Below are positions 1 through 64,000 of a stretch of 64,000 nt of DNA, one piece after another; position 1 is the stretch's first letter; the number at the start of each line of letters is the position of its first letter. The DNA is from Nitrospirales bacterium (lineage in GTDB: Bacteria; Nitrospirota; Nitrospiria; Nitrospirales; UBA8639): contig JAJDVY010000020.1 of NCBI GenBank assembly GCA_022825885.1, forward strand, positions 1 through 64,000. The letters are read 5' to 3'. Position numbers and translations under genes: made by a program. The notes under the pieces were generated by a model. That model did no database searches and was not told the origin of the DNA. It saw only the letters and a program-made list of their open reading frames with translations.

Positions 1-469
1 GATCAACAAGCTGGTGCGGACGTCGCGGCACCTGGTGCAACAATTGGGGCGGGAACCGACGCCGGAAGAGATCGGGGTGCGGATGGAGATGCCGTTGGAG
101 AAAGTGCGGAAGATACTGAAGATTGCGAAGGAACCGATCTCGCTGGAGACGCCGATCGGGGAAGAAGAAGACAGCCACTTGGGGGACTTCATCGAGGACA
201 AGAAAGCGGTGTCGCCGTTGGAGGCGGCGGTGCGGTACGACTTGCAGCGACACATCGGGAAATCGCTGGAATCGCTGACGCAACGGGAAGAGAAGGTGTT
301 GCGGAAACGGTTTGGGATCGGGGAGGCGACGGACCACACGTTGGAGGAAGTGGGGCAGGACTTCGAGGTGACGCGGGAGCGGATCCGGCAGATCGAAGCC
401 AAGGCCTTGCGCAAACTCCGTCATCCGACCCGGAGCAAGAAGTTGCGCAGTTTTGCCGAAGGGTTTTAA
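1..469 (+). CDS. rpoD: RNA polymerase sigma factor RpoD, C-terminal part (5' end outside window)
   Basis: This is the C-terminal part of the primary sigma factor, which directs RNA polymerase to housekeeping promoters. The open frame is already running at base 2 ([11 protein letters not shown]), so the gene starts upstream of the window. Region 3 is present, and region 4.2 holds the helix-turn-helix that reads the -35 element ([20 protein letters not shown]), followed by the usual ALRKLRHP tail. The gene ends in TAA at 467-469, and a tRNA follows 15 bp later. The identity is clear; only the missing N-terminus cannot be judged. Confidence 0.96.
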
Positions 470-484
470 CGCGTGACCGAACGT

Positions 485-561
485 GGGCCCATAGCTCAGT
501 TGGTCAGAGCGGCTGACTCATAATCAGTTGGTCCCAGGTTCAAGTCCTGGTGGGCCCACCA
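485..561 (+). tRNA. tRNA-Ile2 (anticodon CAT, probably lysidine-modified)
   Basis: A full cloverleaf is visible. Acceptor GGGCCCA (485-491) pairs with TGGGCCC (551-557), the discriminator is A558, and CCA is encoded at 559-561. The anticodon stem CTGA/TCAG encloses loop CTCATAA, giving anticodon CAT. The arm TTGGTC after the anticodon stem and the GC-rich acceptor resemble the minor tRNA-Ile read as AUA after TilS lysidinylation. Elongator tRNA-Met has the same anticodon and cannot be excluded by eye. Confidence 0.85.
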
Positions 562-640
562 ACTTTGCTATTTGTAGAGCCGATACGGTAAAGTGCTTTC
601 CCATGAATCGTTCACTCCTTCCTGACGCGCAGAGGCGTTT

Positions 641-1411
641 TTGAATTTTCAACTTTCCCTCCTGGTTCAACTCCAGCAGCTTGACCTGAAGCTGCATGAT
701 CTCGAAAAACAGCAACAACAGATTCCCGAACGGCTTCACGCGGCGCAATCGCCGGTCGATGAGGCGCGGAAACGCGCGGAAGACTTGAAGGCCTTGCTGG
801 AAACCATTGCGGCGCAGCGGCGCAGTAGCGAGGATGACTTGAGTGTGCATGAGAGTCACGTCCAAAAAATGCGTGGGCGGTTGAATGAGTTGAAAACGAA
901 CAAAGAGTATCAGGCCCATTTGTTTGAACTTGAACTGGCCAACAAGAAAAAGGATGGACTGGAAGAACGTGTTCTCCTGGCCATGGAGCGGGGTGAGGAG
1001 AAGCGCAAGGAATTGGACGAAGTCGAGAACCTGCTTCAGGAACTCACCCAAACCCTGGAACGGGAAAAGGGTGAACTGGAGGCCTTATCGGCGAAACTGG
1101 CTGATGAGGTCGGGGGGATCGAGCAAGAAAAGCAAGGCCTGATCGCCTCGCTGGAAAAACGGGTCCACCATCGATACTCCATGCTCAAATCTTCCATGAA
1201 GCTCGTGGTGGTGGCCACCGTCCGGGGTGAAACCTGCCAGGGGTGTCAATTGCACATTCCTCCCCAGTTAGTCGCCAGTGTGAAGCGGGCCGACGATCTG
1301 TTGACCTGCCCCTACTGCTATCGCATCTTGTATTATGAAGCCGCGCTTCATGAGGGGCCGGATAGCTTGGCGACCGAAGAACCCGTGGCTCAAGAACAGA
1401 TGGATGGATGA
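641..1411 (+). CDS. Coiled-coil C4 zinc-ribbon protein (COG1579-like)
   Basis: The protein has 256 residues. A long Glu/Lys/Gln-rich coiled coil fills about residues 5-190, and a C-terminal zinc ribbon has paired cysteines C199/C202 (CQGC) and C223/C226 (CPYC). This is the architecture of the COG1579 family, which is nucleic-acid-associated but has no settled biochemical role. The start is TTG at 641; no ATG or GTG in frame lies nearby, and the ATG at 604 is closed by a stop. The RNase P RNA gene follows within 80 bp, suggesting a link to RNA metabolism. That link is an inference from position only. Confidence 0.8.
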   Translation: MNFQLSLLVQLQQLDLKLHDLEKQQQQIPERLHAAQSPVDEARKRAEDLKALLETIAAQRRSSEDDLSVHESHVQKMRGRLNELKTNKEYQAHLFELELANKKKDGLEERVLLAMERGEEKRKELDEVENLLQELTQTLEREKGELEALSAKLADEVGGIEQEKQGLIASLEKRVHHRYSMLKSSMKLVVVATVRGETCQGCQLHIPPQLVASVKRADDLLTCPYCYRILYYEAALHEGPDSLATEEPVAQEQMDG

Positions 1412-1486
1412 CTCTATCCTGAATGTTCTCTCTCGCTCGTCTCTTGTTTCCAAGACAGGCATTGCGTATCATGGTTTTCGGGTATG

Positions 1487-1930
1487 AGGCGTGGGTCAGG
1501 TGGCCGCTTGCCCGGTTTCGGGTGAGAGGAAAGTCCGGACTCCACAGGGCAGGGTGCTGGGTAACGCCCAGGCGGAGCAATCCGACATGAGCGCCACAGA
1601 AAATATACCGCCCCGGACCATCCTCGGACCGGTCCCGGGGTAAGGGTGAAATGGTGGGGTAAGAGCCCACCGCGTCCGCGGCGACGTGGATGGCAGGGTA
1701 AGCATCACCCGGAGCAAGACCAAATAGGAGGACGCGCCGAACGGCCTGCTTGCCTTCGCACGGCAAACATCGTGTGCGGAAATGAGTCAGGACGTTCGGG
1801 AGAGGCCGGCCCGGCCGAGGTTCTCGGGTAGGTCGCTGGAGGCTTATGGTAACATAAGCCGTAGAGACATGGTCGCCGCCGTATGCACGATCGATACGGA
1901 ACAGAATCCGGCTTATCGACCCACCCCCGT
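1487..1930 (+). ncRNA. rnpB: RNase P RNA (type A)
   Basis: This is the catalytic RNA of RNase P, which matures tRNA 5' ends. The universally conserved blocks are visible: GAGGAAAGTCCGGACTCC followed by ACAGGGC near 1526-1552, the GGGTGAAA/GGTAAGAGCCCACCG region near 1644-1674, AGCAAGACCAAATAGG near 1713, and the 3' AGAATCCGGCTTATCGA near 1903-1919. Helix P1 forms from GTGGGTC (1491-1497) and GACCCAC (1918-1924). A short T-run at 1934-1938 may mark the end. The exact termini are uncertain by a few bases. Confidence 0.95.
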
Positions 1931-2079
1931 ACCTTTTTCCCAACAGCCTGAGTGCATTCCCCCACCGCATCAGCCTTTTGGGCCGGCACGCAGGCCGTCC
2001 CCTACGGCTTCTGCGACTCCGCCTCAAGGGGAGAGTAATTGTGGGGCCGAGAGACGCCGTTTGGGAAGGAAGGTGTCGT

Positions 2080-2109
2080 TTGACGCGGTCTGGTCACCCC
2101 TGTTACCAT
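2080..2109 (+). promoter_or_regulatory. Putative sigma-70 promoter of tRNA-Glu
   Basis: TTGACG (2080-2085) and TACCAT (2104-2109) are separated by 18 bp. They would start transcription about 20 bp before the tRNA at 2136. The -10 box matches consensus at four of six positions, so this is plausible but untested. Confidence 0.4.
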
Positions 2110-2135
2110 GCATCTTTTCCGAGCATTCGCTTCGT

Positions 2136-2213
2136 GTCCCCATCGTCTAGTCTGGCCTAGGACGCCGGCCTTTCAAGCCGGCAACACGGGTTCAAATCCC
2201 GTTGGGGACGCCA
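2136..2213 (+). tRNA. tRNA-Glu (anticodon TTC)
   Basis: Acceptor GTCCCCA (2136-2142) pairs with TGGGGAC (2203-2209), with discriminator G2210 and encoded CCA at 2211-2213. The anticodon stem CCGGC/GCCGG encloses loop CTTTCAA, so the anticodon is TTC (Glu). The T-arm CGGGTTCAAATCCCG is canonical. A rho-independent terminator follows directly. Confidence 0.95.
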
Positions 2214-2221
2214 CTATAGAG

Positions 2222-2257
2222 CAGCCGCTGGACTCTGTTTCAGCGGCTCTTTTTTTA
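2222..2257 (+). terminator. Rho-independent terminator after tRNA-Glu
   Basis: AGCCGCTG (2223-2230) and CAGCGGCT (2241-2248) form an 8-bp stem with a 10-nt loop, followed by a run of eight T. Confidence 0.85.
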
Positions 2258-2415
2258 CTCGGCGTGACTTGGTCGTGCGAGCCTCTCGAAGAGGGAGGTA
2301 TCGGTTGTGATCCCGCATGGCACTTTGTACAATGGGGAGACAGCCCTCAGGGCATGCAGGCAGGCCAACGGAATTCAACATCATAACGACGTGCAGTTGT
2401 GGACGGAGGAACAGC

Positions 2416-3327
2416 ATGAATCGGCACAAACAGCGTGGAGCGTGGTTGACTGTTCTCATCGGATTGACGGGGATGGTCCTGGGATGGCAACCGGCGGCGG
2501 CCGAATGGAAATATGAGTCAACCGAACCTCCGGTCGAATCCAAATTTGAGATGATCGAGGGGAAGGATGGGGCTCCGATGATCAAGATTCCCGAAGGGGA
2601 GTTTCTGATGGGGGCCAATGACGGGTCGAGGAATGAACGTCCGGAACATACGGTTCTGTTGGACGGCTATTATATCGATCAATTTGAACTGACGATGGAG
2701 CGATATCAGAAGTTTCTTGATGAGACCAATCACGATTTGCCTCCCTTGTGGGACGATTATGCGGCTCTTGAAGAAGCGAAAGATCGTCCGGCCGTGGGCA
2801 TGGCGTGGGACAGCGCGAAAGCCTATTGCGAATGGGTGGGCAAAAGGCTGCCGACCGAAGCCGAATGGGAAAAGGCCGCCCGTGGAACAGACGGCCGCCG
2901 ATATCCCTGGGGGCACATGCAGCCGTTTGTGGATATTGCCCGGTACAATTTCGGCACGACCGGATGGGTCAGCTATGAAACGACCTTGGCGCCCGTGAAA
3001 AGCGGGGTGACCGGAATGAGCATACGCCATGGATTGAAGGAGGGGACGAAGAGTCCCTATGGGTTATACCACATGGCGGGCAACGCGTCGGAATGGGTGG
3101 CGGATTGGTACGATCGAACGTATTACGAAGAGAGTCCGGAGAAAAATCCACCCGGGCCTGCTGAGGGTGAGCGGAAAGTCTATCGAGGCGGGTCGTGGGA
3201 AGATCCGCCGAAATGGTTGAAAGTGACGGCCAGGCGGAGCGCCGAACCCAATTTCCCCATCGACGCGAATGATTTGACGATCGGGTTCCGTTGCGCGATG
3301 GACGTGAAGCAGGACGGAAAGAAATAA
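2416..3327 (+). CDS. Secreted SUMF1/formylglycine-generating-enzyme-fold protein
   Basis: The protein has 303 residues. The ATG at 2416 is chosen because GGAGGA lies 5 bp upstream and the N-terminus is then a clean signal peptide (MNRHKQRGAWLTVLIGLTGM, ending near AAAE). The body is a SUMF1/EgtB/PvdO fold, with EGEFLMGA, RLPTEAEWEKAARG, RYPWG, GLYHMAGNASEWV and RVYRGGSW-type motifs and a GFRCA ending. True formylglycine-generating enzymes use a Cys pair near the C-terminus. Only one Cys (GFRCAMD) is evident here, so sulfatase activation is doubtful. It is better read as an exported member of the superfamily with unknown substrate. Confidence 0.85.
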   Translation: MNRHKQRGAWLTVLIGLTGMVLGWQPAAAEWKYESTEPPVESKFEMIEGKDGAPMIKIPEGEFLMGANDGSRNERPEHTVLLDGYYIDQFELTMERYQKFLDETNHDLPPLWDDYAALEEAKDRPAVGMAWDSAKAYCEWVGKRLPTEAEWEKAARGTDGRRYPWGHMQPFVDIARYNFGTTGWVSYETTLAPVKSGVTGMSIRHGLKEGTKSPYGLYHMAGNASEWVADWYDRTYYEESPEKNPPGPAEGERKVYRGGSWEDPPKWLKVTARRSAEPNFPIDANDLTIGFRCAMDVKQDGKK

Positions 3328-3333
3328 AACTAC

Positions 3334-3476
3334 GGAACCTCTGATTTCTTGTGATAGCGGGATGCAGGGCAAGGCGTCCCGGAGCGAAACCCGAGGCTTA
3401 TCATAGAGATAGGTGAGGGTTGAGCGAGGACACAACGCAGCCATGCGCCCGATAGTGCAATAAAGCAGAGGTTTCC
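3334..3476. mobile_element. MITE-like element, copy 1
   Basis: This is a short non-coding element of about 143 bp bounded by imperfect terminal inverted repeats: GGAACCTCTGATTT at 3334 and its near-complement ending GAGGTTTCC at 3476. The trinucleotide TAC flanks both ends (3331-3333, 3477-3479), a possible target duplication. A nearly identical copy in opposite orientation lies at 59555-59696. The right edge falls exactly on the nrdJ stop codon. No transposase is encoded. Confidence 0.8.
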
Positions 3477-6400
3477 TACGAACACCCCGTGGTTTCACCG
3501 CAGTTTCTGCACACCAGGCACATCCCGTTGCGGACTAATTTGAACTGTTTGCAATTGGGACAGGGGTCGCCTTCAAAGCCTTTCTGAAACGCCGTCTCTA
3601 TTTCAGCGGCATAGGTGATGGTTTCCCGTTTCAACTCGATTTTGTGTGCGACGCTCCCGTTTCCCTGGCCGGTTCCATTCCCGTTCTCTCCTTGAATGCG
3701 CTGTCGAGCTGGAAAGAGCTCCGGGTTGATGGCCGTCGTCGTGATCGTCCTGGGGTCGGCCGGTTCATCATCAGTACATTCGGGATCCTGTTTGACGGAA
3801 TCCCCGCGCAGGTCGTCCTGGTTGACCTGTGCGAGTTCTTTTTTATCCAGATAGGTAATGGCCAATTCACGGAAGATGTAGTCGATGATCGAGGTCGACA
3901 TTTTAATGTGGTCATTGAGGTTGACGGGACCGTTGGGTTCAAAGCGGGTGAACAGGAAGGCCTCGACGAATTCTTCGAGGGGGACGCCGTGTTGGAGGCC
4001 CAAAGATATGGCAATGGCAAAACAGTTCATCAGGCTGCGAAACGCCGCTCCTTCCTTGTGCATGTCGAGAAAGATTTCTCCGAGCGTCCCATCCTCGTAT
4101 TCCCCGGTGCGGAGATAGATCTTGTGACCGCCGATCATGGCCTTTTGGGTATAGCCCCCGCGTCGTGAGGGAAGAGGGCGGCGTTTGGCGAGATACCGAA
4201 CCAACACCCGTTCCGTCACCTGCTGAGCCGCCTTCATCACGTCGTCGCGCTGTTCGGATTTGCCGGTCAGATCCGTCGAGGCGTTAAGGGGCTGGCTCAG
4301 TTTGGATCCGTCCCGGTACAAGGCCACGGCCTTGAGCATATGTTGCCACCCCATCAGGTACGCGTCTTCCGCGTCCCCGACCGTGGAATCCGAAGGCATG
4401 TTGATCGTCTTGCTGATGGCTCCGCTGATAAACGGCTGGGCCGCAGCCATCATCCGGATATGCGCCTGCGTGGAAATGAACCGCTTGCCGATGCGACCGC
4501 ACCGGTTGGCGCAGTCAAAAATCGGGAGGTGTTCGTCTTTGAGGTGCGGCGCCTTTTCCACCGTCATGGTTCCGCAGCAAAAGTCGTTGGCCGCGAGAAT
4601 TTCTTCCTGGGTAAAGCCCAACGCGTTGAGAATCGTGAATTGGGGATCGTTGAGTTGGTCGTCGGAGAAGCCGAGGACGTCCCGGCAGAACTCCTCACCC
4701 AACGTCCATTTATTGAAGGCGAATTGAATTTCAAAGACCTCGTCCAACGTCGATTCCAGGCGATCGAGCGTTTCCGGTGTAAACCCCTTGACGCGGAGCG
4801 ATTCGTGATTCAGGAACGGAGCCTGTTTCAGGGTTCGGGTGCCCGTGGCATAGGTGATGATGTCGTGGATCTGCTCTTGGGAATAGCCCAGTCCCTTTAA
4901 CGCCGGGGGCAGGCTTTGATTAATGATCTTAAAGTACCCCCCGCCGGCCAATTTCTTGAATTTGACGAGCGCAAAGTCGGGCTCGATCCCCGTGGTATCA
5001 CAGTCCATGACCAACCCAATGGTGCCCGTGGGAGCGATGACCGTGGCCTGGGCGTTTCTGAATCCGTGGGCTTCCCCCAATTCGATGGCGCGGTCCCAAG
5101 TCTCCTGCGCGGCATGGACCAGTGCGGCCGGAGCGAAAGCCTGGTCAATGCCATTCGGCATAATCGTCAAGCCTTCATAGTCGTCAGGTTTGGCCTGATA
5201 CGCCGCCCTTCGATGGTTTCGCATGACCCGCAGCATCGGCTCGCGATTTTTCTCAAACCCGGGAAATGGCCCGAGTTCTCCCGCCATTTCCGCTGAAGTG
5301 GCGTAGGCTTCGCCGGTCAGGATGGCAGTCAGTGCCCCGCAGATCGCCAATGCCTTGGGAGAATCGTAGGCAATGCCCTTTCGCATGAGCAGAGATCCGA
5401 GGTTGGCATATCCCAACCCCAACGTTCGAAAGTAAAAACTCTTTTCGGCAATGGGCCTGCTCGGGAATCCTGCCATGAGTACGCTGATTTCCAGGACGAT
5501 CGTCCAGAGCCGGATGGCGTGTCGATACGCCGGGACGTCGAATTCACCGTCCGGCGTGATAAAGGCGCCCAGGTTCAGGGATGCCAGGTTGCATGCGGTA
5601 TCATCCAGGAACATATATTCGCTGCACGGATTGGAGGCGTTGATGCGCCCGTCCTCCGGGCACGTGTGCCATTCATTGATCGTGGTATCGTATTGAATGC
5701 CCGGGTCGGCACACATCCAAGCCGCCCAACAGATGCGATCCCATAAATCCTTGGCCTTGAGCGTTTTGGCCACGGCGCCGTCCGTCCGGCGGATGAGTTG
5801 CCATTCGCCGTCTTGCCGTAGCGCGTCAAAAAATCCGTTGGGCACCCGAATGCTGTTGTTGGAGTTTTGCCCTGACACCGTTTGGTAGGCTTTGCTGTCC
5901 CAGTTCGTATCATATTCATGAAACGTGAAATGGGTATAGCCTTCTTGCGCATAGGCAAAGACCCGTTGGATATAGGCCTCGGGGACACTGGCTTGATGGG
6001 CTGCGCGGATGGCCTCCTTGAGCGGACGGTTGCGTTCGGGGTCGATTTCGACCGTATCGGCCCCATCGGCGTTTTTTTGATGACAGGCCTTCAGGACGGC
6101 GTTCAACTGACCGGCGCAGATCTTGGATCCGGTCACCATGGCGGCCACTTTCTGTTCTTCGATCACCTTCCAGTCGATGAACTCTTCGATATCGGGATGG
6201 TCCAGATCCAGGCACACCATTTTGGCGGCCCGCCGGGTGGTGCCGCCTGATTTGATGGCGCCCGCTGCCCGGTCTCCGATCCTGAGGAAGGACATCAGCC
6301 CGGAAGATTTTCCTCCACCCGACAACGGCTCATTTTCTCCCCTCAGCCTGGAAAAGTTGGTTCCGGTGCCGGACCCGTATTTGAACAAGCGGGCTTCGCG

Positions 6401-7009
6401 GACCCACAAGTCCATAATTCCCCCGTCGTTGACGAGGTCGTCATCCACGGATTGGATGAAGCAGGCATGAACTTGAGGCCGTTCATAGGCGTTTTTGGAC
6501 AGGTTGAGTTTCCGGGTGTGGGGATCGACGAAATAATGACCTTGTGAGGGGCCGCTGATGCCGTAGGCATAATGCAGGCCCGTGTTGAACCATTGCGGTG
6601 AATTGGGGGCGGCCATTTGTTTGGCCAGCATGTAACACAGTTCGGCATAAAAGGCCCGTGCATCCTGGTCCGTGTCGAAATATTCATGGGTCTTGCCCCA
6701 CTGCGTCCAGCAACCCGCCAAGCGATGAAACACCTGCCGGGCATCACGTTCGCCTCCCGTGACCGGGTTCCCTTGCTCATCCTTGATGGGTTGCCCATCG
6801 ATATCGACCTGCGGCACACCGGCTTTCCGGAAATATTTTTGGGCCAGAATGTCCACGGCCAGTTGGGACCACTGATCCGGGACCTGAATGTCATCGAGCT
6901 GGAATACAACGGAGCCATCCGGATTCCGGATTTCCGAAGACCGGGTGGAAAACGGAATGCTTTCGTAGGGAGAGTCTTCGGCTCGGGTAAAACGGCGTTC
7001 GATTTTCAC
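3476..7009 (-). CDS. nrdJ: Adenosylcobalamin-dependent (class II) ribonucleotide reductase
   Basis: The enzyme reduces ribonucleotides to deoxyribonucleotides using an adenosylcobalamin-derived thiyl radical, so no oxygen is needed. Class II hallmarks include [20 protein letters not shown], the APTGTIG loop, and a C-terminal zinc/redox tail with CPNC and a terminal CGETTGC. The length is 1177 residues. The GTG at 7009 is chosen because GGGAG lies 7 nt upstream; a TTG nine codons earlier (7036) is possible. The stop TAG at 3476-3478 coincides with the end of a MITE. Control by NrdR and DnaA is suggested by the upstream boxes. Confidence 0.95.
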
Positions 7010-7121
7010 GACAATGCTCCCTGGGTCCGACCTCAATCAGGTCCTGAGGTCGAGTTTATGTGCTTTCCGGGATTGGCGGCATGCACCATACTTCGTTGCT
7101 GCCAATGGTGGCCGACCTGAC

Positions 7122-7253
7122 TCACTGGGTTATCTCCTGACCTGGGCGGGGATGATGCCGGCGGTTGCTTGCAGGATATCGCCGGATTTGCCTCAGGCGA
7201 TTTGCGTACACGACCAGATGGTCGTTACGAAGTCTGACAAGTGCCCGATCCAT
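7122..7253 (-). CDS. Possible 43-residue leader ORF in the nrdJ 5' UTR
   Basis: An ATG at 7253 preceded by AGGTGA opens a 43-codon frame rich in Arg (MDRALVRLRNDHLVVYANRL...) inside the long predicted nrdJ leader. I recognise no family. It may be a small protein, an upstream ORF tuning nrdJ, or chance. Confidence 0.3.
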   Translation of the reverse strand: MDRALVRLRNDHLVVYANRLRQIRRYPASNRRHHPRPGQEITQ

Positions 7254-7312
7254 TTCTTCACCTAGAGGAGGGAACCTAAGGATTTTGACTCTAGTGGGCG
7301 CTTCTTGAGGTG

Positions 7313-7328
7313 ACACAATCTATAGAGT
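7313..7328. promoter_or_regulatory. NrdR box 1 upstream of nrdJ
   Basis: ACACAATCTATAGAGT matches the NrdR operator consensus (acaCwAtATaTwGtgt) at 14 of 16 positions and covers the predicted -10 element. NrdR is the ATP/dATP-sensing repressor of ribonucleotide reductase genes. Confidence 0.7.
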
Positions 7329-7345
7329 AGAAGAAGAATTGTCAA
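7317..7345 (-). promoter_or_regulatory. Predicted nrdJ promoter
   Basis: On the minus strand, TTGACA (7340-7345) is followed after exactly 17 bp by TAGATT (7317-7322). Transcription would begin near 7310, leaving a leader of about 300 nt before the GTG start. Both hexamers lie under or beside the two NrdR boxes. Confidence 0.6.
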
Positions 7346-7360
7346 TACTAAATGTTGTGT
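7345..7360. promoter_or_regulatory. NrdR box 2 upstream of nrdJ
   Basis: ATACTAAATGTTGTGT matches the NrdR consensus at 13 of 16 positions and starts 32 bp from box 1, about three helical turns. Tandem boxes on the same DNA face are the usual NrdR arrangement. Confidence 0.65.
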
Positions 7361-7376
7361 TTTTCATCTTTATTGC

Positions 7377-7457
7377 TGTGGATAAATGGGATAGTTTGGG
7401 AATAACCAAAAACCATATAATTCAATATATTATAACGAAAATTTTGCGTTATCCACA
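7377..7457. promoter_or_regulatory. Pair of perfect inverted DnaA boxes flanking an AT-rich stretch
   Basis: TGTGGATAA (7377-7385) and TTATCCACA (7449-7457) are both exact DnaA boxes, in opposite orientation. The 63 bp between them is very AT-rich. The site lies upstream of the nrdJ promoter. In E. coli, DnaA binds and controls the nrdAB promoter, so regulation of dNTP supply is the simplest reading. Two boxes are too few to call an origin. Confidence 0.6.
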
Positions 7458-7628
7458 GGACGAAAAATGATATTTTGCATTCATCAACAGGGTTCCGTCA
7501 GGTTCGATGACGAAACGGATGAAAAAAAAAGAAAATATGAGGTATTCTGCCGGTTGCGCAAGGGGAAGGAACTTCAACCCATGTTCACGTGTGAATCTTG
7601 ATCTTTCTCACAAAAGGAGGCGCGCCTC

Positions 7629-7919
7629 ATGTACGTGTGGAGTAAACGGATTGTCATCACCCTATTGGTGACGTTCGGCGTCCTGCAAATGATCTTTTGG
7701 AGCACTGCCACGGGTGACGGTACCAGTGGCCTCACCACACGCGCCACCCACTGGTTGGGAATCAACTATTTCCTGCTGGTTGTGTGGGTGTTTGTCTGGA
7801 TATTCGACCAGGCGCGCGTTCGCGGGAAAAACGCGTGGGTTTGGCTCCTCCCTCTTCTGGTTGCCCCGCTGCCTACCCTCATGGCGTTTGTCCTGATCCT
7901 GCAGCGGCGTCTGAAATAG
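7629..7919 (+). CDS. Small integral membrane protein, unknown function
   Basis: The protein has 96 residues with a strong ribosome-binding site (AAAAGGAGG) about 9 nt upstream of the ATG. Three hydrophobic segments are visible, at about 8-25, 45-60 and 70-88, joined by short polar loops, and the end is basic (LQRRLK). I do not recognise a family. The gene converges on the Trk-like gene with a 10-bp gap, so they are not co-transcribed. Confidence 0.75.
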   Translation: MYVWSKRIVITLLVTFGVLQMIFWSTATGDGTSGLTTRATHWLGINYFLLVVWVFVWIFDQARVRGKNAWVWLLPLLVAPLPTLMAFVLILQRRLK

Positions 7920-7929
7920 CCGGGGAGGC

Positions 7930-9324
7930 CTATCCAATCATGACCCGGGATTCCGGGAACCGATACCGGGGCGTGGTGGTGGTGTACACGGCAAACAGGC
8001 CGATGAGGAGCGGTCCGAAACGACCGATCAGCATCGAGGCGATGATCACCAGCTTGCCGAAGTCGGTGAAGAGCGCGGAGAAGCTTCGTCCATCCCCGTC
8101 GCCGAGGGACATGCCCACGATTCCCATGGCCGACGTGACTTCGAACATGATGCTCAAAAACGGGCGCTCTTCCGTAAAGGCGAGGATCAGGGTGAACACG
8201 GTGATGGCCGTGAAGGCGAGGATGGCAAGACAAAACGCGCGAATCACCAATTCCCGGGAAATTCGCCGGTGAAAAATTTCAATGTCCTGCCGGCGTCGAA
8301 GGACCGCCCAGATGGTCACCCAGATAATGGCGAACGTCGTGGTCTTGATTCCTCCCGACATGCTGCCGGGTGAGCCGCCGATCGTCATCAGCAGCAGCAG
8401 AAAATACAGGGTCGCGTCATTCATGGCGCTGATGTCGATGGTGGTGAAACCCGCGGTCCGGGACATCGCGTGGAAATGTGCCGTAGCCAGGCGTTCTCCG
8501 ATGCTCAAGGGTTGAAACGTCCGTGGATTGTTCCATTCCAGAATCATGATGCCGAGCGTGCCTGATACGAGGATGATCAGGGTGACCACAACCACCAGTT
8601 TGGTATGCGTCTGGAGCCGGAATCGCCGGCCCTTGAGATTGTCCCACGCATCCTGAAAGAGAATGAAGCCGATGCTTCCCAGAATGACCAGGACCGTCAC
8701 GATCAGATTGATGGACAGGTCGGTTCGATAGGAGATCAGGCTGTCGGAGAACAGGGCGAACCCTGCGTTGTTGAAGGCGGAGACGGCATGGAAGAGCCCG
8801 GAGTAGAGGGCCTCTCCCCACGGCATGTCCCGCGAAAAGCGCAAGGCGAGAAAGAAAAACCCCAATCCTTCCAACGCCACGGTGGCAATGGCCACGATTT
8901 TGACGTAGCGGATCGAGCCGGCCATGTCAAACGTGCTCAGCGTTTCGGCCAGCATCATCCGGTCCCGGAGGCCAATGCGATGTCCCAGGGCCAGCAGGAT
9001 AATCGTCGCCAGCAAGGCGTACCCCAGCCCGCCGATTTGAATGAGCAGTAAGATGATGAGTTGCCCGAAGGTGGTGAATTCATGCGGGGTGTCCATCACG
9101 ATCAACCCGGTGACGCACACGGCTGACGTCGCAGTAAATAAGGCGTCGATGAACCGTAATTCTATCCCGTCGGGGGTGGCGAACGGGAGCATGAGAAGGG
9201 CCGCGCCGACGAAAATCAGGGCTGCGGCGGCTAACGCGACGACCTGACCGGGCAAAAGTCGAATGGATGTCAGCCGGCTGCGAAGGGAAGACGGGGTCGG
9301 TTGGGACTGTTCAAGCAGTGGCAT
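7930..9324 (-). CDS. Trk/Ktr-type potassium uptake membrane subunit
   Basis: The protein has 464 residues and multiple membrane spans. It carries the four degenerate K+-filter loops of the TrkH/KtrB family: TSAVCVTGL, FNNAGFAL, GFTTIDISAM and MGIVGMSLG. The size fits KtrB better than longer TrkH proteins. It forms the ion-conducting dimer and normally needs a cytosolic RCK subunit (TrkA/KtrA), which is not encoded nearby. The likely role is K+ (or Na+-coupled K+) import and osmotic adjustment. Confidence 0.9.
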   Translation of the reverse strand: MPLLEQSQPTPSSLRSRLTSIRLLPGQVVALAAAALIFVGAALLMLPFATPDGIELRFIDALFTATSAVCVTGLIVMDTPHEFTTFGQLIILLLIQIGGLGYALLATIILLALGHRIGLRDRMMLAETLSTFDMAGSIRYVKIVAIATVALEGLGFFFLALRFSRDMPWGEALYSGLFHAVSAFNNAGFALFSDSLISYRTDLSINLIVTVLVILGSIGFILFQDAWDNLKGRRFRLQTHTKLVVVVTLIILVSGTLGIMILEWNNPRTFQPLSIGERLATAHFHAMSRTAGFTTIDISAMNDATLYFLLLLMTIGGSPGSMSGGIKTTTFAIIWVTIWAVLRRRQDIEIFHRRISRELVIRAFCLAILAFTAITVFTLILAFTEERPFLSIMFEVTSAMGIVGMSLGDGDGRSFSALFTDFGKLVIIASMLIGRFGPLLIGLFAVYTTTTPRYRFPESRVMIG

Positions 9325-9418
9325 GAGGGCGGCATTGCGTGAGTCTGGGGACGTCCGTTCGCATTCGGGAGAGTGCCGTTATCCCTTGCCTTGAAGAGCA
9401 TACGGGGGACGGAAGCGG

Positions 9419-9823
9419 TCAGCAGCGTTGCCCGTTAAAAAGGCAGGGTTTGTAGCGGGTCGCGTCAAAGTCAACGTCTTCTTTATAGACGAGTTCGTTC
9501 CCATTGACTCCGTCCTGTTCGGGATCATTCCACATCGTGTGGTTCCACCAGTAAAACAGGGGATAGGATTCAAGATAGTACACGGGATTGCCATACACGC
9601 TTCTCTGGTGCTCCCAGACTTTTCGCCCGACCACGTAATCGACCTCTTCCGTCCCTTTCAATGAATACAAAAAGATGACCATGCGCGATTCATGGTCGTA
9701 AATTTCCTCCAGCCGGGTTTCTTCGTCCGGCTCCACGGGAAGGGTCGGCTGCGCGACGCTCAAGCCCGGCAGGGCAAGCAGCAAGGAGAGCGCGATTGGT
9801 GCAATCGGAAACGGGTGGGCCAT
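9419..9823 (-). CDS. Secreted protein of unknown function
   Basis: The ATG at 9823 is preferred over an upstream ATG at 9910. It follows GGAAGG and gives a typical signal peptide (MAHPFPIAPIALSLLLALPG, cleavage near SVAQ). The mature part of about 110 residues is acidic and aromatic-rich, with YYLESYPLFYWWNHTMW in the middle and two late cysteines (PCLFNGQRC) that could form a disulfide. No family is recognised. Confidence 0.65.
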   Translation of the reverse strand: MAHPFPIAPIALSLLLALPGLSVAQPTLPVEPDEETRLEEIYDHESRMVIFLYSLKGTEEVDYVVGRKVWEHQRSVYGNPVYYLESYPLFYWWNHTMWNDPEQDGVNGNELVYKEDVDFDATRYKPCLFNGQRC

Positions 9824-9919
9824 ACGGCACCTTCCGGCAAGAAGAGACGTTGAACAACCATTCCTCCGGCAACTCCCGTTCATTCTACTCCTAACTATGC
9901 CCTTGGGCAATTCGATTTT

Positions 9920-12900
9920 TTATGATTGACGCTGAATTACCTCCACCAGTTCTGCTACGACTGTGACCTCGCCTTCGTCTTCGCCGGAGAGAACGATAGG
10001 ATCGAACTCGGGATTATTCGGCTTTAATGTAATCTTTGCGTGCTGCCAGGAATCATCATGCTGGACCTTTTCGCTTTCGTACCGTTTAACGGTGTACCGC
10101 GCCCCGGTTTCGGGGTCGGTGGCATCACGAAGCTGAACGAGCACAATCTTCCCTTGGCGAGTGCCCTCCACGGGGGAGCGGAACAAGCCGTAGGCGCCGT
10201 CGGGGACAGCAGGCTCCATTGACCGGCCTACGATTTGCGCAACGAACATTCCGGGTCGCAGACGGCGTCCTGTGCTTACCTCGACCCACTTCAAATCCTT
10301 ATCGGCTTCCACATTTTGGGTATTGCTGAAAGCGCCAGCCGCAACCGCAAGTGGTACGAGGGGAATGCAGGTGACATAGCGATCTTTTGGTTGTCCTTCT
10401 ACGATCCGCAAAGCTGGCGGTAAGGCTTCGTCGGGTTGAACTTGGTCTGAGGGTTCATCGCCAACTCGAAACCGATGGTACACCTCGGAACTTATCCATC
10501 TGCTCACAACTTGTTGGAATGTCTCGTCGTTCATGTACCGGATGAAGATTTCCTCGTTCTGGTCCATTCGCTCGACAAATAGATTCTCAAGCAGGTTCTT
10601 GAACACTAACTCGAATTTGTCGCTAGAGTTGACCGCTGCTGCCTGTCGCAGACCATCATCGGCGACTGCCGCTTCGACAATCTGGTCGAAGAAGAGCTGA
10701 TCGGCTTGGTTGAAGTCCGTGCCGAAGCGTTCGTTCACGATGTCGATGAGTTGAGAAAGCGGCATGGGCTGAGGCCGCACCAAGCCGCTACCGACCTCCG
10801 TGGGACCGTCAAGGGGTCTGGCTTCACCGTCCTGAAGCGAGATGGATCCCTCGCTGATCTTCTGCAGCCGGTAGTACTCGAGCCTCACCTCGTCATCGAA
10901 CTGATAAGCCGGGCCTCTCTTGCGGCGCGGTAATTTTGCCACGAGATGGCGGAGAAACACGTACAGCCGTTCGAGATCCGAGTCCTGATACGGAATCATC
11001 TGGCTCAGGAATCCATACAGGTTCAAAAACGCTTGCACCTTGCCGCGCCAATCTTCAGCCTCCTCTTCGTTGTCGTTCCGGTGGGCCGTGAAGCGTGATA
11101 CCGCCGGATCAAGAGCGGCATTCATGGTCCGGTGGTCCAGCGCACTCTGCTGCAGCTTCTGCTTGAAGTAGATGGCGCTGAACCGCTCAACTTCCTCGTC
11201 GAGGTAGATTCCCGACGAATCCAGCTCACCTTTGATGACGTACATGCGAACGGGATCGACTTCTTCACCCATCTCAGCGCCCTCATAGTAGGTCTTGAAG
11301 GCTTCGCGAATCTCCTCCCGGTCGTTAACGAAGTCGAGCACAAACGTGTCTTCCTTAAGCGGATGAATGCGGTTTAGTCGAGATAATGTCTGCACGGCTT
11401 GGATGCCCGCGAGCCGCTTGTCTACGAACATCGTGTGTAGGAGAGGTTGATCGAACCCGGTCTGGTGCTTCTCCGCGACGAGCAAGACTTGGTATTCCTG
11501 TGTCGCGAACTTCTCAGGTAGCTCTTTCTCGGAGATGCCGTGGTTCATACCCGGCTCGGTGTAGGTGACGTCCGCGAGCTTGTCGTCCACTACCTTGCCC
11601 GAAAAGGCCACCAGCGACTTGATGGCGTAGCCCTTCGCCTGGATGTAGCGATCGAAGCTCTGCTTATAGCGAACCGCTTCCAAGCGCGAGCCCGTTACCA
11701 CCATCGCCTTGGCTCGACCACGGATCTTATGTCGCGTGACCGCTTGGAAGTGTTCAACCATTACCTCGGTCTTCTGCGCGATATTGTAAGGATGCAGCTT
11801 CATAAAGTGCGCCAGCGCCAGCGCGGCCGTCTTACGCTCGACGTTGGGATCTTCCTCGCAGGCCTTGAGCAGCCGGAAGTACGTCTCGTACGTGGTGTAG
11901 TGCTTCAGTACGTCAAGGATGAACTCCTCCTCGATTGCTTGCCGCATGGTGTAGCGATGCGAGGGCTGTCCATCGCGGCCGAATACGGCGAGTGTCTTGT
12001 GCTTGGGCGTGGCTGTGAAGGCAAAGAAGCTCAGGTTCGTCTGCTTGCCGCGCTTGGCCATGCTGCGGAAGACCTCTTCCATATCTTCCCGGCCTTCATC
12101 TTTTGCACGCTTTTTGGCTTCCTTCTGAAGCTCATCACCGCCGAGCACTTCCTTTAGATCGGTTGCCGTTTCGCCGCCTTGGGAACTGTGTGCCTCGTCC
12201 ACGACGACGGCGCAACGCCGGGTGGCGAGCGTGCCCGTGCCGGTCGTTCCGCGTTCCTCGGCCATCTTGAGCAACTGGCGCGAGACGAAAGGGAATTTCT
12301 GCAGGGTGGTGATGATCACCGGCACTGCGTTCTCAAGCGCTTCGGCGAGTTGTCGCGAGCTTTCATCGATCCGCTGCACGACGCCCCGCTTGTGTTCAAA
12401 CTGGTAGATCGTGTCCTGGAGTTGCTGATCAAGCACGACGCGATCGGTGACCACGATCACGCTGTCGAAGACGCGCTCGTTGGCGGCATCGTGCAGGGAT
12501 GCGAGCCGATGCGTCAGCCAACCGATCGTGTTGCTCTTGCCGCTACCAGCAGAATGCTCGACGAGGTAGTTGTTTTCCACGCCCTCGCTACGTGCGGCGT
12601 CCACCAGCAGACGTACCGCTTCGAGTTGGTGGTAACGAGGAAAGATCATAGTCTCAGTTTTGACCTTACGACCATGATCATCGCGTTTCTCGTCGATTTG
12701 CAGGTGAATGAAGCGCGCAAGCAGGTCGAGCAGGCTGTCCCGTTGCAGGACTTCTTCCCACAGGTATGCCGTGCGGTAGTTGCGGCCCTCCGGGTCCGGT
12801 GGATTCCCGGCTGCTCCGGCGGAACCCTTGTTGAAGGGAAGAAAGTGAGTGGCCGTGCCCGCCAGCCGGGTGGTCATGAGCACGGATTCAGTGTCCACGG

Positions 12901-13468
12901 CAAAATGCACCAACGTGCGGCGCTTGAATTCGAAAATTGGCTCGCGCGGGTCGCGGTCCTGCTTGTACTGACGGCGCGCATCTTCGACCCGCTGGCCCGT
13001 GAGCGGGTTCTTCAGTTCCAGCGTAACTACGGGAATGCCGTTCAGGCTGAGTGTGACGTCGATCGACTGTTCCGAGCGGGGCGAGAAGTGGAGTTGGCGA
13101 GTCAGTCCCAGACGATTGGCGGCATAGTGGACTTCGAGTTCCGGATTTAGCTCGTGTGCCGCCTTGAAGAACGCAATACGGAGCGTCCGGCCATAGCACT
13201 TGAAACCGTGGCGCAACGTCGCCAGAACGCCGTGAGTGTCCATCCACTTGCACAGGTCGCCGAGGATTTGCTCACCGGTCTTGTTGCCGTGCAGCGCCTC
13301 CAGCTTTACCCATTCCTTCGGCTGGGTCTCACGGATAAAAGCGAGGACCGTTTCAGGAAAGATTGCGCGCTCGCGGTCAAAGCCCTCACGCGTGACTGGC
13401 ATATATCCGTTCTCAAGCAGGTGTGCTTCGATGACGGTCTCGAAGGCCTTTTCGCTCGTGCGCTTCAT
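9920..13468 (-). CDS. hsdR: Type I restriction enzyme R subunit fused to a LexA/S24-like domain
   Basis: The protein has 1182 residues. The N-terminal nuclease has the HsdR signature DVTLSLNGIPVVTLELKN. An SF2 motor follows, with AGSGKS, DEAH and TATPK motifs. The last ~140 residues are not HsdR. They form an S24 peptidase domain with an Ala-Gly site (VPLAVAAGAFS, about A1044-G1045), a catalytic-type Ser1083 (GRSMEPAVPDG) and Lys1128 (YTVKRYE). The 38-residue A/G-to-Ser and 45-residue Ser-Lys spacings fit LexA/UmuD/repressor proteins. HsdR translocates and cuts unmodified DNA with HsdM and HsdS. The added domain suggests DNA-damage-triggered self-cleavage. It lies 5 kb from hsdM/S but on the same strand. 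Confidence 0.93.
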   Translation of the reverse strand: MKRTSEKAFETVIEAHLLENGYMPVTREGFDRERAIFPETVLAFIRETQPKEWVKLEALHGNKTGEQILGDLCKWMDTHGVLATLRHGFKCYGRTLRIAFFKAAHELNPELEVHYAANRLGLTRQLHFSPRSEQSIDVTLSLNGIPVVTLELKNPLTGQRVEDARRQYKQDRDPREPIFEFKRRTLVHFAVDTESVLMTTRLAGTATHFLPFNKGSAGAAGNPPDPEGRNYRTAYLWEEVLQRDSLLDLLARFIHLQIDEKRDDHGRKVKTETMIFPRYHQLEAVRLLVDAARSEGVENNYLVEHSAGSGKSNTIGWLTHRLASLHDAANERVFDSVIVVTDRVVLDQQLQDTIYQFEHKRGVVQRIDESSRQLAEALENAVPVIITTLQKFPFVSRQLLKMAEERGTTGTGTLATRRCAVVVDEAHSSQGGETATDLKEVLGGDELQKEAKKRAKDEGREDMEEVFRSMAKRGKQTNLSFFAFTATPKHKTLAVFGRDGQPSHRYTMRQAIEEEFILDVLKHYTTYETYFRLLKACEEDPNVERKTAALALAHFMKLHPYNIAQKTEVMVEHFQAVTRHKIRGRAKAMVVTGSRLEAVRYKQSFDRYIQAKGYAIKSLVAFSGKVVDDKLADVTYTEPGMNHGISEKELPEKFATQEYQVLLVAEKHQTGFDQPLLHTMFVDKRLAGIQAVQTLSRLNRIHPLKEDTFVLDFVNDREEIREAFKTYYEGAEMGEEVDPVRMYVIKGELDSSGIYLDEEVERFSAIYFKQKLQQSALDHRTMNAALDPAVSRFTAHRNDNEEEAEDWRGKVQAFLNLYGFLSQMIPYQDSDLERLYVFLRHLVAKLPRRKRGPAYQFDDEVRLEYYRLQKISEGSISLQDGEARPLDGPTEVGSGLVRPQPMPLSQLIDIVNERFGTDFNQADQLFFDQIVEAAVADDGLRQAAAVNSSDKFELVFKNLLENLFVERMDQNEEIFIRYMNDETFQQVVSRWISSEVYHRFRVGDEPSDQVQPDEALPPALRIVEGQPKDRYVTCIPLVPLAVAAGAFSNTQNVEADKDLKWVEVSTGRRLRPGMFVAQIVGRSMEPAVPDGAYGLFRSPVEGTRQGKIVLVQLRDATDPETGARYTVKRYESEKVQHDDSWQHAKITLKPNNPEFDPIVLSGEDEGEVTVVAELVEVIQRQS

Positions 13469-13469
13469 A

Positions 13470-13823
13470 TCACTCCCGCACTCGAATGCGCGATTCTTCT
13501 ACGATCCAAAGTTGACCGTCGAGTGTCGCGTTGGAAAGAGCCCGAAGAAACCGGGTTCCGATCTCTAAAACGTGATCACGCGCTTGGCTATCGAGTCGAA
13601 ATACGACAAGCCCGGAATATGCACTAGGTGGGAACGTTCGGATGTCCGAAAAGTCCGTATCGAACGTGACGATGGCTCGGCTCTCACGAACGCAGGCTGA
13701 CGCGAGATCATCGTCCCTCACGCCGCCGAGTCCCTGGTCGAGAACCGTCACGGCGTCATGTCCGGCCTCGCGGAACAAATCTGCTAGTCCGACCGGCAGG
13801 TTCTCGTCCAGCTTGAACCGCAC
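13470..13823 (-). CDS. DUF5615 PIN-like protein (probable toxin)
   Basis: The protein has 117 residues and starts at GTG 13823. MRFKLDENLP, the central DDDLASACVRESRAIVTFDTDF block and an RFLRA tail are typical of DUF5615, a PIN-like fold with the conserved acidic residues of RNase-type toxins. It sits 10 bp after a DUF433 gene, the usual antitoxin partner, so the two form a VapBC-like module. It ends 1 bp before the hsdR start region and may be co-transcribed with it. Confidence 0.85.
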   Translation of the reverse strand: MRFKLDENLPVGLADLFREAGHDAVTVLDQGLGGVRDDDLASACVRESRAIVTFDTDFSDIRTFPPSAYSGLVVFRLDSQARDHVLEIGTRFLRALSNATLDGQLWIVEESRIRVRE

Positions 13824-13833
13824 ACGGAATATC

Positions 13834-14061
13834 CTACTCTGACAATGAAACTACCCGTTCGTTCGCCAACTCTGCGGCATAGCACACGGCCGCTTGGATG
13901 GACTCTCGACTGATCGATGGGTAGCTTCTCATGATTTCCTCCGAATCCAGACCTGCCGCCAGATTGTCGAGGACCGTGGTTACCAGGACTCGGGTGCCGG
14001 TGATGCAGGCCCTTCCATGGCAGATTTCAGGATCAACGGTAATGTGTTCTCGCCAATTCAT
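13834..14061 (-). CDS. DUF433 protein (probable antitoxin)
   Basis: The protein has 75 residues. The ATG at 14061 is chosen because AGAGGACAA precedes it and the DUF433 core begins there: MNWREHITVDPEICHGRACI, then GTRVLVTTVLDNLAAGLDSEE and YPSISRESIQAAVCYAAE. DUF433 proteins have a winged-helix-like fold and pair with DUF5615 toxins. The open frame extends upstream to 14280, but that part does not resemble the family. Confidence 0.85.
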   Translation of the reverse strand: MNWREHITVDPEICHGRACITGTRVLVTTVLDNLAAGLDSEEIMRSYPSISRESIQAAVCYAAELANERVVSLSE

Positions 14062-14338
14062 AGGCTTTGTCCTCTCATCATGATCTCGGTATGCTGGAGC
14101 CATTGCGTGTTGGATAGCACCGGTTACATCGGCAACCAGACGGCGTGAGATGTCCCGAAGTGCCTCCTGAATTTCGCTGGCTGCCCTTGGTCGGTTTGAT
14201 TGCCTGAGCACGGTAACGGCTCGTTGCGTCGAGTCAGTAAAAGCATCTGACCCTCTGTACATAATTTGCCCTTCAAGCATTTCCCATCCAATTCCGTATA
14301 TGTGAGAGCCATGGTGTTACTTTAGCTAGTCAGATTGG
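14062..14338. other. Stretch without recognisable gene upstream of the DUF433 gene
   Basis: An open frame continues upstream of DUF433 to 14280 and encodes a helical sequence without a recognised domain. It could be an N-terminal extension, a remnant or chance. No RNA gene or clear promoter was seen. Confidence 0.4.
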
Positions 14339-14548
14339 TCATAGCAACCACGTTCCCTGGTTCAACACATTTCGGACATCAGGCAGCCGCTGCCAAGGTA
14401 GCGAAATGTTCGTGGCCCTCATGTCGAGCGAGGAGTGTGGTCTTTCGCCGTTGAGATAGCGGATGTAATTGAGGAAGTCGAGACCTTTCACGTCACTAGG
14501 AAGGGTGGAAAAACGCAGGAAATAGTCTTCCCCGCAAAAGTCTGCCAA
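14339..14548 (-). pseudogene. Transposase fragment (rve/IS3-type C-terminal end)
   Basis: A 69-codon frame contains FLNYIRYLNGERPHSSLDMR, which resembles the YxxYNxxRPHSxLxxxTP segment at the end of DDE integrase-type transposases of the IS3/IS481 kind. Nothing upstream supplies the rest of the enzyme, so it is a scar of an insertion between the toxin-antitoxin pair and the TPR gene. The assignment rests on this motif alone. Confidence 0.5.
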
Positions 14549-14682
14549 TAGGGATTTTCACCCAGTGCTTAACCACTTCCTCGCCATGAAAGACCAAACG
14601 TGTTTGAGATACTGCAAGCCACCATGGGATGTTACAGAAAGTAGAAATTAAAACAGTCTGTCATGCTGAAAATCCAGGTTAT

Positions 14683-16638
14683 TCAGGTTCGACGAGTTAG
14701 TAGAATTGGGAAGTCTCTCTGGAGTTTCGACGATAGCTGATGCGTTGGGAATCGTCGTATCGCTTCCTTCCAGGTTGCCATTGCGTCTGCCTCGTTTTGA
14801 GAATTCCAATAGACGCCTCCCAGATTAAACCAAGCCAGATCGTAGTTTTCATCCAGTTGCAGGGCACGCTTGTAGGCATTGATACATCCTTCAACATCGC
14901 CAGTTCCTTCCCTTGCGACCGCAACCTGGAACCAGCTCATTGCGTTCGGTTGATGTTCTTTTGCCTGCGGCAGCAGTATAGGTAATGCCTCTTCATACCT
15001 GCCCAGGAAATTCAATGCGGTTCCTAGACAATACCCGTATTCGGCGGGCGACAGATCAAAAGCTTTACGATAGCATTTCTCAGCCTCTGACCAATTCTTT
15101 TCGTCTTGGGCCCAGTGGCCGGCTCGATCCCATAAAAACGCTGGGTTCGGTGCGCCACTGGCCACAGCATCCGCAACGGTCTGTTTGAACCCATCATAGT
15201 CACATTCGGCTTGGCCACCATTAGCGTGGATAAGCCAGACGCAAAGTAGTCTCTCTCTTTGAGCGAGTAGGTCGTCAGTGAATCTTCTCAAGTATGTGTC
15301 CCAAAATTGGACTGAGTCTTGGGCCGAGTCGTAAGACGTTCTGCCGTATGTCGCCACCAGTCTTGCACACCATGGCCATACCCAATCCAGCTCATCTCTA
15401 TCGCCCAATAGGGCACGAATATCGCGAAATGCTTCCTTTATTTTTCCCTGCTTGAACAAGATCTCCGCGCGCCAACCCTGCACCGACGGCAATGTTCCCG
15501 CAGAATTGGCAGGCCATACGATAGCGTCCAGGTGCTCCAGGGCACGATCAAGGTCTGCGTTTTTGCGATTATGCCAGAGAGCCAGTGCGAAATGTGCCTC
15601 AGCGAGGTTGGGGTCCAACTCCAGTGCCCGTGTGTAGCAAGCGTGGGCTGCATCAAGTGCGTTCATCTCCTCCATAACCGTCCCAAGATTCTTGTAGCAT
15701 TGGGCAGCAATGCCTGAGGTGTTGACCTGATCCAGAGAGATCAAGGCGGAATTATAGGCATCCCTTGCTTTTTCATGCTCGCCTATGGCGAGCCAGCCAT
15801 TGCCAACGCAGTAAAGCAAAGACCCTGGCTGGAACACTCCGTTATCGATGGCACTGCTTATAACGTTGATTCCATCGACAATACGGGACTTGTTGCATTC
15901 CCTTCCGTTTAGCCCTAAATTGATTTCGGCCATGTATGCGAGCATGAACTTCCCGTTCGAAGCACCGAGGATTGAGCGGAACTTGTCAAAGGATCGGCTT
16001 ATTGTTCTGTCATGACCGTTGTCATAAAGCTTGGCGAGCATCTCTGCTGCTTGTTGTTGATCAGCGGGAACGGGCAGGTCGATTGTTCCCTCTTCTAGGA
16101 AGGAGGATATGTTTTTGGGAGGGTGCGTCGCAAAGTGCAAGCGATGGTCTCTCGCCCCTTTCGCACAAGCAACGACATATGTCTTCAGGGTTCGTTGAAA
16201 GCTTTGGTCAAAATCATCCTTAAATCTTACCGTGACGGTTGTTTGATCGCCCCAACGTTTACCGTTGTGCTCATATTCGCGGACAACGCCATCAACCCTT
16301 CGCACCAATAGACGCTTTGAAGAGGTATGGTAACAGACGAAAATCGAGCCAGGCTGCATAGCCAGATAGTTCAAGTTCGTTCTGTCGATGGACAGGCTAA
16401 CGGAACCATCTGCATTTTTCTTGCGGCCGGTCCCTTTCAATTGGACGTGTACTCTGACATTTGTCATTGCCCCGGCGTCGCTGGCTTCAATCTGAAAGTC
16501 GGTGCCGTAGTCACGCTCGTCCTCTGATTGAACGACAAACTCTCCACATTCAGATATTGCCGTTCGGAAAGCAGTTCGGGATTGCTCTTCGATCCTGCGG
16601 TTCCCATCGCGTTTGGGAAGATCGTCTAAGTAGGACAT
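14683..16638 (-). CDS. DUF4365 nuclease-like domain with TPR repeats
   Basis: The protein has 651 residues from ATG 16638; a TTG start at 16671 is possible. Residues ~10-150 look like DUF4365, a PD-(D/E)xK-type fold: RDYGTDFQIE supplies the acidic residue (D47) and VHVQLKGT the Q-x-K (Q66, K68). The rest is helical tetratricopeptide repeats, for example CYKNLGTVMEEMNALDAAHA and FALALWHNRKNADLDRALEH. This domain pair suggests a nuclease or DNA-binding head with a protein-interaction scaffold. Its place between ptuB and hsdR suggests defence. No function is proven for this combination. Confidence 0.7.
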   Translation of the reverse strand: MSYLDDLPKRDGNRRIEEQSRTAFRTAISECGEFVVQSEDERDYGTDFQIEASDAGAMTNVRVHVQLKGTGRKKNADGSVSLSIDRTNLNYLAMQPGSIFVCYHTSSKRLLVRRVDGVVREYEHNGKRWGDQTTVTVRFKDDFDQSFQRTLKTYVVACAKGARDHRLHFATHPPKNISSFLEEGTIDLPVPADQQQAAEMLAKLYDNGHDRTISRSFDKFRSILGASNGKFMLAYMAEINLGLNGRECNKSRIVDGINVISSAIDNGVFQPGSLLYCVGNGWLAIGEHEKARDAYNSALISLDQVNTSGIAAQCYKNLGTVMEEMNALDAAHACYTRALELDPNLAEAHFALALWHNRKNADLDRALEHLDAIVWPANSAGTLPSVQGWRAEILFKQGKIKEAFRDIRALLGDRDELDWVWPWCARLVATYGRTSYDSAQDSVQFWDTYLRRFTDDLLAQRERLLCVWLIHANGGQAECDYDGFKQTVADAVASGAPNPAFLWDRAGHWAQDEKNWSEAEKCYRKAFDLSPAEYGYCLGTALNFLGRYEEALPILLPQAKEHQPNAMSWFQVAVAREGTGDVEGCINAYKRALQLDENYDLAWFNLGGVYWNSQNEADAMATWKEAIRRFPTHQLSSKLQRDFPILLTRRT

Positions 16639-16812
16639 ATATCTCGCATGCCGGTTTACTAAGTTGACCAAGCTTTAGCATATGCCTTTAGAGTTTGGGC
16701 AAAGGGCACCACGTGTGCAGTCATGTCTTCGTTTAACGTACTTGATTATGTGCGGAAGTGTTTCCGCCGTGGGTAAGCCTGATATCGCTGACATCGGAGC
16801 GGCGAATGGTGG

Positions 16813-17463
16813 TCATGCTGCCGTCCTCGCTAGCCGCTGCTCCAACCACCATACGGAAACTTGGCAGTAAGGCAATAGCTCGCCGCTGCCAGCGACCTGT
16901 TCGTCCCGTTTCCGAACGATACTGTCGCGCGACACGGGGCCGCCAAGCCGAGCCTTCTCGCGTTTCCACCAATCGAGGACGGCATCAAGCAGGCGCTTCC
17001 TATTGTTTTTCAGTTTGGGGAGGTTCAGATTCAACACGTTGTTGAACTGGCCATCGAAATCTGGCTCTTCCGAGTGGATCGAGCCATCGAGCTCGTATCT
17101 GATGTGGGTCGTGATGCGATGTGTTGGGTCGGCAGGGTTCCACTTAAGGTCGCTGTCCCCTTTCCTCGTATCGCAGTGCTGGAGGTGACCTGGTTGGTCA
17201 TGCCCGCCAAGACAGGCGCCGAGGAGATTTCGATAAATGAGTTGTTCCCCCGGATAGCGTGCTTGGCTTCTCCAATGCTCAATTTTCATGGACGATGGCT
17301 CAGGGTGGATGCGGCCCATGCAGTAGCAGCATAGCCCACGTTGCTCGGAAACGAGCGCCCTACGAAGAGCGTCCTTGGCATTATAATTGTCATAGTGACT
17401 GTGCGACGTTTTGCGATGTCCGATCAGGCTCGCCGGTTCAGGGCTCTTGGTGATTGACCTCAT
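16813..17463 (-). CDS. ptuB: Septu-type HNH endonuclease PtuB
   Basis: The protein has 216 residues. A His-Asn-His nuclease is visible: CCYCMG zinc knuckle, MKIEHWRSQ, YRNLLGACLGGHD and HCDTRKGD. This is the TIGR02646/PtuB pattern. Its ATG overlaps the stop of the upstream ATPase gene by 4 bp (ATGA), so the two are translationally coupled. In Septu, the ATPase PtuA assembles with PtuB, and the complex degrades DNA during phage infection. The same pair also serves as effector in Ec78-type retrons, but no reverse transcriptase is present here. Confidence 0.8.
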   Translation of the reverse strand: MRSITKSPEPASLIGHRKTSHSHYDNYNAKDALRRALVSEQRGLCCYCMGRIHPEPSSMKIEHWRSQARYPGEQLIYRNLLGACLGGHDQPGHLQHCDTRKGDSDLKWNPADPTHRITTHIRYELDGSIHSEEPDFDGQFNNVLNLNLPKLKNNRKRLLDAVLDWWKREKARLGGPVSRDSIVRKRDEQVAGSGELLPYCQVSVWWLEQRLARTAA

Positions 17464-18710
17464 CCCTCGCCCTCTATGAAGTCGAGGAGGGTTCTGATTC
17501 GGGTCACTTCGGGATCAACCTCCCCCAGCAGTTCGACGAGTTGGGCCAGAGATTGACGGGCATGCTCGTACCGCTGTTTGCCGACTTCCTTGGACACCTT
17601 CTTGAGCAATTCATCGACTTCCGTGGCGCGTGGGGGTGAATCCATGATCTCTTCGAGCACCCGGCTTGAGTCTATTCCAAACGAATGGGTGGGTGAGTAG
17701 ACCTCACCATCCGCGATGATCTGGATGCGGTCGTGTTCGACCTCACCGATGACCTGTGGCGAATGGGTTGTCGCGATGAACTGACATTTCGGGAATGTCT
17801 CGGTGAGGTTATTGACGATCCGCCGCTGCCAACTCGGATGAAGGTGAAGCTCGATCTCGTCGATCAGAACGACCGCCTCAGCCTCGGCGGCGGGGTCCTT
17901 CATCTCGGGGTTGGCCTGTGCCAACCGACGGGTCAGGTCCAACACCATCGCCAGCACGCCACGCTCGCCATCCGAGAGTTGGGCCACTGGTAGAGGCGTA
18001 TCGCCATGATCGATAAGAAGATTCGGCGATGTCTCGTCATCGATCCGAAGGTTGGAGTACTCGGGAAGAAACCTCGACACTGCCGCTCCGAACGCTGCAA
18101 GAACGCACTTGGCGGACGGCTGTTCCGCCGCCAACGTCTGCTGTACCCGCATCCACGCCGCGAAGTCGCCAAGCAGGAGATTTCGGTTGGCGAATGCATC
18201 GGCGCATGCCGCGGCAATTCCCCCAGCCGCCACAAGGTTCGACGGTTCCCGTGCAGATGTGAATGCACGGGGCGTCATGAACAGCATTGCGAGTGGGCGT
18301 CCGTCTCTGGGCACCGTCAAGCGGGATGGTGTGTCGCCGGTGAAGCCTGCCTTCGCGGGCGTGTCGTGGACCTGTGCCCGCGGCTCGCCCGCTTTCTTCT
18401 CTCGGGCGACACTAGTTTCGCGCGGATTGTGGACAAGGTAGGTGAACGCAGCCCCATCGAGTTGGACTTCGCATTCGGCAGTCAGCGCCTCGGTTCCAAT
18501 ACGAAGATCGTTTGAAGAAAACGGCCGTACCTTGTATTTCAACCCGTTGGCGTACTTGACGACCGCCGACAAGCACACGCCCAAGGCATCAAGCACACTT
18601 GTCTTGCCGACGCCATTCACTCCGACGATCAGGTTAAAGCCCGGCTGAAATCGAAACTCAGCGATCTCAATCGCACGGACGTTTGCAAGCTTAAGCGACG
18701 TGACTCTCAT
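17460..18710 (-). CDS. ptuA: Septu-type ABC/SMC-like ATPase PtuA
   Basis: The protein has 416 residues. The Walker A motif is GVNGVGKTS (30-38). The ABC signature LSDGERG, the Walker B block AVVLIDEIELHLHPSW and the switch histidine ATTHSPQV follow in order, so this is an OLD/RecF-type ATPase without a TOPRIM nuclease domain. It overlaps hsdS upstream and ptuB downstream by 4 bp each, so it is made from the hsdMS transcript. It is the sensor/scaffold partner of the HNH nuclease. RloA-like ATPases in type I loci are an alternative label, but the HNH partner favours Septu. Confidence 0.8.
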   Translation of the reverse strand: MRVTSLKLANVRAIEIAEFRFQPGFNLIVGVNGVGKTSVLDALGVCLSAVVKYANGLKYKVRPFSSNDLRIGTEALTAECEVQLDGAAFTYLVHNPRETSVAREKKAGEPRAQVHDTPAKAGFTGDTPSRLTVPRDGRPLAMLFMTPRAFTSAREPSNLVAAGGIAAACADAFANRNLLLGDFAAWMRVQQTLAAEQPSAKCVLAAFGAAVSRFLPEYSNLRIDDETSPNLLIDHGDTPLPVAQLSDGERGVLAMVLDLTRRLAQANPEMKDPAAEAEAVVLIDEIELHLHPSWQRRIVNNLTETFPKCQFIATTHSPQVIGEVEHDRIQIIADGEVYSPTHSFGIDSSRVLEEIMDSPPRATEVDELLKKVSKEVGKQRYEHARQSLAQLVELLGEVDPEVTRIRTLLDFIEGEG

Positions 18711-20011
18711 GATGCACCCTCCAACTCAATGCGACCGGTTACCGCCGTAGCGATGAGTGCCGCTCGGCGCTCTTTGAGCAATTCTATGGTGCGCTCGGTC
18801 GTGAAGCTCAAAGCGTCCAGTCGAGCTGTCTTCTGATCGAGGAAGTCGGCGATGGCTCTTTGTTGGGGCAGGGGTGGGGACGGAAGCCTAATATTTCCCA
18901 TTTTTTCCTGGGTTAGCTTGTCCCGGGTGCTGCCCTCGATATGCGGACCGTAGTCTGTCGCATTTAGACAATAGGTAACGAAGCGTGGGTCGAAGTTTCG
19001 TCCAATCCTCAAGACATGAATATGGTTATTGACCCAGATCTTTCCGGTTACGAAGAAAGCAACCTGTCTGGTCGAATCAAAGAACGGTGCACCATCTTCT
19101 CCGATTAGGACCAAAGGCTCATTGAAAAGGTATTCATCAATAGAATCAACGACTCCGTTGGCACCCCAATACGGGTACTCTCCTTGTCTACGTGATCGCT
19201 GTTCGATGTTGAGCGGTATCCGGCATCCGTCGAGACAAATTGACGCATATCTAAGTTGGGTCGTTCCCCAGCCATCCGGAAATATTGGTGCCAGTTGATC
19301 AGCCACAGCACTCCTTCTGTCGCCTCTCGTAGCAGGTGCATGATCTTCTCCTGCCACTTGCATCACGTCGATCTGACCGGTCACAGCCTTAGCGATAAGC
19401 ACCGCTCGGCGTTCCTTCAGGAGGGCTATTGACCGCTCTTTGGTCACAATCAAGGTATCCAGCCGTTCCGTTTCACGGTCGAGGTAGTCGGCGATGGTGC
19501 GTTGTTGCGCGAGAGGTGGAACCGGTAGCCTCATCGTCCCTATCTCCGACTTCGGTATCCCGAAGCGCGTGACACCGTTCGCCGCCAACTCAAGCTGCAT
19601 CCGAACCGGCTTTGCTTGGAGGCATCGGAACAGAAAAGCCCCATCCATTTTTTGTTTTAAGGGACGTAGAAGCGCGAGGTGATATCCGCACACAAGGTCG
19701 CCAGCAGTCTCCCGCACCAGAGCAGGTACGCCGATGTCGTCCCACGATTCTGAGTCTTTCGTGATGATCACGTCATCAACCACTACCCCAAACTTTGCAA
19801 TCTCAGCCTCTGATGCGGTGGCTTGCATGAGGTCAAGTGCAGGCGTGATGAACTCGTTGTTGTAGACATCCTTGTAATTGCAAAGTCGAACGGGAATCTC
19901 GCCGTCGTTCGACACTTTATCAACATTGCTAACTACGTAGTTCGCTGCTGAGCGCAGAGGCTTCGTGTCCCAGTTGTCGGGTAGTTGATCGGTCCAAGCG
20001 AGGAGACTCAC
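18707..20011 (-). CDS. hsdS: Type I restriction specificity subunit
   Basis: The protein has 434 residues. It has two target-recognition domains, each followed by the same ~50-residue helical unit: PPLAQQRTIADYLDRETERL at 165-214 and PPLPQQRAIADFLDQKTARL at 379-428, both running to LLKERRA.LIA.AVTG.I. It reads the bipartite DNA target and bridges two HsdM subunits. It overlaps hsdM and ptuA by 4 bp. The duplicated spacer units are natural recombination points for domain exchange. Confidence 0.93.
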   Translation of the reverse strand: MSLLAWTDQLPDNWDTKPLRSAANYVVSNVDKVSNDGEIPVRLCNYKDVYNNEFITPALDLMQATASEAEIAKFGVVVDDVIITKDSESWDDIGVPALVRETAGDLVCGYHLALLRPLKQKMDGAFLFRCLQAKPVRMQLELAANGVTRFGIPKSEIGTMRLPVPPLAQQRTIADYLDRETERLDTLIVTKERSIALLKERRAVLIAKAVTGQIDVMQVAGEDHAPATRGDRRSAVADQLAPIFPDGWGTTQLRYASICLDGCRIPLNIEQRSRRQGEYPYWGANGVVDSIDEYLFNEPLVLIGEDGAPFFDSTRQVAFFVTGKIWVNNHIHVLRIGRNFDPRFVTYCLNATDYGPHIEGSTRDKLTQEKMGNIRLPSPPLPQQRAIADFLDQKTARLDALSFTTERTIELLKERRAALIATAVTGRIELEGAS

Positions 20012-21996
20012 TTTGTCACCTCACGCAGTAAACGCATGATCTCTTCCTCCGCTTGTTTCAGTTCCGCGTCGATCTCTTCTAACGGGCGTGGCAGCGTGTA
20101 CTTGTAGAAATGTCGGTTGAAGTTTATCTCGTAGCCGACCTTGTCTTTGTTACGGTCCATCCAAGCGTCGGGCACGTGGGGGCACACCTCGCGTTCAAAG
20201 TAGGCTTCGATGTCGTCCTTGAGCGGCACGTTCTCGAAATCACGCAGGTCGGCATCCGGCTCATATCCGTCGGCGGACACGCCCTCGGCGACGGGCTCGG
20301 CTTCGGGGTCTTTCTGCGTGAAGACGCTACGGAAGAGCTTCTGCTCGGTCACTTTCCATCGCGACCGCCGCTCGTTTAGGAGATCGGCAATACGCTCCCA
20401 TACGGAATTCCAGTCGTTAAGAGGCTCACGACCAAGCGCTTTGTCGATGGCTTGGACATCGTCGAGCAGGTGCGGACAGGCATCGAGGAAGCGGGCCTTG
20501 TCTTCTACGGTCATCTGGTAGCGAAGGCGCAAGGGCCGCTCGACGGTGACGCGCGTATAGCCGAAATCGGCATTGTCGAAGGTTTTGGAGGTCTCGCCGT
20601 CGATCTGGCGGCCGTAGAGTTGCACGATCTCGGCGACCTGTTTGCCGGTGAAGTGGCGGCGCTTGTCGCCGAGGCTGCGCTTATTGTCCTCGCTGCCGCC
20701 TGCTGTCCATACCTCACGTGCGTCCAGAAGTTGGATTTTGCCCTTACGCCGCTTCTCCTTGCGGTTGGTAACGATCCAGATGTAAGTGCCGATCCCGGTG
20801 TTGTAGAACATCTGCTCGGGCAGAGCGATGATAGCTTCGAGCCAGTCGTTCTTGATGATCCACTTGCGGATGTCGCTCTCACCGGAGCCTGCGCCACCAG
20901 TGAAGAGAGGCGAGCCGCTGAAGACGATGGCGAGGCGCGAACCGTACTTGTGTTCCGCTGGCCGCACGGGTTCACGTTTGGCCCACATGTGCTGCAAGAA
21001 GAGCAACGAACCGTCATTCACCCTTGGCAGTCCCGCGCCGAAGCGGCCTGCGAAGCCCTGCTTTTCGTGTTCACGCTTGATTTCGTTCTGCTGTCGCTTC
21101 CAATCGACGCCAAACGGGGGATTGGTTAGAAAGTAGTCGTAGGTCTCGCCGTCGAACTGGTCTTCGGTAAAGCTGTCGCCATACCGGACGTTGTTGCCTG
21201 TACCATTGTGGTCCACTTGCTTCATCAGCATGTCGGATGCCGCGGTGGCGAAGGCACGTTTGTTGTAGTCCTGACCGTAGACATAGAGTTTGGCCGCGCC
21301 ATGGTGCTCACGTAGGTAGTTTTGCGCCTCAGCGAGCATGCCGCCGGTGCCGCAGGCGGGGTCGAGCAGTTTGCGGACGGTGCCGGGTGTGGCGAGCAGT
21401 TTGTCGTCGTGAATGAACAGGACGCTCACCATCAATCGGATGACCTCGCGCGGCGTGAAATGGTCGCCCGCGGTCTCGTTGGCCAGTTCGTTGAAGCGCC
21501 GGATGAGGTTCTCGAAGAGAAGTCCCATCTGCTCGTTCGGCACCGTGTTGGGGTGCAAGTCGACGTCACAGAACTTCGAGACGACGAGATAGAGGATGTT
21601 CGCCTCGCGCATTCGCTCGATCTCGTTCTCGAACTCGAAGAATTCGAAGATGTCGCGCACATTCCTGGAAAAACCCTTGATGTAGCTGACGAGGTGCTTC
21701 TCGACATTGTCGGGGTCGCCCTTGAGCTTCTTAAAATCAAGGTCGGAGCGGTTGTGGAAGCGCTGGCCGGCGACCTTGTTTAACCGAAGGTCCAAGGCCT
21801 CGCCTTCGACCTTACTACCCTTGCGCCGTGTGTATTCGGCCAGGACCTTGGCTTTCGACGAGGCAAGCACACAGTCGAAGCGGCGCAACACGGTCATGGG
21901 CAACATGACGCGCTCGTACTGCGGCGGGCGGTAGGGGCCACGTAGCAGGTCAGCGATTTGCCAGATCAGGTTGGCGAAGTAGCCGTGGTCGGGCAT
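20008..21996 (-). CDS. hsdM: Type I restriction-modification adenine methyltransferase subunit
   Basis: The protein has 662 residues. An N-terminal HsdM helical domain precedes the S-adenosylmethionine motif LLDPACGTGGML (210-221) and the catalytic N6-adenine motif NPPFG (292-296). The C-terminal part is a long helical region for HsdS contact. It methylates the host target sites and forms the core M2S complex. It is the first gene of the hsdM-hsdS-ptuA-ptuB run. No strong ribosome-binding site precedes its ATG. A promoter with an internal inverted repeat lies at 22032-22060. Confidence 0.95.
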   Translation of the reverse strand: MPDHGYFANLIWQIADLLRGPYRPPQYERVMLPMTVLRRFDCVLASSKAKVLAEYTRRKGSKVEGEALDLRLNKVAGQRFHNRSDLDFKKLKGDPDNVEKHLVSYIKGFSRNVRDIFEFFEFENEIERMREANILYLVVSKFCDVDLHPNTVPNEQMGLLFENLIRRFNELANETAGDHFTPREVIRLMVSVLFIHDDKLLATPGTVRKLLDPACGTGGMLAEAQNYLREHHGAAKLYVYGQDYNKRAFATAASDMLMKQVDHNGTGNNVRYGDSFTEDQFDGETYDYFLTNPPFGVDWKRQQNEIKREHEKQGFAGRFGAGLPRVNDGSLLFLQHMWAKREPVRPAEHKYGSRLAIVFSGSPLFTGGAGSGESDIRKWIIKNDWLEAIIALPEQMFYNTGIGTYIWIVTNRKEKRRKGKIQLLDAREVWTAGGSEDNKRSLGDKRRHFTGKQVAEIVQLYGRQIDGETSKTFDNADFGYTRVTVERPLRLRYQMTVEDKARFLDACPHLLDDVQAIDKALGREPLNDWNSVWERIADLLNERRSRWKVTEQKLFRSVFTQKDPEAEPVAEGVSADGYEPDADLRDFENVPLKDDIEAYFEREVCPHVPDAWMDRNKDKVGYEINFNRHFYKYTLPRPLEEIDAELKQAEEEIMRLLREVTK

Positions 21997-22031
21997 GGTT
22001 ATACTTGCAGACTGGGCTTTCTTGGGGGGCT

Positions 22032-22060
22032 ATTAGCGCACACGTTGCGCTTGGTGTCAA
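22032..22060 (-). promoter_or_regulatory. Predicted hsdM promoter with inverted-repeat operator
   Basis: On the minus strand, TTGACA (22055-22060) and GCTAAT (22032-22037) are spaced by 17 bp. Between them lies the inverted repeat GCGCA-N5-TGCGC (22036-22050), in the position expected for a repressor site. Confidence 0.5.
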
Positions 22061-22240
22061 TCTTTGAGGATTGTATGTGATAGAGATGACAAAAAGAAAG
22101 CGCCATGAGAAGGTGCCGCTACAAGAATTTCTCGCTCAACGACCGAACGTTCCTAAAAGCAGATCCTTCGCATTGCTCAGGATGACCACGGCTGGGTAGA
22201 GACCACGCTTGCCAAGCCTCGGCGCAGGAACCGTCAACGG
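22061..22240. other. Intergenic stretch with a dispersed-repeat fragment
   Basis: No gene is visible. A short piece at about 22165-22190 (GATCCTTCGCATTGCTCAGG) is the reverse complement of part of the larger repeat at 44450-44490, so it is a decayed copy of a dispersed repeat. Confidence 0.5.
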
Positions 22241-22270
22241 TTGTGGGCGTGAGGGCAGGTTCTCTATAAT
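22241..22270 (+). promoter_or_regulatory. Putative mtaB promoter
   Basis: A perfect -10 TATAAT (22265-22270) lies 18 bp after a weak -35 TTGTGG (22241-22246) and 28 bp before the mtaB ATG. Confidence 0.5.
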
Positions 22271-22297
22271 ATTTCTCTTTAAACGAGATCAGGACGC

Positions 22298-23674
22298 ATG
22301 AAGAAAAAAGTCGCGTTTTACACGGCAGGGTGTCGCCTCAATCAATCGGAGACCGCGGTCCTAACCGACCGGTTTACGAAGATGGGGTACGAACAGGTGG
22401 CCTATGGCGAGCCGACCGACGTGCTCGTGTTGAACACGTGTAGCGTGACGGAAAACGCGGAGGCCGATTGTCGCCGGGTTATTCGCCGGACGTTGCGTCA
22501 TTCTCCGCGGGCGTTCGTGGCCGTGACGGGCTGTTATGCGCAAACCGGGCTCAAGACCTTGCAGCACCTTCCCGGAGTGGATCTTGTCTTGGGCAACCAA
22601 TACAAAATGTTGCTGCCGGACTACCTGGAAGAGATGCCTCACGTGCATAAGCCGTCATCGACGTATGTCCGGCATTCGAGTTCGATAAGCCGAGAGGATT
22701 TCGTTCAGGACGGGGTAGGAGAATATGCGACGACGCGAGCCAATTTGAAGATCCAGGACGGCTGCAATTTCATGTGTTCCTTTTGTCTGATCCCGTTTGC
22801 CAGGGGACGGGAACGAAGCCGGTTGTCCGACGACGCGGTGCGAGAGGCCGAACAACTGGTGGAACGGGGCCATCGGGAACTGGTCCTGACCGGTGTGAAT
22901 ATCGGGCGATTCGCCAATGGGTCCGAAGGGCTTCTGGACCTGATTCAACGGTTGGAACGCATCCCCGGATTGGCGCGCATCCGCATTTCTTCCATCGAGC
23001 CCACGACCATCCCGGACGCACTCATCGAGTATATGAGTACATCCCGGAAGCTGTGCCGGTTTTTACACGTCCCCTTGCAAAGCGGGGATGACGGAATTCT
23101 GTCGGCCATGAACCGTCGCTACTCTGTGAAAGCGTATCGGACATGGGTGGAACGTGTCGCGCAAAAGATCCCTGACGTCTGCGTGGGCACCGACGTGCTC
23201 GTCGGCTTTCCCGGAGAAACGGACCGCCGGTTTTCGGCAACGTACGACGTGGTCCGTGATCTGCCGTTGGCCTATGCCCACGTGTTCAGCTATTCCGCTC
23301 GACCGGGGACCCCGGCCCCCCGTTTGAGCAATCCCGTGCCTTCGGCGGCGATCAAGACTCGAAGCCGGTCGCTTGCGCGGCTGTCTGCAACCAAACGGGC
23401 GCAGTTCTACCAGCAATTTCTCGACAGGGATTGCCTGGTGTTGTTTGAGTCCGTCGGCAAAGACGGATTATGGACCGGTCTGACGGATAATTTTATTCGG
23501 GTGAGCGTGGCCGGTTCCGGCTCGTTGGCCAATCAGATACGGTGGGTCAGGCTGACCGGGGTCATGGAACATGCGGCCTTGGGGAAATTGGCGGACGAGG
23601 AACCGCCGCAGCCCAAGCGATTCCCGATTCCGGTGTTTCAGTCCTTTGAAAAGGAAGCTGCGTTCCCGGCGTAG
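22298..23674 (+). CDS. mtaB: tRNA t6A37 methylthiotransferase MtaB
   Basis: The protein has 458 residues. It is a radical-SAM methylthiotransferase with three domains. UPF0004 has conserved cysteines (TAGCRLNQSE, NTCSVTE, GCYAQ). The radical-SAM core has the CxxxCxxC cluster in QDGCNFMCSFCLIPFARGRE. A TRAM-like C-terminal part completes it. TAGCRLNQSE in place of the MiaB TFGCQMNEYD places it in the MtaB branch. That branch adds methylthio to N6-threonylcarbamoyladenosine at position 37 of ANN-decoding tRNAs. A MiaB paralogue follows 34 bp downstream. Confidence 0.93.
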   Translation: MKKKVAFYTAGCRLNQSETAVLTDRFTKMGYEQVAYGEPTDVLVLNTCSVTENAEADCRRVIRRTLRHSPRAFVAVTGCYAQTGLKTLQHLPGVDLVLGNQYKMLLPDYLEEMPHVHKPSSTYVRHSSSISREDFVQDGVGEYATTRANLKIQDGCNFMCSFCLIPFARGRERSRLSDDAVREAEQLVERGHRELVLTGVNIGRFANGSEGLLDLIQRLERIPGLARIRISSIEPTTIPDALIEYMSTSRKLCRFLHVPLQSGDDGILSAMNRRYSVKAYRTWVERVAQKIPDVCVGTDVLVGFPGETDRRFSATYDVVRDLPLAYAHVFSYSARPGTPAPRLSNPVPSAAIKTRSRSLARLSATKRAQFYQQFLDRDCLVLFESVGKDGLWTGLTDNFIRVSVAGSGSLANQIRWVRLTGVMEHAALGKLADEEPPQPKRFPIPVFQSFEKEAAFPA

Positions 23675-23708
23675 CAAAGTCCCGAACAACGGTTCGAGAG
23701 GTTCCCAG

Positions 23709-25037
23709 GTGTCCTATCGCGTCTACGTTCAAACGTTCGGCTGTCAGATGAATGAATATGACACCGAACTGGTGCGATCGCTTTTGAGAGACCGGGGGTT
23801 CGCGTTTACGGAGCATCCGGAACAGGCAGACGTGGTGCTGATGAATACCTGCGCGATCAGGGAAAACGCGCATAACCGGGTCTACGGCCATTTGGCCGAG
23901 TGGAAGGCGATGAGGCAATCACGGCGCGTGGTCATCGGCGTCCTGGGGTGCATGGCCCAGAATCTGAAAAAAGAATTGATGGAGTCGCAACCCGTCATCG
24001 ACGTGCTCGCGGGGCCGGATTCCTATCGACAATTGCCGGATCTGTTGTCGAAGGCTTTGGAGCGCCATGAACCGTCCATGGCCGTGGATTTATCGGAATA
24101 CGAAACCTACGAATCGATTCTTCCGGAGCGGAAGCCCGGGGTCAACGCCTGGATCGCGATCATGCGGGGCTGTGATAATTTTTGCAGTTTCTGCGTGGTG
24201 CCTTATACCCGCGGGAGAGAGCGGTCCCGCCCCGCGCAGGGGATTCTCGAAGAAGCGCACGCCCTTGCGGCTCAAGGATACAAGCAGGTCACGCTTTTGG
24301 GACAGAACGTCAATTCGTATCGGAGCGATGACGTCACGTTTGCCAAACTTCTCTCGGACGTGGCCGACGTGGCCGGGATCGAACGCGTCCGCTTCACGTC
24401 CCCGCACCCCAAGGACTTTCCGCCCGCGCTGATCGAGGTGGTGGCGCATCACCCGAACGTGTGCCGGCAGGTGCACCTTCCCCTTCAAGCAGGGAGCGAC
24501 CGCATCCTGGATCTGATGGGACGATCGTATACGCGTGTGGAGTACTGGGCTTTGGCCGCCGAACTCCGGAAGCAGGGAGACATTGCCCTGAGCACGGACG
24601 TCATTGCGGGTTTTTGCACCGAAACTCACGAGGAATTTCTCGAGACCTATGATCTGGTGCGGGAGGTCGAATTTCAATCGGCCTACGTCTTCAAATACTC
24701 GGAACGAAAGAACACCATTGCCTATCGGAAATTTCCCGATGACGTTCCCGAATCGGTCAAATCGGAACGGGTCACGCAATTGGTCGATCTTCAGAGAACG
24801 ATTTCCGCCGGGAAAAACCGGCAATTGATCGGAACGGCCGTGGACGTACTGGTGGAAGGCAACGCGAAAAAATCTTCTCAACAATGGATGGGGCACACGG
24901 AAAGTAACGTGACCGTGGTCTGGGACAAAGACGTGCTCCTCCTTTCCCTCGGAGACCGGACCACGATCAAGGTGGAGGATGCCTCAGCCTCTACGCTTTT
25001 CGGGACCCCTGTTTCTTCGCTTGCCGCCGTTGGCTGA
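23709..25037 (+). CDS. miaB: tRNA i6A37 methylthiotransferase MiaB
   Basis: The protein has 442 residues from GTG 23709. That start is preferred because GAGAGG lies 11 nt upstream and the MiaB N-terminus (YVQTFGCQMNEYDTELV) begins there; longer frames would run into mtaB. The radical-SAM cluster is RGCDNFCSFCVVPYTRGRER. MiaB converts i6A37 to ms2i6A37 in tRNAs reading UNN codons. The gene directly follows mtaB, probably in one transcript, and a tRNA-Arg gene lies downstream. Confidence 0.95.
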   Translation: MSYRVYVQTFGCQMNEYDTELVRSLLRDRGFAFTEHPEQADVVLMNTCAIRENAHNRVYGHLAEWKAMRQSRRVVIGVLGCMAQNLKKELMESQPVIDVLAGPDSYRQLPDLLSKALERHEPSMAVDLSEYETYESILPERKPGVNAWIAIMRGCDNFCSFCVVPYTRGRERSRPAQGILEEAHALAAQGYKQVTLLGQNVNSYRSDDVTFAKLLSDVADVAGIERVRFTSPHPKDFPPALIEVVAHHPNVCRQVHLPLQAGSDRILDLMGRSYTRVEYWALAAELRKQGDIALSTDVIAGFCTETHEEFLETYDLVREVEFQSAYVFKYSERKNTIAYRKFPDDVPESVKSERVTQLVDLQRTISAGKNRQLIGTAVDVLVEGNAKKSSQQWMGHTESNVTVVWDKDVLLLSLGDRTTIKVEDASASTLFGTPVSSLAAVG

Positions 25038-25087
25038 ACGTCTTGCGATCTTCCCAATCGACACCGGTTCTCACTTGAGCCGTCCAG

Positions 25088-25119
25088 TTGACCCGGCTTC
25101 GCCGGGCCTTGTATATAAT
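25088..25119 (+). promoter_or_regulatory. Putative tRNA-Arg promoter
   Basis: TTGACC (25088-25093) and TATATAAT (25112-25119) precede the tRNA by about 55 bp. The spacer is 18-20 bp, depending on the -10 chosen. It contains the perfect hairpin CCCGGC-TTC-GCCGGG (25091-25105), which might also help end miaB transcripts. Confidence 0.45.
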
Positions 25120-25173
25120 GGGCTCCCTTGGAACAAGCCTTTCCCGGGGGTACTTCCGTCAAACAACCGGTTC

Positions 25174-25249
25174 GCGCCCGTAGCTCAATGGATAGAGCAT
25201 TTGACTACGGATCAAAAGGTTAGAGGTTCGACTCCTCTCGGGCGCGCCA
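25174..25249 (+). tRNA. tRNA-Arg (anticodon ACG)
   Basis: Acceptor GCGCCCG (25174-25180) pairs with CGGGCGC (25239-25245), with discriminator G25246 and encoded CCA at 25247-25249. The anticodon stem TTTGA/TCAAA encloses CTACGGA, giving ACG. The wobble A would be deaminated to inosine by TadA to read CGU/CGC/CGA. Confidence 0.95.
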
Positions 25250-25251
25250 AT

Positions 25252-26346
25252 TCAGTACCCCGCCTCGGTGTGAGCGGTGGGGTTGATCTGCCAGAGGCTC
25301 CAATCCACGGCTTCTCGAAGTTCCTGCATGAGTGGATCGTTTGAACGGTCGGTCCATGCCTTGAGGGCGAGTTGTTCCAGCAGTTCGACCGACTGGAAAT
25401 CCGGCGTTTTCCCGATGGCTCTCACGATTTCCGTCTGCACACGAAGGTGGACGTCGGGTGCTTGCATCATGGCCAGGAGGGGCGGCAGGATTCCGACGTT
25501 GCCGCTGTGGGCTCCGATTTCCCCAAGTGCTTCCGCTGCCGCGGCCTGAATGTCCACCGATGGACCGGATAAAAGATCCAACAGGGTTGGAATGGCAGGT
25601 TCGCCCATGGCCCCCAAGGCGATTGTGGCGGGGACGGCGAAGTCGACTTCGGTTCGAATCTGTAGAAGGGCCTGCAGCATGGCCTCTCCCGGTACATGGC
25701 CGGCGAGCGAGAGGATTTTGAATCTTGTGGCCTTGTCAGTTTGGACGTCGGTCAAAAGGGAAGACAGCCGCTTGGCTTGTTTCCATTCCGCTGCAAGGTC
25801 AAGCGGGAAGTCACTGTCCCGCAATGCTTGGCTGAGGTGCTGCAACGCGAATTGGCCTGCATCGTCGTGTCCGGCGGCTTTGGCCGCCTCCCATGCGTTT
25901 TCAAAAGCAGTCCGGACCTCATATTGCCAAGGCCCTTTTTGGCCATCGAACAAGTAACTCAACTGGCAGGCCGGTCCTTTCCAATTTCGAGAAGGGGCTC
26001 CCGGCTGCTGGATCTCTCCATCGGATTTCCTGACTCCCCCCCACGGCTTTCGCTCATCGCACTTCACTTTCAACGCGACGTCATGCGGCTCGCTCTTTGT
26101 CGTGATGACCGTGAATCCGGCTGCGGTCAGCCGGTCGGCGACTGCTTTTCCGATAAGGGTCGGGTCGACCAAGCCCTTTTCCGTCAGCGCGACCGCTTGC
26201 ACGAAAATGGTTTTGACTCGTTGAAGGTGAGATTTCTGCTGGGGGGTGAAGAGAATCCGTTCGGCTGAAACGGGTTGCGCAACGTAACAGGTTCCCAACA
26301 GGAAAAGACCGATGATCCAGGACAACGTGATAGGCATGCTCGGCAT
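25252..26346 (-). CDS. Exported HEAT-repeat protein
   Basis: The protein has 364 residues. A signal peptide (ITLSWIIGLFLLGTCYVAQP, cleavage near VSAE) precedes a globular domain of about 170 residues. The C-terminal half has HEAT-like repeats such as PATIALGAMGEPAIPTLLDL and AAAEALGEIGAHSGNVGILP. HEAT repeats mediate protein contacts; the periplasmic partner is unknown. ATG codons at 26346 and 26337 are both possible. It converges on tRNA-Arg with almost no gap. Confidence 0.75.
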   Translation of the reverse strand: MPSMPITLSWIIGLFLLGTCYVAQPVSAERILFTPQQKSHLQRVKTIFVQAVALTEKGLVDPTLIGKAVADRLTAAGFTVITTKSEPHDVALKVKCDERKPWGGVRKSDGEIQQPGAPSRNWKGPACQLSYLFDGQKGPWQYEVRTAFENAWEAAKAAGHDDAGQFALQHLSQALRDSDFPLDLAAEWKQAKRLSSLLTDVQTDKATRFKILSLAGHVPGEAMLQALLQIRTEVDFAVPATIALGAMGEPAIPTLLDLLSGPSVDIQAAAAEALGEIGAHSGNVGILPPLLAMMQAPDVHLRVQTEIVRAIGKTPDFQSVELLEQLALKAWTDRSNDPLMQELREAVDWSLWQINPTAHTEAGY

Positions 26347-26438
26347 GCTCCGTTTGGAGATTCAGGACGAAGGTTAAGTCATCCGTATATCAAGGAGAAC
26401 GGGCGGAAAGCAAGGGAGGGGAGATAGTCCGAGGGGGA

Positions 26439-26999
26439 CTACGGTTTGCGGTTCCGGGATTGAGCTTGACGGCGAGGTTTGATCAGGGACCGGTCGGCGC
26501 GCCGGGATGATTGGCGAATTCCCCGGCTCAGGGGACTCGCCAGGGCCAGGATGCACTCAAGTCGCGGGTTGTCACGGTCCAGGGTTTTATACAGGTGGAT
26601 TTCCATGATGCGATTGTCATTGAGGCTCATCGCTTCACAGAGGGCGTCTTGAGCGATTTTCAATCCACCGTCAATATCCCGTCGCAGCAGTGTCGGAAAG
26701 TAAAAATGGATGGTCAGTGTCAGGAAATGTTCCTGCGTCTTCTGCAAGAATGCGGGCCATTCGGAGGAAGAGGAGGCCGTCATGAGTAATTGGCCGACCG
26801 TGACCTTGTAGCGACGCCCCGTTGCGGACAACACGCGGCGCCCGTTGACCGTGGCATATTGGCGGTTGATGCTGGGGGGAAGGGGCAGGGTCAGCGAAAG
26901 GGCGTTGTCAGTCAGGGAAAAAAACGTGCCCTGCAAGACGGCTTCGGTCGAGTGGCGAGGCCACTTGGGTTTTTTCCGAGATTCCGGGGAAGCGTTCAT
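26439..26999 (-). CDS. RusA-like Holliday-junction resolvase family protein
   Basis: The protein has about 186 residues from ATG 26999; the frame is open to a TTG at 27137, so the N-terminus is uncertain. The RusA pattern is clear: LPLPPSINRQYATVNGRRVL near the start and RRDIDGGLKIAQDALCEAMS, with the Asp pair that binds metal in RusA, followed by NDNRIMEIHLYK. RusA enzymes resolve Holliday junctions and are usually prophage-borne, but no phage genes are near here. The C-terminus is a basic tail (RRADRSLIKPRRQAQSRNRK) that could bind DNA. Confidence 0.75.
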   Translation of the reverse strand: MNASPESRKKPKWPRHSTEAVLQGTFFSLTDNALSLTLPLPPSINRQYATVNGRRVLSATGRRYKVTVGQLLMTASSSSEWPAFLQKTQEHFLTLTIHFYFPTLLRRDIDGGLKIAQDALCEAMSLNDNRIMEIHLYKTLDRDNPRLECILALASPLSRGIRQSSRRADRSLIKPRRQAQSRNRKP

Positions 27000-27169
27000 G
27001 GCCGTGTCCCGCACAAAGTGAGCGATGGAGGCGCCGGCTGACTCCCCGCGACGGTTTTTCAGCACGTATTGAGGCAGGCTTACCGGTCGGTCCGACGGGG
27101 CGCGGCGACGTTTCACGGGGTATTTGCAGAAGTTCAAACGGGCGCTTGGAATATATGGGCCCCGGCGGC

Positions 27170-27604
27170 CTACAGCAGGTTGAGCATTTTACCGAGGTTT
27201 TCTTCCAATTGCTCATCACGCTTCATGAGGTAGCGACGCCATTCGGAAGGGTTCCAGATTTCCAAACGGTGAAACATGCCCACGAGCACGATTTCCAGGT
27301 CGTCTTCAAGCGGGATGGTTTTTCTCAGCCGCCCGGGTATGAGGACCCGGCCGGTTTTGTCGATTTCAGAAGACGCGGCTTCCGCCACGACATAGTGCAT
27401 GAAGAGCCGGCTTTGATCTTCATCGAACGTTTCTTTGACGCGAGCGAGGACTTTTTCCCATTCTTGCACCGAGTAGGCTGACAACGGAAGATCCTGCCCT
27501 TTGACGAAAATCGCGCGGTCTCCTTCTATTTGCTCGCGCAATGGGGTCGGGACGATGAATCGCCCCTTTTCGTCAAGTTTACAGTGATATTGTCCGGCAA
27601 ACAT
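27170..27604 (-). CDS. mraZ: MraZ family transcriptional regulator
   Basis: The protein has 144 residues. The ATG at 27604 follows AAAGGG at a good distance. It contains two SpoVT/AbrB-like MraZ repeats, GQYHCKLDEKGRFIVPTPLR and SSEIDKTGRVLIPGRLRKTI. MraZ normally heads the division/cell-wall cluster and represses it. Here rsmH and ftsL do not follow; a RusA-like gene does, so this is an orphan copy or a displaced mraZ. A TTGACA box lies upstream at about 27690. Confidence 0.88.
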   Translation of the reverse strand: MFAGQYHCKLDEKGRFIVPTPLREQIEGDRAIFVKGQDLPLSAYSVQEWEKVLARVKETFDEDQSRLFMHYVVAEAASSEIDKTGRVLIPGRLRKTIPLEDDLEIVLVGMFHRLEIWNPSEWRRYLMKRDEQLEENLGKMLNLL

Positions 27605-27710
27605 GGCAAATGCCCTTTCCAATGGCCGTGGATGGGATATGAGCACGAATCCTCAGGTGTTTAGACTAGATAAAACCATCTACAATGTCAAGCAGTTCTT
27701 TGCGCGTGGC

Positions 27711-28451
27711 TCACTGGTCATGGGCGCTCATCCTGGCCAGGGTTTGAACGTAGACGGCCTGTGCGCCGGCTTTTCTGAGCGCCTTGGCGCATTCATTGAC
27801 CGTGGCACCCGTGGTGAAGACGTCGTCCACAAGCAGCGTGGTTTTTCCCTCAACGGCAGAAGGAGCCGCCACGACAAAACATTTTCGAAGATTTTTCAGA
27901 CGTTCTCTTCGCGTGAGGGACGTTTGGGGAAGGGTGGGCTTCGTCCGCCTGAGCACGTCGATGAGAACGGGGAGCTTCCATTGTTGCCCCAAATGGTGGG
28001 CCAACAGGAGCGCCTGATTATATTCCCGTTCGCGGAGGCGGTCGGGGTGTAACGGGACAGCGATCAGGACGTCGACGTTCGTGGGGCCAGGGTGGGTGAG
28101 GGTGATCAGACGAGCCAAGGCCGGGGCCAACTGAGTCTTGCCACGGTACTTCAAGAGTCCGATGGCTTCCTTCAATGGGGATTGGTAGGCATAAGGCGTC
28201 CAGGCCCGGTGATAGGCCGGCGGGTGTTTTCGACACGGTCCGCACAGGTGTTCGGGACTATGAGTCAGCGCGTGCGGAGAAGAAAAGGGATGCGCACAGC
28301 GAGGGCAACGCGGCGAGAGGACCGGGGTAATCTGGTTCCAGCAGCGTTGGCAAAAAAAAGGAACGGGGTCGTCATCCAGGGCATGGTCGCACGTCCGGCA
28401 ATTCATGGGAAACACGGTATGGAGGAGTCGGCGAACCAATCCGGCAGTCAT
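27711..28451 (-). CDS. comF: ComF family phosphoribosyltransferase-like protein
   Basis: The protein has about 246 residues. N-terminal zinc-binding cysteines (MNCRTCDHAL, FCQRCW, CPRCAHPF) are followed by the PRTase core: LIAVPLHPDRLREREYNQAL and the PRPP loop LLVDDVFTTGATVNECA. ComF proteins act in natural transformation in Bacillus and Haemophilus, probably helping DNA entry in the cytoplasm. Upstream in-frame starts reach 28511; I prefer 28451 because the family usually begins close to the RRLL.FP motif. No other competence genes are near. Confidence 0.87.
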   Translation of the reverse strand: MTAGLVRRLLHTVFPMNCRTCDHALDDDPVPFFCQRCWNQITPVLSPRCPRCAHPFSSPHALTHSPEHLCGPCRKHPPAYHRAWTPYAYQSPLKEAIGLLKYRGKTQLAPALARLITLTHPGPTNVDVLIAVPLHPDRLREREYNQALLLAHHLGQQWKLPVLIDVLRRTKPTLPQTSLTRRERLKNLRKCFVVAAPSAVEGKTTLLVDDVFTTGATVNECAKALRKAGAQAVYVQTLARMSAHDQ

Positions 28452-28609
28452 ATGTTTCGAGGTCCGGGACGTGGACAGTATGCTCTGGTGGCCACGGAAA
28501 TGACCCTGCATTCCGTCAGACCGCGTTGTTGGGCGTTTCCATCATGTGCTATACGGAATCGTTATGACAAGGTCGCCGTCACACGCTCGCGGTGTCGAGA
28601 GAGGTATCG

Positions 28610-29305
28610 GTGTCTACGATCACCTTGGATCGTGTCTGCAAAGTCTATGAACGGGGCAGCGTCACGGTCTCCGTGCTCCGGGACGCGGACCTCCACGTTG
28701 CCTCCGGAGAGTTTTGTGTGATCATGGGCCCGAGCGGAAGCGGGAAAAGCACGCTTCTGAATTTGGTTGCGGGTCTCGATTCCGTGACGTCCGGGTTCAT
28801 TCGGCTCGATGATCAGCCCACGCACGCGTTTTCCGACGCGGAGTGGACCCGGTATCGACGGGAGATGATCGGCATGGTCTTTCAGGCGTTCCATCTCGTG
28901 CCCGGGTTGACGGCCGCCGAAAACGTCGGGTTGCCCTTACGGCTCCGGAAGACGTCGTCGGCAGTTATTCAAGAACGCGTGGCGGAAACGCTCGAGCGGG
29001 TTGGGGTTTCCCATCGGGCCCGGCATCGACCCTGGGAATTATCGGGTGGCGAACAACAACGCGTGGCCTTGGCCCGCGCTCTCGTCCATCGACCGCGTAT
29101 CCTGTTGGCGGACGAACCCACCGGAAACCTCGACTCCCGGACTGCCAAAGAGATCGTGGCGCTGATCAGGGACGTATCCAAAGAAGCCTCACAGACCGTC
29201 GTTTTCGTCACCCACTCGGAATCCGCCGCCCGGGTCGGCGATCACGTGTACGAACTCAATGGCGGGCAATTCTATCCGATGTCCCATGTCCCCGGAACGA
29301 CGTGA
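28610..29305 (+). CDS. ABC transporter ATP-binding protein (LolD/MacB-type)
   Basis: The protein has 231 residues from GTG 28610, preferred over GTG 28592 because AGAGG sits 6 nt upstream. Walker A GPSGSGKST, signature LSGGEQQR, Walker B ILLADEP and the H-loop VTHS are all present. The sequence is typical of ATPases paired with FtsX-like permeases (LolCDE, MacB, YknY). The matching FtsX-type permease lies 2.3 kb downstream (31585-34215), separated by pyrD, a cation exporter and an opposing regulator. The likely role is mechanotransmission or lipoprotein/peptide export. Confidence 0.88.
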   Translation: MSTITLDRVCKVYERGSVTVSVLRDADLHVASGEFCVIMGPSGSGKSTLLNLVAGLDSVTSGFIRLDDQPTHAFSDAEWTRYRREMIGMVFQAFHLVPGLTAAENVGLPLRLRKTSSAVIQERVAETLERVGVSHRARHRPWELSGGEQQRVALARALVHRPRILLADEPTGNLDSRTAKEIVALIRDVSKEASQTVVFVTHSESAARVGDHVYELNGGQFYPMSHVPGTT

Positions 29306-29306
29306 G

Positions 29307-30233
29307 ATGGATCTTTCAACCACGATTGCCAACGTCCGTTTTCCAACCTGTCTGATGAATGCCTCGGGAGCCTTGTGCGTCACCAGGGACGAACTGGAGT
29401 CCTTGGGCCGGAGCCGGAGCGGAGCGATCGTCACCAAGTCCATGACGCCGGCGTTTCGGCAGGGCAACCCGGAGCCGCGGTATTACAGCTTTTCCGGGGG
29501 GTCCATCAATTCCATGGGGCTGCCCAATCTCGGCTATCCGGCCTACGCCGCCATCATCCCGACCCTTCGGCGGTTCGGGAAACCCATCATTGCAAGCGTG
29601 GCCGGGCTGAGCCCTCCGGATTTTCTCGAAGCGGCCCGAGCGGTCACGGCCGTTTTGCCCGACCTCATCGAGGTCAATCTCTCCTGCCCGAATATCCCGG
29701 GAAAGCCGCAGATCGGCTATGACGTGGAGGCCTCCCGCGCGTTACTCCTGCAATTGAAGGACATCATCACCGTGCCGATGGGCGTCAAACTTCCTCCGTA
29801 TTTCGATCCGGTGCATCATAAGGCCACGGCCCGTATGTTACAGGACGTTGGGGTTGATTTTCTGTCGCTGATCAATTCCGTGGGAAACGGGTTGGTGGTC
29901 GACCCGGACCGGGAACGCGTGGTGATCAAGCCCAAAGGCGGGTTCGGGGGGCTCGGGGGGCCTATGATCAAACCCGTGGCCCTGGCTAACGTGCGGGCCT
30001 TCTGGAAGTTGTTTGACGGCCGGATGCCCATTATCGGGACCGGAGGGGTCGTCTCGGGAACGGACGCATTCGAACATATTCTATGCGGGGCGTCCGCCGT
30101 GCAAATCGGAACGGCCCTCGTTGATGAGGGTGCCGAAGTTTTTCAACGGCTGGAAAAGGAACTCGGCGAACTCCTGCAACGAAAAGGCTATGCCTCCCTC
30201 TCGGCCTGTCGCGGAACGTTACAGGAACTCTGA
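29307..30233 (+). CDS. pyrD: Class 1 dihydroorotate dehydrogenase family protein
   Basis: The protein has 308 residues from ATG 29307, right after the ABC ATPase stop. The FMN-dependent beta-barrel shows ASGALCVTRDE, SGGSINSMGLPNLGY, VNLSCPN (with the class 1 catalytic-loop Cys region) and GGPMIKPVALANV, then IIGTGGVVSGTDAFEHILCG. The GGPMIKPVAL form resembles fumarate-using class 1A enzymes; no PyrK electron-transfer subunit is nearby. It would oxidise dihydroorotate to orotate in pyrimidine synthesis. Confidence 0.88.
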   Translation: MDLSTTIANVRFPTCLMNASGALCVTRDELESLGRSRSGAIVTKSMTPAFRQGNPEPRYYSFSGGSINSMGLPNLGYPAYAAIIPTLRRFGKPIIASVAGLSPPDFLEAARAVTAVLPDLIEVNLSCPNIPGKPQIGYDVEASRALLLQLKDIITVPMGVKLPPYFDPVHHKATARMLQDVGVDFLSLINSVGNGLVVDPDRERVVIKPKGGFGGLGGPMIKPVALANVRAFWKLFDGRMPIIGTGGVVSGTDAFEHILCGASAVQIGTALVDEGAEVFQRLEKELGELLQRKGYASLSACRGTLQEL

Positions 30234-30257
30234 GTCGGTTTCGGGTAAGACGGAAGC

Positions 30258-31205
30258 ATGCATACCGACGACCTTCAGGCCTGGCAACACAGCCATACAT
30301 TCGGACAAGACCTGAAGCGTCCGGGGGAGCGGCGGACACTGATCGTCATTGCCGTCACCGGCGCCATGATGGTCGTGGAAATCGTCGCGGGAGTCCTGAC
30401 GGGATCCATGGCGTTATTGGCCGATGGTCTGCACATGGCGTCGCACGCCGGGGTCCTGAGCCTGAACGCTTTTGCGTACGTCTATGCGCGACGCCACGCA
30501 CACGACGAGGATTTCAGCTTTGGCGCTGGCAAGGTCAACGCCCTGGGCGGGTTCACCGGTGCGATCCTGCTGGCCTTGTTTGCCCTGTTGATGGTTTGGG
30601 AGAGTGTTGGCCGGCTTCTTCACCCGGTGGAGATCATCGTCAATCAAGCTATTCTCGTGGCCGTTCTCGGGTTGGCGGTCAACGGAGCCAGCGTCTTCAT
30701 TCTCCGGGTGGACGACCACCGGGATCACCACGATCTCGATGACTCCCGGCACACTCACCATGATCACAATCTGAAGTCAGCCTATTTGCACGTGCTGGCA
30801 GATGCGCTCACGTCCCTTTTGGCCATTGGGGCCCTGCTCTCCGCGAAATATCTGGGCCTGACGTGGATGGATCCGGTGGTTGGCGTTATCGGGGCCATCC
30901 TCGTGTCCAGTTGGTCGTTCGGCTTGCTGCGAACCACCAGCGGAATTCTGCTCGATAAGCAAGGGCCGGAAAGCATCCGGAACAGAATCAGGAACAGTAT
31001 CGAACAGGATGAAGACAGTAAAATCATCGACCTTCACCTGTGGTCGATCGGTCCGAATATCTATTCCGTGGTTATCGCCATTGTGGCTCACGATCCCGCC
31101 ACTCCCGTGCAATACAAGGAGCGTATTCCCAAGAATCTCGGGCTTGTCCATATCGCCATCGAGGTTCATGCATGCCCGTCAGGCGGCCGGATGGAAGGAA
31201 CATGA
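30258..31205 (+). CDS. Cation diffusion facilitator (Zn2+/Co2+/Cd2+ efflux)
   Basis: The protein has 315 residues. Its membrane spans are typical of the CDF family, with the zinc-site motif LLADGLHMASHAG (HxxxD-type). A histidine-rich cytoplasmic loop (DDHRDHHDLDDSRHTHHDHN) precedes the fifth span, and a C-terminal regulatory domain follows. It exports divalent metal in exchange for protons. GACGGAAGC precedes the ATG. It lies 24 bp after pyrD and may be co-transcribed. Confidence 0.9.
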   Translation: MHTDDLQAWQHSHTFGQDLKRPGERRTLIVIAVTGAMMVVEIVAGVLTGSMALLADGLHMASHAGVLSLNAFAYVYARRHAHDEDFSFGAGKVNALGGFTGAILLALFALLMVWESVGRLLHPVEIIVNQAILVAVLGLAVNGASVFILRVDDHRDHHDLDDSRHTHHDHNLKSAYLHVLADALTSLLAIGALLSAKYLGLTWMDPVVGVIGAILVSSWSFGLLRTTSGILLDKQGPESIRNRIRNSIEQDEDSKIIDLHLWSIGPNIYSVVIAIVAHDPATPVQYKERIPKNLGLVHIAIEVHACPSGGRMEGT

Positions 31206-31207
31206 AT

Positions 31208-31498
31208 TCAGTGGGCTTTGCCGACGGAGACGGCATTCTTGGGAATAAGCCGTAGGATCATCGCCTGCCGGAGAAGTTGGGCCACGTTTCGTACGCGGAG
31301 TCGCCGCATCAGGTTAAAGCGGTGGACTTCAACCGTCCTGACGCTGATGTTCAGTTGTTGGCCGATTTCCCGGTTCGTGTGACCTTGGGCCACGAGACGA
31401 AGAATTTCCTTTTGCCGGGCAGTCAGCGAAAGCACTTCGCCTGGGTCTTCCCTGGAATTGTTATTGCTCTCTCGAGAAGCCGATTTGACTTTGGCCAT
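31208..31498 (-). CDS. HTH-only LuxR/GerE-type regulator
   Basis: The protein has 96 residues. Almost the whole protein is a LuxR-type DNA-binding domain: LTARQKEILRLVAQGHTNRE, IGQQLNISVRTVEVHRFNLM, then RRLRVRNVAQLLRQA. There is no receiver or ligand-binding domain. It lies opposite and just after the cation exporter and divergent from the FtsX permease, so it might control either. The target is not known. Confidence 0.85.
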   Translation of the reverse strand: MAKVKSASRESNNNSREDPGEVLSLTARQKEILRLVAQGHTNREIGQQLNISVRTVEVHRFNLMRRLRVRNVAQLLRQAMILRLIPKNAVSVGKAH

Positions 31499-31584
31499 AA
31501 AAGACTCGCACCTGGTTTTTAACGAAAGTTATTAAGCGAAGTTTTCGCACGTTACCACAACTCGATTTTAGGAGACAACATTTT

Positions 31585-34215
31585 TTGGAATGGGTATTCC
31601 TATTTGGAACGTTGGCCTTGAAACATTTGACGAGCCGGCCTTTCAGAACCATGCTCACGGTGGTCGGGGTCGGCGTCGGCGTCGCGGCCGTGTTGGCTAT
31701 CTCCCTGGCGAATCAAACGGTCTTCGAATCGTTTCAGCGAGCCGTCACGCGAGTTGCCGGCGAGGCCACAATTCATATCTCAGGGGCGGAGCAGCGACTC
31801 GATGAAACCCTGGTCGAACGGATTCGCCTGCATCCTGACGTCCAGGCAGTCCATCCGTATCTCTCACAATCCGTCATCCTCGAAACGGCTGACGGGGACA
31901 CCCGATCCAGCATGGTGTGGGGCTTGGACCTGTTGGACGTACTCGGTAGGGAGACGGGCATACGGCAATCCTCCGGTGACGAGGAATTCTCGCTGGATCC
32001 CTTGCTCAGCCCGGAAGCGATTTTTGTGGATCGCGAGTTGGCGACCGGTTTGGACGTGGCCCGAGGTGATCCCGTGACGGTCCACGTCGGGCCGCGTCGA
32101 TTCGGGACCACCGTGAGCCGGATATTGACGTTTTCCGAAGATGAAACACGATGGGATTCCATGGCCATCATGGATATTGCCGCCGCCCAGGTGCACTTGC
32201 AGCGGCTCGGCCAACTCGACGGAGTGGACGTGGTGACGACGCCCGGCGTGTCCGTGGACCGCGTGATGCAGGAACTGCAAGCGGGTCTGGGGCCTTCCGT
32301 CCTGGTCAATCGTCCGTCCCAACGTGACGCCCAGGTGCAACGGATGCTCACCTCCTTTCAGTTGAACCTCACCACGCTCAGTATGGTCGGGCTCTTCGTC
32401 GGAACGTTCTTGATCTACAACGCCGTCGGATTTTCCGTTGTTCAATATCGACGGGAAATTGGGATTCTGCGAGCGATAGGCATGTTTCGCAGGCACGTCG
32501 CCCTGTTGTTTCTGGGTGAAGCGATCATGACGGGCCTTGTTGGCGGATGCCTGGGTGCCGCGTTCGGGAGTGGGCTGGCGCATTGGCTCGTGGGGCTGGA
32601 ACGGGAAACGGTTTCCGAACTCTATGGCATTGCGACGCTGGGAGAACTGCCGCTCACGTTGCCCGTGTTGTTGGGAGGAGGTCTCCTGGGCACGGCCCTG
32701 TCCGTGATCGGGGCGTTGGGTCCATGCCTTGAGGCAAGCCGGACCGCGCCGGCGTTGGCCATTGCGCCCGGACAATATGAAGCCACGCGGCATCATCATG
32801 GCCGATGGACGTTCCTGGCCGTGGGCGTGCTGGGGTTGGCCGGGCTTCTCTCCTTACCCGGCCCGGTGAACGGCCTTCCCGTGTTTGGATATGCCGCGGC
32901 CTTTTGCGTCCTGTTGGGGTGCACGCTGCTCTCTCCCTTGGGCATTCACCTGCTGGGCTTGGCGGTCTCGTCGCGATCATCCCGGATTCCCGGTTGCGTC
33001 GAGGACAAGAGCCGAAGATGGGTCTCGATGTCGGGCCTCAACCCGGGGCCCATGACTCGCCTGGCCGCGGATCAGATTGTCCGGTCTTCGGGTCGAAACA
33101 GCGTCACGCTGTCGGCTTTTATGGTCGGCATTGCGATCGTCGTGGGTGTCGGGGTGATGATCGAGAGTTTCCGGGATACCGTAGTCCACTGGATCGACCA
33201 GACTCTGATGGCGGATCTGGTGGTGACGCCGCATGAGGAAGGCTTGGAAGCCGATGCGCATGACAACGTCTTTCGCATTTCTCCGGAAATGGTCCGGCGT
33301 GCGAAGGCGGTACCGGGCGTGGCAGCCGTAGATCCCTACCGTCAGGTGCGCATCCAAGTAGGATCCACCCAAGCCTACGTCGCGGCACGCGATCTCGTCC
33401 TTCACGCGGAGCGGAGTCGATACCTGTTCCTGGACGGCGACTCCTCTCAACGGCTCCGTCAAGCCATCGATGAACAAGGCGTGGTGGTGTCGGAAGTGTT
33501 GGCCCATCGGCTGGGAATCAATGCGGGTGACGTGCTGTCTTTGCCGACCGGAGGCGGGCAAAAGGAGTTTCCCGTGGTCGGAGTCTTCTACGATTATGCG
33601 ACGGACGGCGGAAAGATTGTGCTGGACCGGTCGCTGTATGAACGATGGTGGGGTGATCGCACGTCAACGGTGTTGGCGGTGTACCTTGAGCCGAACACGA
33701 GCGTTCAACGCGTGCGGGGCGACCTGAAAAAGGCGCTCGGCCCGCTCATACCGGTGTCGATCATCAGCAACACGGAACTCAGGTCGCATATCCTCAAAAT
33801 CTTTGATCGCACGTTTCGGTTGACCTACGGGTTGGAACTCGTCACGGTGATCGTCGGCCTGTTGGGAATTATCAATACGCTCCTGACGACCGTCGTCGAA
33901 CGACAACGGGAGTTTGCCACGTTTCGTGCGATCGGCGGCAGTCGCAGGCAAGTTCGGGGATTGGTGGTCCGCGAATCGCTTTGCCTGGGTTTCCTGGGGT
34001 TGGGTCTCGGGTTGTTCGCCGGGATCCTGCTTGCCACCCTCTTGATCAGCGTGATCAACAAACAGTCCTTCGGCTGGACCATCCACATGACCATCCCCTC
34101 CAAGACCATCCTGGAAGCCTTTCTGGTCGCGGGATTTACGGGGCTCTTAGCCGGGTATCTTCCGGCTCGCTGGGCGACCCACGGCGCTATCGCCGACGGG
34201 TTACGGTACGAGTGA
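31585..34215 (+). CDS. FtsX-like ABC transporter permease, tandem-domain
   Basis: The protein has 876 residues and starts at TTG 31585, with AGGAG about 10 nt upstream. It contains two MacB/FtsX units. An N-terminal span and periplasmic domain are followed by FtsX helices (SMVGLFVGTFLIYNAVGFSV, YRREIGILRAIGMFRRHVAL). A second periplasmic domain then leads to the last FtsX block (TVIVGLLGIINTLLTTVVER, QREFATFRAIGGSRRQVRGL). The fused arrangement works with one ATPase, most likely the gene at 28610. It probably handles lipoproteins, lipids or peptides at the inner membrane. Confidence 0.87.
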   Translation: MEWVFLFGTLALKHLTSRPFRTMLTVVGVGVGVAAVLAISLANQTVFESFQRAVTRVAGEATIHISGAEQRLDETLVERIRLHPDVQAVHPYLSQSVILETADGDTRSSMVWGLDLLDVLGRETGIRQSSGDEEFSLDPLLSPEAIFVDRELATGLDVARGDPVTVHVGPRRFGTTVSRILTFSEDETRWDSMAIMDIAAAQVHLQRLGQLDGVDVVTTPGVSVDRVMQELQAGLGPSVLVNRPSQRDAQVQRMLTSFQLNLTTLSMVGLFVGTFLIYNAVGFSVVQYRREIGILRAIGMFRRHVALLFLGEAIMTGLVGGCLGAAFGSGLAHWLVGLERETVSELYGIATLGELPLTLPVLLGGGLLGTALSVIGALGPCLEASRTAPALAIAPGQYEATRHHHGRWTFLAVGVLGLAGLLSLPGPVNGLPVFGYAAAFCVLLGCTLLSPLGIHLLGLAVSSRSSRIPGCVEDKSRRWVSMSGLNPGPMTRLAADQIVRSSGRNSVTLSAFMVGIAIVVGVGVMIESFRDTVVHWIDQTLMADLVVTPHEEGLEADAHDNVFRISPEMVRRAKAVPGVAAVDPYRQVRIQVGSTQAYVAARDLVLHAERSRYLFLDGDSSQRLRQAIDEQGVVVSEVLAHRLGINAGDVLSLPTGGGQKEFPVVGVFYDYATDGGKIVLDRSLYERWWGDRTSTVLAVYLEPNTSVQRVRGDLKKALGPLIPVSIISNTELRSHILKIFDRTFRLTYGLELVTVIVGLLGIINTLLTTVVERQREFATFRAIGGSRRQVRGLVVRESLCLGFLGLGLGLFAGILLATLLISVINKQSFGWTIHMTIPSKTILEAFLVAGFTGLLAGYLPARWATHGAIADGLRYE

Positions 34216-34349
34216 GGAGAATCTAGGGACACTCCTTGCTTTAGCTGTACTTTTTTATAGAGGTTGGATAGCATAGCTTCCCTTGAGTGGCATTCTGCTT
34301 GACTTCGACCTTCAACGCGTTGTTTTGATTCAAAAGAGGGTAATGCTCG

Positions 34350-37232
34350 ATGGCTGCACCAAAGAGTAGGAAGACGAAAGCCGTAAAGGCTAAATCGAAA
34401 AAGGCGGAACCGTACAGGCATGCGGAGGCGATGAGCCTCATGCGGCCGGAAGTCGGGACCCAAGCCCAATTCAAGAAGAAGAAACCGCCCAAAACTTACC
34501 GTTACGATTCCTCATTGTCTCCGGCGCTTGATTGGGATGCCAAGAACCCTGCCCGCGAGCAGGGCGAAACGCTGATCGCACAACTTGAGCAACACATCGA
34601 AGAGTTGCGTATCGCCTCTTTACCCTCTCCCTCCGGGAGAGGGCAGGGTGAGGGCGCAGGTGAGGGTGAAGTTCTCAAGGCCCTGCGTCAGGCCGAAGAG
34701 ACGCTACGCCAGCTTAAAGCCCTGAGCAAACCCTTCCTGGACTGGGCGGGTAAAGCGGAACGTCTGTCTTTTGACGTGCCCACCTTGCCGCTGTTTATCC
34801 ACGAACGGCTCTCCACAAAAGCCATCATTGAAACGCTGGTAGGACACAAGACCGACAAGCAACTGGACATGTATGACCTGTTTGGTGATCCCCGGCATTC
34901 CATCACCGACCAGGTGCTGAAAGCCTATGAATATCCCGACCAATGGGTGAACCGGATGATCCTCGGTGATTCGCTCGTGGTCATGAACTCGTTGTTGCAC
35001 TATGAAGGGCTCGGCGGGCAAGTGCAGATGATCTATATGGACCCGCCCTATGGCGTGAAGTTCGGATCCAACTTCCAGCCTTTTGTCAAGAAGCGCGATG
35101 TCACACATAATGCCGATGACGACATGACCCGCGAGCCTGAAATGGTTCAGGCGTATCGGGACACATGGGAACTGGGCCTGCATTCCTACCTGACGTATTT
35201 GCGAGATCGGCTGCTGCTTGCCCGCGATCTGCTCGCGCCCAGCGGCAGCATTTTCCTTCAGATCAGTGATGAGAACCTGCACCACGTACGGGAAGTGATG
35301 GATGAGATTTTTGGGGCGGAGAACTTTGTTTCCCTGGTTGCTTTTGCAAAGACAACAGGCTTTGCAGGCAAAACGCTATCCTCTGTTGCAGATTTTATTC
35401 TCTGGTACGCGAAGGATACATCGAGGATCAAATACCGCCAATTGTATCGGCCAAAAGAAGCGGGAGATGAAGGTGCAACCAAATACAGGCCTCTTGGTAC
35501 TATTGAGGCAGCGCTAAAAGGGAAAATAGATCCAAGCCGCCTTGCGACGTCAGCTGATCTGACGTCGCAAGGCGAGTCACAGGCATCTGACCAAGAATTT
35601 GAATTTGGCAGCAGGAAATGGAAACCGCCGGTGGGTCTGCATTGGAAAACGACAATAGAAGGTCTTAACCGCTTGGCAGATGCTGGTCGTATCATGATTG
35701 AGGGCAAATCTCTGAGGTATGTTCGCTTTCTTGACGATTTTCCGGTTTTCCCAGTCGCTAATATTTGGTCAGATATTGGGGGAATTCAGAACCGAACCGA
35801 AGGCAAGCTTTACGTCGTGCAAACTGCTGCACTTGCTATTCAGCGCTGTCTTCTCATGACCACCGACCCGGGTGATCTTGTCCTTGACCCTTCATGTGGT
35901 AGCGGAACAACGGCCTTTGTCGCGGAGCAATGGGGACGCCGTTGGATCACAATTGATACCAGCCGTGTGCCGCTGGCGCTCGCTCGGCAACGTCTGTTGA
36001 CCGGCACGTTTCCCTGGCATGAACTTAAGGACGAGCAGCGTGGTCCGGCCGGAGGCTTTGTCTACAAGCGAAAGCAGAACAAAAAGGGTGAAGAGATCGG
36101 GGGCATCGTTCCGCACATCACCCTCAAATCCATTGCAAACAACGAACCTCCACTGGAGGAAATTCTTGTGGATCGTCCTGAGCAACAAAGCGGCATCACC
36201 CGCGTGACGGGGCCATTCTGCGTCGAGGCGACAATTCCCACACCCGTTGATTGGGAAGAAGCGTCACCCTCACCCTTGCCCTCTCCCACAGGGAGAGGGG
36301 AAAAAGAGTGGCCAGTCGAGGGAGAAGGCTACAGCTCTTTCGTGGATCGGATGCTGGAAGTGCTGCGCAAGAGTCCTGTCCTACGATTGGAGGGCAACAA
36401 GACCGTTACCTTCAAGAGTATCCGCCCGCCTGCAAAAACCTTGTCGCTTTCCGCTGAAGCCCTTGTTGATGCTACAGCACACGGTCAAAGTCCTTCTTTG
36501 TCAGAGGCGATTGATGAGGCGGAAGAGAAAAACAGTCGTCGGCTTCCGTTATCCGGGAAGCTAGTGGCGTTGGTGTTCGGACCTGAAAACGGAGCTGTCA
36601 GTGAGAAACTGGTGTATGAGGCCGCACGCGAAGCCCATGCCAAAAGCTATACTCATCTCTACGTCGTCGGTTTTGCCATTCAACCCAATGCTCGAACGTT
36701 GGTGGAAAAATGCACCGAGGTGGTGGGCGTGCCTGCTACCTACGTACAGGCCACTCCCGATTTGATGATGGGGGATCTGCTCAAGAATATGCGTTCCAGT
36801 CAGATTTTCAGTGTTTGCGGTCAGCCGGAAATTGTGGTGCAGAAAATAAAATCCCCCTCACCCCAGCCCTCTCCCTCCAGAGGAGAGGGAGTTTATTATC
36901 AAGTGGAGTTGCTCGGGTTGGATGTGTTCGATCCCGTCACCATGGAGGTGGTCCACCGGACCGGCGATGACGTGCCGGCCTGGTTTCTGGATATTGACTA
37001 TAACGACCTGTGTTTTCACGTTTCTCAGGCGTTCTTCCCACGAACTGGTGCCTGGAATAATCTCAAAAAGGCCTTGAAGGGCGAATACGACGAAAGCGTA
37101 TGGGATCATCTGTCTGGCAAGACGAGTGCGCCATTCCAAGCCGGTGAACACAAGCAAATTGCCGTGAAAGTCATAGACGACCGCGGGAACGAATTGCTGC
37201 TTGTGAAAAAACTGAATGGAGCCAGGGGGTGA
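34350..37232 (+). CDS. Type III-like modification DNA methyltransferase (Mod)
   Basis: The protein has 960 residues. It is an adenine-specific methyltransferase with motif order IV then I: MDPPYGVKFG near residue 231 and DPSCGSGTTAF near 513. That order and the long C-terminal region fit type III Mod. It is the first gene of a 4-bp-overlap run with an OLD-like nuclease and a Res helicase. Three in-frame copies of a palindromic repeat encode PSPSGRG/PSPTGRG/PSPSRGEG segments at about residues 91, 643 and 839. These look like insertions tolerated in loops. Confidence 0.88.
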   Translation: MAAPKSRKTKAVKAKSKKAEPYRHAEAMSLMRPEVGTQAQFKKKKPPKTYRYDSSLSPALDWDAKNPAREQGETLIAQLEQHIEELRIASLPSPSGRGQGEGAGEGEVLKALRQAEETLRQLKALSKPFLDWAGKAERLSFDVPTLPLFIHERLSTKAIIETLVGHKTDKQLDMYDLFGDPRHSITDQVLKAYEYPDQWVNRMILGDSLVVMNSLLHYEGLGGQVQMIYMDPPYGVKFGSNFQPFVKKRDVTHNADDDMTREPEMVQAYRDTWELGLHSYLTYLRDRLLLARDLLAPSGSIFLQISDENLHHVREVMDEIFGAENFVSLVAFAKTTGFAGKTLSSVADFILWYAKDTSRIKYRQLYRPKEAGDEGATKYRPLGTIEAALKGKIDPSRLATSADLTSQGESQASDQEFEFGSRKWKPPVGLHWKTTIEGLNRLADAGRIMIEGKSLRYVRFLDDFPVFPVANIWSDIGGIQNRTEGKLYVVQTAALAIQRCLLMTTDPGDLVLDPSCGSGTTAFVAEQWGRRWITIDTSRVPLALARQRLLTGTFPWHELKDEQRGPAGGFVYKRKQNKKGEEIGGIVPHITLKSIANNEPPLEEILVDRPEQQSGITRVTGPFCVEATIPTPVDWEEASPSPLPSPTGRGEKEWPVEGEGYSSFVDRMLEVLRKSPVLRLEGNKTVTFKSIRPPAKTLSLSAEALVDATAHGQSPSLSEAIDEAEEKNSRRLPLSGKLVALVFGPENGAVSEKLVYEAAREAHAKSYTHLYVVGFAIQPNARTLVEKCTEVVGVPATYVQATPDLMMGDLLKNMRSSQIFSVCGQPEIVVQKIKSPSPQPSPSRGEGVYYQVELLGLDVFDPVTMEVVHRTGDDVPAWFLDIDYNDLCFHVSQAFFPRTGAWNNLKKALKGEYDESVWDHLSGKTSAPFQAGEHKQIAVKVIDDRGNELLLVKKLNGARG
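34623..34643. repeat. Intragenic palindromic repeat in mod, copy 1
   Basis: CCCTCTCCC-TCC-GGGAGAGGG is a perfect 9-bp stem. The GGGTGAGGG-type extension follows on the right side. Confidence 0.85.
36264..36299. repeat. Intragenic palindromic repeat in mod, copy 2
   Basis: The stem is CCCTCTCCC-ACA-GGGAGAGGG (36279-36299), with the CACCCTCACCC extension on the left. It is inverted relative to copy 1 but read in the same codon phase. Confidence 0.85.
36853..36890. repeat. Intragenic palindromic repeat in mod, copy 3
   Basis: CCCTCTCC (36867-36874) pairs with GGAGAGGG (36882-36889), with CCCTCACCCC on the left. Orientation is as in copy 2, and the codon phase is again the same. Confidence 0.85.
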
Positions 37233-38887
37233 TCGAACAAATCACAATTCGGCGTTTCAAGCGTTTTGCCGATGTAACCTTCTCCCTTCCCGGACACGTC
37301 GTTATTGCCGGCCCCAATAATTGCGGAAAAACGACGATGTTGCAGGCCATTACGGCTTGGGATCTGGCGCTGACCTTCTGGAAGCAACGACACGATTACC
37401 AACGCCATAGGGGTTTTTACGTCAAAGTGCCTGTTGCCAGACAGACCTTCACAGCGGTTCCTCTTCGTGCTTTTGATCTTCTTTGGAACGATCGCAAATA
37501 TGCCGGTTCTATCGAGATTGAGGTTCGTCACTCTCAAGGGTGGACCGTCACTATGGAGTTGATGGCCGATAGCACGGAGCAGGTCTACGTGCGTCCCAAA
37601 CCTGATGTCGATCCGAATACGGTCAGACAGGTCGCACTCAATACGGCATTTGTTCCGCCTATGACGGGGCTCAGTATCGGAGAGCCCGTGTATCAACGAC
37701 CGAAAGTCGAACAACTGTTGGGCCAGGGAAAACCAGGCGACGTGATCCGGAATTTGCTGGTCGAGGCCCATCAAATTTCGGCATGGGACCCGCTCAGAGA
37801 TTCAATGAAGCGGCTTTTTCATTATGAAATTTTGCCTCCCGATGCGACGGGGGCTGATATCATTGCCGAATATCAGGACCATGCCGATGGACCACGGCTT
37901 GACATTGCGAGTGCCGGTAGTGGTTTTCAACAAGTGCTCATGCTCTTGACTTTTTTGCACACCCGGCCAGGTTCGATCCTGCTGCTGGACGAACCGGACG
38001 CGCACCTGCACGTGATTCTTCAGGATGCGATCTATGGGGAATTGCGCTCCGTCGCAGCCAAACAAAACTCGCAACTCATTATCTCCACGCATTCTGAGGT
38101 GATTATCAACTCCGTCGAGCCGCGTGAACTCTGTGTATTGCTTAACCAACCAAAGCTTTTGAATTCTGTTGTTGATCGAGAAAGACTAACCGCTTCCCTG
38201 GGGCTGTTATCCAACACGGATATTCTTTTGGCGCAGGATGCTCCCGGCATTTTATATGTCGAAGGGTATACGGATATCAATATTCTCGTTGAATGGGCAA
38301 AGATCCTGAATCATCCGGTGTATGAAACACTGACAACGCGATTATTTTGGAAACCGAGCGTCTGGGAGCCTAGGCCTGGGGCATCAGGAATCAAGGCCAA
38401 AGAACATTACGATGCCCTGAAACTTGTCCGCGAGGATTTACCGGGTTTGATCCTTCTCGATGGTGATGATCATTCGAGGATTCCTCCTACGGACGTGACG
38501 GGGAACGGATTACAACGCCTTCGCTGGAGTCGCTACGAAATTGAAAGCTATCTGGTACATCCAAATGCCTTGGAACGGTTCATCGAGAAACAAGTCGGTG
38601 CGGGGGCTCTTTCGGCGGAAGCCAGGAAAGATATGCTGGTCTATCTGGAGGAAACGTTTACCCCTGCCTTTCTTCAAGAACCCCTAAAGCCCAATCCTCT
38701 GGTCGATGCATATTTTCGTCAAAATAAGGCCAGAACAGAAGTCATTCCGCCAATTCTCGATGCGGCCGGATTGCATGGCTTTTCTTACACTCGCTTCAAT
38801 GAAATTGCTGCAGTGATACTTCCCGAAGAAATCCATCCCGAAGTCAAAGAAAAACTTGACGCCATTCAGCGGGCCTTTCGTCTATGA
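37229..38887 (+). CDS. OLD-like nuclease: AAA/ABC ATPase with TOPRIM domain
   Basis: The protein has 552 residues and starts at GTG, overlapping the mod stop by 4 bp. The ATPase part has Walker A AGPNNCGKTT (27-36), an SAGSGFQQVL signature-like loop, Walker B ILLLDEPDAHLH and STHSEV. The second part is TOPRIM-like, with the glutamate in ILYVEGYTD (~340) and the DxD in LILLDGDDH (~407). This is the OLD/Gabija-GajA type of architecture, normally a DNA nuclease gated by nucleotide. Its placement inside a Mod-Res operon suggests it joins or backs up restriction. Confidence 0.85.
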   Translation: MIEQITIRRFKRFADVTFSLPGHVVIAGPNNCGKTTMLQAITAWDLALTFWKQRHDYQRHRGFYVKVPVARQTFTAVPLRAFDLLWNDRKYAGSIEIEVRHSQGWTVTMELMADSTEQVYVRPKPDVDPNTVRQVALNTAFVPPMTGLSIGEPVYQRPKVEQLLGQGKPGDVIRNLLVEAHQISAWDPLRDSMKRLFHYEILPPDATGADIIAEYQDHADGPRLDIASAGSGFQQVLMLLTFLHTRPGSILLLDEPDAHLHVILQDAIYGELRSVAAKQNSQLIISTHSEVIINSVEPRELCVLLNQPKLLNSVVDRERLTASLGLLSNTDILLAQDAPGILYVEGYTDINILVEWAKILNHPVYETLTTRLFWKPSVWEPRPGASGIKAKEHYDALKLVREDLPGLILLDGDDHSRIPPTDVTGNGLQRLRWSRYEIESYLVHPNALERFIEKQVGAGALSAEARKDMLVYLEETFTPAFLQEPLKPNPLVDAYFRQNKARTEVIPPILDAAGLHGFSYTRFNEIAAVILPEEIHPEVKEKLDAIQRAFRL

Positions 38888-41800
38888 GTGCGTATGAAGT
38901 TCCCCAGCCTATCCTGAATTCTCCTTTCGCAGAACCACAGGGACACTGGCACATTGTCGAAGGCGAAACGCCTTCAAGAAAACCGGGTCGTCGCCCGGCC
39001 ATGTATTTCTATCGCGATCCCAAGGCTAAACCTGAGAAAGAGTACGGGAATGTTGCTGCCACCACTATCGAACTGAAGCTGGTCAACCGCATTCGAGCGC
39101 AGGTCAAGAAATGGCGGGCGGAAGGGTATCCCGGTGTCACCAGGACCACCCAGGAGTTGCTTCAATGGTGGCAACGCGAAGGAAGAAAGAATCGACTCTT
39201 CTTTGCCCAACGCGATGCCGCTGAAACGATTATTTTTCTCACCGAGGCCCGGAAGGATTTTCTACAGGGTGTCGACGTTCCCCAGGAAGAAGTGAGCGAT
39301 GAGAAAAGGGCTCAAGGGTTTGGAGGATTCCGTCGCTATGCCTGCAAGATGGCAACGGGCTCCGGTAAGACGACCGTCATGGGAATGCTTGCAGCATGGA
39401 GCATTCTCAATAAAGTTAACGACCGTCAGGATAGACGATTTTCAGAGGTCGTGCTGGTCGTTTGTCCGAATGTGACGATCCGCAACCGGCTTCGGGAACT
39501 TGATCCGAAGGAAGGCGAAGCCAGTCTGTATTGTACCCGCGATCTTGTTCCATCGCATTTAATGCCTTTATTAACGCAGGGTCGCGTTTTGGTCAGAAAT
39601 TGGCACGTGTTCGAGCCGCAGGCTATCCAAACGGGCGGTGTGGGTTCCAGGGTGATGAAAGCGGGGGTGGAGGTTTGCACCAAAGAGACCATTACCATCG
39701 GTTCACAAACTACGACGGCCCGTGGTCGACGCTACCTGACCTTGAAGGATTTTGAACGTCAAGTTGCCGCTGGCATGCTTACTGTACGGGATGAAGAAAT
39801 CGGCAAAGATGGAAGCCTGCTAAAGGTCACGGTTGAATCGAGTCGCTATGTTGAAAGCGATACGGCTCTTCTTAATCGTCTTCTTGGTCGAGAAGTCGGA
39901 GAAAAACAGAACATTCTTATCATGAACGATGAGGCGCACCATGCCTATCGCATCGTTCGTGAGAAAAAAGATAAAGATGAAGAAGATCTTTTCGGCGAGG
40001 AAGAAGATGCCGAAGATTTTTTCAAGGAGGCCACGGTTTGGATTGATGGCTTGGATCGTATCCAGAAACATCGGGGAATCAATTTCTGTCTGGATCTCTC
40101 GGCGACGCCTTATTTTCTCGGACGAGTCGGACAGGACACGAATCGGCCGTTTCCTTGGGTGGTCAGCGACTTTGGTTTAATTGATGCCATCGAATCCGGA
40201 CTGGTGAAGATTCCGCAACTGGCCGTTCGGGATACGACCGGCAAAGAGATCCCCGGTTACTTCAATATTTGGCATTGGATTTTACCGCAACTGACCGCTG
40301 CCGAACGTGGCGGCAAGAAAGCCAATCCCAAGCCGGAAGCTATCCTGAAGTATGCCCATCATCCCATCGCCATGCTTGGGGGGCTCTGGGAAAAAGAAAG
40401 CGAGGAATGGAGCCAGGATCAGGAAGATCCACGCCCCCCTGTTTTTATTATCGTTTGCAAAAACACACAGATTGCCAAGGTGCTTTATGAATGGTTGGCT
40501 GAGGGTCGAGCGCCAACGGGAATTCCACCGCTAAAGGTCGAAGGATTTAAGAATAATGGTAGCCAGAACACGATCCGCGTAGATTCCAAGGTTGTGCATG
40601 AATCCGACTCTGGCGAGGCTAAAAGTAGCGAGGTGCGTTGGATGCGTTTTACTCTTGATACCGTGGGGAAGACCGCGTGGCCTACCGATCAAATGGGCCG
40701 TCCTCTTTACCCCGATGAATTCAAAGAACTGGCCGATAAGCTTAAGAAACCGGATCATCCACCCGGTCGTGACGTGCGGTGTATTGTTAGCGTGGGCATG
40801 TTGACCGAAGGTTGGGACTGCAACACGGTGACGCACATCATCGGTCTACGTCCCTTTATGTCTCAACTCCTGTGTGAGCAGGTCGTTGGACGTGGTTTGC
40901 GCCGGACAAATTACGAGGTCGGTCCGGATGGGATGCTGACCGAGGAAACGGCCAAAGTGTTCGGAGTTCCTTTCGAGGTTATCCCGTTCAAAGCTTCACC
41001 GAAGGTTCAAACTCAATCACGGGTCAAGCGATATCACGTTCATGCCCTGCCCGCGAAATCACGTTATGAAATCACTTTCCCTCGCGCTGAAGGGTACACC
41101 CAAGCGATTCACAATCGCCTGACCGTAGACTGGGAGAGGATCGCTCCCCAAATATTGGAACCGGATCGTATCCCTCCTGAAGTTGAAATGAAGGGTTTGC
41201 ACGTCAACAATCAAGGAAGGCTTTCACTGAGTGGACCGGGTCGATGTGACGATGTCACTCTAAAGGAGTTTCGGGCCAAATGCCGAACTCAGGAATTAGT
41301 GTTTGACCTTGCCCAAACGCTTACGCGGGATCACGTTGCTCAGAATCAATGCTCCGTTCCCGCCCACAAGCTTTTTCCCCAGTTGGCTGCCATTATTCAA
41401 CGCTATCTTAATACGAGGGTCACGGCTCTACCGCCCGCGGACAAAAAAGATATTTTTCTTGCGCCGTACTACGGTTGGGTTGTCGAGCGCTTATTGGAGG
41501 CTATTCGTCCTGATGCCTCGCAAGGTGAAGCCCCGGAAGTGCCTCGCTACGAAACCATGCGGGGGCCTGGCTCCACGGCTGAGGTGGATTTCTGGACCAG
41601 CCGTGAGGTGAGGGAAGTTGGGAAAAGCCACCTGAATTACATGGTTGCCGATACTCAAAAATGGGAACAGTCCACGGCCTATTTCCTGGATAAGAATGAG
41701 TCGGTTGAGGCTTTTGTGAAAAACGCCGGTCTGGGATTTGCCATCCCGTATCTCCATAACGGCCAAATGCACGACTATGTTCCTGATTTTATCGTTCGTC

Positions 41801-41997
41801 TAAGCGCCGATCCGCCACGACACTTGATCCTTGAAACAAAAGGCTATGATCCGTTGGAAGAGGTCAAGCGCGCCGCTGCAGAACGATGGGTAAGCGCGGT
41901 CAATGCCGATGGAACGTTTGGGCAATGGGGATATGCCATTGCCAAGAAGGTGTCGGATGTTCCAAAGATCCTAAAGAGCGTTTCTAAGAGTCAATGA
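38884..41997 (+). CDS. Type III-like restriction subunit (Res helicase-nuclease)
   Basis: The protein has 1037 residues and overlaps the OLD-like gene by 4 bp. The SF2 helicase motifs are MATGSGKTTVMGM (~157), MNDEAHHAYR (~348), LDLSATPYF and the late EGWDCNTVTHIIGLRP...VVGRGLRR. The C-terminal PD-(D/E)xK nuclease has PDFIVRL and LILETKGYDP (~965-985). It would translocate on and cut DNA lacking Mod methylation. The Mod gene is separated from it by the OLD-like gene, unlike a classical mod-res pair. Confidence 0.88.
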   Translation: MSAYEVPQPILNSPFAEPQGHWHIVEGETPSRKPGRRPAMYFYRDPKAKPEKEYGNVAATTIELKLVNRIRAQVKKWRAEGYPGVTRTTQELLQWWQREGRKNRLFFAQRDAAETIIFLTEARKDFLQGVDVPQEEVSDEKRAQGFGGFRRYACKMATGSGKTTVMGMLAAWSILNKVNDRQDRRFSEVVLVVCPNVTIRNRLRELDPKEGEASLYCTRDLVPSHLMPLLTQGRVLVRNWHVFEPQAIQTGGVGSRVMKAGVEVCTKETITIGSQTTTARGRRYLTLKDFERQVAAGMLTVRDEEIGKDGSLLKVTVESSRYVESDTALLNRLLGREVGEKQNILIMNDEAHHAYRIVREKKDKDEEDLFGEEEDAEDFFKEATVWIDGLDRIQKHRGINFCLDLSATPYFLGRVGQDTNRPFPWVVSDFGLIDAIESGLVKIPQLAVRDTTGKEIPGYFNIWHWILPQLTAAERGGKKANPKPEAILKYAHHPIAMLGGLWEKESEEWSQDQEDPRPPVFIIVCKNTQIAKVLYEWLAEGRAPTGIPPLKVEGFKNNGSQNTIRVDSKVVHESDSGEAKSSEVRWMRFTLDTVGKTAWPTDQMGRPLYPDEFKELADKLKKPDHPPGRDVRCIVSVGMLTEGWDCNTVTHIIGLRPFMSQLLCEQVVGRGLRRTNYEVGPDGMLTEETAKVFGVPFEVIPFKASPKVQTQSRVKRYHVHALPAKSRYEITFPRAEGYTQAIHNRLTVDWERIAPQILEPDRIPPEVEMKGLHVNNQGRLSLSGPGRCDDVTLKEFRAKCRTQELVFDLAQTLTRDHVAQNQCSVPAHKLFPQLAAIIQRYLNTRVTALPPADKKDIFLAPYYGWVVERLLEAIRPDASQGEAPEVPRYETMRGPGSTAEVDFWTSREVREVGKSHLNYMVADTQKWEQSTAYFLDKNESVEAFVKNAGLGFAIPYLHNGQMHDYVPDFIVRLSADPPRHLILETKGYDPLEEVKRAAAERWVSAVNADGTFGQWGYAIAKKVSDVPKILKSVSKSQ

Positions 41998-42014
41998 GGC
42001 GAGGACAAGCTACC

Positions 42015-42191
42015 ATGAATGATTCAAATAGTTTGTGGGAAGAACAAGAAAATTTGCGTGAACTGAGAATGGGGCAGCTTCGCAAAGACATTCAGGCGGG
42101 TTTAGGCAGCGGTCCAACCAAGAGACTGGATTTCGAGGACATCAGAAAACGAGGCAGGGAACGGGTAAAGAACAAGAAAAGAGGGCGTTGA
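42015..42191 (+). pseudogene. Truncated ParD/CC2985-type antitoxin
   Basis: The frame has 58 residues from ATG 42015, or 65 from an ATG overlapping the res stop. ENLRELRMGQLRKDIQAGLG, SGPTKRLDFEDIRKRGRERV matches the C-terminal half of ParD-type antitoxins. The N-terminal ribbon-helix-helix DNA-binding half is missing. With the decayed ParE start just downstream, this looks like the remains of a parDE operon. It might still be expressed from the restriction operon. Confidence 0.55.
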
Positions 42192-42194
42192 CAA

Positions 42195-42260
42195 ATGCCA
42201 AGGATTGTTCATCGTCCCCTCGCTCTTTAGGATCCAGTTGCAATATGGAATTAAGGTTGG
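42195..42260 (+). pseudogene. Decayed ParE/RelE toxin start
   Basis: ATG at 42195 encodes MPRIVHRPLAL then a stop. The same frame continues DPVAIWN and another stop. This is close to how ParE toxins begin (MPRIV.RPLA..DL..IW.YI), so it is a toxin gene inactivated by stops and truncated before bioB. Confidence 0.5.
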
Positions 42261-42287
42261 CAAAGGCTGGTATTACTGGTATTACCC

Positions 42288-43274
42288 TTAACAGGGTGCT
42301 GGCTGCCCTGTCACTTCGAAGCCCATGTCCTTCAGCATCCGTTGCACTTCGCGGGCGGGATCGCCCGGTGTCGTGAGGTAGCCGTTGACGAACAGCGAGT
42401 CCGCCACGTAGAGGGCCATGGGTTGCAGGGACCGGAGATTGAACTCTCGCCCGCCCGCCGCGCGCAGCTCTCTTTGCGGATGAATAAAGCGGAACAGGCA
42501 GAGGATTTTCAGGCATCGTTGCGGGGTCAGGTGTTTGGCGTCGGCCAAGGGGGTGCCCGGAATCGGATGCAGCATGTTCAACGGGATTGAGTCGGGATTG
42601 AGGTCTTTCAGGGCGAAGGCCAGATCGACCAGGTCTTCGTCGGATTCTCCCATGCCGATAATGCCGCCCGAACACAATTCCAATCCGGCGGCGCGCGCGT
42701 TTTGCAAGGTGGTCACTCGATCCCGGTACGTGTGGGTCGTGCAGATGGAGGAGTGATAGGCCTCGCTCGTGTTCAGATTGTGGTTGATGCGATCGACGCC
42801 CGCGGCTTTGAGTCGTTTGGCCTGGGGTTCGGTCAGGAGTCCCAGGGAACAGCAGACCTGCATCGGAAGTTCCCGTTTGATCCGTTGCACCGCGGAGGCG
42901 ATGTCGTCCACTTCCTTTTCGAGCGGGCTTCTTCCGCTGATCACCACGCAGTACCGTTCCGCCTTGGCTTCATGGGCACGGCGGGCGGCCTTGAGCATGT
43001 CCTCCGGTGACACCAACGCGTAGCGGTCGATGGGAGCGGTGGAGATGCTGGATTGCGAACAATAATGACAATCTTCCTGACAGGCGCCGCTCTTGGCGTT
43101 GAACAACATTTGGATCGTGACTCTTCGACCGAAATAGGCGTGGCGAATCGTATACGCGGCGTTGACGAGGGGTAACAGTTGGGTGTCGTCGGTTTGAAGA
43201 AGTGCCAAGCCTTCTTCGCGCGTGATGGAATGACCTTGCAGCACCTGTTCCGCGAGAACGTCGAATCGAGTCAT
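42288..43274 (-). CDS. bioB: Biotin synthase
   Basis: The protein has 328 residues. It is a radical-SAM enzyme with the CQEDCHYCSQS cluster motif near residue 60. It inserts sulfur into dethiobiotin, with a second auxiliary [2Fe-2S] cluster. Conserved YNHNLNTSE-like (INHNLNTSEAYH) and GGIIGMGES motifs are present. It is a single gene; no other bio genes are adjacent. The minus-strand gene ends about 100 bp from the type III-like island, marking the island's right border. Confidence 0.96.
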   Translation of the reverse strand: MTRFDVLAEQVLQGHSITREEGLALLQTDDTQLLPLVNAAYTIRHAYFGRRVTIQMLFNAKSGACQEDCHYCSQSSISTAPIDRYALVSPEDMLKAARRAHEAKAERYCVVISGRSPLEKEVDDIASAVQRIKRELPMQVCCSLGLLTEPQAKRLKAAGVDRINHNLNTSEAYHSSICTTHTYRDRVTTLQNARAAGLELCSGGIIGMGESDEDLVDLAFALKDLNPDSIPLNMLHPIPGTPLADAKHLTPQRCLKILCLFRFIHPQRELRAAGGREFNLRSLQPMALYVADSLFVNGYLTTPGDPAREVQRMLKDMGFEVTGQPAPC

Positions 43275-43307
43275 GCGCTTACTCCCTCAGTTGGAAAAAC
43301 ACCGGTG

Positions 43308-43727
43308 TCAGCTTGCTTGAGGCACCATTTTCGGAGATTCGGCAGGCTGAGACAGCAGGCGTCTGAGCGCTTCCGAATCATATTCCGTTGACGGGATTTG
43401 CGGAGCGTCTCTCCACATGTTCTCGATACCGTAATACATCCGGCTTTCTTCACGGAACACATGCACGATGACGTCTTGATAATCAAGCAGGACCCAGTTC
43501 GCCGCGGTTTCACCTTCTATGGTGCCGTGGTCTCCGAAGCGATGCGCCATTTCCTGCCGGATGGCTTCGGCAATGGCTTTGACCTGGCGTCCTGAATTTC
43601 CGGAGCAAATGACAAAATAGTCGGCAATCGAGGTGAGATGTCCTATTTGCAGGACCATGACGTCGGAGGCTTGTTTATCGAGGGCGATTCCTCCGATGAG
43701 CAGGGCTTTGCGTTTGATGTCTGAAAT
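43308..43727 (-). CDS. rsfS: Ribosome silencing factor RsfS with apparent AUU start
   Basis: The protein has 139 residues. RsfS binds ribosomal protein uL14 and blocks subunit joining under starvation. The family core is visible: ALDKQASDVMVLQIGHLTSI, ADYFVICSGNSGRQVKAIAE, WVLLDYQDVIVHVF and R..YYGIE..W. No ATG, GTG or TTG exists in frame between the nadD stop and the conserved start. AAGGAG overlaps the nadD TAA and lies 7 nt before ATT (43725-43727), which begins the expected N-terminus SDIKRKALL. AUU initiation is therefore inferred. Confidence 0.9.
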   Translation of the reverse strand: MSDIKRKALLIGGIALDKQASDVMVLQIGHLTSIADYFVICSGNSGRQVKAIAEAIRQEMAHRFGDHGTIEGETAANWVLLDYQDVIVHVFREESRMYYGIENMWRDAPQIPSTEYDSEALRRLLSQPAESPKMVPQAS

Positions 43728-43738
43728 AGGGCGGCTCC

Positions 43739-44419
43739 TTAACGCGGGACGTACAAGTTGTGTTGAATTATATAAGAATGGACGGGGGGTGGCAACCAGC
43801 CGGCGACGTCCTCGCCATGCCGGATTCGTTCTCGAACCGCGGATGCGGAGACCTCGCACGGGTCGATGCGCAGGAACGTGATCGTGGCCCGCGGGCCGAC
43901 GGGGAGATCCACGCGACGTTGTTGACCGGCGTCCAAACGGTCGAGTTGCGAGGGCGGCAGGGGAGGCAACAGCGTCAGCGAGGCCACACGGGAAAAGGGA
44001 ACGTCCGGCCGCGACAGCACCAGAACGTTCGTCGAAACCAATAAGGCGTCGGCCGATTTCCATTCTGCAATCTCAAGAAACGCATCGAGACCGATGAGAA
44101 ACCACAGTTCTCCCTTCACGGTTTCCCGCAACGTGTGGATCGTGTCGATGGTATAGGAGGTATCCGGCGCGTTGGTTTCCACGTCGGAAACCGTAAAGTC
44201 CGGCAAATCCGCGACGGCGCGTTGCACCATGCTCAATCGGTGGTGCGCCGGGACCAGCGATTCGCCTGACTTGTGCGGTGGCGTACCCGAAGGGATGAAG
44301 ATCACCCGGTCGAGCGCCAATGCCCGTTGCGCCTGCCCGGCGACCGACAGGTGGCAGTTGTGAATGGGGTTGAACGTGCCGCCCAGCAAACCGATCCGAG
44401 TATGAGGGGAATTGCTCAT
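43739..44419 (-). CDS. nadD: Nicotinate-nucleotide adenylyltransferase
   Basis: The protein has 226 residues. It adenylylates nicotinate mononucleotide in NAD synthesis. The nucleotidyltransferase motif GGTFNPIHNCHL (an HxGH-type site, with NCH) stands at the N-terminus, and the second motif VSASAVRERIRHG near the C-terminus. It directly precedes rsfS, the usual neighbour. It is slightly long for the family because of an insertion near SLTLLPPLPPSQLDRLD. Confidence 0.93.
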   Translation of the reverse strand: MSNSPHTRIGLLGGTFNPIHNCHLSVAGQAQRALALDRVIFIPSGTPPHKSGESLVPAHHRLSMVQRAVADLPDFTVSDVETNAPDTSYTIDTIHTLRETVKGELWFLIGLDAFLEIAEWKSADALLVSTNVLVLSRPDVPFSRVASLTLLPPLPPSQLDRLDAGQQRRVDLPVGPRATITFLRIDPCEVSASAVRERIRHGEDVAGWLPPPVHSYIIQHNLYVPR

Positions 44420-44434
44420 CCGGCGTTCATGACG

Positions 44435-44580
44435 AAATGGTCATCCTGAGCTTATCCTGAGCAACGCGAAGGGCCTGCGAAGGATCTCGTCGTTGAGACG
44501 TTTGGTTGTTGAGCGAGAGATTCCTCGCCAGACCCGTTCACTTCGTTCAGGGCAAGCTCGGAATGACAATTCTGGTGTGG
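44435..44580. repeat. Dispersed repeat of the GTCATCCTGAGC type
   Basis: The stretch between nadD and proB holds GTCATCCTGAGCTTATCCTG, a GCGAAGG...GAAGGATC segment and an outward GGAATGACA end. This is the pattern of dispersed intergenic palindromic repeats. A decayed partial copy lies at 22165-22190. No gene is present in this 213-bp gap. Confidence 0.65.
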
Positions 44581-44632
44581 TCAACCCTTCATCCCGTCGA
44601 CGAATGAGTGTGCCGTAACAGGGCCGCGGCTG

Positions 44633-45754
44633 TCAGCCCAACAGAGCAAGGTTGTCCCGGTGGATGACTTCTTCATATTCGTGAGTGCCTGCCTCATGGG
44701 AAATTTCTTTGGTTCGACGCCCTTTGATCCCGGCGACGACGTCCGATGAAAAATTCACCAATCCTTTGGCAAATTCTTTGCCGTCCGCATTCACGCAGGA
44801 CACGGGATCGCCCGCCGCGAACGTTCCCCTCACGTCGATGATCCCGGAAGGCAACAGACTTTTTCCCCGAGTGATAAGCGCCGTGACGGCCCCGGCATCC
44901 AGCACGAGTTGTCCTTTCGACCGGAGCGTATAGGCGATCCAATGTTTGCGGCTGGGGAGTTTCCGGCCTTGGGAACAGAACAGGGTGCCGTGTTCGGATC
45001 CGGTAAAGACGCTGGTCAGCAGGTCCGGGGTTTCACCGTTGAGCAACAACGTGGGGACCCCGAATTGCCGGGCCAGTTTGGCCGCCTGGATTTTCGTCAC
45101 CATGCCTCCGCGGCTTTCCTGGCTCTGCGAGGTTCCCGCTCCTCGTTCGATTTCCGGAGTAATGTCCGTCACGTGTGAAATCAACGTGGCTTCCGGGTCA
45201 CGCCGCGGGTCACGGGTGAACAGCCCGTCGACGTCCGAGAGAATAATGAACAGGTCCGCGTCGACTAGGTGGGCAACCTGCGCGGCGAGGGTGTCGTTGT
45301 CCCCGAAACGGATCTCGTCCACCGAGACGGCGTCGTTTTCATTGACAACCGGAATGCTCTCCAACTTGAGCAACGTCGTCAGCGTGTGCCGCGCATTGAG
45401 AAAACGTTTCCGGTCGGCCAGGTCTTCATGCGTAAGCAACACTTGGGCGATGTGTTGCCCGGTTTTCTGGAAACAGGTTTCATAAGCGTGAATGAGACGG
45501 CTTTGTCCGGCCGACGCCGCGGCTTGTTGCAGGGGGAGGGTGTGCGGATAGGACTTGAGGCCGAGTTTTCCGATCCCGGCCACGATCGCTCCTGACGACA
45601 CCAGGACGATTTCCCGGTCTTCCAGCTTTAGCCGGGCGATTTCACCGGAGAGGCGTTGAATGTGGTCGAGCCGCAAGCCCGCCGCCGCGGCCAGGATGCT
45701 GCTGCCGATTTTAATGACGAGCCGCTTGGCGTGTGACAGGATCACGTCTCTCAT
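44633..45754 (-). CDS. proB: Glutamate 5-kinase
   Basis: The protein has 373 residues from ATG 45754, which overlaps the obg stop by 4 bp. It phosphorylates glutamate at the start of proline synthesis. The kinase core has KRLVIKIGSSIL, VLVSSGAIVAG, ENDAVSVDEIRFGDND and GTGGMxTK-like RGGMVTKIQAA. The C-terminal PUA domain begins near DAGAVTALITRGKSLLPSGI. proA, its usual neighbour, is absent from this locus. Confidence 0.95.
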   Translation of the reverse strand: MRDVILSHAKRLVIKIGSSILAAAAGLRLDHIQRLSGEIARLKLEDREIVLVSSGAIVAGIGKLGLKSYPHTLPLQQAAASAGQSRLIHAYETCFQKTGQHIAQVLLTHEDLADRKRFLNARHTLTTLLKLESIPVVNENDAVSVDEIRFGDNDTLAAQVAHLVDADLFIILSDVDGLFTRDPRRDPEATLISHVTDITPEIERGAGTSQSQESRGGMVTKIQAAKLARQFGVPTLLLNGETPDLLTSVFTGSEHGTLFCSQGRKLPSRKHWIAYTLRSKGQLVLDAGAVTALITRGKSLLPSGIIDVRGTFAAGDPVSCVNADGKEFAKGLVNFSSDVVAGIKGRRTKEISHEAGTHEYEEVIHRDNLALLG

Positions 45755-46758
45755 GCCGCTTTGATTTCCTGAAGGCGTTGCGCCAGGAACGCGCGCAGGG
45801 GTTCGAGTCCTTCGCGCGTGGCCGAGGAGATCGGGAAAAAGGTCATCTGATGGTCCTGGCAATAGTGCTCGATCTCCCGGAGGCGTTGGCCATTGCCCCG
45901 GCTGTCGATTTTGGTTCCGACGACGGCGAAGGCACGCTGCCCCAGGGTGCGATCGAATGCGGAGACTTCTCCCTGCAACACGCGCAACGCGTTCACGGGA
46001 TCATCCGTGGTCCATTCGGAAACGTCAAGAAGATACAACAGGAAACGCGTCCGTTGAACGTGCTTGAGAAATTGATGCCCCAGGCCTTTGCCCCGGTGGG
46101 CGCCTTCAATGAGTCCGGGAACGTCGGCCATGACGAAACTGTCGTACTCACCCAGGGGAACGACTCCCAAATGCGGCTGCAGGGTCGTGAAGGGATAATC
46201 GGCTATTTCCGGCCTGGCGGCCGAAAGCGCGGAAATCAACGTGGACTTGCCGGCATTGGGAAACCCCACGAGTCCGACGTCGGCCAGGAGTTTCAGTTCA
46301 AGGTCGAGGTGTAACTCTTCACCGGGTGTCCCCTCTTCAAACGTCCGCGGTGCCCGGTTTGTGGACGTGGCGAACCGGGCGTTCCCCTTGCCGCCTTTTC
46401 CTCCTTTGGCCACGACCTCGTGCTGTTCGGGTGTCACCAAGTCAGCCAGGAGATCGTGGGTTTCCGCGCGTCTGATGACGGTCCCGACCGGTACGGTGAT
46501 CGTCACGTCGGCGCCGGAACGTCCATGGCGATTGGCTTTTTGCCCGGGCGCGCCGGATTTGGCCTCATAGTGACGCCGATACTTCAGGTCGAGCAACGTC
46601 GTGACGCGGGTCGATGCCACGACCACAACGCTTCCGCCGTCCCCGCCGTCCCCGCCGTCCGGGCCTCCAAGGGGGACGAATTTTTCACGACGGAAACTAC
46701 AGCCGCCGTTCCCGCCGTCGCCGGACCGGACAAAAATTTTTGCGTGGTCGATGAACAT
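45751..46758 (-). CDS. obg: GTPase Obg/CgtA
   Basis: The protein has 335 residues. The glycine-rich Obg fold (SGDGGNGGCSFRREKFVPLG, GGPDGGDGGDGG) is followed by the G domain: GFPNAGKSTL, DVPGLIEGAHRGKGLG and a TKID motif. No OCT extension is present. It acts in late assembly of the 50S subunit and in ppGpp response. It follows rplU-rpmA, the classic order, and is coupled to proB by overlap. Confidence 0.97.
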   Translation of the reverse strand: MFIDHAKIFVRSGDGGNGGCSFRREKFVPLGGPDGGDGGDGGSVVVVASTRVTTLLDLKYRRHYEAKSGAPGQKANRHGRSGADVTITVPVGTVIRRAETHDLLADLVTPEQHEVVAKGGKGGKGNARFATSTNRAPRTFEEGTPGEELHLDLELKLLADVGLVGFPNAGKSTLISALSAARPEIADYPFTTLQPHLGVVPLGEYDSFVMADVPGLIEGAHRGKGLGHQFLKHVQRTRFLLYLLDVSEWTTDDPVNALRVLQGEVSAFDRTLGQRAFAVVGTKIDSRGNGQRLREIEHYCQDHQMTFFPISSATREGLEPLRAFLAQRLQEIKAA

Positions 46759-46820
46759 GCGGCACCACGATTATCATAGGAAGATGGGAGAGAATAAGCC
46801 GGGGGAGGAAGATGGATCGT

Positions 46821-47078
46821 TTATGTTGAGGAGGGATACACGCTGATCTTACGACGCGCTTCGCCTCCCTCGAATTTCACGATGCCGGCCACTTTGGCAA
46901 AGAGAGTATGATCTCTGCCCATCCCGACGTTATAGCCGGGATAAAACTTGGTGCCTCGCTGGCGAATGAGAATGTTTCCAGGTTGCACCCGTTCATCGGC
47001 GTACCGTTTGACTCCCAGATATTGAGGGTTGCTGTCGCGTCCGTTGCGAGATGACCCGCCACCTTTTTTATGTGCCAT
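46821..47078 (-). CDS. rpmA: 50S ribosomal protein L27
   Basis: The protein has 85 residues. [20 protein letters not shown] and the [20 protein letters not shown] block are diagnostic. L27 reaches the peptidyl-transferase centre. The N-terminus starts directly at MAHKKGG, without the cleavable extension seen in Firmicutes. It lies 14 bp after rplU. Confidence 0.98.
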
Positions 47079-47092
47079 GCCCGGTCCTTTTC

Positions 47093-47407
47093 CTAGCCCG
47101 TGACGATGTCATCGACGCGGAGTTGGGTGAATGATTGACGATGCCCGCGGGTTTTCCGGTAATTCTTCCGGCGTTTCTTCTTGAACACCGTGATCGACCG
47201 GGTTCGGCCGTTCCGAATGACCGTGGCTTGCACGTGCGCTCCTTCGATCACCGGTTGTCCGCGAAGGAGTTCCTCGCCCGTCGAAATGAAACGAACGGGC
47301 TTCAACTCCAAGGTTTGACCGACTTCGGCGTGAAGCGTTTCGACCTGAAGGATCGAACCCCGTTCGACCCGATATTGCTTTCCACCGGTTTCCAAGATCG
47401 CGTACAT
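47093..47407 (-). CDS. rplU: 50S ribosomal protein L21
   Basis: The protein has 104 residues. [20 protein letters not shown] at the N-terminus and [20 protein letters not shown] near the end are typical of L21, which binds 23S rRNA. A GGATGACAC ribosome-binding region precedes the ATG. It is the first gene of the rplU-rpmA-obg-proB-nadD-rsfS run and is divergent from ilvE across 169 bp that must contain both promoters. Confidence 0.98.
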
Positions 47408-47576
47408 AAGAGTGTCATCCTTTCAATGCCTGCACATGTATCATGCACCCGAAAGAGGTGTCAAGGCGTGCGGGCAAGCCGGGACAGCCGGATTGACAGG
47501 CTGAGACCGCCTCGCTATAAGCTAGAAGTATGGGGGCGCATTTCCGGAAACCGAGCCGAGAGCGGAAAGGTGGGTC

Positions 47577-48491
47577 ATGGTGACACCGAGTGAAAAAATC
47601 TGGATGGATGGAACCTTCGTGAATTGGGACGAAGCCTCCGTCCACGTGTTGACGCATTCCTTGCATTATGGCCTGGGAGCGTTCGAAGGCATTCGTTGCT
47701 ACCGGGGGAAAACCGGGTCGATGATTTTTCGCTTGCAAGAGCACGTGGACCGGCTGTTCGAGTCGGCGCACATTATCGCGCTGAACGTTCCCTACAGTCG
47801 CAAGGACGTGTCCGAAGCCATCGTGGAAACGGTCAGGATCAACAAGCTGGAATCCTGTTATATCCGTCCGTTACTGTACGTGGGGTATGGGGAAATGGGG
47901 TTGTATCCCGGGAACAATCCCGTCAAGCTGGCGATCGCCGCCTGGCCCTGGGGCACCTACCTGGGCGAGGACGCCCTGGTGCATGGGATTCGGGCCAAGA
48001 TCTCGTCGTTTACCCGCCACCACGTGAACGTCTCCATGACCCGCGCGAAAGTCTCCGGGTATTACGTGAATTCCATTTTAGCCAAATGTGAAGCGAAAAG
48101 TGCGGGGTACGACGAAGCCATTCTCCTGGATACGGAAGGCTACGTGGCCGAGGGAACCGGAGAAAACGTGTTCATCGTGGCGAAGGGCGTACTCAAGACC
48201 ACTCCCTTGACCTCCATCCTGGAAGGGATCACCCGTCATGCCATCCTGGAGTTGGCCAGGGAGAAAAAGATCCCGGTGGTGGAAGAACGGTTTACCCGGG
48301 ATGCCTTATACGTGGCCGAGGAAGTGTTCCTGACCGGAACGGCCGCCGAAGTGGCGCCGGTTCGGGAAATCGATAACCGTCAAGTCGGAACCGGAAAACG
48401 GGGCCCCATCACGGATCTACTCCAGAAGGCCTTCTTCGACATCGTCAAGGGCGAAGACCTGTCCCACGCCCATTGGCTGACTCCCGTGTAA
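47577..48491 (+). CDS. ilvE: Branched-chain amino acid aminotransferase
   Basis: The protein has 304 residues. It is a PLP fold-type IV enzyme that transfers amino groups to the keto acids of Leu, Ile and Val. Motifs are HVLTHSLHYGLGAFEGIRCY, the region around the PLP-lysine (RAKVSGYYVNSILAK), EGYVAEGTGENVFIV and TGTAAEVAPV. AAAGGTGG precedes the ATG. A terminator hairpin overlaps the stop codon. Confidence 0.95.
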   Translation: MVTPSEKIWMDGTFVNWDEASVHVLTHSLHYGLGAFEGIRCYRGKTGSMIFRLQEHVDRLFESAHIIALNVPYSRKDVSEAIVETVRINKLESCYIRPLLYVGYGEMGLYPGNNPVKLAIAAWPWGTYLGEDALVHGIRAKISSFTRHHVNVSMTRAKVSGYYVNSILAKCEAKSAGYDEAILLDTEGYVAEGTGENVFIVAKGVLKTTPLTSILEGITRHAILELAREKKIPVVEERFTRDALYVAEEVFLTGTAAEVAPVREIDNRQVGTGKRGPITDLLQKAFFDIVKGEDLSHAHWLTPV

Positions 48492-48507
48492 GCCTCACGG
48501 GTTTTTC
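48483..48507 (+). terminator. Terminator overlapping the ilvE stop codon
   Basis: CCCGTG (48483-48488) and CACGGG (48496-48501) form a stem with a 7-nt loop, followed by five T. The ilvE TAA (48489-48491) lies in the loop. Confidence 0.8.
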
Positions 48508-48631
48508 CTGTTTACTCGATTAAAAACGTCAAGGACAGGCCCCGATCGGGGACCCCTCGCCCCGGCCCGTACACTCTCAAGGAGTGAGGGAGCCACAATG
48601 TTGAGGATGACAGAAAAGACTCAGGGAAACT

Positions 48632-49015
48632 TTACTGTGCCGGGTCTTCAGCGGGCGTGTCGGATGATTCGGGAAGGGTTTCTGATGATTCGGGAGCCGA
48701 TGACTCCAATGGGGCTTCCGTGTTTGCCGGAGCGGAGGAGGCCGGTTCGCCGGACGTGGCGGGAACGTCAATGACCGACGCGGCGTTCTCCTGTTTGGAC
48801 AGTAACGCCAGGCTGAGCGAGGTCAGCATGAAAATGACGGCCGCGGCCACCGTGACTTTGCTGAGAAACGTCCCGGGCCCGCGGCTGCCGAACACCGTTT
48901 GGCTGGACCCGCCGAATGCCGCACCGATCTCGGCCCCCTTCCCTGCCTGAAGCAGGATCGCGGCGATCATCAAAAAACAGACGATGAGATGGAGAATGAC
49001 GGTAGCCGTATACAT
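48632..49015 (-). CDS. secG: Preprotein translocase subunit SecG
   Basis: The protein has 127 residues. Two membrane spans are visible (VILHLIVCFLMIAAILLQAG and VTVAAAVIFMLTSLSLALLS), joined by the SecG loop GKGAEIGAAFGGSSQTVFGS. It assists the SecYE channel. The C-terminal tail of about 50 residues is Ser/Glu/Pro/Thr-rich and low in complexity. It is the last gene of the gapA-pgk-tpiA-secG run. Confidence 0.95.
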   Translation of the reverse strand: MYTATVILHLIVCFLMIAAILLQAGKGAEIGAAFGGSSQTVFGSRGPGTFLSKVTVAAAVIFMLTSLSLALLSKQENAASVIDVPATSGEPASSAPANTEAPLESSAPESSETLPESSDTPAEDPAQ

Positions 49016-49047
49016 GGATGTTTTTGGATGGTTATCTCGTCACGGAC

Positions 49048-49803
49048 TCAAGAGGCCATCCGGCAGATCTTAGCAAAGCTATCAGGATCAAGACAAGCTT
49101 TTCCAACGAGGGCTCCATTCACCTCATCCGACCCGAAGAGTTCCCGGGCGTTTTGAGGGGCAACGCTCCCACCGTAGAGGATCCGCGTGGTGTCCGGGAT
49201 CTGCGGCCGTTCCTTCCGCAGGGTGGAGCGAAGAAAGGCGTGGACTTCTTCAATGTGTCGGACGGTCGCGGCGTAGCCGGTCCCGATGGCCCAAACCGGT
49301 TCATAGGCAATGGCGAGCCCGTTCATCCGTTCGGCCGGCACGTCGACTAACGCTTTCAGCATTTGTTCTTTGACCACGTCTTGAGTATGACCGGCCTGTC
49401 GTTCCTCCAGGGTTTCCCCCACGCAGAGAATGGGAGCGAGGTCGTGCTGCAAGGCGGCTTTCAGCTTTTTGTTGACTTGGGCGTCGGTTTCTCCGAAGCG
49501 TTCCCGGCGTTCCGAATGCCCGACGATGACCGACTCGCAGCCGACGTCTTTCAGCATGCGACCGGAAACCTCACCCGTACACGCTCCTTCTGCTTCCCAG
49601 GACAGGTCCTGTGCGCCCAGTTTGAACCGGTCGCCGGTACGGAGGGTTTGCCGGACGCTGGACAGGGCGGTAAACGGGGGGATAAGCAGGATCTCCACGG
49701 AGACGTCATGATCCAGGGCTTGCCGGAACCGGAGGACAAACTCGACAGCCTCGGCCGTCGTTTTGTGCATCTTCCAATTGCCTGCGATGAGTCGGGGTTT
49801 CAC
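49048..49803 (-). CDS. tpiA: Triosephosphate isomerase
   Basis: The protein has 251 residues from GTG 49803; upstream in-frame starts would run into pgk, and this gives the normal family length. Catalytic residues are visible: Lys in AGNWKMHK, His in VIVGHSERRERFGE, and Glu in AYEPVWAIGTG. It interconverts dihydroxyacetone phosphate and glyceraldehyde 3-phosphate. It lies 49 bp after pgk. Confidence 0.96.
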   Translation of the reverse strand: MKPRLIAGNWKMHKTTAEAVEFVLRFRQALDHDVSVEILLIPPFTALSSVRQTLRTGDRFKLGAQDLSWEAEGACTGEVSGRMLKDVGCESVIVGHSERRERFGETDAQVNKKLKAALQHDLAPILCVGETLEERQAGHTQDVVKEQMLKALVDVPAERMNGLAIAYEPVWAIGTGYAATVRHIEEVHAFLRSTLRKERPQIPDTTRILYGGSVAPQNARELFGSDEVNGALVGKACLDPDSFAKICRMAS

Positions 49804-49852
49804 GAAGGCGGTGACCGTAAGAAAGCGGGACAACGGAAAGGAGACGGACCCC

Positions 49853-51046
49853 TTAGCGGGCAGGCAGTGCCGCCAGCCCGGGCATGTTTCCCCCTTCCAA
49901 CAAGGTGAGGGCCGCCCCACCCCCCGTTGAAATAAACGACATACTGTCGGTTTCCCCGGCGCGGTGGATGGCCAGGGCCGTCGAGCCGCCTCCGACGATG
50001 GTCAGGGCATAGGCATTGGCGACGGCATGGGCCATGGCTTGGGTCCCCCGGGCAAACGCATCTCGTTCAAACAGGCCCATCGGCCCGTTCCAGAGGATGG
50101 TCTTGGCATTTTCAACGACTTCCGAAAAGAGTTTGACGGAGGCCGGGCCGATATCCAGTCCATACCATCCTTCGGGAATCTCTTGAGTGGGCACGATTTT
50201 CGTTTCGTCGCCGGGGTCCAGGCTGGCTGCCACCACGCAGTCCACCGGCAGGTAAAATTTGATGCCTTGCTCGACGGATCGTTCGTACACGCCTTTGGCG
50301 AAATCCAGCATCTCGTCTTCGACCAGGGACCGGCCGATTTCCAGGTTCATGGCTTTCAGAAACGTAAAGGCCATGCCGCCGCCGATCAGGACCTTATCGA
50401 CTTTGTTTTCAAGGTTCTTGATGACTCCGATTTTTCCCGACACCTTCGCGCCCCCCAACAGGGCCACAAAAGGACGGACGGGATTTTCAACGGCCCCCTC
50501 GAGATACTCCACTTCCCGTTTCATCAAATAGCCGGCCGCGGACGTTTTGATGAATAGGGGAATGCCCGCGGTGGAGGCGTGAGACCGATGCGCCGTTCCG
50601 AACGCGTCGTTGATATAGACGTCACCCAGCGAGGCCAGTTCCGAGGCGAATTCTTTGTCATTGTCTTCCTCTCCGGGATGAAACCGGAGATTTTCCAGCA
50701 AGAGGACGTCGCCGGGTTGCAGGCGGCTCGCGAGGTTTTTCACGAGCGGGCCGGCGCAGTCCGGGGCGAACGTCACGTCTTTCCCCAACAGGCGTTTCAG
50801 GCGTTTGGCCACCGGCGCCAGGCTGAGTTCCGGACAGACCTTTCCGTTGGGACGACCCAGGTGGGAACACAGGATCACGCTCCCTCCCTCGTCGACCACG
50901 TGATTGATGGTGGGAATCGCCGCACGAATCCGGGAATCGTCCGTAATTTTCCGGTCTTCGTCGAGCGGGACGTTGAAGTCTACGCGTATGATGACCCGCT
51001 TCCCTTGCAGGTCCACCTGATCAATGGTTTGTTTGGTAATATGCAC
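49853..51046 (-). CDS. pgk: Phosphoglycerate kinase
   Basis: The protein has 397 residues. N-terminal substrate motifs RVDFNVPLDEDRKITDDSRI and SHLGRPNGK, the hinge region VALLGGAKVSGKIGVIKNL, and the nucleotide-binding GGGSTALAIHRAG are present. It catalyses the ATP-forming step of glycolysis and its reversal in autotrophic carbon assimilation. It lies 16 bp after gapA. Confidence 0.97.
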   Translation of the reverse strand: MHITKQTIDQVDLQGKRVIIRVDFNVPLDEDRKITDDSRIRAAIPTINHVVDEGGSVILCSHLGRPNGKVCPELSLAPVAKRLKRLLGKDVTFAPDCAGPLVKNLASRLQPGDVLLLENLRFHPGEEDNDKEFASELASLGDVYINDAFGTAHRSHASTAGIPLFIKTSAAGYLMKREVEYLEGAVENPVRPFVALLGGAKVSGKIGVIKNLENKVDKVLIGGGMAFTFLKAMNLEIGRSLVEDEMLDFAKGVYERSVEQGIKFYLPVDCVVAASLDPGDETKIVPTQEIPEGWYGLDIGPASVKLFSEVVENAKTILWNGPMGLFERDAFARGTQAMAHAVANAYALTIVGGGSTALAIHRAGETDSMSFISTGGGAALTLLEGGNMPGLAALPAR

Positions 51047-51062
51047 GACACGTCCTGAATGC

Positions 51063-52145
<1,083 letters not shown>

Positions 52146-53120
52146 TCAAATCTTCATGGCTTCCTTGACCTCTCCGAGTGTTTGGCGGGAGACCTCGGAC
52201 GCGCGTTCGCACCCGGCCCGGGCTACGTCGTCGAGCCGTGCGGGGTTGGCTTCGAGCGAGCCGCGAGCTTCCCAAATGGGCGAGAGTTGGGCCACGACGC
52301 GGTCCGCCACGAATTTCTTGCAGTCGATGCAGCCGATTTGAGCCGTGCGACATTCCTGGTTGACCTGCTCAATGATCGCGGAATCGGAATAGATCTTGTG
52401 GAATTCGAAGACCGGGCAGATCTCAGGGTTCCCCGGGTCGGTTCGTTTCACCCGGGCCGGGTCGGTGACCATGGTCTTGAGGGTTTGCCGGACCGTGGGT
52501 TCGGTGTCGGACAGGTTGATCGTATTCCGGTAACTCTTGCTCATTTTGCGACCGTCGGTTCCGACGACCTTGGGAAACTCCGTGAGCAGTTCCTGCGGTT
52601 CCACCAGCACGGGGGTGTAGAGACTGTTGAACCGGCGGGCGATCTCGCGGGTCAGTTCCAAGTGGGGGAGTTGGTCTTTCCCGACCGGTACGGCATCGGC
52701 TTTGTAAAGCAGGATGTCGGCGGCCTGCAGCACGGGGTATCCCAAAAACCCGTGCGTGGAGAGATCGCGTCCCTCCAGTTGTTCCTGCTTTTCCTTATAC
52801 GTCGGGTTGCGTTCAAGCCATGAGACGGGGGTCAACATCGAGAGCAGCAAATGCAACACGGCATGTTCCGGCACGTGAGATTGGATAAAGACCGTGGACC
52901 GCTCGGGGTCGATTCCCGACGCGAGCCAGTCGATCAACAATTCCCGGACGTAGGTCGTGACGTGCCCGGTGTCTTCATAATTGGTGGACAGCGCGTGCCA
53001 ATCCGCCACGAAGAAGAAACACGTATGGCTGTCCTGAAGCGTTTTCCAATTCGTGAGGGCTCCCAGATAATTTCCCAGGTGCAGGCGCCCACTGGGTTGC
53101 ATCCCGCTTAACACGCGCAT
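52146..53120 (-). CDS. trpS: Tryptophanyl-tRNA synthetase
   Basis: The protein has 324 residues from ATG 53120, which has AAGGAG 7 nt upstream and so is preferred over 53135. It is a class I synthetase with the HIGH-like PSGRLHLGNYLGAL and the KMSKS loop GRKMSKSYRN. It charges tRNA-Trp. It lies 18 bp after the M50 protease gene. The usual bacterial active-site features are intact. Confidence 0.96.
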   Translation of the reverse strand: MRVLSGMQPSGRLHLGNYLGALTNWKTLQDSHTCFFFVADWHALSTNYEDTGHVTTYVRELLIDWLASGIDPERSTVFIQSHVPEHAVLHLLLSMLTPVSWLERNPTYKEKQEQLEGRDLSTHGFLGYPVLQAADILLYKADAVPVGKDQLPHLELTREIARRFNSLYTPVLVEPQELLTEFPKVVGTDGRKMSKSYRNTINLSDTEPTVRQTLKTMVTDPARVKRTDPGNPEICPVFEFHKIYSDSAIIEQVNQECRTAQIGCIDCKKFVADRVVAQLSPIWEARGSLEANPARLDDVARAGCERASEVSRQTLGEVKEAMKI

Positions 53121-53138
53121 CGTTGACTCCTTCACAAG

Positions 53139-53855
53139 CTATGACAAGACCAACCGCGAAAGAATACTCCCGGTCATGAATTGGAAGATCGTTCCGATAA
53201 AGCCGCTCACCACGTGAATCCGCGAATCGAAAAAAATCAGGCCGAGGATCACCAGCATGCCATAAGGCTCCAAGCGGCCGAGAAGGACGGCCGGTTTGAG
53301 TGGAAGGCTGCTCAACAGGATCCGGCCTCCATCGAGCGGGGGGACCGGAAGCAGGTTAAACGCAAAGAGCAAGGTATTGATGATCACCGAAAAGAGGGCC
53401 ATGGCAACCAACGGCAACAGGAGCATCCCCAACAGGTCGCTTCTGGGGGTGACGCCCGCCTGCGGAGGCCAACTCTCCTGCAGCGTGGGGTCGATCGCGA
53501 GCAGGACGTTCAACAGGATGCCGCTCAGAATGGCCAGCACGAAATTCATGGCCGGACCGGCTGCCGCCACGAGGGCCATGTCGCGACGGGGGTTGCGCAA
53601 TCGTCCCGGAGTCACGGGCACGGGTTTTGCCCAACCGAACAGGAAGCCGCCCGGCATCAGCAGACAGAGCAGTGGAACGATAATCGTGCCGAACCGGTCG
53701 ATGTGGACGAGTGGATTGAGCGTCAGCCGGCCATGCTCCCGGGCCGTGCCGTCTCCGTAATAATTGGCGACCCACCCATGCGCATACTCATGCAGGACGA
53801 CGGCCAGCATCAGCGGAAGAATGACATAGGACAGGGTATGAAAAAATTGGGCCAT
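53139..53855 (-). CDS. Site-2 protease family (M50) membrane metalloprotease
   Basis: The protein has 238 residues. It has several membrane spans with the zinc motif HEYAHGW (HExxH) in the first helices and the third-ligand motif LLPVPPLDGGRIL. A FGWAKPVPVTPGRLRNPRRD segment is typical of the short YwhC-like branch. This branch lacks the PDZ domain of RseP, so the substrate is unknown. It lies 16 bp after the binding-protein gene and 18 bp before trpS. Confidence 0.92.
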   Translation of the reverse strand: MAQFFHTLSYVILPLMLAVVLHEYAHGWVANYYGDGTAREHGRLTLNPLVHIDRFGTIIVPLLCLLMPGGFLFGWAKPVPVTPGRLRNPRRDMALVAAAGPAMNFVLAILSGILLNVLLAIDPTLQESWPPQAGVTPRSDLLGMLLLPLVAMALFSVIINTLLFAFNLLPVPPLDGGRILLSSLPLKPAVLLGRLEPYGMLVILGLIFFDSRIHVVSGFIGTIFQFMTGSILSRLVLS

Positions 53856-53871
53856 GGTTGATTGATTCCGC

Positions 53872-55842
53872 TTAGTTCAATTGGACGAACCGGCCATTCT
53901 GAATTTGGATCATATACACTTTGCGGGTGAGGATGCCACCCGCATCGAATTTTTCCAAACCGCCCAGGGTGGGAATATCATGCCGGACAAAGAGTTGGAT
54001 GCGGACGTCAGGTCCGGTGGCGGCCCCGCGGCGGATCGCGTCAAGGACCACGTGCATGGCATCGTAAGCCTGGGCCGCAAAAATAGAAGGGTCGGACTGA
54101 AACCGTTCACGATAGGCGGTGATAAATCGCCGGGTTTTCGGATCGGTGGTCTCAAGGAACAAGGCATCGCCGAACAGCCCCCCATCGATTGAACTGCGTC
54201 CCCATTTCAGGAGATCGGGGTGGTTCCAGGTATTTGTTCCCAACAGGGGGACGTTCACGTCGAAAAAGGCGAGCTGCGCGGCCAGAAATGCCACGTCGGT
54301 CGGATGGCCGGGGAGAAACAGGGCATCGAATCCGGGAGTATACACTAACGGCGCGTCTTCCTTTCCGTCCTCAGGCGTTTCGTCCTCCCGGACCGGACCG
54401 TTCTCCGGATCGATCATCACCTCTGTCTCCAGGGGCAACATTTCTCCATAGAGGCTCAAGTCTGTCTCTTTCATGCGAATGATTTGACGCGACGCATCGG
54501 TCGTTCCCGGTTGATACCACTCAACCGCGATCACCTCGCCCCCGTTTTGAACCGCGGCCCGTTGAAACATGTGAAGCAACGTTTTCCCATAAGGCGTCCG
54601 TGGCGCGAGGATACAAAAACGGGTGTGGCCGAAATGCTGCATGGCATAGTTCACCAGCCGGTTGATCTGGAGAGCAGGCGTCATGGCGCTGCTGAACCAA
54701 TACCGTCCGAACTGCTTGACGTTGTGCAGGGTGGCGGTGGGGGTGATAAAGGGCACGACCGCGAGGTCCGGCGTATCAGCGAGGAGTTGGATCTCTCGGG
54801 CCAACAAAGGACCGATCAAGGCGATGGGGGCAAATTCGTCGAGCAGTTGAGACACCTCGCTACGGAGTTGGGTCGCCGGCAGGGCGCTGTCCTTGACCAC
54901 CAGACCGACTGCGTGGGAATTCCCAAAGGCCGGATCTTCATTCAAGGCCAACCGGATGCCGTTGAACGCCTCGGTCCCGAAAGGTTTCATTTTTCCCGAG
55001 AAAGGCAGGGCAGCCGCAATCACGTGGCGATGAGCTTTGATTCCGGCAGTGACGGTCCGCAGAAGCGCAGTTGCCGTCCGGGCATAGGCATGTCCGGGAA
55101 AGCGTTGAAGGAATGCCCGGATGTCCCGTTCAGCCAATGTGTCGTCGTCCCGTAACACGTGGAGTTCAATGAGGCGGATGAGGGCCAAATCTCCGGGAGA
55201 CGTGTTCGGAAAGGCATCGATGACGTCCCCAAGCGACGGTTCGTTCATCTTTTCCAGGATCAGACTCTGAATATAGTCCAGGAGATCTCGTCGTTTGTCC
55301 GCCTCCGATTGTTCAGCGTGACTCAATGCGGTTTCAATCGCCTGAAGGTATTGACCGTTCGACTCGTACGCGAGGCATAACCGGTAGAGGGCCTCGGCGC
55401 GCAGGGATTTGTCCGCACTCAGGTCCAGGACCCGGGACAGGACGGGAACGGCCCTATCGGGCCGTTGCACTCCGGCATAGAGGGTGCCCAGCTTCAAGCG
55501 GGCATGATTGGCCAGCGCAGAGCCCGGATATTCTTCGATGAATTGTTCGAGGGTGGTGATGGCCTGGTTGAATTGACCTTCGGCTTCCAGGGCTATGGCG
55601 TGCAAAAAAGTGAATTGATCGGCAAAAGCAGGCGTATCGGATTGATCGAGAAACCGTTCGAGCAATCGGATCGCCTCTCCGGCATTGTCCTGTTCGAGTT
55701 GGGCCTTGATTTGGGCGAGACCCTGTTCCGCGGTCAGGTCATCGGGTGACGACTGCGCAAGCGTCGTCCCCGGCCATAAACCGGTGCCGATGACAAACAA
55801 CCAAAGAAGGGTGTAGGAAAAAGAGAGCCTGGCGATGATCAT
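53872..55842 (-). CDS. Periplasmic TPR plus type I ligand-binding-fold protein (LpoA-like)
   Basis: The protein has 656 residues from ATG 55842. A signal peptide ([20 protein letters not shown], cleavage near LAQ) precedes TPR-like helices (about 25-280). A Peripla_BP_6-type two-lobe domain follows, with [45 protein letters not shown] and [15 protein letters not shown]. The architecture recalls LpoA, the activator of penicillin-binding protein 1A, but the residue match cannot be tested here. An amino-acid sensor is the alternative. It starts the minus-strand run ending in secG. Confidence 0.82.
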
Positions 55843-55909
55843 GGGACATTGTTGCGCATTGTGGTATATAAAGCCAGGGTCGCTGAGTGTCAAGAAAGGC
55901 GATACACGT

Positions 55910-56866
55910 ATGAATGACGAGCCGATACGGCAACCGTGGCGCATTGAAGACCTGATCGACGAGTATCTGACCAATTTGAGGGTCGAGGGCGGCGTTGCCA
56001 ACAATACCGTCCAGGCCTATCGACGCGATCTCGAAAAATTGCGCGCCTACCTGGCCTTGGAGGGGATGACCAATCCGCTGGACGTCCCACGGCATTTGAC
56101 CGGGTTTCTGAATCATCTGCGTGCGCAACGGCTGTCTCCGGCCTCGGTGTCCCGGTGCCTGGCGGCGATCCGCGGGTTTTACCGGTTTCTCAGCACGGAG
56201 CATGGAGCCCCGGAAGTCCTGTCACAGTTACCCGGGGCGCCCAAGCAATGGGCAAAACTGCCCAAGACGCTGACTGAGTCAGAGGTGACGGCCTTGTTGG
56301 AGTTACCGGTCGGGCAAGGCATGGAGGACGTTCGGGATTCCGCCATGGTGGAGTTGATGTATGCCGCCGGCCTTCGGGTTTCGGAACTCATCTCGCTTCC
56401 CCTCTCGGCGGTGAACGTGGAAGTGGGGTACGTGCAGGCCACCGGAAAACGCGACAAACAACGCCTGGTGCCCATCGGTGAAATCGCTCGGCGGAAGCTG
56501 GTGGCGTATTGCCGGGAGGCACGCCCGGTTTTGTTGAAAGGTCGAGCGGCGCCGGCCTTGTTCGTCACCAGGCGGGGGACGGCCATGACGCGGCAGAGTT
56601 TTTGGATCATTCTCCGGCGGCGAGCGGTGCGCGCCGGCATTCACAAGCCGATCTCCCCGCACGTGTTGCGTCATTCGTTCGCCACGCATCTGCTGGAACA
56701 CGGCGCCGACCTGCGCGCCGTGCAAATGATGCTGGGCCACGTCAACATCGCCACCACGCAAATCTATACGCACGTGGAACACAAACGGCTGAAGCAGGTC
56801 CATACCGAACGGTTCCCCAGAAAACAACGACGCGGCTCATCCGGGACATCAGCCCCTCAGGAATAA
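55910..56866 (+). CDS. xerD: Tyrosine recombinase of the XerC/XerD family
   Basis: The protein has 318 residues from ATG 55910, with AAAGGCG upstream. An N-terminal SAM-like core-binding domain precedes the catalytic domain with [12 protein letters not shown] (Arg), the [15 protein letters not shown] box (H-x-x-R), [10 protein letters not shown] (His) and the nucleophile in IYTHV (Tyr). It resolves chromosome dimers at dif. XerD versus XerC cannot be settled from this window alone. It is divergent from the binding-protein gene across 67 bp. Confidence 0.92.
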
Positions 56867-57272
56867 ACTTCGTCATTTCCTCCCGTCATCCTCGACGCTT
56901 GTCCCCGACTTGATCGGGGATCCAGACAATCTAGGAGGATCCAGGGCTTTTCTTTCGCCTTCGTAGCGCGCCATCCCATGGCGCCACGTCCTGGTGCCTG
57001 CGGGCGTGGCTGTGCCGCAGTCCCGTTGCTGATGTGGGGGCGAGGACTGTCTGAGCGAAGCGAGTTCCGCAGCCCTGACCTGAGGGACTGCGTCCCAGGC
57101 ACCCGGAGGGCCACGCCCGGGCACCAATGGTTTTGGGTCCTTTTGCCGAAACAAAAGGACCTCGTCGCGCGGGGGCGACACCCCGCATCCTTTTCCCGGT
57201 TGCAAAGGAGAAATCCCCTATGGCAGGCTTGATCGCCGGTTGCGTTCGCCGGGTTCCTGAAGGAGGAAAAGC
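56867..57272. repeat. Gene-free stretch of structured, repeat-like sequence
   Basis: No credible gene is visible in these 406 bp. At 56885-56923 lies a 39-bp sequence whose exact reverse complement occurs at 59911-59949. At 57136-57161, GGTCCTTTTG-CCGAAA-CAAAAGGACC is a perfect 10-bp hairpin. The middle has GC-rich self-complementary segments. This is typical of dispersed intergenic repeats. Confidence 0.6.
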
Positions 57273-57458
57273 ATGAAATATAAGCGGCAAGTCCATTACG
57301 TCAAAGGGGTGTTTGTCTGTCCTAAGTGCAATCAATCTTTTGTTCAGGAACGATGGATTGAAGAGTGGCGCGTTCGCTGTCATCGCTGTGACTACCGAGG
57401 CACTCTCACCCATGTGTCCGTGGAAGAACACATGGAAGAAGAAACCGAACGTCTTTGA
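57273..57458 (+). CDS. Small C4 zinc-ribbon protein
   Basis: The protein has 61 residues with a very strong ribosome-binding site (AAGGAGGAAAA). Two Cys pairs, CPKC and CHRC, with aromatic and basic residues between them (RWIEEWRVR), make a minimal zinc ribbon. The C-terminus is acidic (EEHMEEETERL). It could bind RNA, DNA or a protein. No family is named with confidence. The next gene begins 70 bp downstream on the same strand. Confidence 0.75.
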   Translation: MKYKRQVHYVKGVFVCPKCNQSFVQERWIEEWRVRCHRCDYRGTLTHVSVEEHMEEETERL

Positions 57459-57528
57459 CGATTGACGCGATTGCCTGCCGCCGCCGCGTGGCACGCGTGT
57501 TTTTCCCGTTTCCTTCGGAAACGATGCA

Positions 57529-58221
57529 ATGAGCGAACGGCCTGATCATGTTCAGTGGACCGTGTATTGGGAGCGTGAGTACACGACCGCCATTGCGCCG
57601 GAGCGGTTGAAACTCGATTTCAATCCCCACCGGCCGTTGATGACCAACATGCCGTTGCACGAACAGCGGGCATTGGCCGCCGGCGGCTACAAGGTGCTGC
57701 CGGATGATTGCGGGCCCGTGCGCATGGTGGGTCAGTACGGGTGGCTGGTCCGGTGCCCGGTGGACTGCAAGATTCGCCGGACGAAAGACGGGTTGAAATG
57801 GCAGGCCCCCGAAATCCTTCCCGAAGAGCGGCTGCTTGGCTATAAATCGTTTTCCGGGATGTACGTGGATACGATTTTGAACAGCGGCTATGCCAAACTC
57901 TGTTGCGGCATCCGGTTTTACTATCCCAAGCAAATCGGCATCATGCTGAAGGATATTCCCAATCATTTTTACCACTACCCGGAACGCACGTTTTCCGTGT
58001 GGGAAGGGATCAAGTCGCAGGAATACAAACTCACGCCCAATCTGTACGAGTTCCTTCCGGACTACGACGCGTTTGTGGCCAATGTCCTCCTGCAATTGGA
58101 AAAACCCACGACGCTCAAACGCGGGGATCCCGTCGCCCTGGTGGTCCCCGTCCTGCTCCCCAAGCAGTTTCGCCTGGAGGAACTGACTCCGGAGCGGAAA
58201 CGTGCGGTCCCGTCCGGATAG
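57529..58221 (+). CDS. Unassigned protein, possibly DUF6065-like
   Basis: The protein has 230 residues, with no signal peptide and no membrane span. It is rich in Tyr, Trp and Pro, with blocks such as GPVRMVGQYGWLVRCPVDCK, SGMYVDTILNSGYAKLCCGI and LKRGDPVALVVPVLLPKQFR. The two-Cys YAKLCCGI segment is notable. The layout resembles DUF6065 as I remember it, but I cannot confirm this. It lies between a zinc-ribbon gene and a dehydratase gene on the same strand. Confidence 0.6.
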   Translation: MSERPDHVQWTVYWEREYTTAIAPERLKLDFNPHRPLMTNMPLHEQRALAAGGYKVLPDDCGPVRMVGQYGWLVRCPVDCKIRRTKDGLKWQAPEILPEERLLGYKSFSGMYVDTILNSGYAKLCCGIRFYYPKQIGIMLKDIPNHFYHYPERTFSVWEGIKSQEYKLTPNLYEFLPDYDAFVANVLLQLEKPTTLKRGDPVALVVPVLLPKQFRLEELTPERKRAVPSG

Positions 58222-58245
58222 TGGTCCTCCGAGGACGGGCCAAGC

Positions 58246-59217
58246 ATGGCTCTACCCACCTTTCATGACGTGGAACGCGCGGCGGCCCGCCTGAAGGGCG
58301 TCGCCCGTGAAACGCCGGTCCAGACCTCCCGGCAGCTAGACGGCTATTCTCACGCCTCCGTGTTTCTGAAGTGCGAAAACTTTCAGCGCGTGGGGGCATT
58401 CAAGTTTCGAGGGGCATACAACGCCGTCACACAGCGGTCTTCCTCCCAACCCGTCGTGGCTCTTTCGTCCGGGAATCATGCCCAGGGTATTGCGCTGGCC
58501 TGCCGGTTGTCGGGAAAAGTCGCGCACCTGGTGATGCCGGAACCGGTCAATCCCATCAAACGGGCGGCCGTGCAGGAGTACGGAGGCATCGTCCACGTGC
58601 CTGCCGACCCTCGTGACGCGGAATTGTTTTCCCGTGATCTGGTGCGGGAACTTCAGGGTGAATGGATTGAAGCGTTTAACGATGCCGACGTGATTGCGGG
58701 GCAGGGCACCGCCGCCCTGGAGTTGCTGGGCCACGTGCCGGATCTCGAAATTCTGCTCGGTCCCATCGGCGGCGGGGGCTTGTTGTCCGGCACGTGTTTG
58801 GCGGCTCATGGCATCAACCCCAGGGTCCGGGTCTTCGCATGCGAGCCGGCCGGGGCGTTGGATGCCCTGTATTCCATACGGGAGAATCGCATCGTTCCGC
58901 AGGAACGTCCGCAGACCATCGCCGAAGGGTTGCGGACGAGCGTGGGAACCCTCACCCTTCCCGTCCTGCGTGACCATTTGGCCGGCTTCTTTGTCGTGGA
59001 AGAGGAGGAAATCGTCGCGGCCATGCGGTTCGTCTACGAACGCATGAAGCTTGTCATTGAACCCGCCAGTGCCGTGGCCGTGGCGCCGCTGCTCCGGCGG
59101 GAACCCGCGTTGCGAGGCAAGCGCGTGGGCGTCATTATCTCCGGCGGCAACGTGGATTTGTCTCAATACTTTGACGGGCTGTCGAGTGCTTGCCCCCCTT
59201 TTTCTGGAGAGCGTTAA
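58246..59217 (+). CDS. PLP-dependent threonine/serine dehydratase family enzyme
   Basis: The protein has 323 residues. It is a fold-type II PLP enzyme. The Schiff-base lysine is in NFQRVGAFKFRGAYNAV, the substrate loop is SSGNHAQGIA, and the phosphate-binding GGGGLLSG is present. The length matches catabolic threonine dehydratase or serine racemase, without the C-terminal ACT-like domain of biosynthetic IlvA. It deaminates threonine or serine, or racemises serine. The stop overlaps the opposing TPR gene by 4 bp. Confidence 0.88.
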   Translation: MALPTFHDVERAAARLKGVARETPVQTSRQLDGYSHASVFLKCENFQRVGAFKFRGAYNAVTQRSSSQPVVALSSGNHAQGIALACRLSGKVAHLVMPEPVNPIKRAAVQEYGGIVHVPADPRDAELFSRDLVRELQGEWIEAFNDADVIAGQGTAALELLGHVPDLEILLGPIGGGGLLSGTCLAAHGINPRVRVFACEPAGALDALYSIRENRIVPQERPQTIAEGLRTSVGTLTLPVLRDHLAGFFVVEEEEIVAAMRFVYERMKLVIEPASAVAVAPLLRREPALRGKRVGVIISGGNVDLSQYFDGLSSACPPFSGER

Positions 59218-59528
59218 GGAAGCGAATCCCGGAGTTCTTCGAGGTTTTTGATCACGAGCAGGTCGCCGTTGGCCGTGGCGACGTCGATGCCTTGCGCGCA
59301 GACCGTGCGGCATTGATCCGTTCGGCCGGCGTGCTTGAGTGATTGCGCCAGCGCCAGGACGGCTGCGGAGTAGGCGGGTTTCACCTTGAGACAGCTTTCA
59401 AGGGCAGAGATGGCTTCTTCCCAATTTTCATCCCCCATGTAGGCCTTGCCCAGCCCGAACCAGAGGGTTTCGTCATTGGGGTCCATCTGCAAGACCTTTT
59501 TGAATTTCTCGATCTTAGGGTCGGCCAT
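59214..59528 (-). CDS. Small TPR protein
   Basis: The protein has 104 residues. Two to three tetratricopeptide helical pairs are visible: FKKVLQMDPNDETLWFGLGK, EAISALESCLKVKPAYSAAV, LALAQSLKHAGRTDQCRTVC. There is no signal peptide or catalytic domain, so it is an adaptor-type protein. It is convergent with the dehydratase gene. A MITE copy lies 27 bp upstream of its start and may affect its promoter. Confidence 0.8.
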   Translation of the reverse strand: MADPKIEKFKKVLQMDPNDETLWFGLGKAYMGDENWEEAISALESCLKVKPAYSAAVLALAQSLKHAGRTDQCRTVCAQGIDVATANGDLLVIKNLEELRDSLP

Positions 59529-59554
59529 ATGGTGTCCTCTTGAACGGGTGTCAA

Positions 59555-59696
59555 GGAACCTCTGATTTAGTGCCCTATCGGGCGCATGGCTGCGTTGTGT
59601 CCTCGCTCAACCCTCACCTATCTCTATGATAAGCCTCGGGTTTCGCTGCGGGACGCCTTGCCCTGCATCCCGCTATCACAATAAATCAGAGGTTCC
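59555..59696. mobile_element. MITE-like element, copy 2
   Basis: This is about 142 bp, bounded by perfect inverted repeats: AAGGAACCTCTGATTTA from 59553 and TAAATCAGAGGTTCCTT to 59698. It is almost identical in reverse orientation to the copy at 3334-3476. It is non-coding. Its termini match each other better than those of copy 1, suggesting a less-decayed copy. Confidence 0.85.
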
Positions 59697-59698
59697 TT

Positions 59699-59975
59699 AA
59701 TGTTATCGGCATGCTCTCCGGTCACGGACTGTAGCAGAGCGGGCTTCGCGTTGTCTAACCACGGACCCTGTGCTACCATCCGGTTCCCGGTTTTCCTTCG
59801 CACCCTTGGTACAAAAAAATAAGCCGATGCGACCACGCATTCGTCATTCCGAGCGTAGCGAGGAATCCAGTGTCTTTGTCCTTGGGGCCGGAGGAAGAAG
59901 AAAAGACACTGGATCCCCGATCAAGTCGGGGACAAGCGTCGAGGATGACAGAAGAGACAAACCTAAGGATTCTGT
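59699..59975. repeat. Gene-free stretch with dispersed repeat
   Basis: A palindromic block runs from about 59843 (CGTCATTCCGAGCGTAGCGA) to 59949 (GAGGATGAC), with inner arms GACACTGGATC and AAGACACTGG. Its last 39 bp are the reverse complement of 56885-56923. No gene is seen. Confidence 0.6.
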
Positions 59976-60920
59976 ATGGGCCGCGTGGGAATCGTGACGC
60001 ATCCGGCGTACCTGGAGCATGACATGGGCCGGTCGCATCCGGAGTCGCCGGAGCGGCTGCGGGCCATCCAGTCTCGACTCGAATCCACCGGGACGATGGC
60101 AAGGTTGACCCGGATTCCTCCGCGCCAAGCCGGGAAGGAGTGGATTACCCGCATCCATGACCCGGTCTACGTGCAGCGGCTGGAAGGCAAGGCCCCGGGC
60201 ACGGGCTATGCCTCGCTCGATTTGGACACGTCCCTGTCGCCCGGTTCGTTGCCCGCCGCGCACCTCGCCGCCGGCGGGGCCTTGGAGGCTGTCGATGCCA
60301 TTATGGCGAACCGGGTCGATCAGGTTTTCTGCGCGGTTCGTCCACCCGGGCATCATGCGGAGGCCAATCGCGCCATGGGGTTCTGCCTGTTTAATAACGT
60401 GGCGATTGCGGCGCGGTACGTCCAGGAACGCTATGGCCTCCGGCGCGTGTTGATCGTGGACTGGGACGTGCATCACGGGAACGGCACGCAACACGCGTTT
60501 GAAGACGATCCTTCGGTTCTGTTTTTCAGCACGCACCAGTATCCTCACTATCCGGGGACCGGGGCGGAGACGGAGCGCGGCAGGGGCAGGGGAGAGGGGG
60601 CGACCATCAACGTGCCCCTGTACGGGGGGCAAGGCACGGATGAATACCGGGACATTTTTCTCAATGTGCTGATTCCGGCGGCGGCCGCGTTTCAGCCTGA
60701 GTTCGTGTTGATCTCGGCCGGATTCGATGCCCACCGTGATGATCCCCTGGCGAGCATGGCGATCACGGATGAAGGATATGGCGAACTGACTCGCATCGTG
60801 GGGTCCATTGCGCACACCCATTGTCAGGGTCGCATCGTGGCTTGCCTGGAAGGCGGTTACGACCTCAGGGCGCTTGCCGCCTCGGTTGAACACCATATTC
60901 TGGCATTGATGGACGTGTAA
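59976..60920 (+). CDS. Histone deacetylase / acetoin-utilisation family hydrolase
   Basis: The protein has 314 residues. It is a zinc-dependent amidohydrolase of the arginase/deacetylase fold. The motifs are HPESPERLRAIQ, RPPGHHAEANRAMGFCLFNN, the active-site DWDVHHGNGTQ (Asp/His ligands) and SAGFDAHRDDPLASM. Bacterial members deacetylate small molecules (AcuC, polyamine deacetylases) or proteins; the substrate here is unknown. It is followed after 3 bp by the cytochrome gene on the same strand. Confidence 0.92.
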   Translation: MGRVGIVTHPAYLEHDMGRSHPESPERLRAIQSRLESTGTMARLTRIPPRQAGKEWITRIHDPVYVQRLEGKAPGTGYASLDLDTSLSPGSLPAAHLAAGGALEAVDAIMANRVDQVFCAVRPPGHHAEANRAMGFCLFNNVAIAARYVQERYGLRRVLIVDWDVHHGNGTQHAFEDDPSVLFFSTHQYPHYPGTGAETERGRGRGEGATINVPLYGGQGTDEYRDIFLNVLIPAAAAFQPEFVLISAGFDAHRDDPLASMAITDEGYGELTRIVGSIAHTHCQGRIVACLEGGYDLRALAASVEHHILALMDV

Positions 60921-60923
60921 TTC

Positions 60924-62279
60924 ATGGAAAGCGCGCGACGAAGACGACGGAGCAAAGGCCGGTTGTACGTCCTGTTGGGGCTGTTGGTGGCCGTTCCGGG
61001 CTTGCTCTATTATTTTTATACGGAGGTCCGTCCGACCGTTATTTTCGGATTGCGCGATGATTATGCCCATGCCATTCCTTTCCAGGAAGTTCCGGCGGGG
61101 CTGGATTCGCTGAGCGCGGAATCATGCGGGCAATGCCACCAGGCGATTTATGAAGAATGGAAAACCAGCATTCATGCCCATGCCTACCGGGATCCGTTTT
61201 TCCAGGCCTATTGGAAAAAGGACGGATACGTCTGGGTCTGTCTCAACTGCCATACGCCGTTGGAAAATCAGCAGCCCACGCTGATCGGGGAGATCCCGAA
61301 TGATCGGGTTGAACGGGCGGACGAAGTGGAGAACCCGCGATACGACATGGCCTATCAACAGGAAGGCGTGACCTGCGCGGCGTGCCACGTACGCGACGGC
61401 AAGATCCTGGGGCCGTTTGACGATTCGGCGGCTCCCCATCCCACGGAATACGATCCCGCCTTTCGCACGACGGCGGTGTGTTATCGTTGTCACAACGTGA
61501 TCTCCGGGCCCCTGCAATTTTATAACGTGGGGCCGTGCGGCACCTACGCGGAATATGAAGGTGAGTTTTTCATGAAGGAGCAGGGGTTCACGTGCCAGCA
61601 CTGCCACATGCCGGAAGTTTCTCGTCCGGTGGCCGAGGGCGGGCCCATTCGACGGGGCCGCCGGCACCTCTGGCGCGGCGGGCATGATCCTGACATGATC
61701 AAACGGGCCGTCGCGATTCAGGTCCGGGCCGACCCGCCCAACCCCAAACAAGGCGAAACTGTTACGATGACCTTGACCTTGATCAATGCCGGGGCCGGGC
61801 ACAAGATTCCCACGGGAGACCCCGACCGTCATTTCACCGTGGAATTTTACGTCAAGGATCCGGCGGGCCGGATTCTCGAGCAGCAAACCAACACCATGGG
61901 CCGGTGGATTCTCTGGCAACCCGTCATCCTGGAGGTGTATGACAACCGCCTGCTGCCGTTGGCCAGCCGCGACTACGAGTTTTTCTACGACGTTCCGGAA
62001 GACCGGTCCGACCTGGTGGTGGAAGCCCGGGTCCGGTATCATATTTTGACCGACGACCAGCATGCCATGTTGCGGGAAACCTATGGGTTGCGGTCTGATG
62101 ACCCGTACCGGTATACGATTTATACGCGTCAATTTCCCCTGAATGACACATTGGAAACGGCGTTGCATGCGGAAACGCCGGTCGAGACACGGTTGGGATG
62201 CGCCGCTCCGAAGAACGGGGTGCATCCCGGGGAATCCGCCCCCGCGCGGGGCCATCACGATCTTTTAACCATAGGTTGA
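60924..62279 (+). CDS. Membrane-anchored pentaheme cytochrome c
   Basis: The protein has 451 residues. A basic N-terminus and one span (LYVLLGLLVAVPGLLYYFYT) anchor it to the membrane. Five CxxCH heme sites follow: CGQCH, CLNCH, CAACH, CYRCH and CQHCH. The first ~260 residues resemble cytochrome c554/multiheme families. The rest is a beta-rich domain (TVTMTLTLINAGAGHKIPTG, where the His may be a distal ligand). The likely role is periplasmic electron transfer in nitrogen or sulfur metabolism. It is followed after 3 bp by a rhodanese gene, suggesting one transcript. Confidence 0.88.
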   Translation: MESARRRRRSKGRLYVLLGLLVAVPGLLYYFYTEVRPTVIFGLRDDYAHAIPFQEVPAGLDSLSAESCGQCHQAIYEEWKTSIHAHAYRDPFFQAYWKKDGYVWVCLNCHTPLENQQPTLIGEIPNDRVERADEVENPRYDMAYQQEGVTCAACHVRDGKILGPFDDSAAPHPTEYDPAFRTTAVCYRCHNVISGPLQFYNVGPCGTYAEYEGEFFMKEQGFTCQHCHMPEVSRPVAEGGPIRRGRRHLWRGGHDPDMIKRAVAIQVRADPPNPKQGETVTMTLTLINAGAGHKIPTGDPDRHFTVEFYVKDPAGRILEQQTNTMGRWILWQPVILEVYDNRLLPLASRDYEFFYDVPEDRSDLVVEARVRYHILTDDQHAMLRETYGLRSDDPYRYTIYTRQFPLNDTLETALHAETPVETRLGCAAPKNGVHPGESAPARGHHDLLTIG

Positions 62280-62282
62280 TTT

Positions 62283-63152
62283 ATGTGGAGCACGTACCTC
62301 ATCGATACGGAAACCCTGGCCCTCAATCTTGGCCGGGAGGATTTGGTGATCATTGACGTGCGCGGCCAGGGTGCGTACACCTCGCACATCCCCGGGGCCG
62401 TGCATAGTACCTGGCACGAATACAGTGATCCTCAGGCCACGGCCAAGGGCCTGTTGGATCCCGACGTTGCCCGGTTGGAGAAGCGGTTGCAGGCTTTGGG
62501 CATCAACAATTCGAGCGACGTCGTGGTGTACTCCAATCCCTTTGACAATTGGGGCGACGAAGGCCGGATGTTCTGGATGTTGCAGTATCTCGGACACAAA
62601 AGCGTCAAGGTCCTGGACGGAGGCTGGCCCAAATGGACCGCGGAACACCGACGCTATGAACATGATCCGGTTCGTCTCAAGCCGGGCAACTTTACGGCTT
62701 CGGTGCAGCCGGACGTCATGATCGACAAACAGGAACTGAAAAAATTGGTCAAAAGTCCCCATCGGGATACGGTGATCGTGGATGCCCGGAGCGTGGAGGA
62801 ATACGCGGGTAAGGAAATCGACGGGCTGCCGAGACCGGGGCATATCCCATCCTCGGTCAATATTCCCTGGAACGGGTTTCTCCGCCGGGACGCCACGGTC
62901 AAGCCCGTGCCTGCTCTTCGGGAAATGTTTCATGCGTTCGGCATGAACGAACAACAGGAAGTGATTACCTATTGCTTGGGCGGTCTTCGGTCGGCGTGGG
63001 TGTATGTTTTACTGAAGTTGGCGGGTTATGAGCGGGTACGAAATTATCCGGGATCCTGGTGGGAGTGGAGCCGGGATTTTGCGGCCCCCGCCGAAAAAGA
63101 CATGCAATTGCTCTACCAGGTAACGGGTAAAACCGACGAAGAGGCGTCTTGA
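62283..63152 (+). CDS. Thiosulfate sulfurtransferase (tandem rhodanese)
   Basis: The protein has 289 residues with two rhodanese domains. The N-terminal one is inactive (no Cys loop). The C-terminal one carries the catalytic Cys in VITYCLGGLRSAWVYVLLKL, then YPGSWWEWS. The CLGGLRS loop differs from the usual CRxGxR and CGSGVTA loops. It transfers sulfane sulfur to cyanide or a biological acceptor. It forms a run with the pentaheme cytochrome. Confidence 0.88.
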   Translation: MWSTYLIDTETLALNLGREDLVIIDVRGQGAYTSHIPGAVHSTWHEYSDPQATAKGLLDPDVARLEKRLQALGINNSSDVVVYSNPFDNWGDEGRMFWMLQYLGHKSVKVLDGGWPKWTAEHRRYEHDPVRLKPGNFTASVQPDVMIDKQELKKLVKSPHRDTVIVDARSVEEYAGKEIDGLPRPGHIPSSVNIPWNGFLRRDATVKPVPALREMFHAFGMNEQQEVITYCLGGLRSAWVYVLLKLAGYERVRNYPGSWWEWSRDFAAPAEKDMQLLYQVTGKTDEEAS

Positions 63153-63242
63153 AGAAACTGCGACAGCATGCGAGGATATCAGCATAGAAGGACTCAACCG
63201 GGGCACGATGATTTTTCTAACCGTTTAATGAGGAGGTGTGGA

Positions 63243-63581
63243 ATGGCGAAGAACCTTTTGCTCGCCGGATTGTTGATTGCGGCGTTGTTCGTCTTGGCGG
63301 CGCCGGTGTTTGCCGACGGGAATCCGCATGTTACCGAAGCGATTACGCACGCGGCCGAAGCGGCAAAACATGGCGGAATGGGCCATGCCGACGCCGTGGT
63401 CAGCCATGCGCAAGAAGCGTTGACCCATGCGGAAATGGCGCAGAAAGAAGTCAAGAATCCTCATCTTGACGAAGGCGTCGGTGAATTGAAAGAAGCGATC
63501 GCGCATGGCAACCAAGGACATGCCGAAGTCGCAACCAAGCACGCCAAGAGCGCCGTCATGCACCTGAAGGAAGTCCATTGA
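63243..63581 (+). CDS. Small metal-binding protein, SmbP-like
   Basis: The protein has 112 residues from ATG 63243, which has GAGGAGGTG upstream; a longer frame from 63168 is less likely. A signal peptide (KNLLLAGLLIAALFVLAAPV, cleavage near VFAD) precedes a helical His-rich body with repeated His spaced for metal binding (EAITHAAEAAKHGGMGHADA, VVSHAQEALTHAEMAQKEV). The pattern is that of SmbP, the copper-binding periplasmic protein of ammonia oxidisers. A terminator follows. Confidence 0.88.
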   Translation: MAKNLLLAGLLIAALFVLAAPVFADGNPHVTEAITHAAEAAKHGGMGHADAVVSHAQEALTHAEMAQKEVKNPHLDEGVGELKEAIAHGNQGHAEVATKHAKSAVMHLKEVH

Positions 63582-63610
63582 TTGGATCGATCGAGTCAAG
63601 GCGGTTTGGA

Positions 63611-63640
63611 AAAACGGGCAGGAGGTTCCTGCCCGTTTTT
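63611..63640 (+). terminator. Strong rho-independent terminator after the SmbP-like gene
   Basis: CGGGCAGGA (63615-63623) and TCCTGCCCG (63627-63635) form a 9-bp stem, extended by AAAA/TTTT, with a T-run after it. Confidence 0.92.
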
Positions 63641-63669
63641 GTTTTGGGAGCCGGTGAAAGCGACAAGCG

Positions 63670-64000
63670 ATGAACGTCGGGTATTGTCAGACTCATCCTG
63701 AATTCGGGGAAGTGCAACGCAATATCGAGCAGGTGGCTTCCCGGCTGGATTCGGTGGACTGCGACCTGCTCGTCCTGCCGGAATTTGCCTTTTCCGGGTA
63801 TCAATTTATCAGTCAGGAGGAAGTCTTCGAATTATCGGAACGGGTTCCGGACGGTCCGACGACACAAGCCTGCATGGAACTGGCCCGCCGGCATCGGATG
63901 CATTTGGTCGTGGGGTTGCCTGAAAAGGCGGGGCAGCATTGCTATAACTCGGCGATCGTGGTAGGGCCTTCGGGATTCCTGGGGTGTTACCGCAAAACGC
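63670..64000 (+). CDS. Carbon-nitrogen hydrolase (nitrilase superfamily), 3' end outside window
   Basis: The reading frame from ATG 63670 is open to the window end (110 residues visible). MNVGYCQTHPEFGEVQRNIE, LLVLPEFAFSGYQF with the catalytic Glu, and YNSAIVVGPSGFLGCYRKT are typical of nitrilase-superfamily amidases. The catalytic Lys region is just beginning (YRKT) and the Cys lies beyond the window. The substrate cannot be told. Confidence 0.85.
   Translation, partial: MNVGYCQTHPEFGEVQRNIEQVASRLDSVDCDLLVLPEFAFSGYQFISQEEVFELSERVPDGPTTQACMELARRHRMHLVVGLPEKAGQHCYNSAIVVGPSGFLGCYRKT

Follow-up and report, generated by a model that had tools for sequence, protein, structure and literature searches.

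The window examined here, a stretch of 64,000 nucleotides from the genome of a Nitrospirales bacterium (contig JAJDVY010000020.1), contains a Type I restriction-modification operon in which hsdM and hsdS share the strand and the operon of an hsdR gene that is extended by an S24 (LexA-type) peptidase module. The operon runs in the order hsdM, hsdS, ptuA, ptuB, DUF4365-TPR, DUF433, DUF5615 and hsdR-S24, and its genes were assigned as follows.

20008..21996, minus strand: hsdM (N6_Mtase and HsdM_N; PADLOC MTase_I, E 2.8e-255)
18707..20011, minus strand: hsdS (Methylase_S; Specificity_I)
17460..18710, minus strand: ptuA-like ATPase of the Septu/retron I-A type, within the operon (PADLOC PtuA, E 8e-111)
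16813..17463, minus strand: ptuB-like HNH nuclease, within the operon (PADLOC PtuB, E 5.3e-71)
14683..16671, minus strand: DUF4365 and TPR protein, within the operon (PF14280 and TPR)
13834..14280, minus strand: DUF433 protein, antitoxin-like (PF04255)
13470..13823, minus strand: DUF5615 PIN-like protein, immediately upstream of hsdR (PF18480)
9920..13468, minus strand: hsdR-S24, 1182 aa in one unbroken ORF (Pfam; PADLOC REase_I)

The DUF5615 gene adjoins hsdR also at loci L025, L036, L037 and L053. At L025, the G012 relative, the place of PtuAB is taken by genes that by eye are Vsr-like, cytosine methylase-like and HATPase-like. Homologues of PtuA and/or PtuB lie upstream of hsdR-S24 at L038, L044, L045, L047, L050, L051, L054, L058, L060, L062 and L116, and none was found within 1.5 kb of the S24-less HsdR relatives, a co-occurrence that represents an association among related rows and not a test. 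The gap between hsdS and hsdR (13470-18710) gives the impression of a small defence island with interchangeable contents.

The HsdR protein and its S24 module

Pfam recovers HSDR_N (residues 114-204), SWI2_SNF2 (280-523), a T1R_D3-like region (648-706) and Peptidase_S24 (1038-1173) in the 1182-residue protein, and the three models of the HsdR body (PF04313, PF18766 and PF22679) all score above their cut-offs. The nuclease and motor body occupies residues 1-1002, and the parts to which we refer below are these.

12857..13129, minus strand: HSDR_N nuclease domain, residues 114-204 (PF04313, E 1.8e-12)
11900..12631, minus strand: SWI2/SNF2-type motor, residues 280-523 (PF18766, E 9.2e-25)
10385..10462, minus strand: variable linker from the HsdR body to S24, residues about 1003-1028, poorly conserved in the alignment
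9923..10384, minus strand: S24/LexA-type peptidase module, residues 1029-1182 (PF00717; AF2 and Foldseek; family of 88)
10334..10339, minus strand: predicted scissile site Ala1044/Gly1045 in PLAVAA/GAFS, with A-G conserved
10220..10222, minus strand: catalytic Ser1083 (GRSMEP), in 88/88 homologues
10085..10087, minus strand: catalytic Lys1128 (TVKRY), in 87/87 homologues

Across 26 homologues the nuclease residues D137 and E151-x-K153 and the motor motifs GSGKS (308-312) and DEAH (424-427) are invariant. The hsdR model TIGR00348 scores 189.6 bits, below its cut-off of 284.55 (rounded, 284.6), which is a naming threshold and not a mechanistic requirement; judged from its sequence, the low-scoring HsdR-S24 is a divergent HsdR subfamily. 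Homologues that lack the S24 module stop at the position of the linker, near residue 1005.

A preliminary description of this DNA had proposed a complete LexA/S24-like module at the HsdR C-terminus, and several lines of evidence bear this out. PF00717 scores 32.1 bits over residues 1038-1173, where its gathering threshold is 23.3, and the Ala1044/Gly1045 pair, Ser1083 and Lys1128 are all present at the positions originally named. The NCBIfam lexA model (TIGR00498) also matches residues 1016-1179, weakly (17.8 bits against a cut-off of 110.95), but we rejected HsdR-S24 as a LexA equivalog given that the peptidase part alone matches and that the N-terminus is an HsdR with no LexA DNA-binding domain. 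The scissile pair is A-G in 81 of 85 S24 relatives, with one further C-G as in UmuD; the P2 residue is Ala in 84/85 and P3 is Ala or Val in 81/85 members of the subfamily, and among ordinary S24 proteins of the phylum (33 candidate sites in 31 proteins) P2 is Ala in 10 and P3 is Ala in 1. The same description had placed the spacing of the site close to that of LexA and UmuD. Its count of 38 residues from Gly to Ser is correct, but with 39 from P1 to Ser and 45 from Ser to Lys the module lies nearer to lambda CI (38/43) than to LexA (35/37) or UmuD (36/37); within the phylum, LexA/UmuD-like S24 proteins mostly have the expected spacings of 34-38 and 37.

An AF2 model of residues 1008-1182, built on an alignment of 60 relatives, reached a mean pLDDT of 88 and a pTM of 0.85. 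Its 36 best Foldseek matches in the PDB are all LexA, lambda CI or UmuD with probability 1.00, including the RecA-filament complexes 8gms, 8trg and 8gmu, and signal peptidases of the same clan rank far lower. A phmmer search of the domain against PDB sequences returned nothing useful; nevertheless, the fold match together with an active site invariant in 87-88 homologues excludes a chance resemblance to S24. The full-length HsdR model is poor (pTM 0.29), and the placement of S24 relative to the motor is not readable from it. Where it could be computed, dN/dS of the S24 part was 0.09-0.10, which indicates purifying selection and is similar to the 0.05-0.09 of the HsdR body, whereas the linker is under loose selection (0.26-0.33, against 0.05-0.10 on both flanks). 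We conclude that HsdR, otherwise intact, ends in a complete and conserved S24 module that is probably self-cleaving.

Spread and history of the module

We sought the S24 subfamily in 84,980 species genomes and found 364 stretches that encode a relative; the best 80 of the 364 were fetched, and to these were added two viral contigs, one plasmid and several Nitrospirota genomes. Most members come from metagenome-assembled genomes. The module appears to be mainly chromosomal, since viral and plasmid carriers are so few (two viral contigs and one plasmid record, and no more), and a phage or plasmid origin was rejected on the same count. Of 296 Nitrospirota genomes that were sampled, 9 have the module, and in 7 of the 9 it lies in an open frame of 797-1996 aa.

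Fusions of S24 to HsdR recur in other genomes. When HsdR bodies are placed on a tree, every member of the clade that includes the window's protein (24/24) carries S24, and this clade spans Nitrospirota, Acidobacteriota, Myxococcota, Pseudomonadota, Binatota, Spirochaetota and others. L084 and L087 form another, small HsdR group that bears the module; the remaining HsdR relatives lack it and are about 1003-1058 aa long. Presence of S24 switches twice on the HsdR tree, which is better supported than the S24 tree, and on these sequences the two switches may represent two gains, or a gain followed by losses. At one further locus, L159 (G171:C1:41689-44589), HsdR has a C-terminal extension of ~150 aa that is AlbA/Schlafen-type-like by eye, in place of S24. 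It may thus be that the C-terminus of HsdR generally accepts added modules.

The N-terminal parts of S24-bearing proteins belong to unrelated groups. Partner types were assigned by Pfam and PADLOC, and some by sequence similarity.

HindI-type HsdR, S24 C-terminal: L101, L113 (Pfam); L097, L106, L107 (sequence similarity)
HindI-type HsdR, S24 inserted between HSDR_N and motor: L086 (Pfam); L070, L109 (sequence)
Type ISP single-chain restriction-modification enzymes with S24: L041, L076
Very long MZB helicase with S24, best match DruE of Druantia: L079
Schlafen-group-3 helicase with S24: L115
Type III Res-like enzymes with S24: L117, L093
Eco57I-like methylase protein with S24: L098
TnsA-like nuclease with S24: L022
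HTH repressor with S24 of the same subfamily: L064

In the inserted form at L086, S24 (421-572) is flanked by HSDR_N (110-319) and the motor (600-818). The HTH_3-S24 repressor (L064:4614-5492), which has no defence genes adjoining, may have given rise to the fused modules or be related to them. On the S24 tree the partner types interleave, their labels changing 23 times where 11 would be the minimum, and this pattern suggests repeated swapping of the module among effectors; few branches are well supported, however, and the starred branches force one change per group and no more. Two loci carry disrupted genes: in a close Nitrospira relative (L036/L023, G009:C70) hsdR-S24 is broken and its middle is missing, with the S24 end open over 256 codons, and on an Elusimicrobia contig (L103:2218-5444) HsdR and S24 lie in overlapping different frames, as a frameshift or sequencing error would produce.

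One interpretation of this spread is that a portable LexA-type cassette has been appended to or inserted into unrelated restriction and defence effectors more than once, across ~20 phyla, and would act as a general RecA-gated off-switch that ties prokaryotic immunity to DNA damage directly, at the protein level and with no need of transcription. Counted in this reading are two or more lineages of HsdR, with S24 in two positions, together with Type ISP, Type III Res-like, DruE-like and Schlafen-type helicase partners and other nucleases; we hold it tentatively, with slightly more doubt than belief.

A proposed built-in restriction alleviation and its alternatives

The preliminary description had tied restriction activity to the SOS state, and here the host genome speaks against it. 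In the window's genome, 95.5% complete, we found no S24 protein besides HsdR and hence no recognisable LexA, so that a link to a LexA-run SOS regulon was rejected. The genus as a whole largely lacks LexA, for 9 of 14 genomes have no S24 protein at all, including a one-contig genome that is 99% complete; across the phylum, by contrast, 168 of 197 genomes have one. Since LexA is missing, any link to damage would run through RecA directly and not through such a regulon, and a direct link to RecA filaments is possible: RecA is encoded in 14/14 genomes of the genus. The host also encodes ClpX and a tmRNA, whose ssrA tag is ANEELALAA.

We propose that HsdR-S24, a Type I subunit, carries its own LexA-style switch for self-destruction, in which a RecA-triggered cut would lead to removal by ClpXP and turn restriction off; belief and doubt in this proposal are evenly balanced. 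The trigger would most likely be RecA-ssDNA filaments at damaged or recombining DNA, upon which Ser1083 and Lys1128 would cut HsdR between Ala1044 and Gly1045. The released body would then end in PLAVAA-COOH, akin to the ALAA end of the host ssrA tag and to the ClpX signal of LexA after cleavage, and ClpXP would degrade it by way of this degron-like C-terminus. In the inserted forms (L070, L086 and L109) the cut would separate nuclease from motor. The predicted net effect is an autonomous restriction alleviation.

Type I enzymes threaten the host's own chromosome once repair or recombination has produced unmodified sites. In Escherichia coli restriction alleviation, which counters this, the EcoKI HsdR is degraded by ClpXP (PMC11109961, PMC12707154), and its degron is not at the native termini (PMC4231737); LexA-like proteins have ClpXP C-degrons beside the autocleavage site that are active once cut only (PMC5742171), and ClpX binds only the cleaved N-terminal fragment of CI (PMC10584840). 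Several points nevertheless call for caution, among them that some S24 proteins, such as IrvR, cleave without RecA (PMC7101444) and that most family members lie in metagenome assemblies. The VAA before the scissile Gly is seen in ordinary LexA too and may reflect the specificity of the peptidase rather than a degron, and, the host being without LexA, a co-protease role for its RecA would be an assumption of the model.

One may postulate instead that self-cleavage is constitutive or independent of RecA, set off by another trigger (HsdR dimerisation, translocation state or a phage protein) or acting as a slow timer of protein lifetime that, for example, postpones restriction after the operon has arrived in a naive cell. 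Such delay would aid establishment of an operon that is horizontally mobile across phyla, the host is without LexA, and IrvR, an S24 protein, cleaves without RecA in a dimerisation-dependent manner (PMC7101444). Yet RecA is universal in the genus, and a response to RecA is the rule among characterised LexA-like proteins (PMC7101444); we give this explanation a real but minor chance.

The preliminary description had left the direction of the switch undecided. Inactivation is favoured here by the biology of restriction alleviation, by P3-P1 residues that resemble a ClpX degron and by those relatives whose module sits between nuclease and motor. Under the opposite arrangement S24 would restrain HsdR, and its self-removal on RecA filaments during phage replication or damage would unleash restriction, much as UmuD becomes UmuD′. 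UmuD is a precedent for the same chemistry in an activating role, and a cut would leave the HsdR body otherwise complete; however, host DNA is most endangered by Type I enzymes exactly when RecA filaments form (PMC11109961). Moreover, close HsdR relatives are wholly without S24 and therefore need no such inhibitor, cleavage of the inserted forms would detach the nuclease from the motor, and the new C-terminal end is degron-like, so that we regard activation as unlikely.

Less probable still is a docking role without cleavage, in which the S24 fold would bind RecA filaments or dimerise HsdR and its catalytic residues would be incidental. The S24 domains of LexA, CI and UmuD do dimerise and bind RecA, and the three filament complexes are among the fold matches, but Ser, Lys and A-G are kept near-absolutely in ~85 proteins with different partners, which would be unexpected of a mere dock, and we consider this reading improbable. 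Faulty assembly, a frameshift or decay of the domain is almost certainly not the explanation, for despite the broken gene in G009/L036 and the displaced frame at L103, the ORF is continuous in the window and in 24/24 clade members and S24 is under purifying selection, and we rejected a frameshift or chimeric origin of the window's fusion on these grounds; the S24 match, the aligned catalytic residues and the intact frame on which the preliminary description depended are all present.

We found no description of S24 fused to a restriction enzyme in the open-access literature, in agreement with the impression that this form is without precedent; known parts, an S24 peptidase and HsdR, occur in a new combination. 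How a cell protects its own chromosome from Type I restriction during repair is a long-standing question, and the EcoKI degron for ClpXP is still missing (PMC4231737). If our proposal is true, an HsdR that carries a LexA-type peptidase would be a simple, testable, protein-level answer to restriction alleviation, S1083A and G1045D would give a clean handle on what alleviation is worth to the cell, and the spread of the module over effector types would mean that DNA damage is connected to immunity with no transcriptional regulon in between.

Comparison with known systems

The module shares with LexA, lambda CI and UmuD (S24, PF00717) the fold, the Ser-Lys dyad, an Ala-Gly upstream of the catalytic domain and the SM(E/N)P motif. 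It differs in sitting on a DNA-cutting effector rather than on a repressor or polymerase subunit, in its Ser-Lys distance of 45 (CI 43, LexA/UmuD 37) and in the nearly fixed Ala-Ala-Ala or Val-Ala-Ala before the scissile bond. As in other Type I HsdR proteins (TIGR00348), there is an HSDR_N nuclease, a SWI2/SNF2 motor and an operon with hsdM and hsdS, but the window's protein has the added C-terminal S24, and PtuAB and other cargo separate hsdS from hsdR. The HsdR of EcoKI is not known to carry an S24 module. Restriction alleviation of EcoKI would resemble the proposed system in the expected removal of HsdR by ClpXP upon host DNA damage or recombination (PMC11109961, PMC4231737); the signal there is the translocating complex, whereas the one proposed here is RecA acting on HsdR itself. 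The degrons of LexA, IrvR and phage CI likewise involve a new C-terminus at the autocleavage site that is recognised by ClpX (PMC5742171, PMC10584840), a feature that in HsdR is predicted, but they are known for transcription regulators only, whereas HsdR-S24 would have a restriction motor as its cargo. Finally, homologues of PtuA and PtuB, the effectors of Septu and retron I-A, lie in the window's hsd operon and beside hsdR-S24 in several relatives; unlike in those systems, PtuAB is here cargo of a Type I operon.
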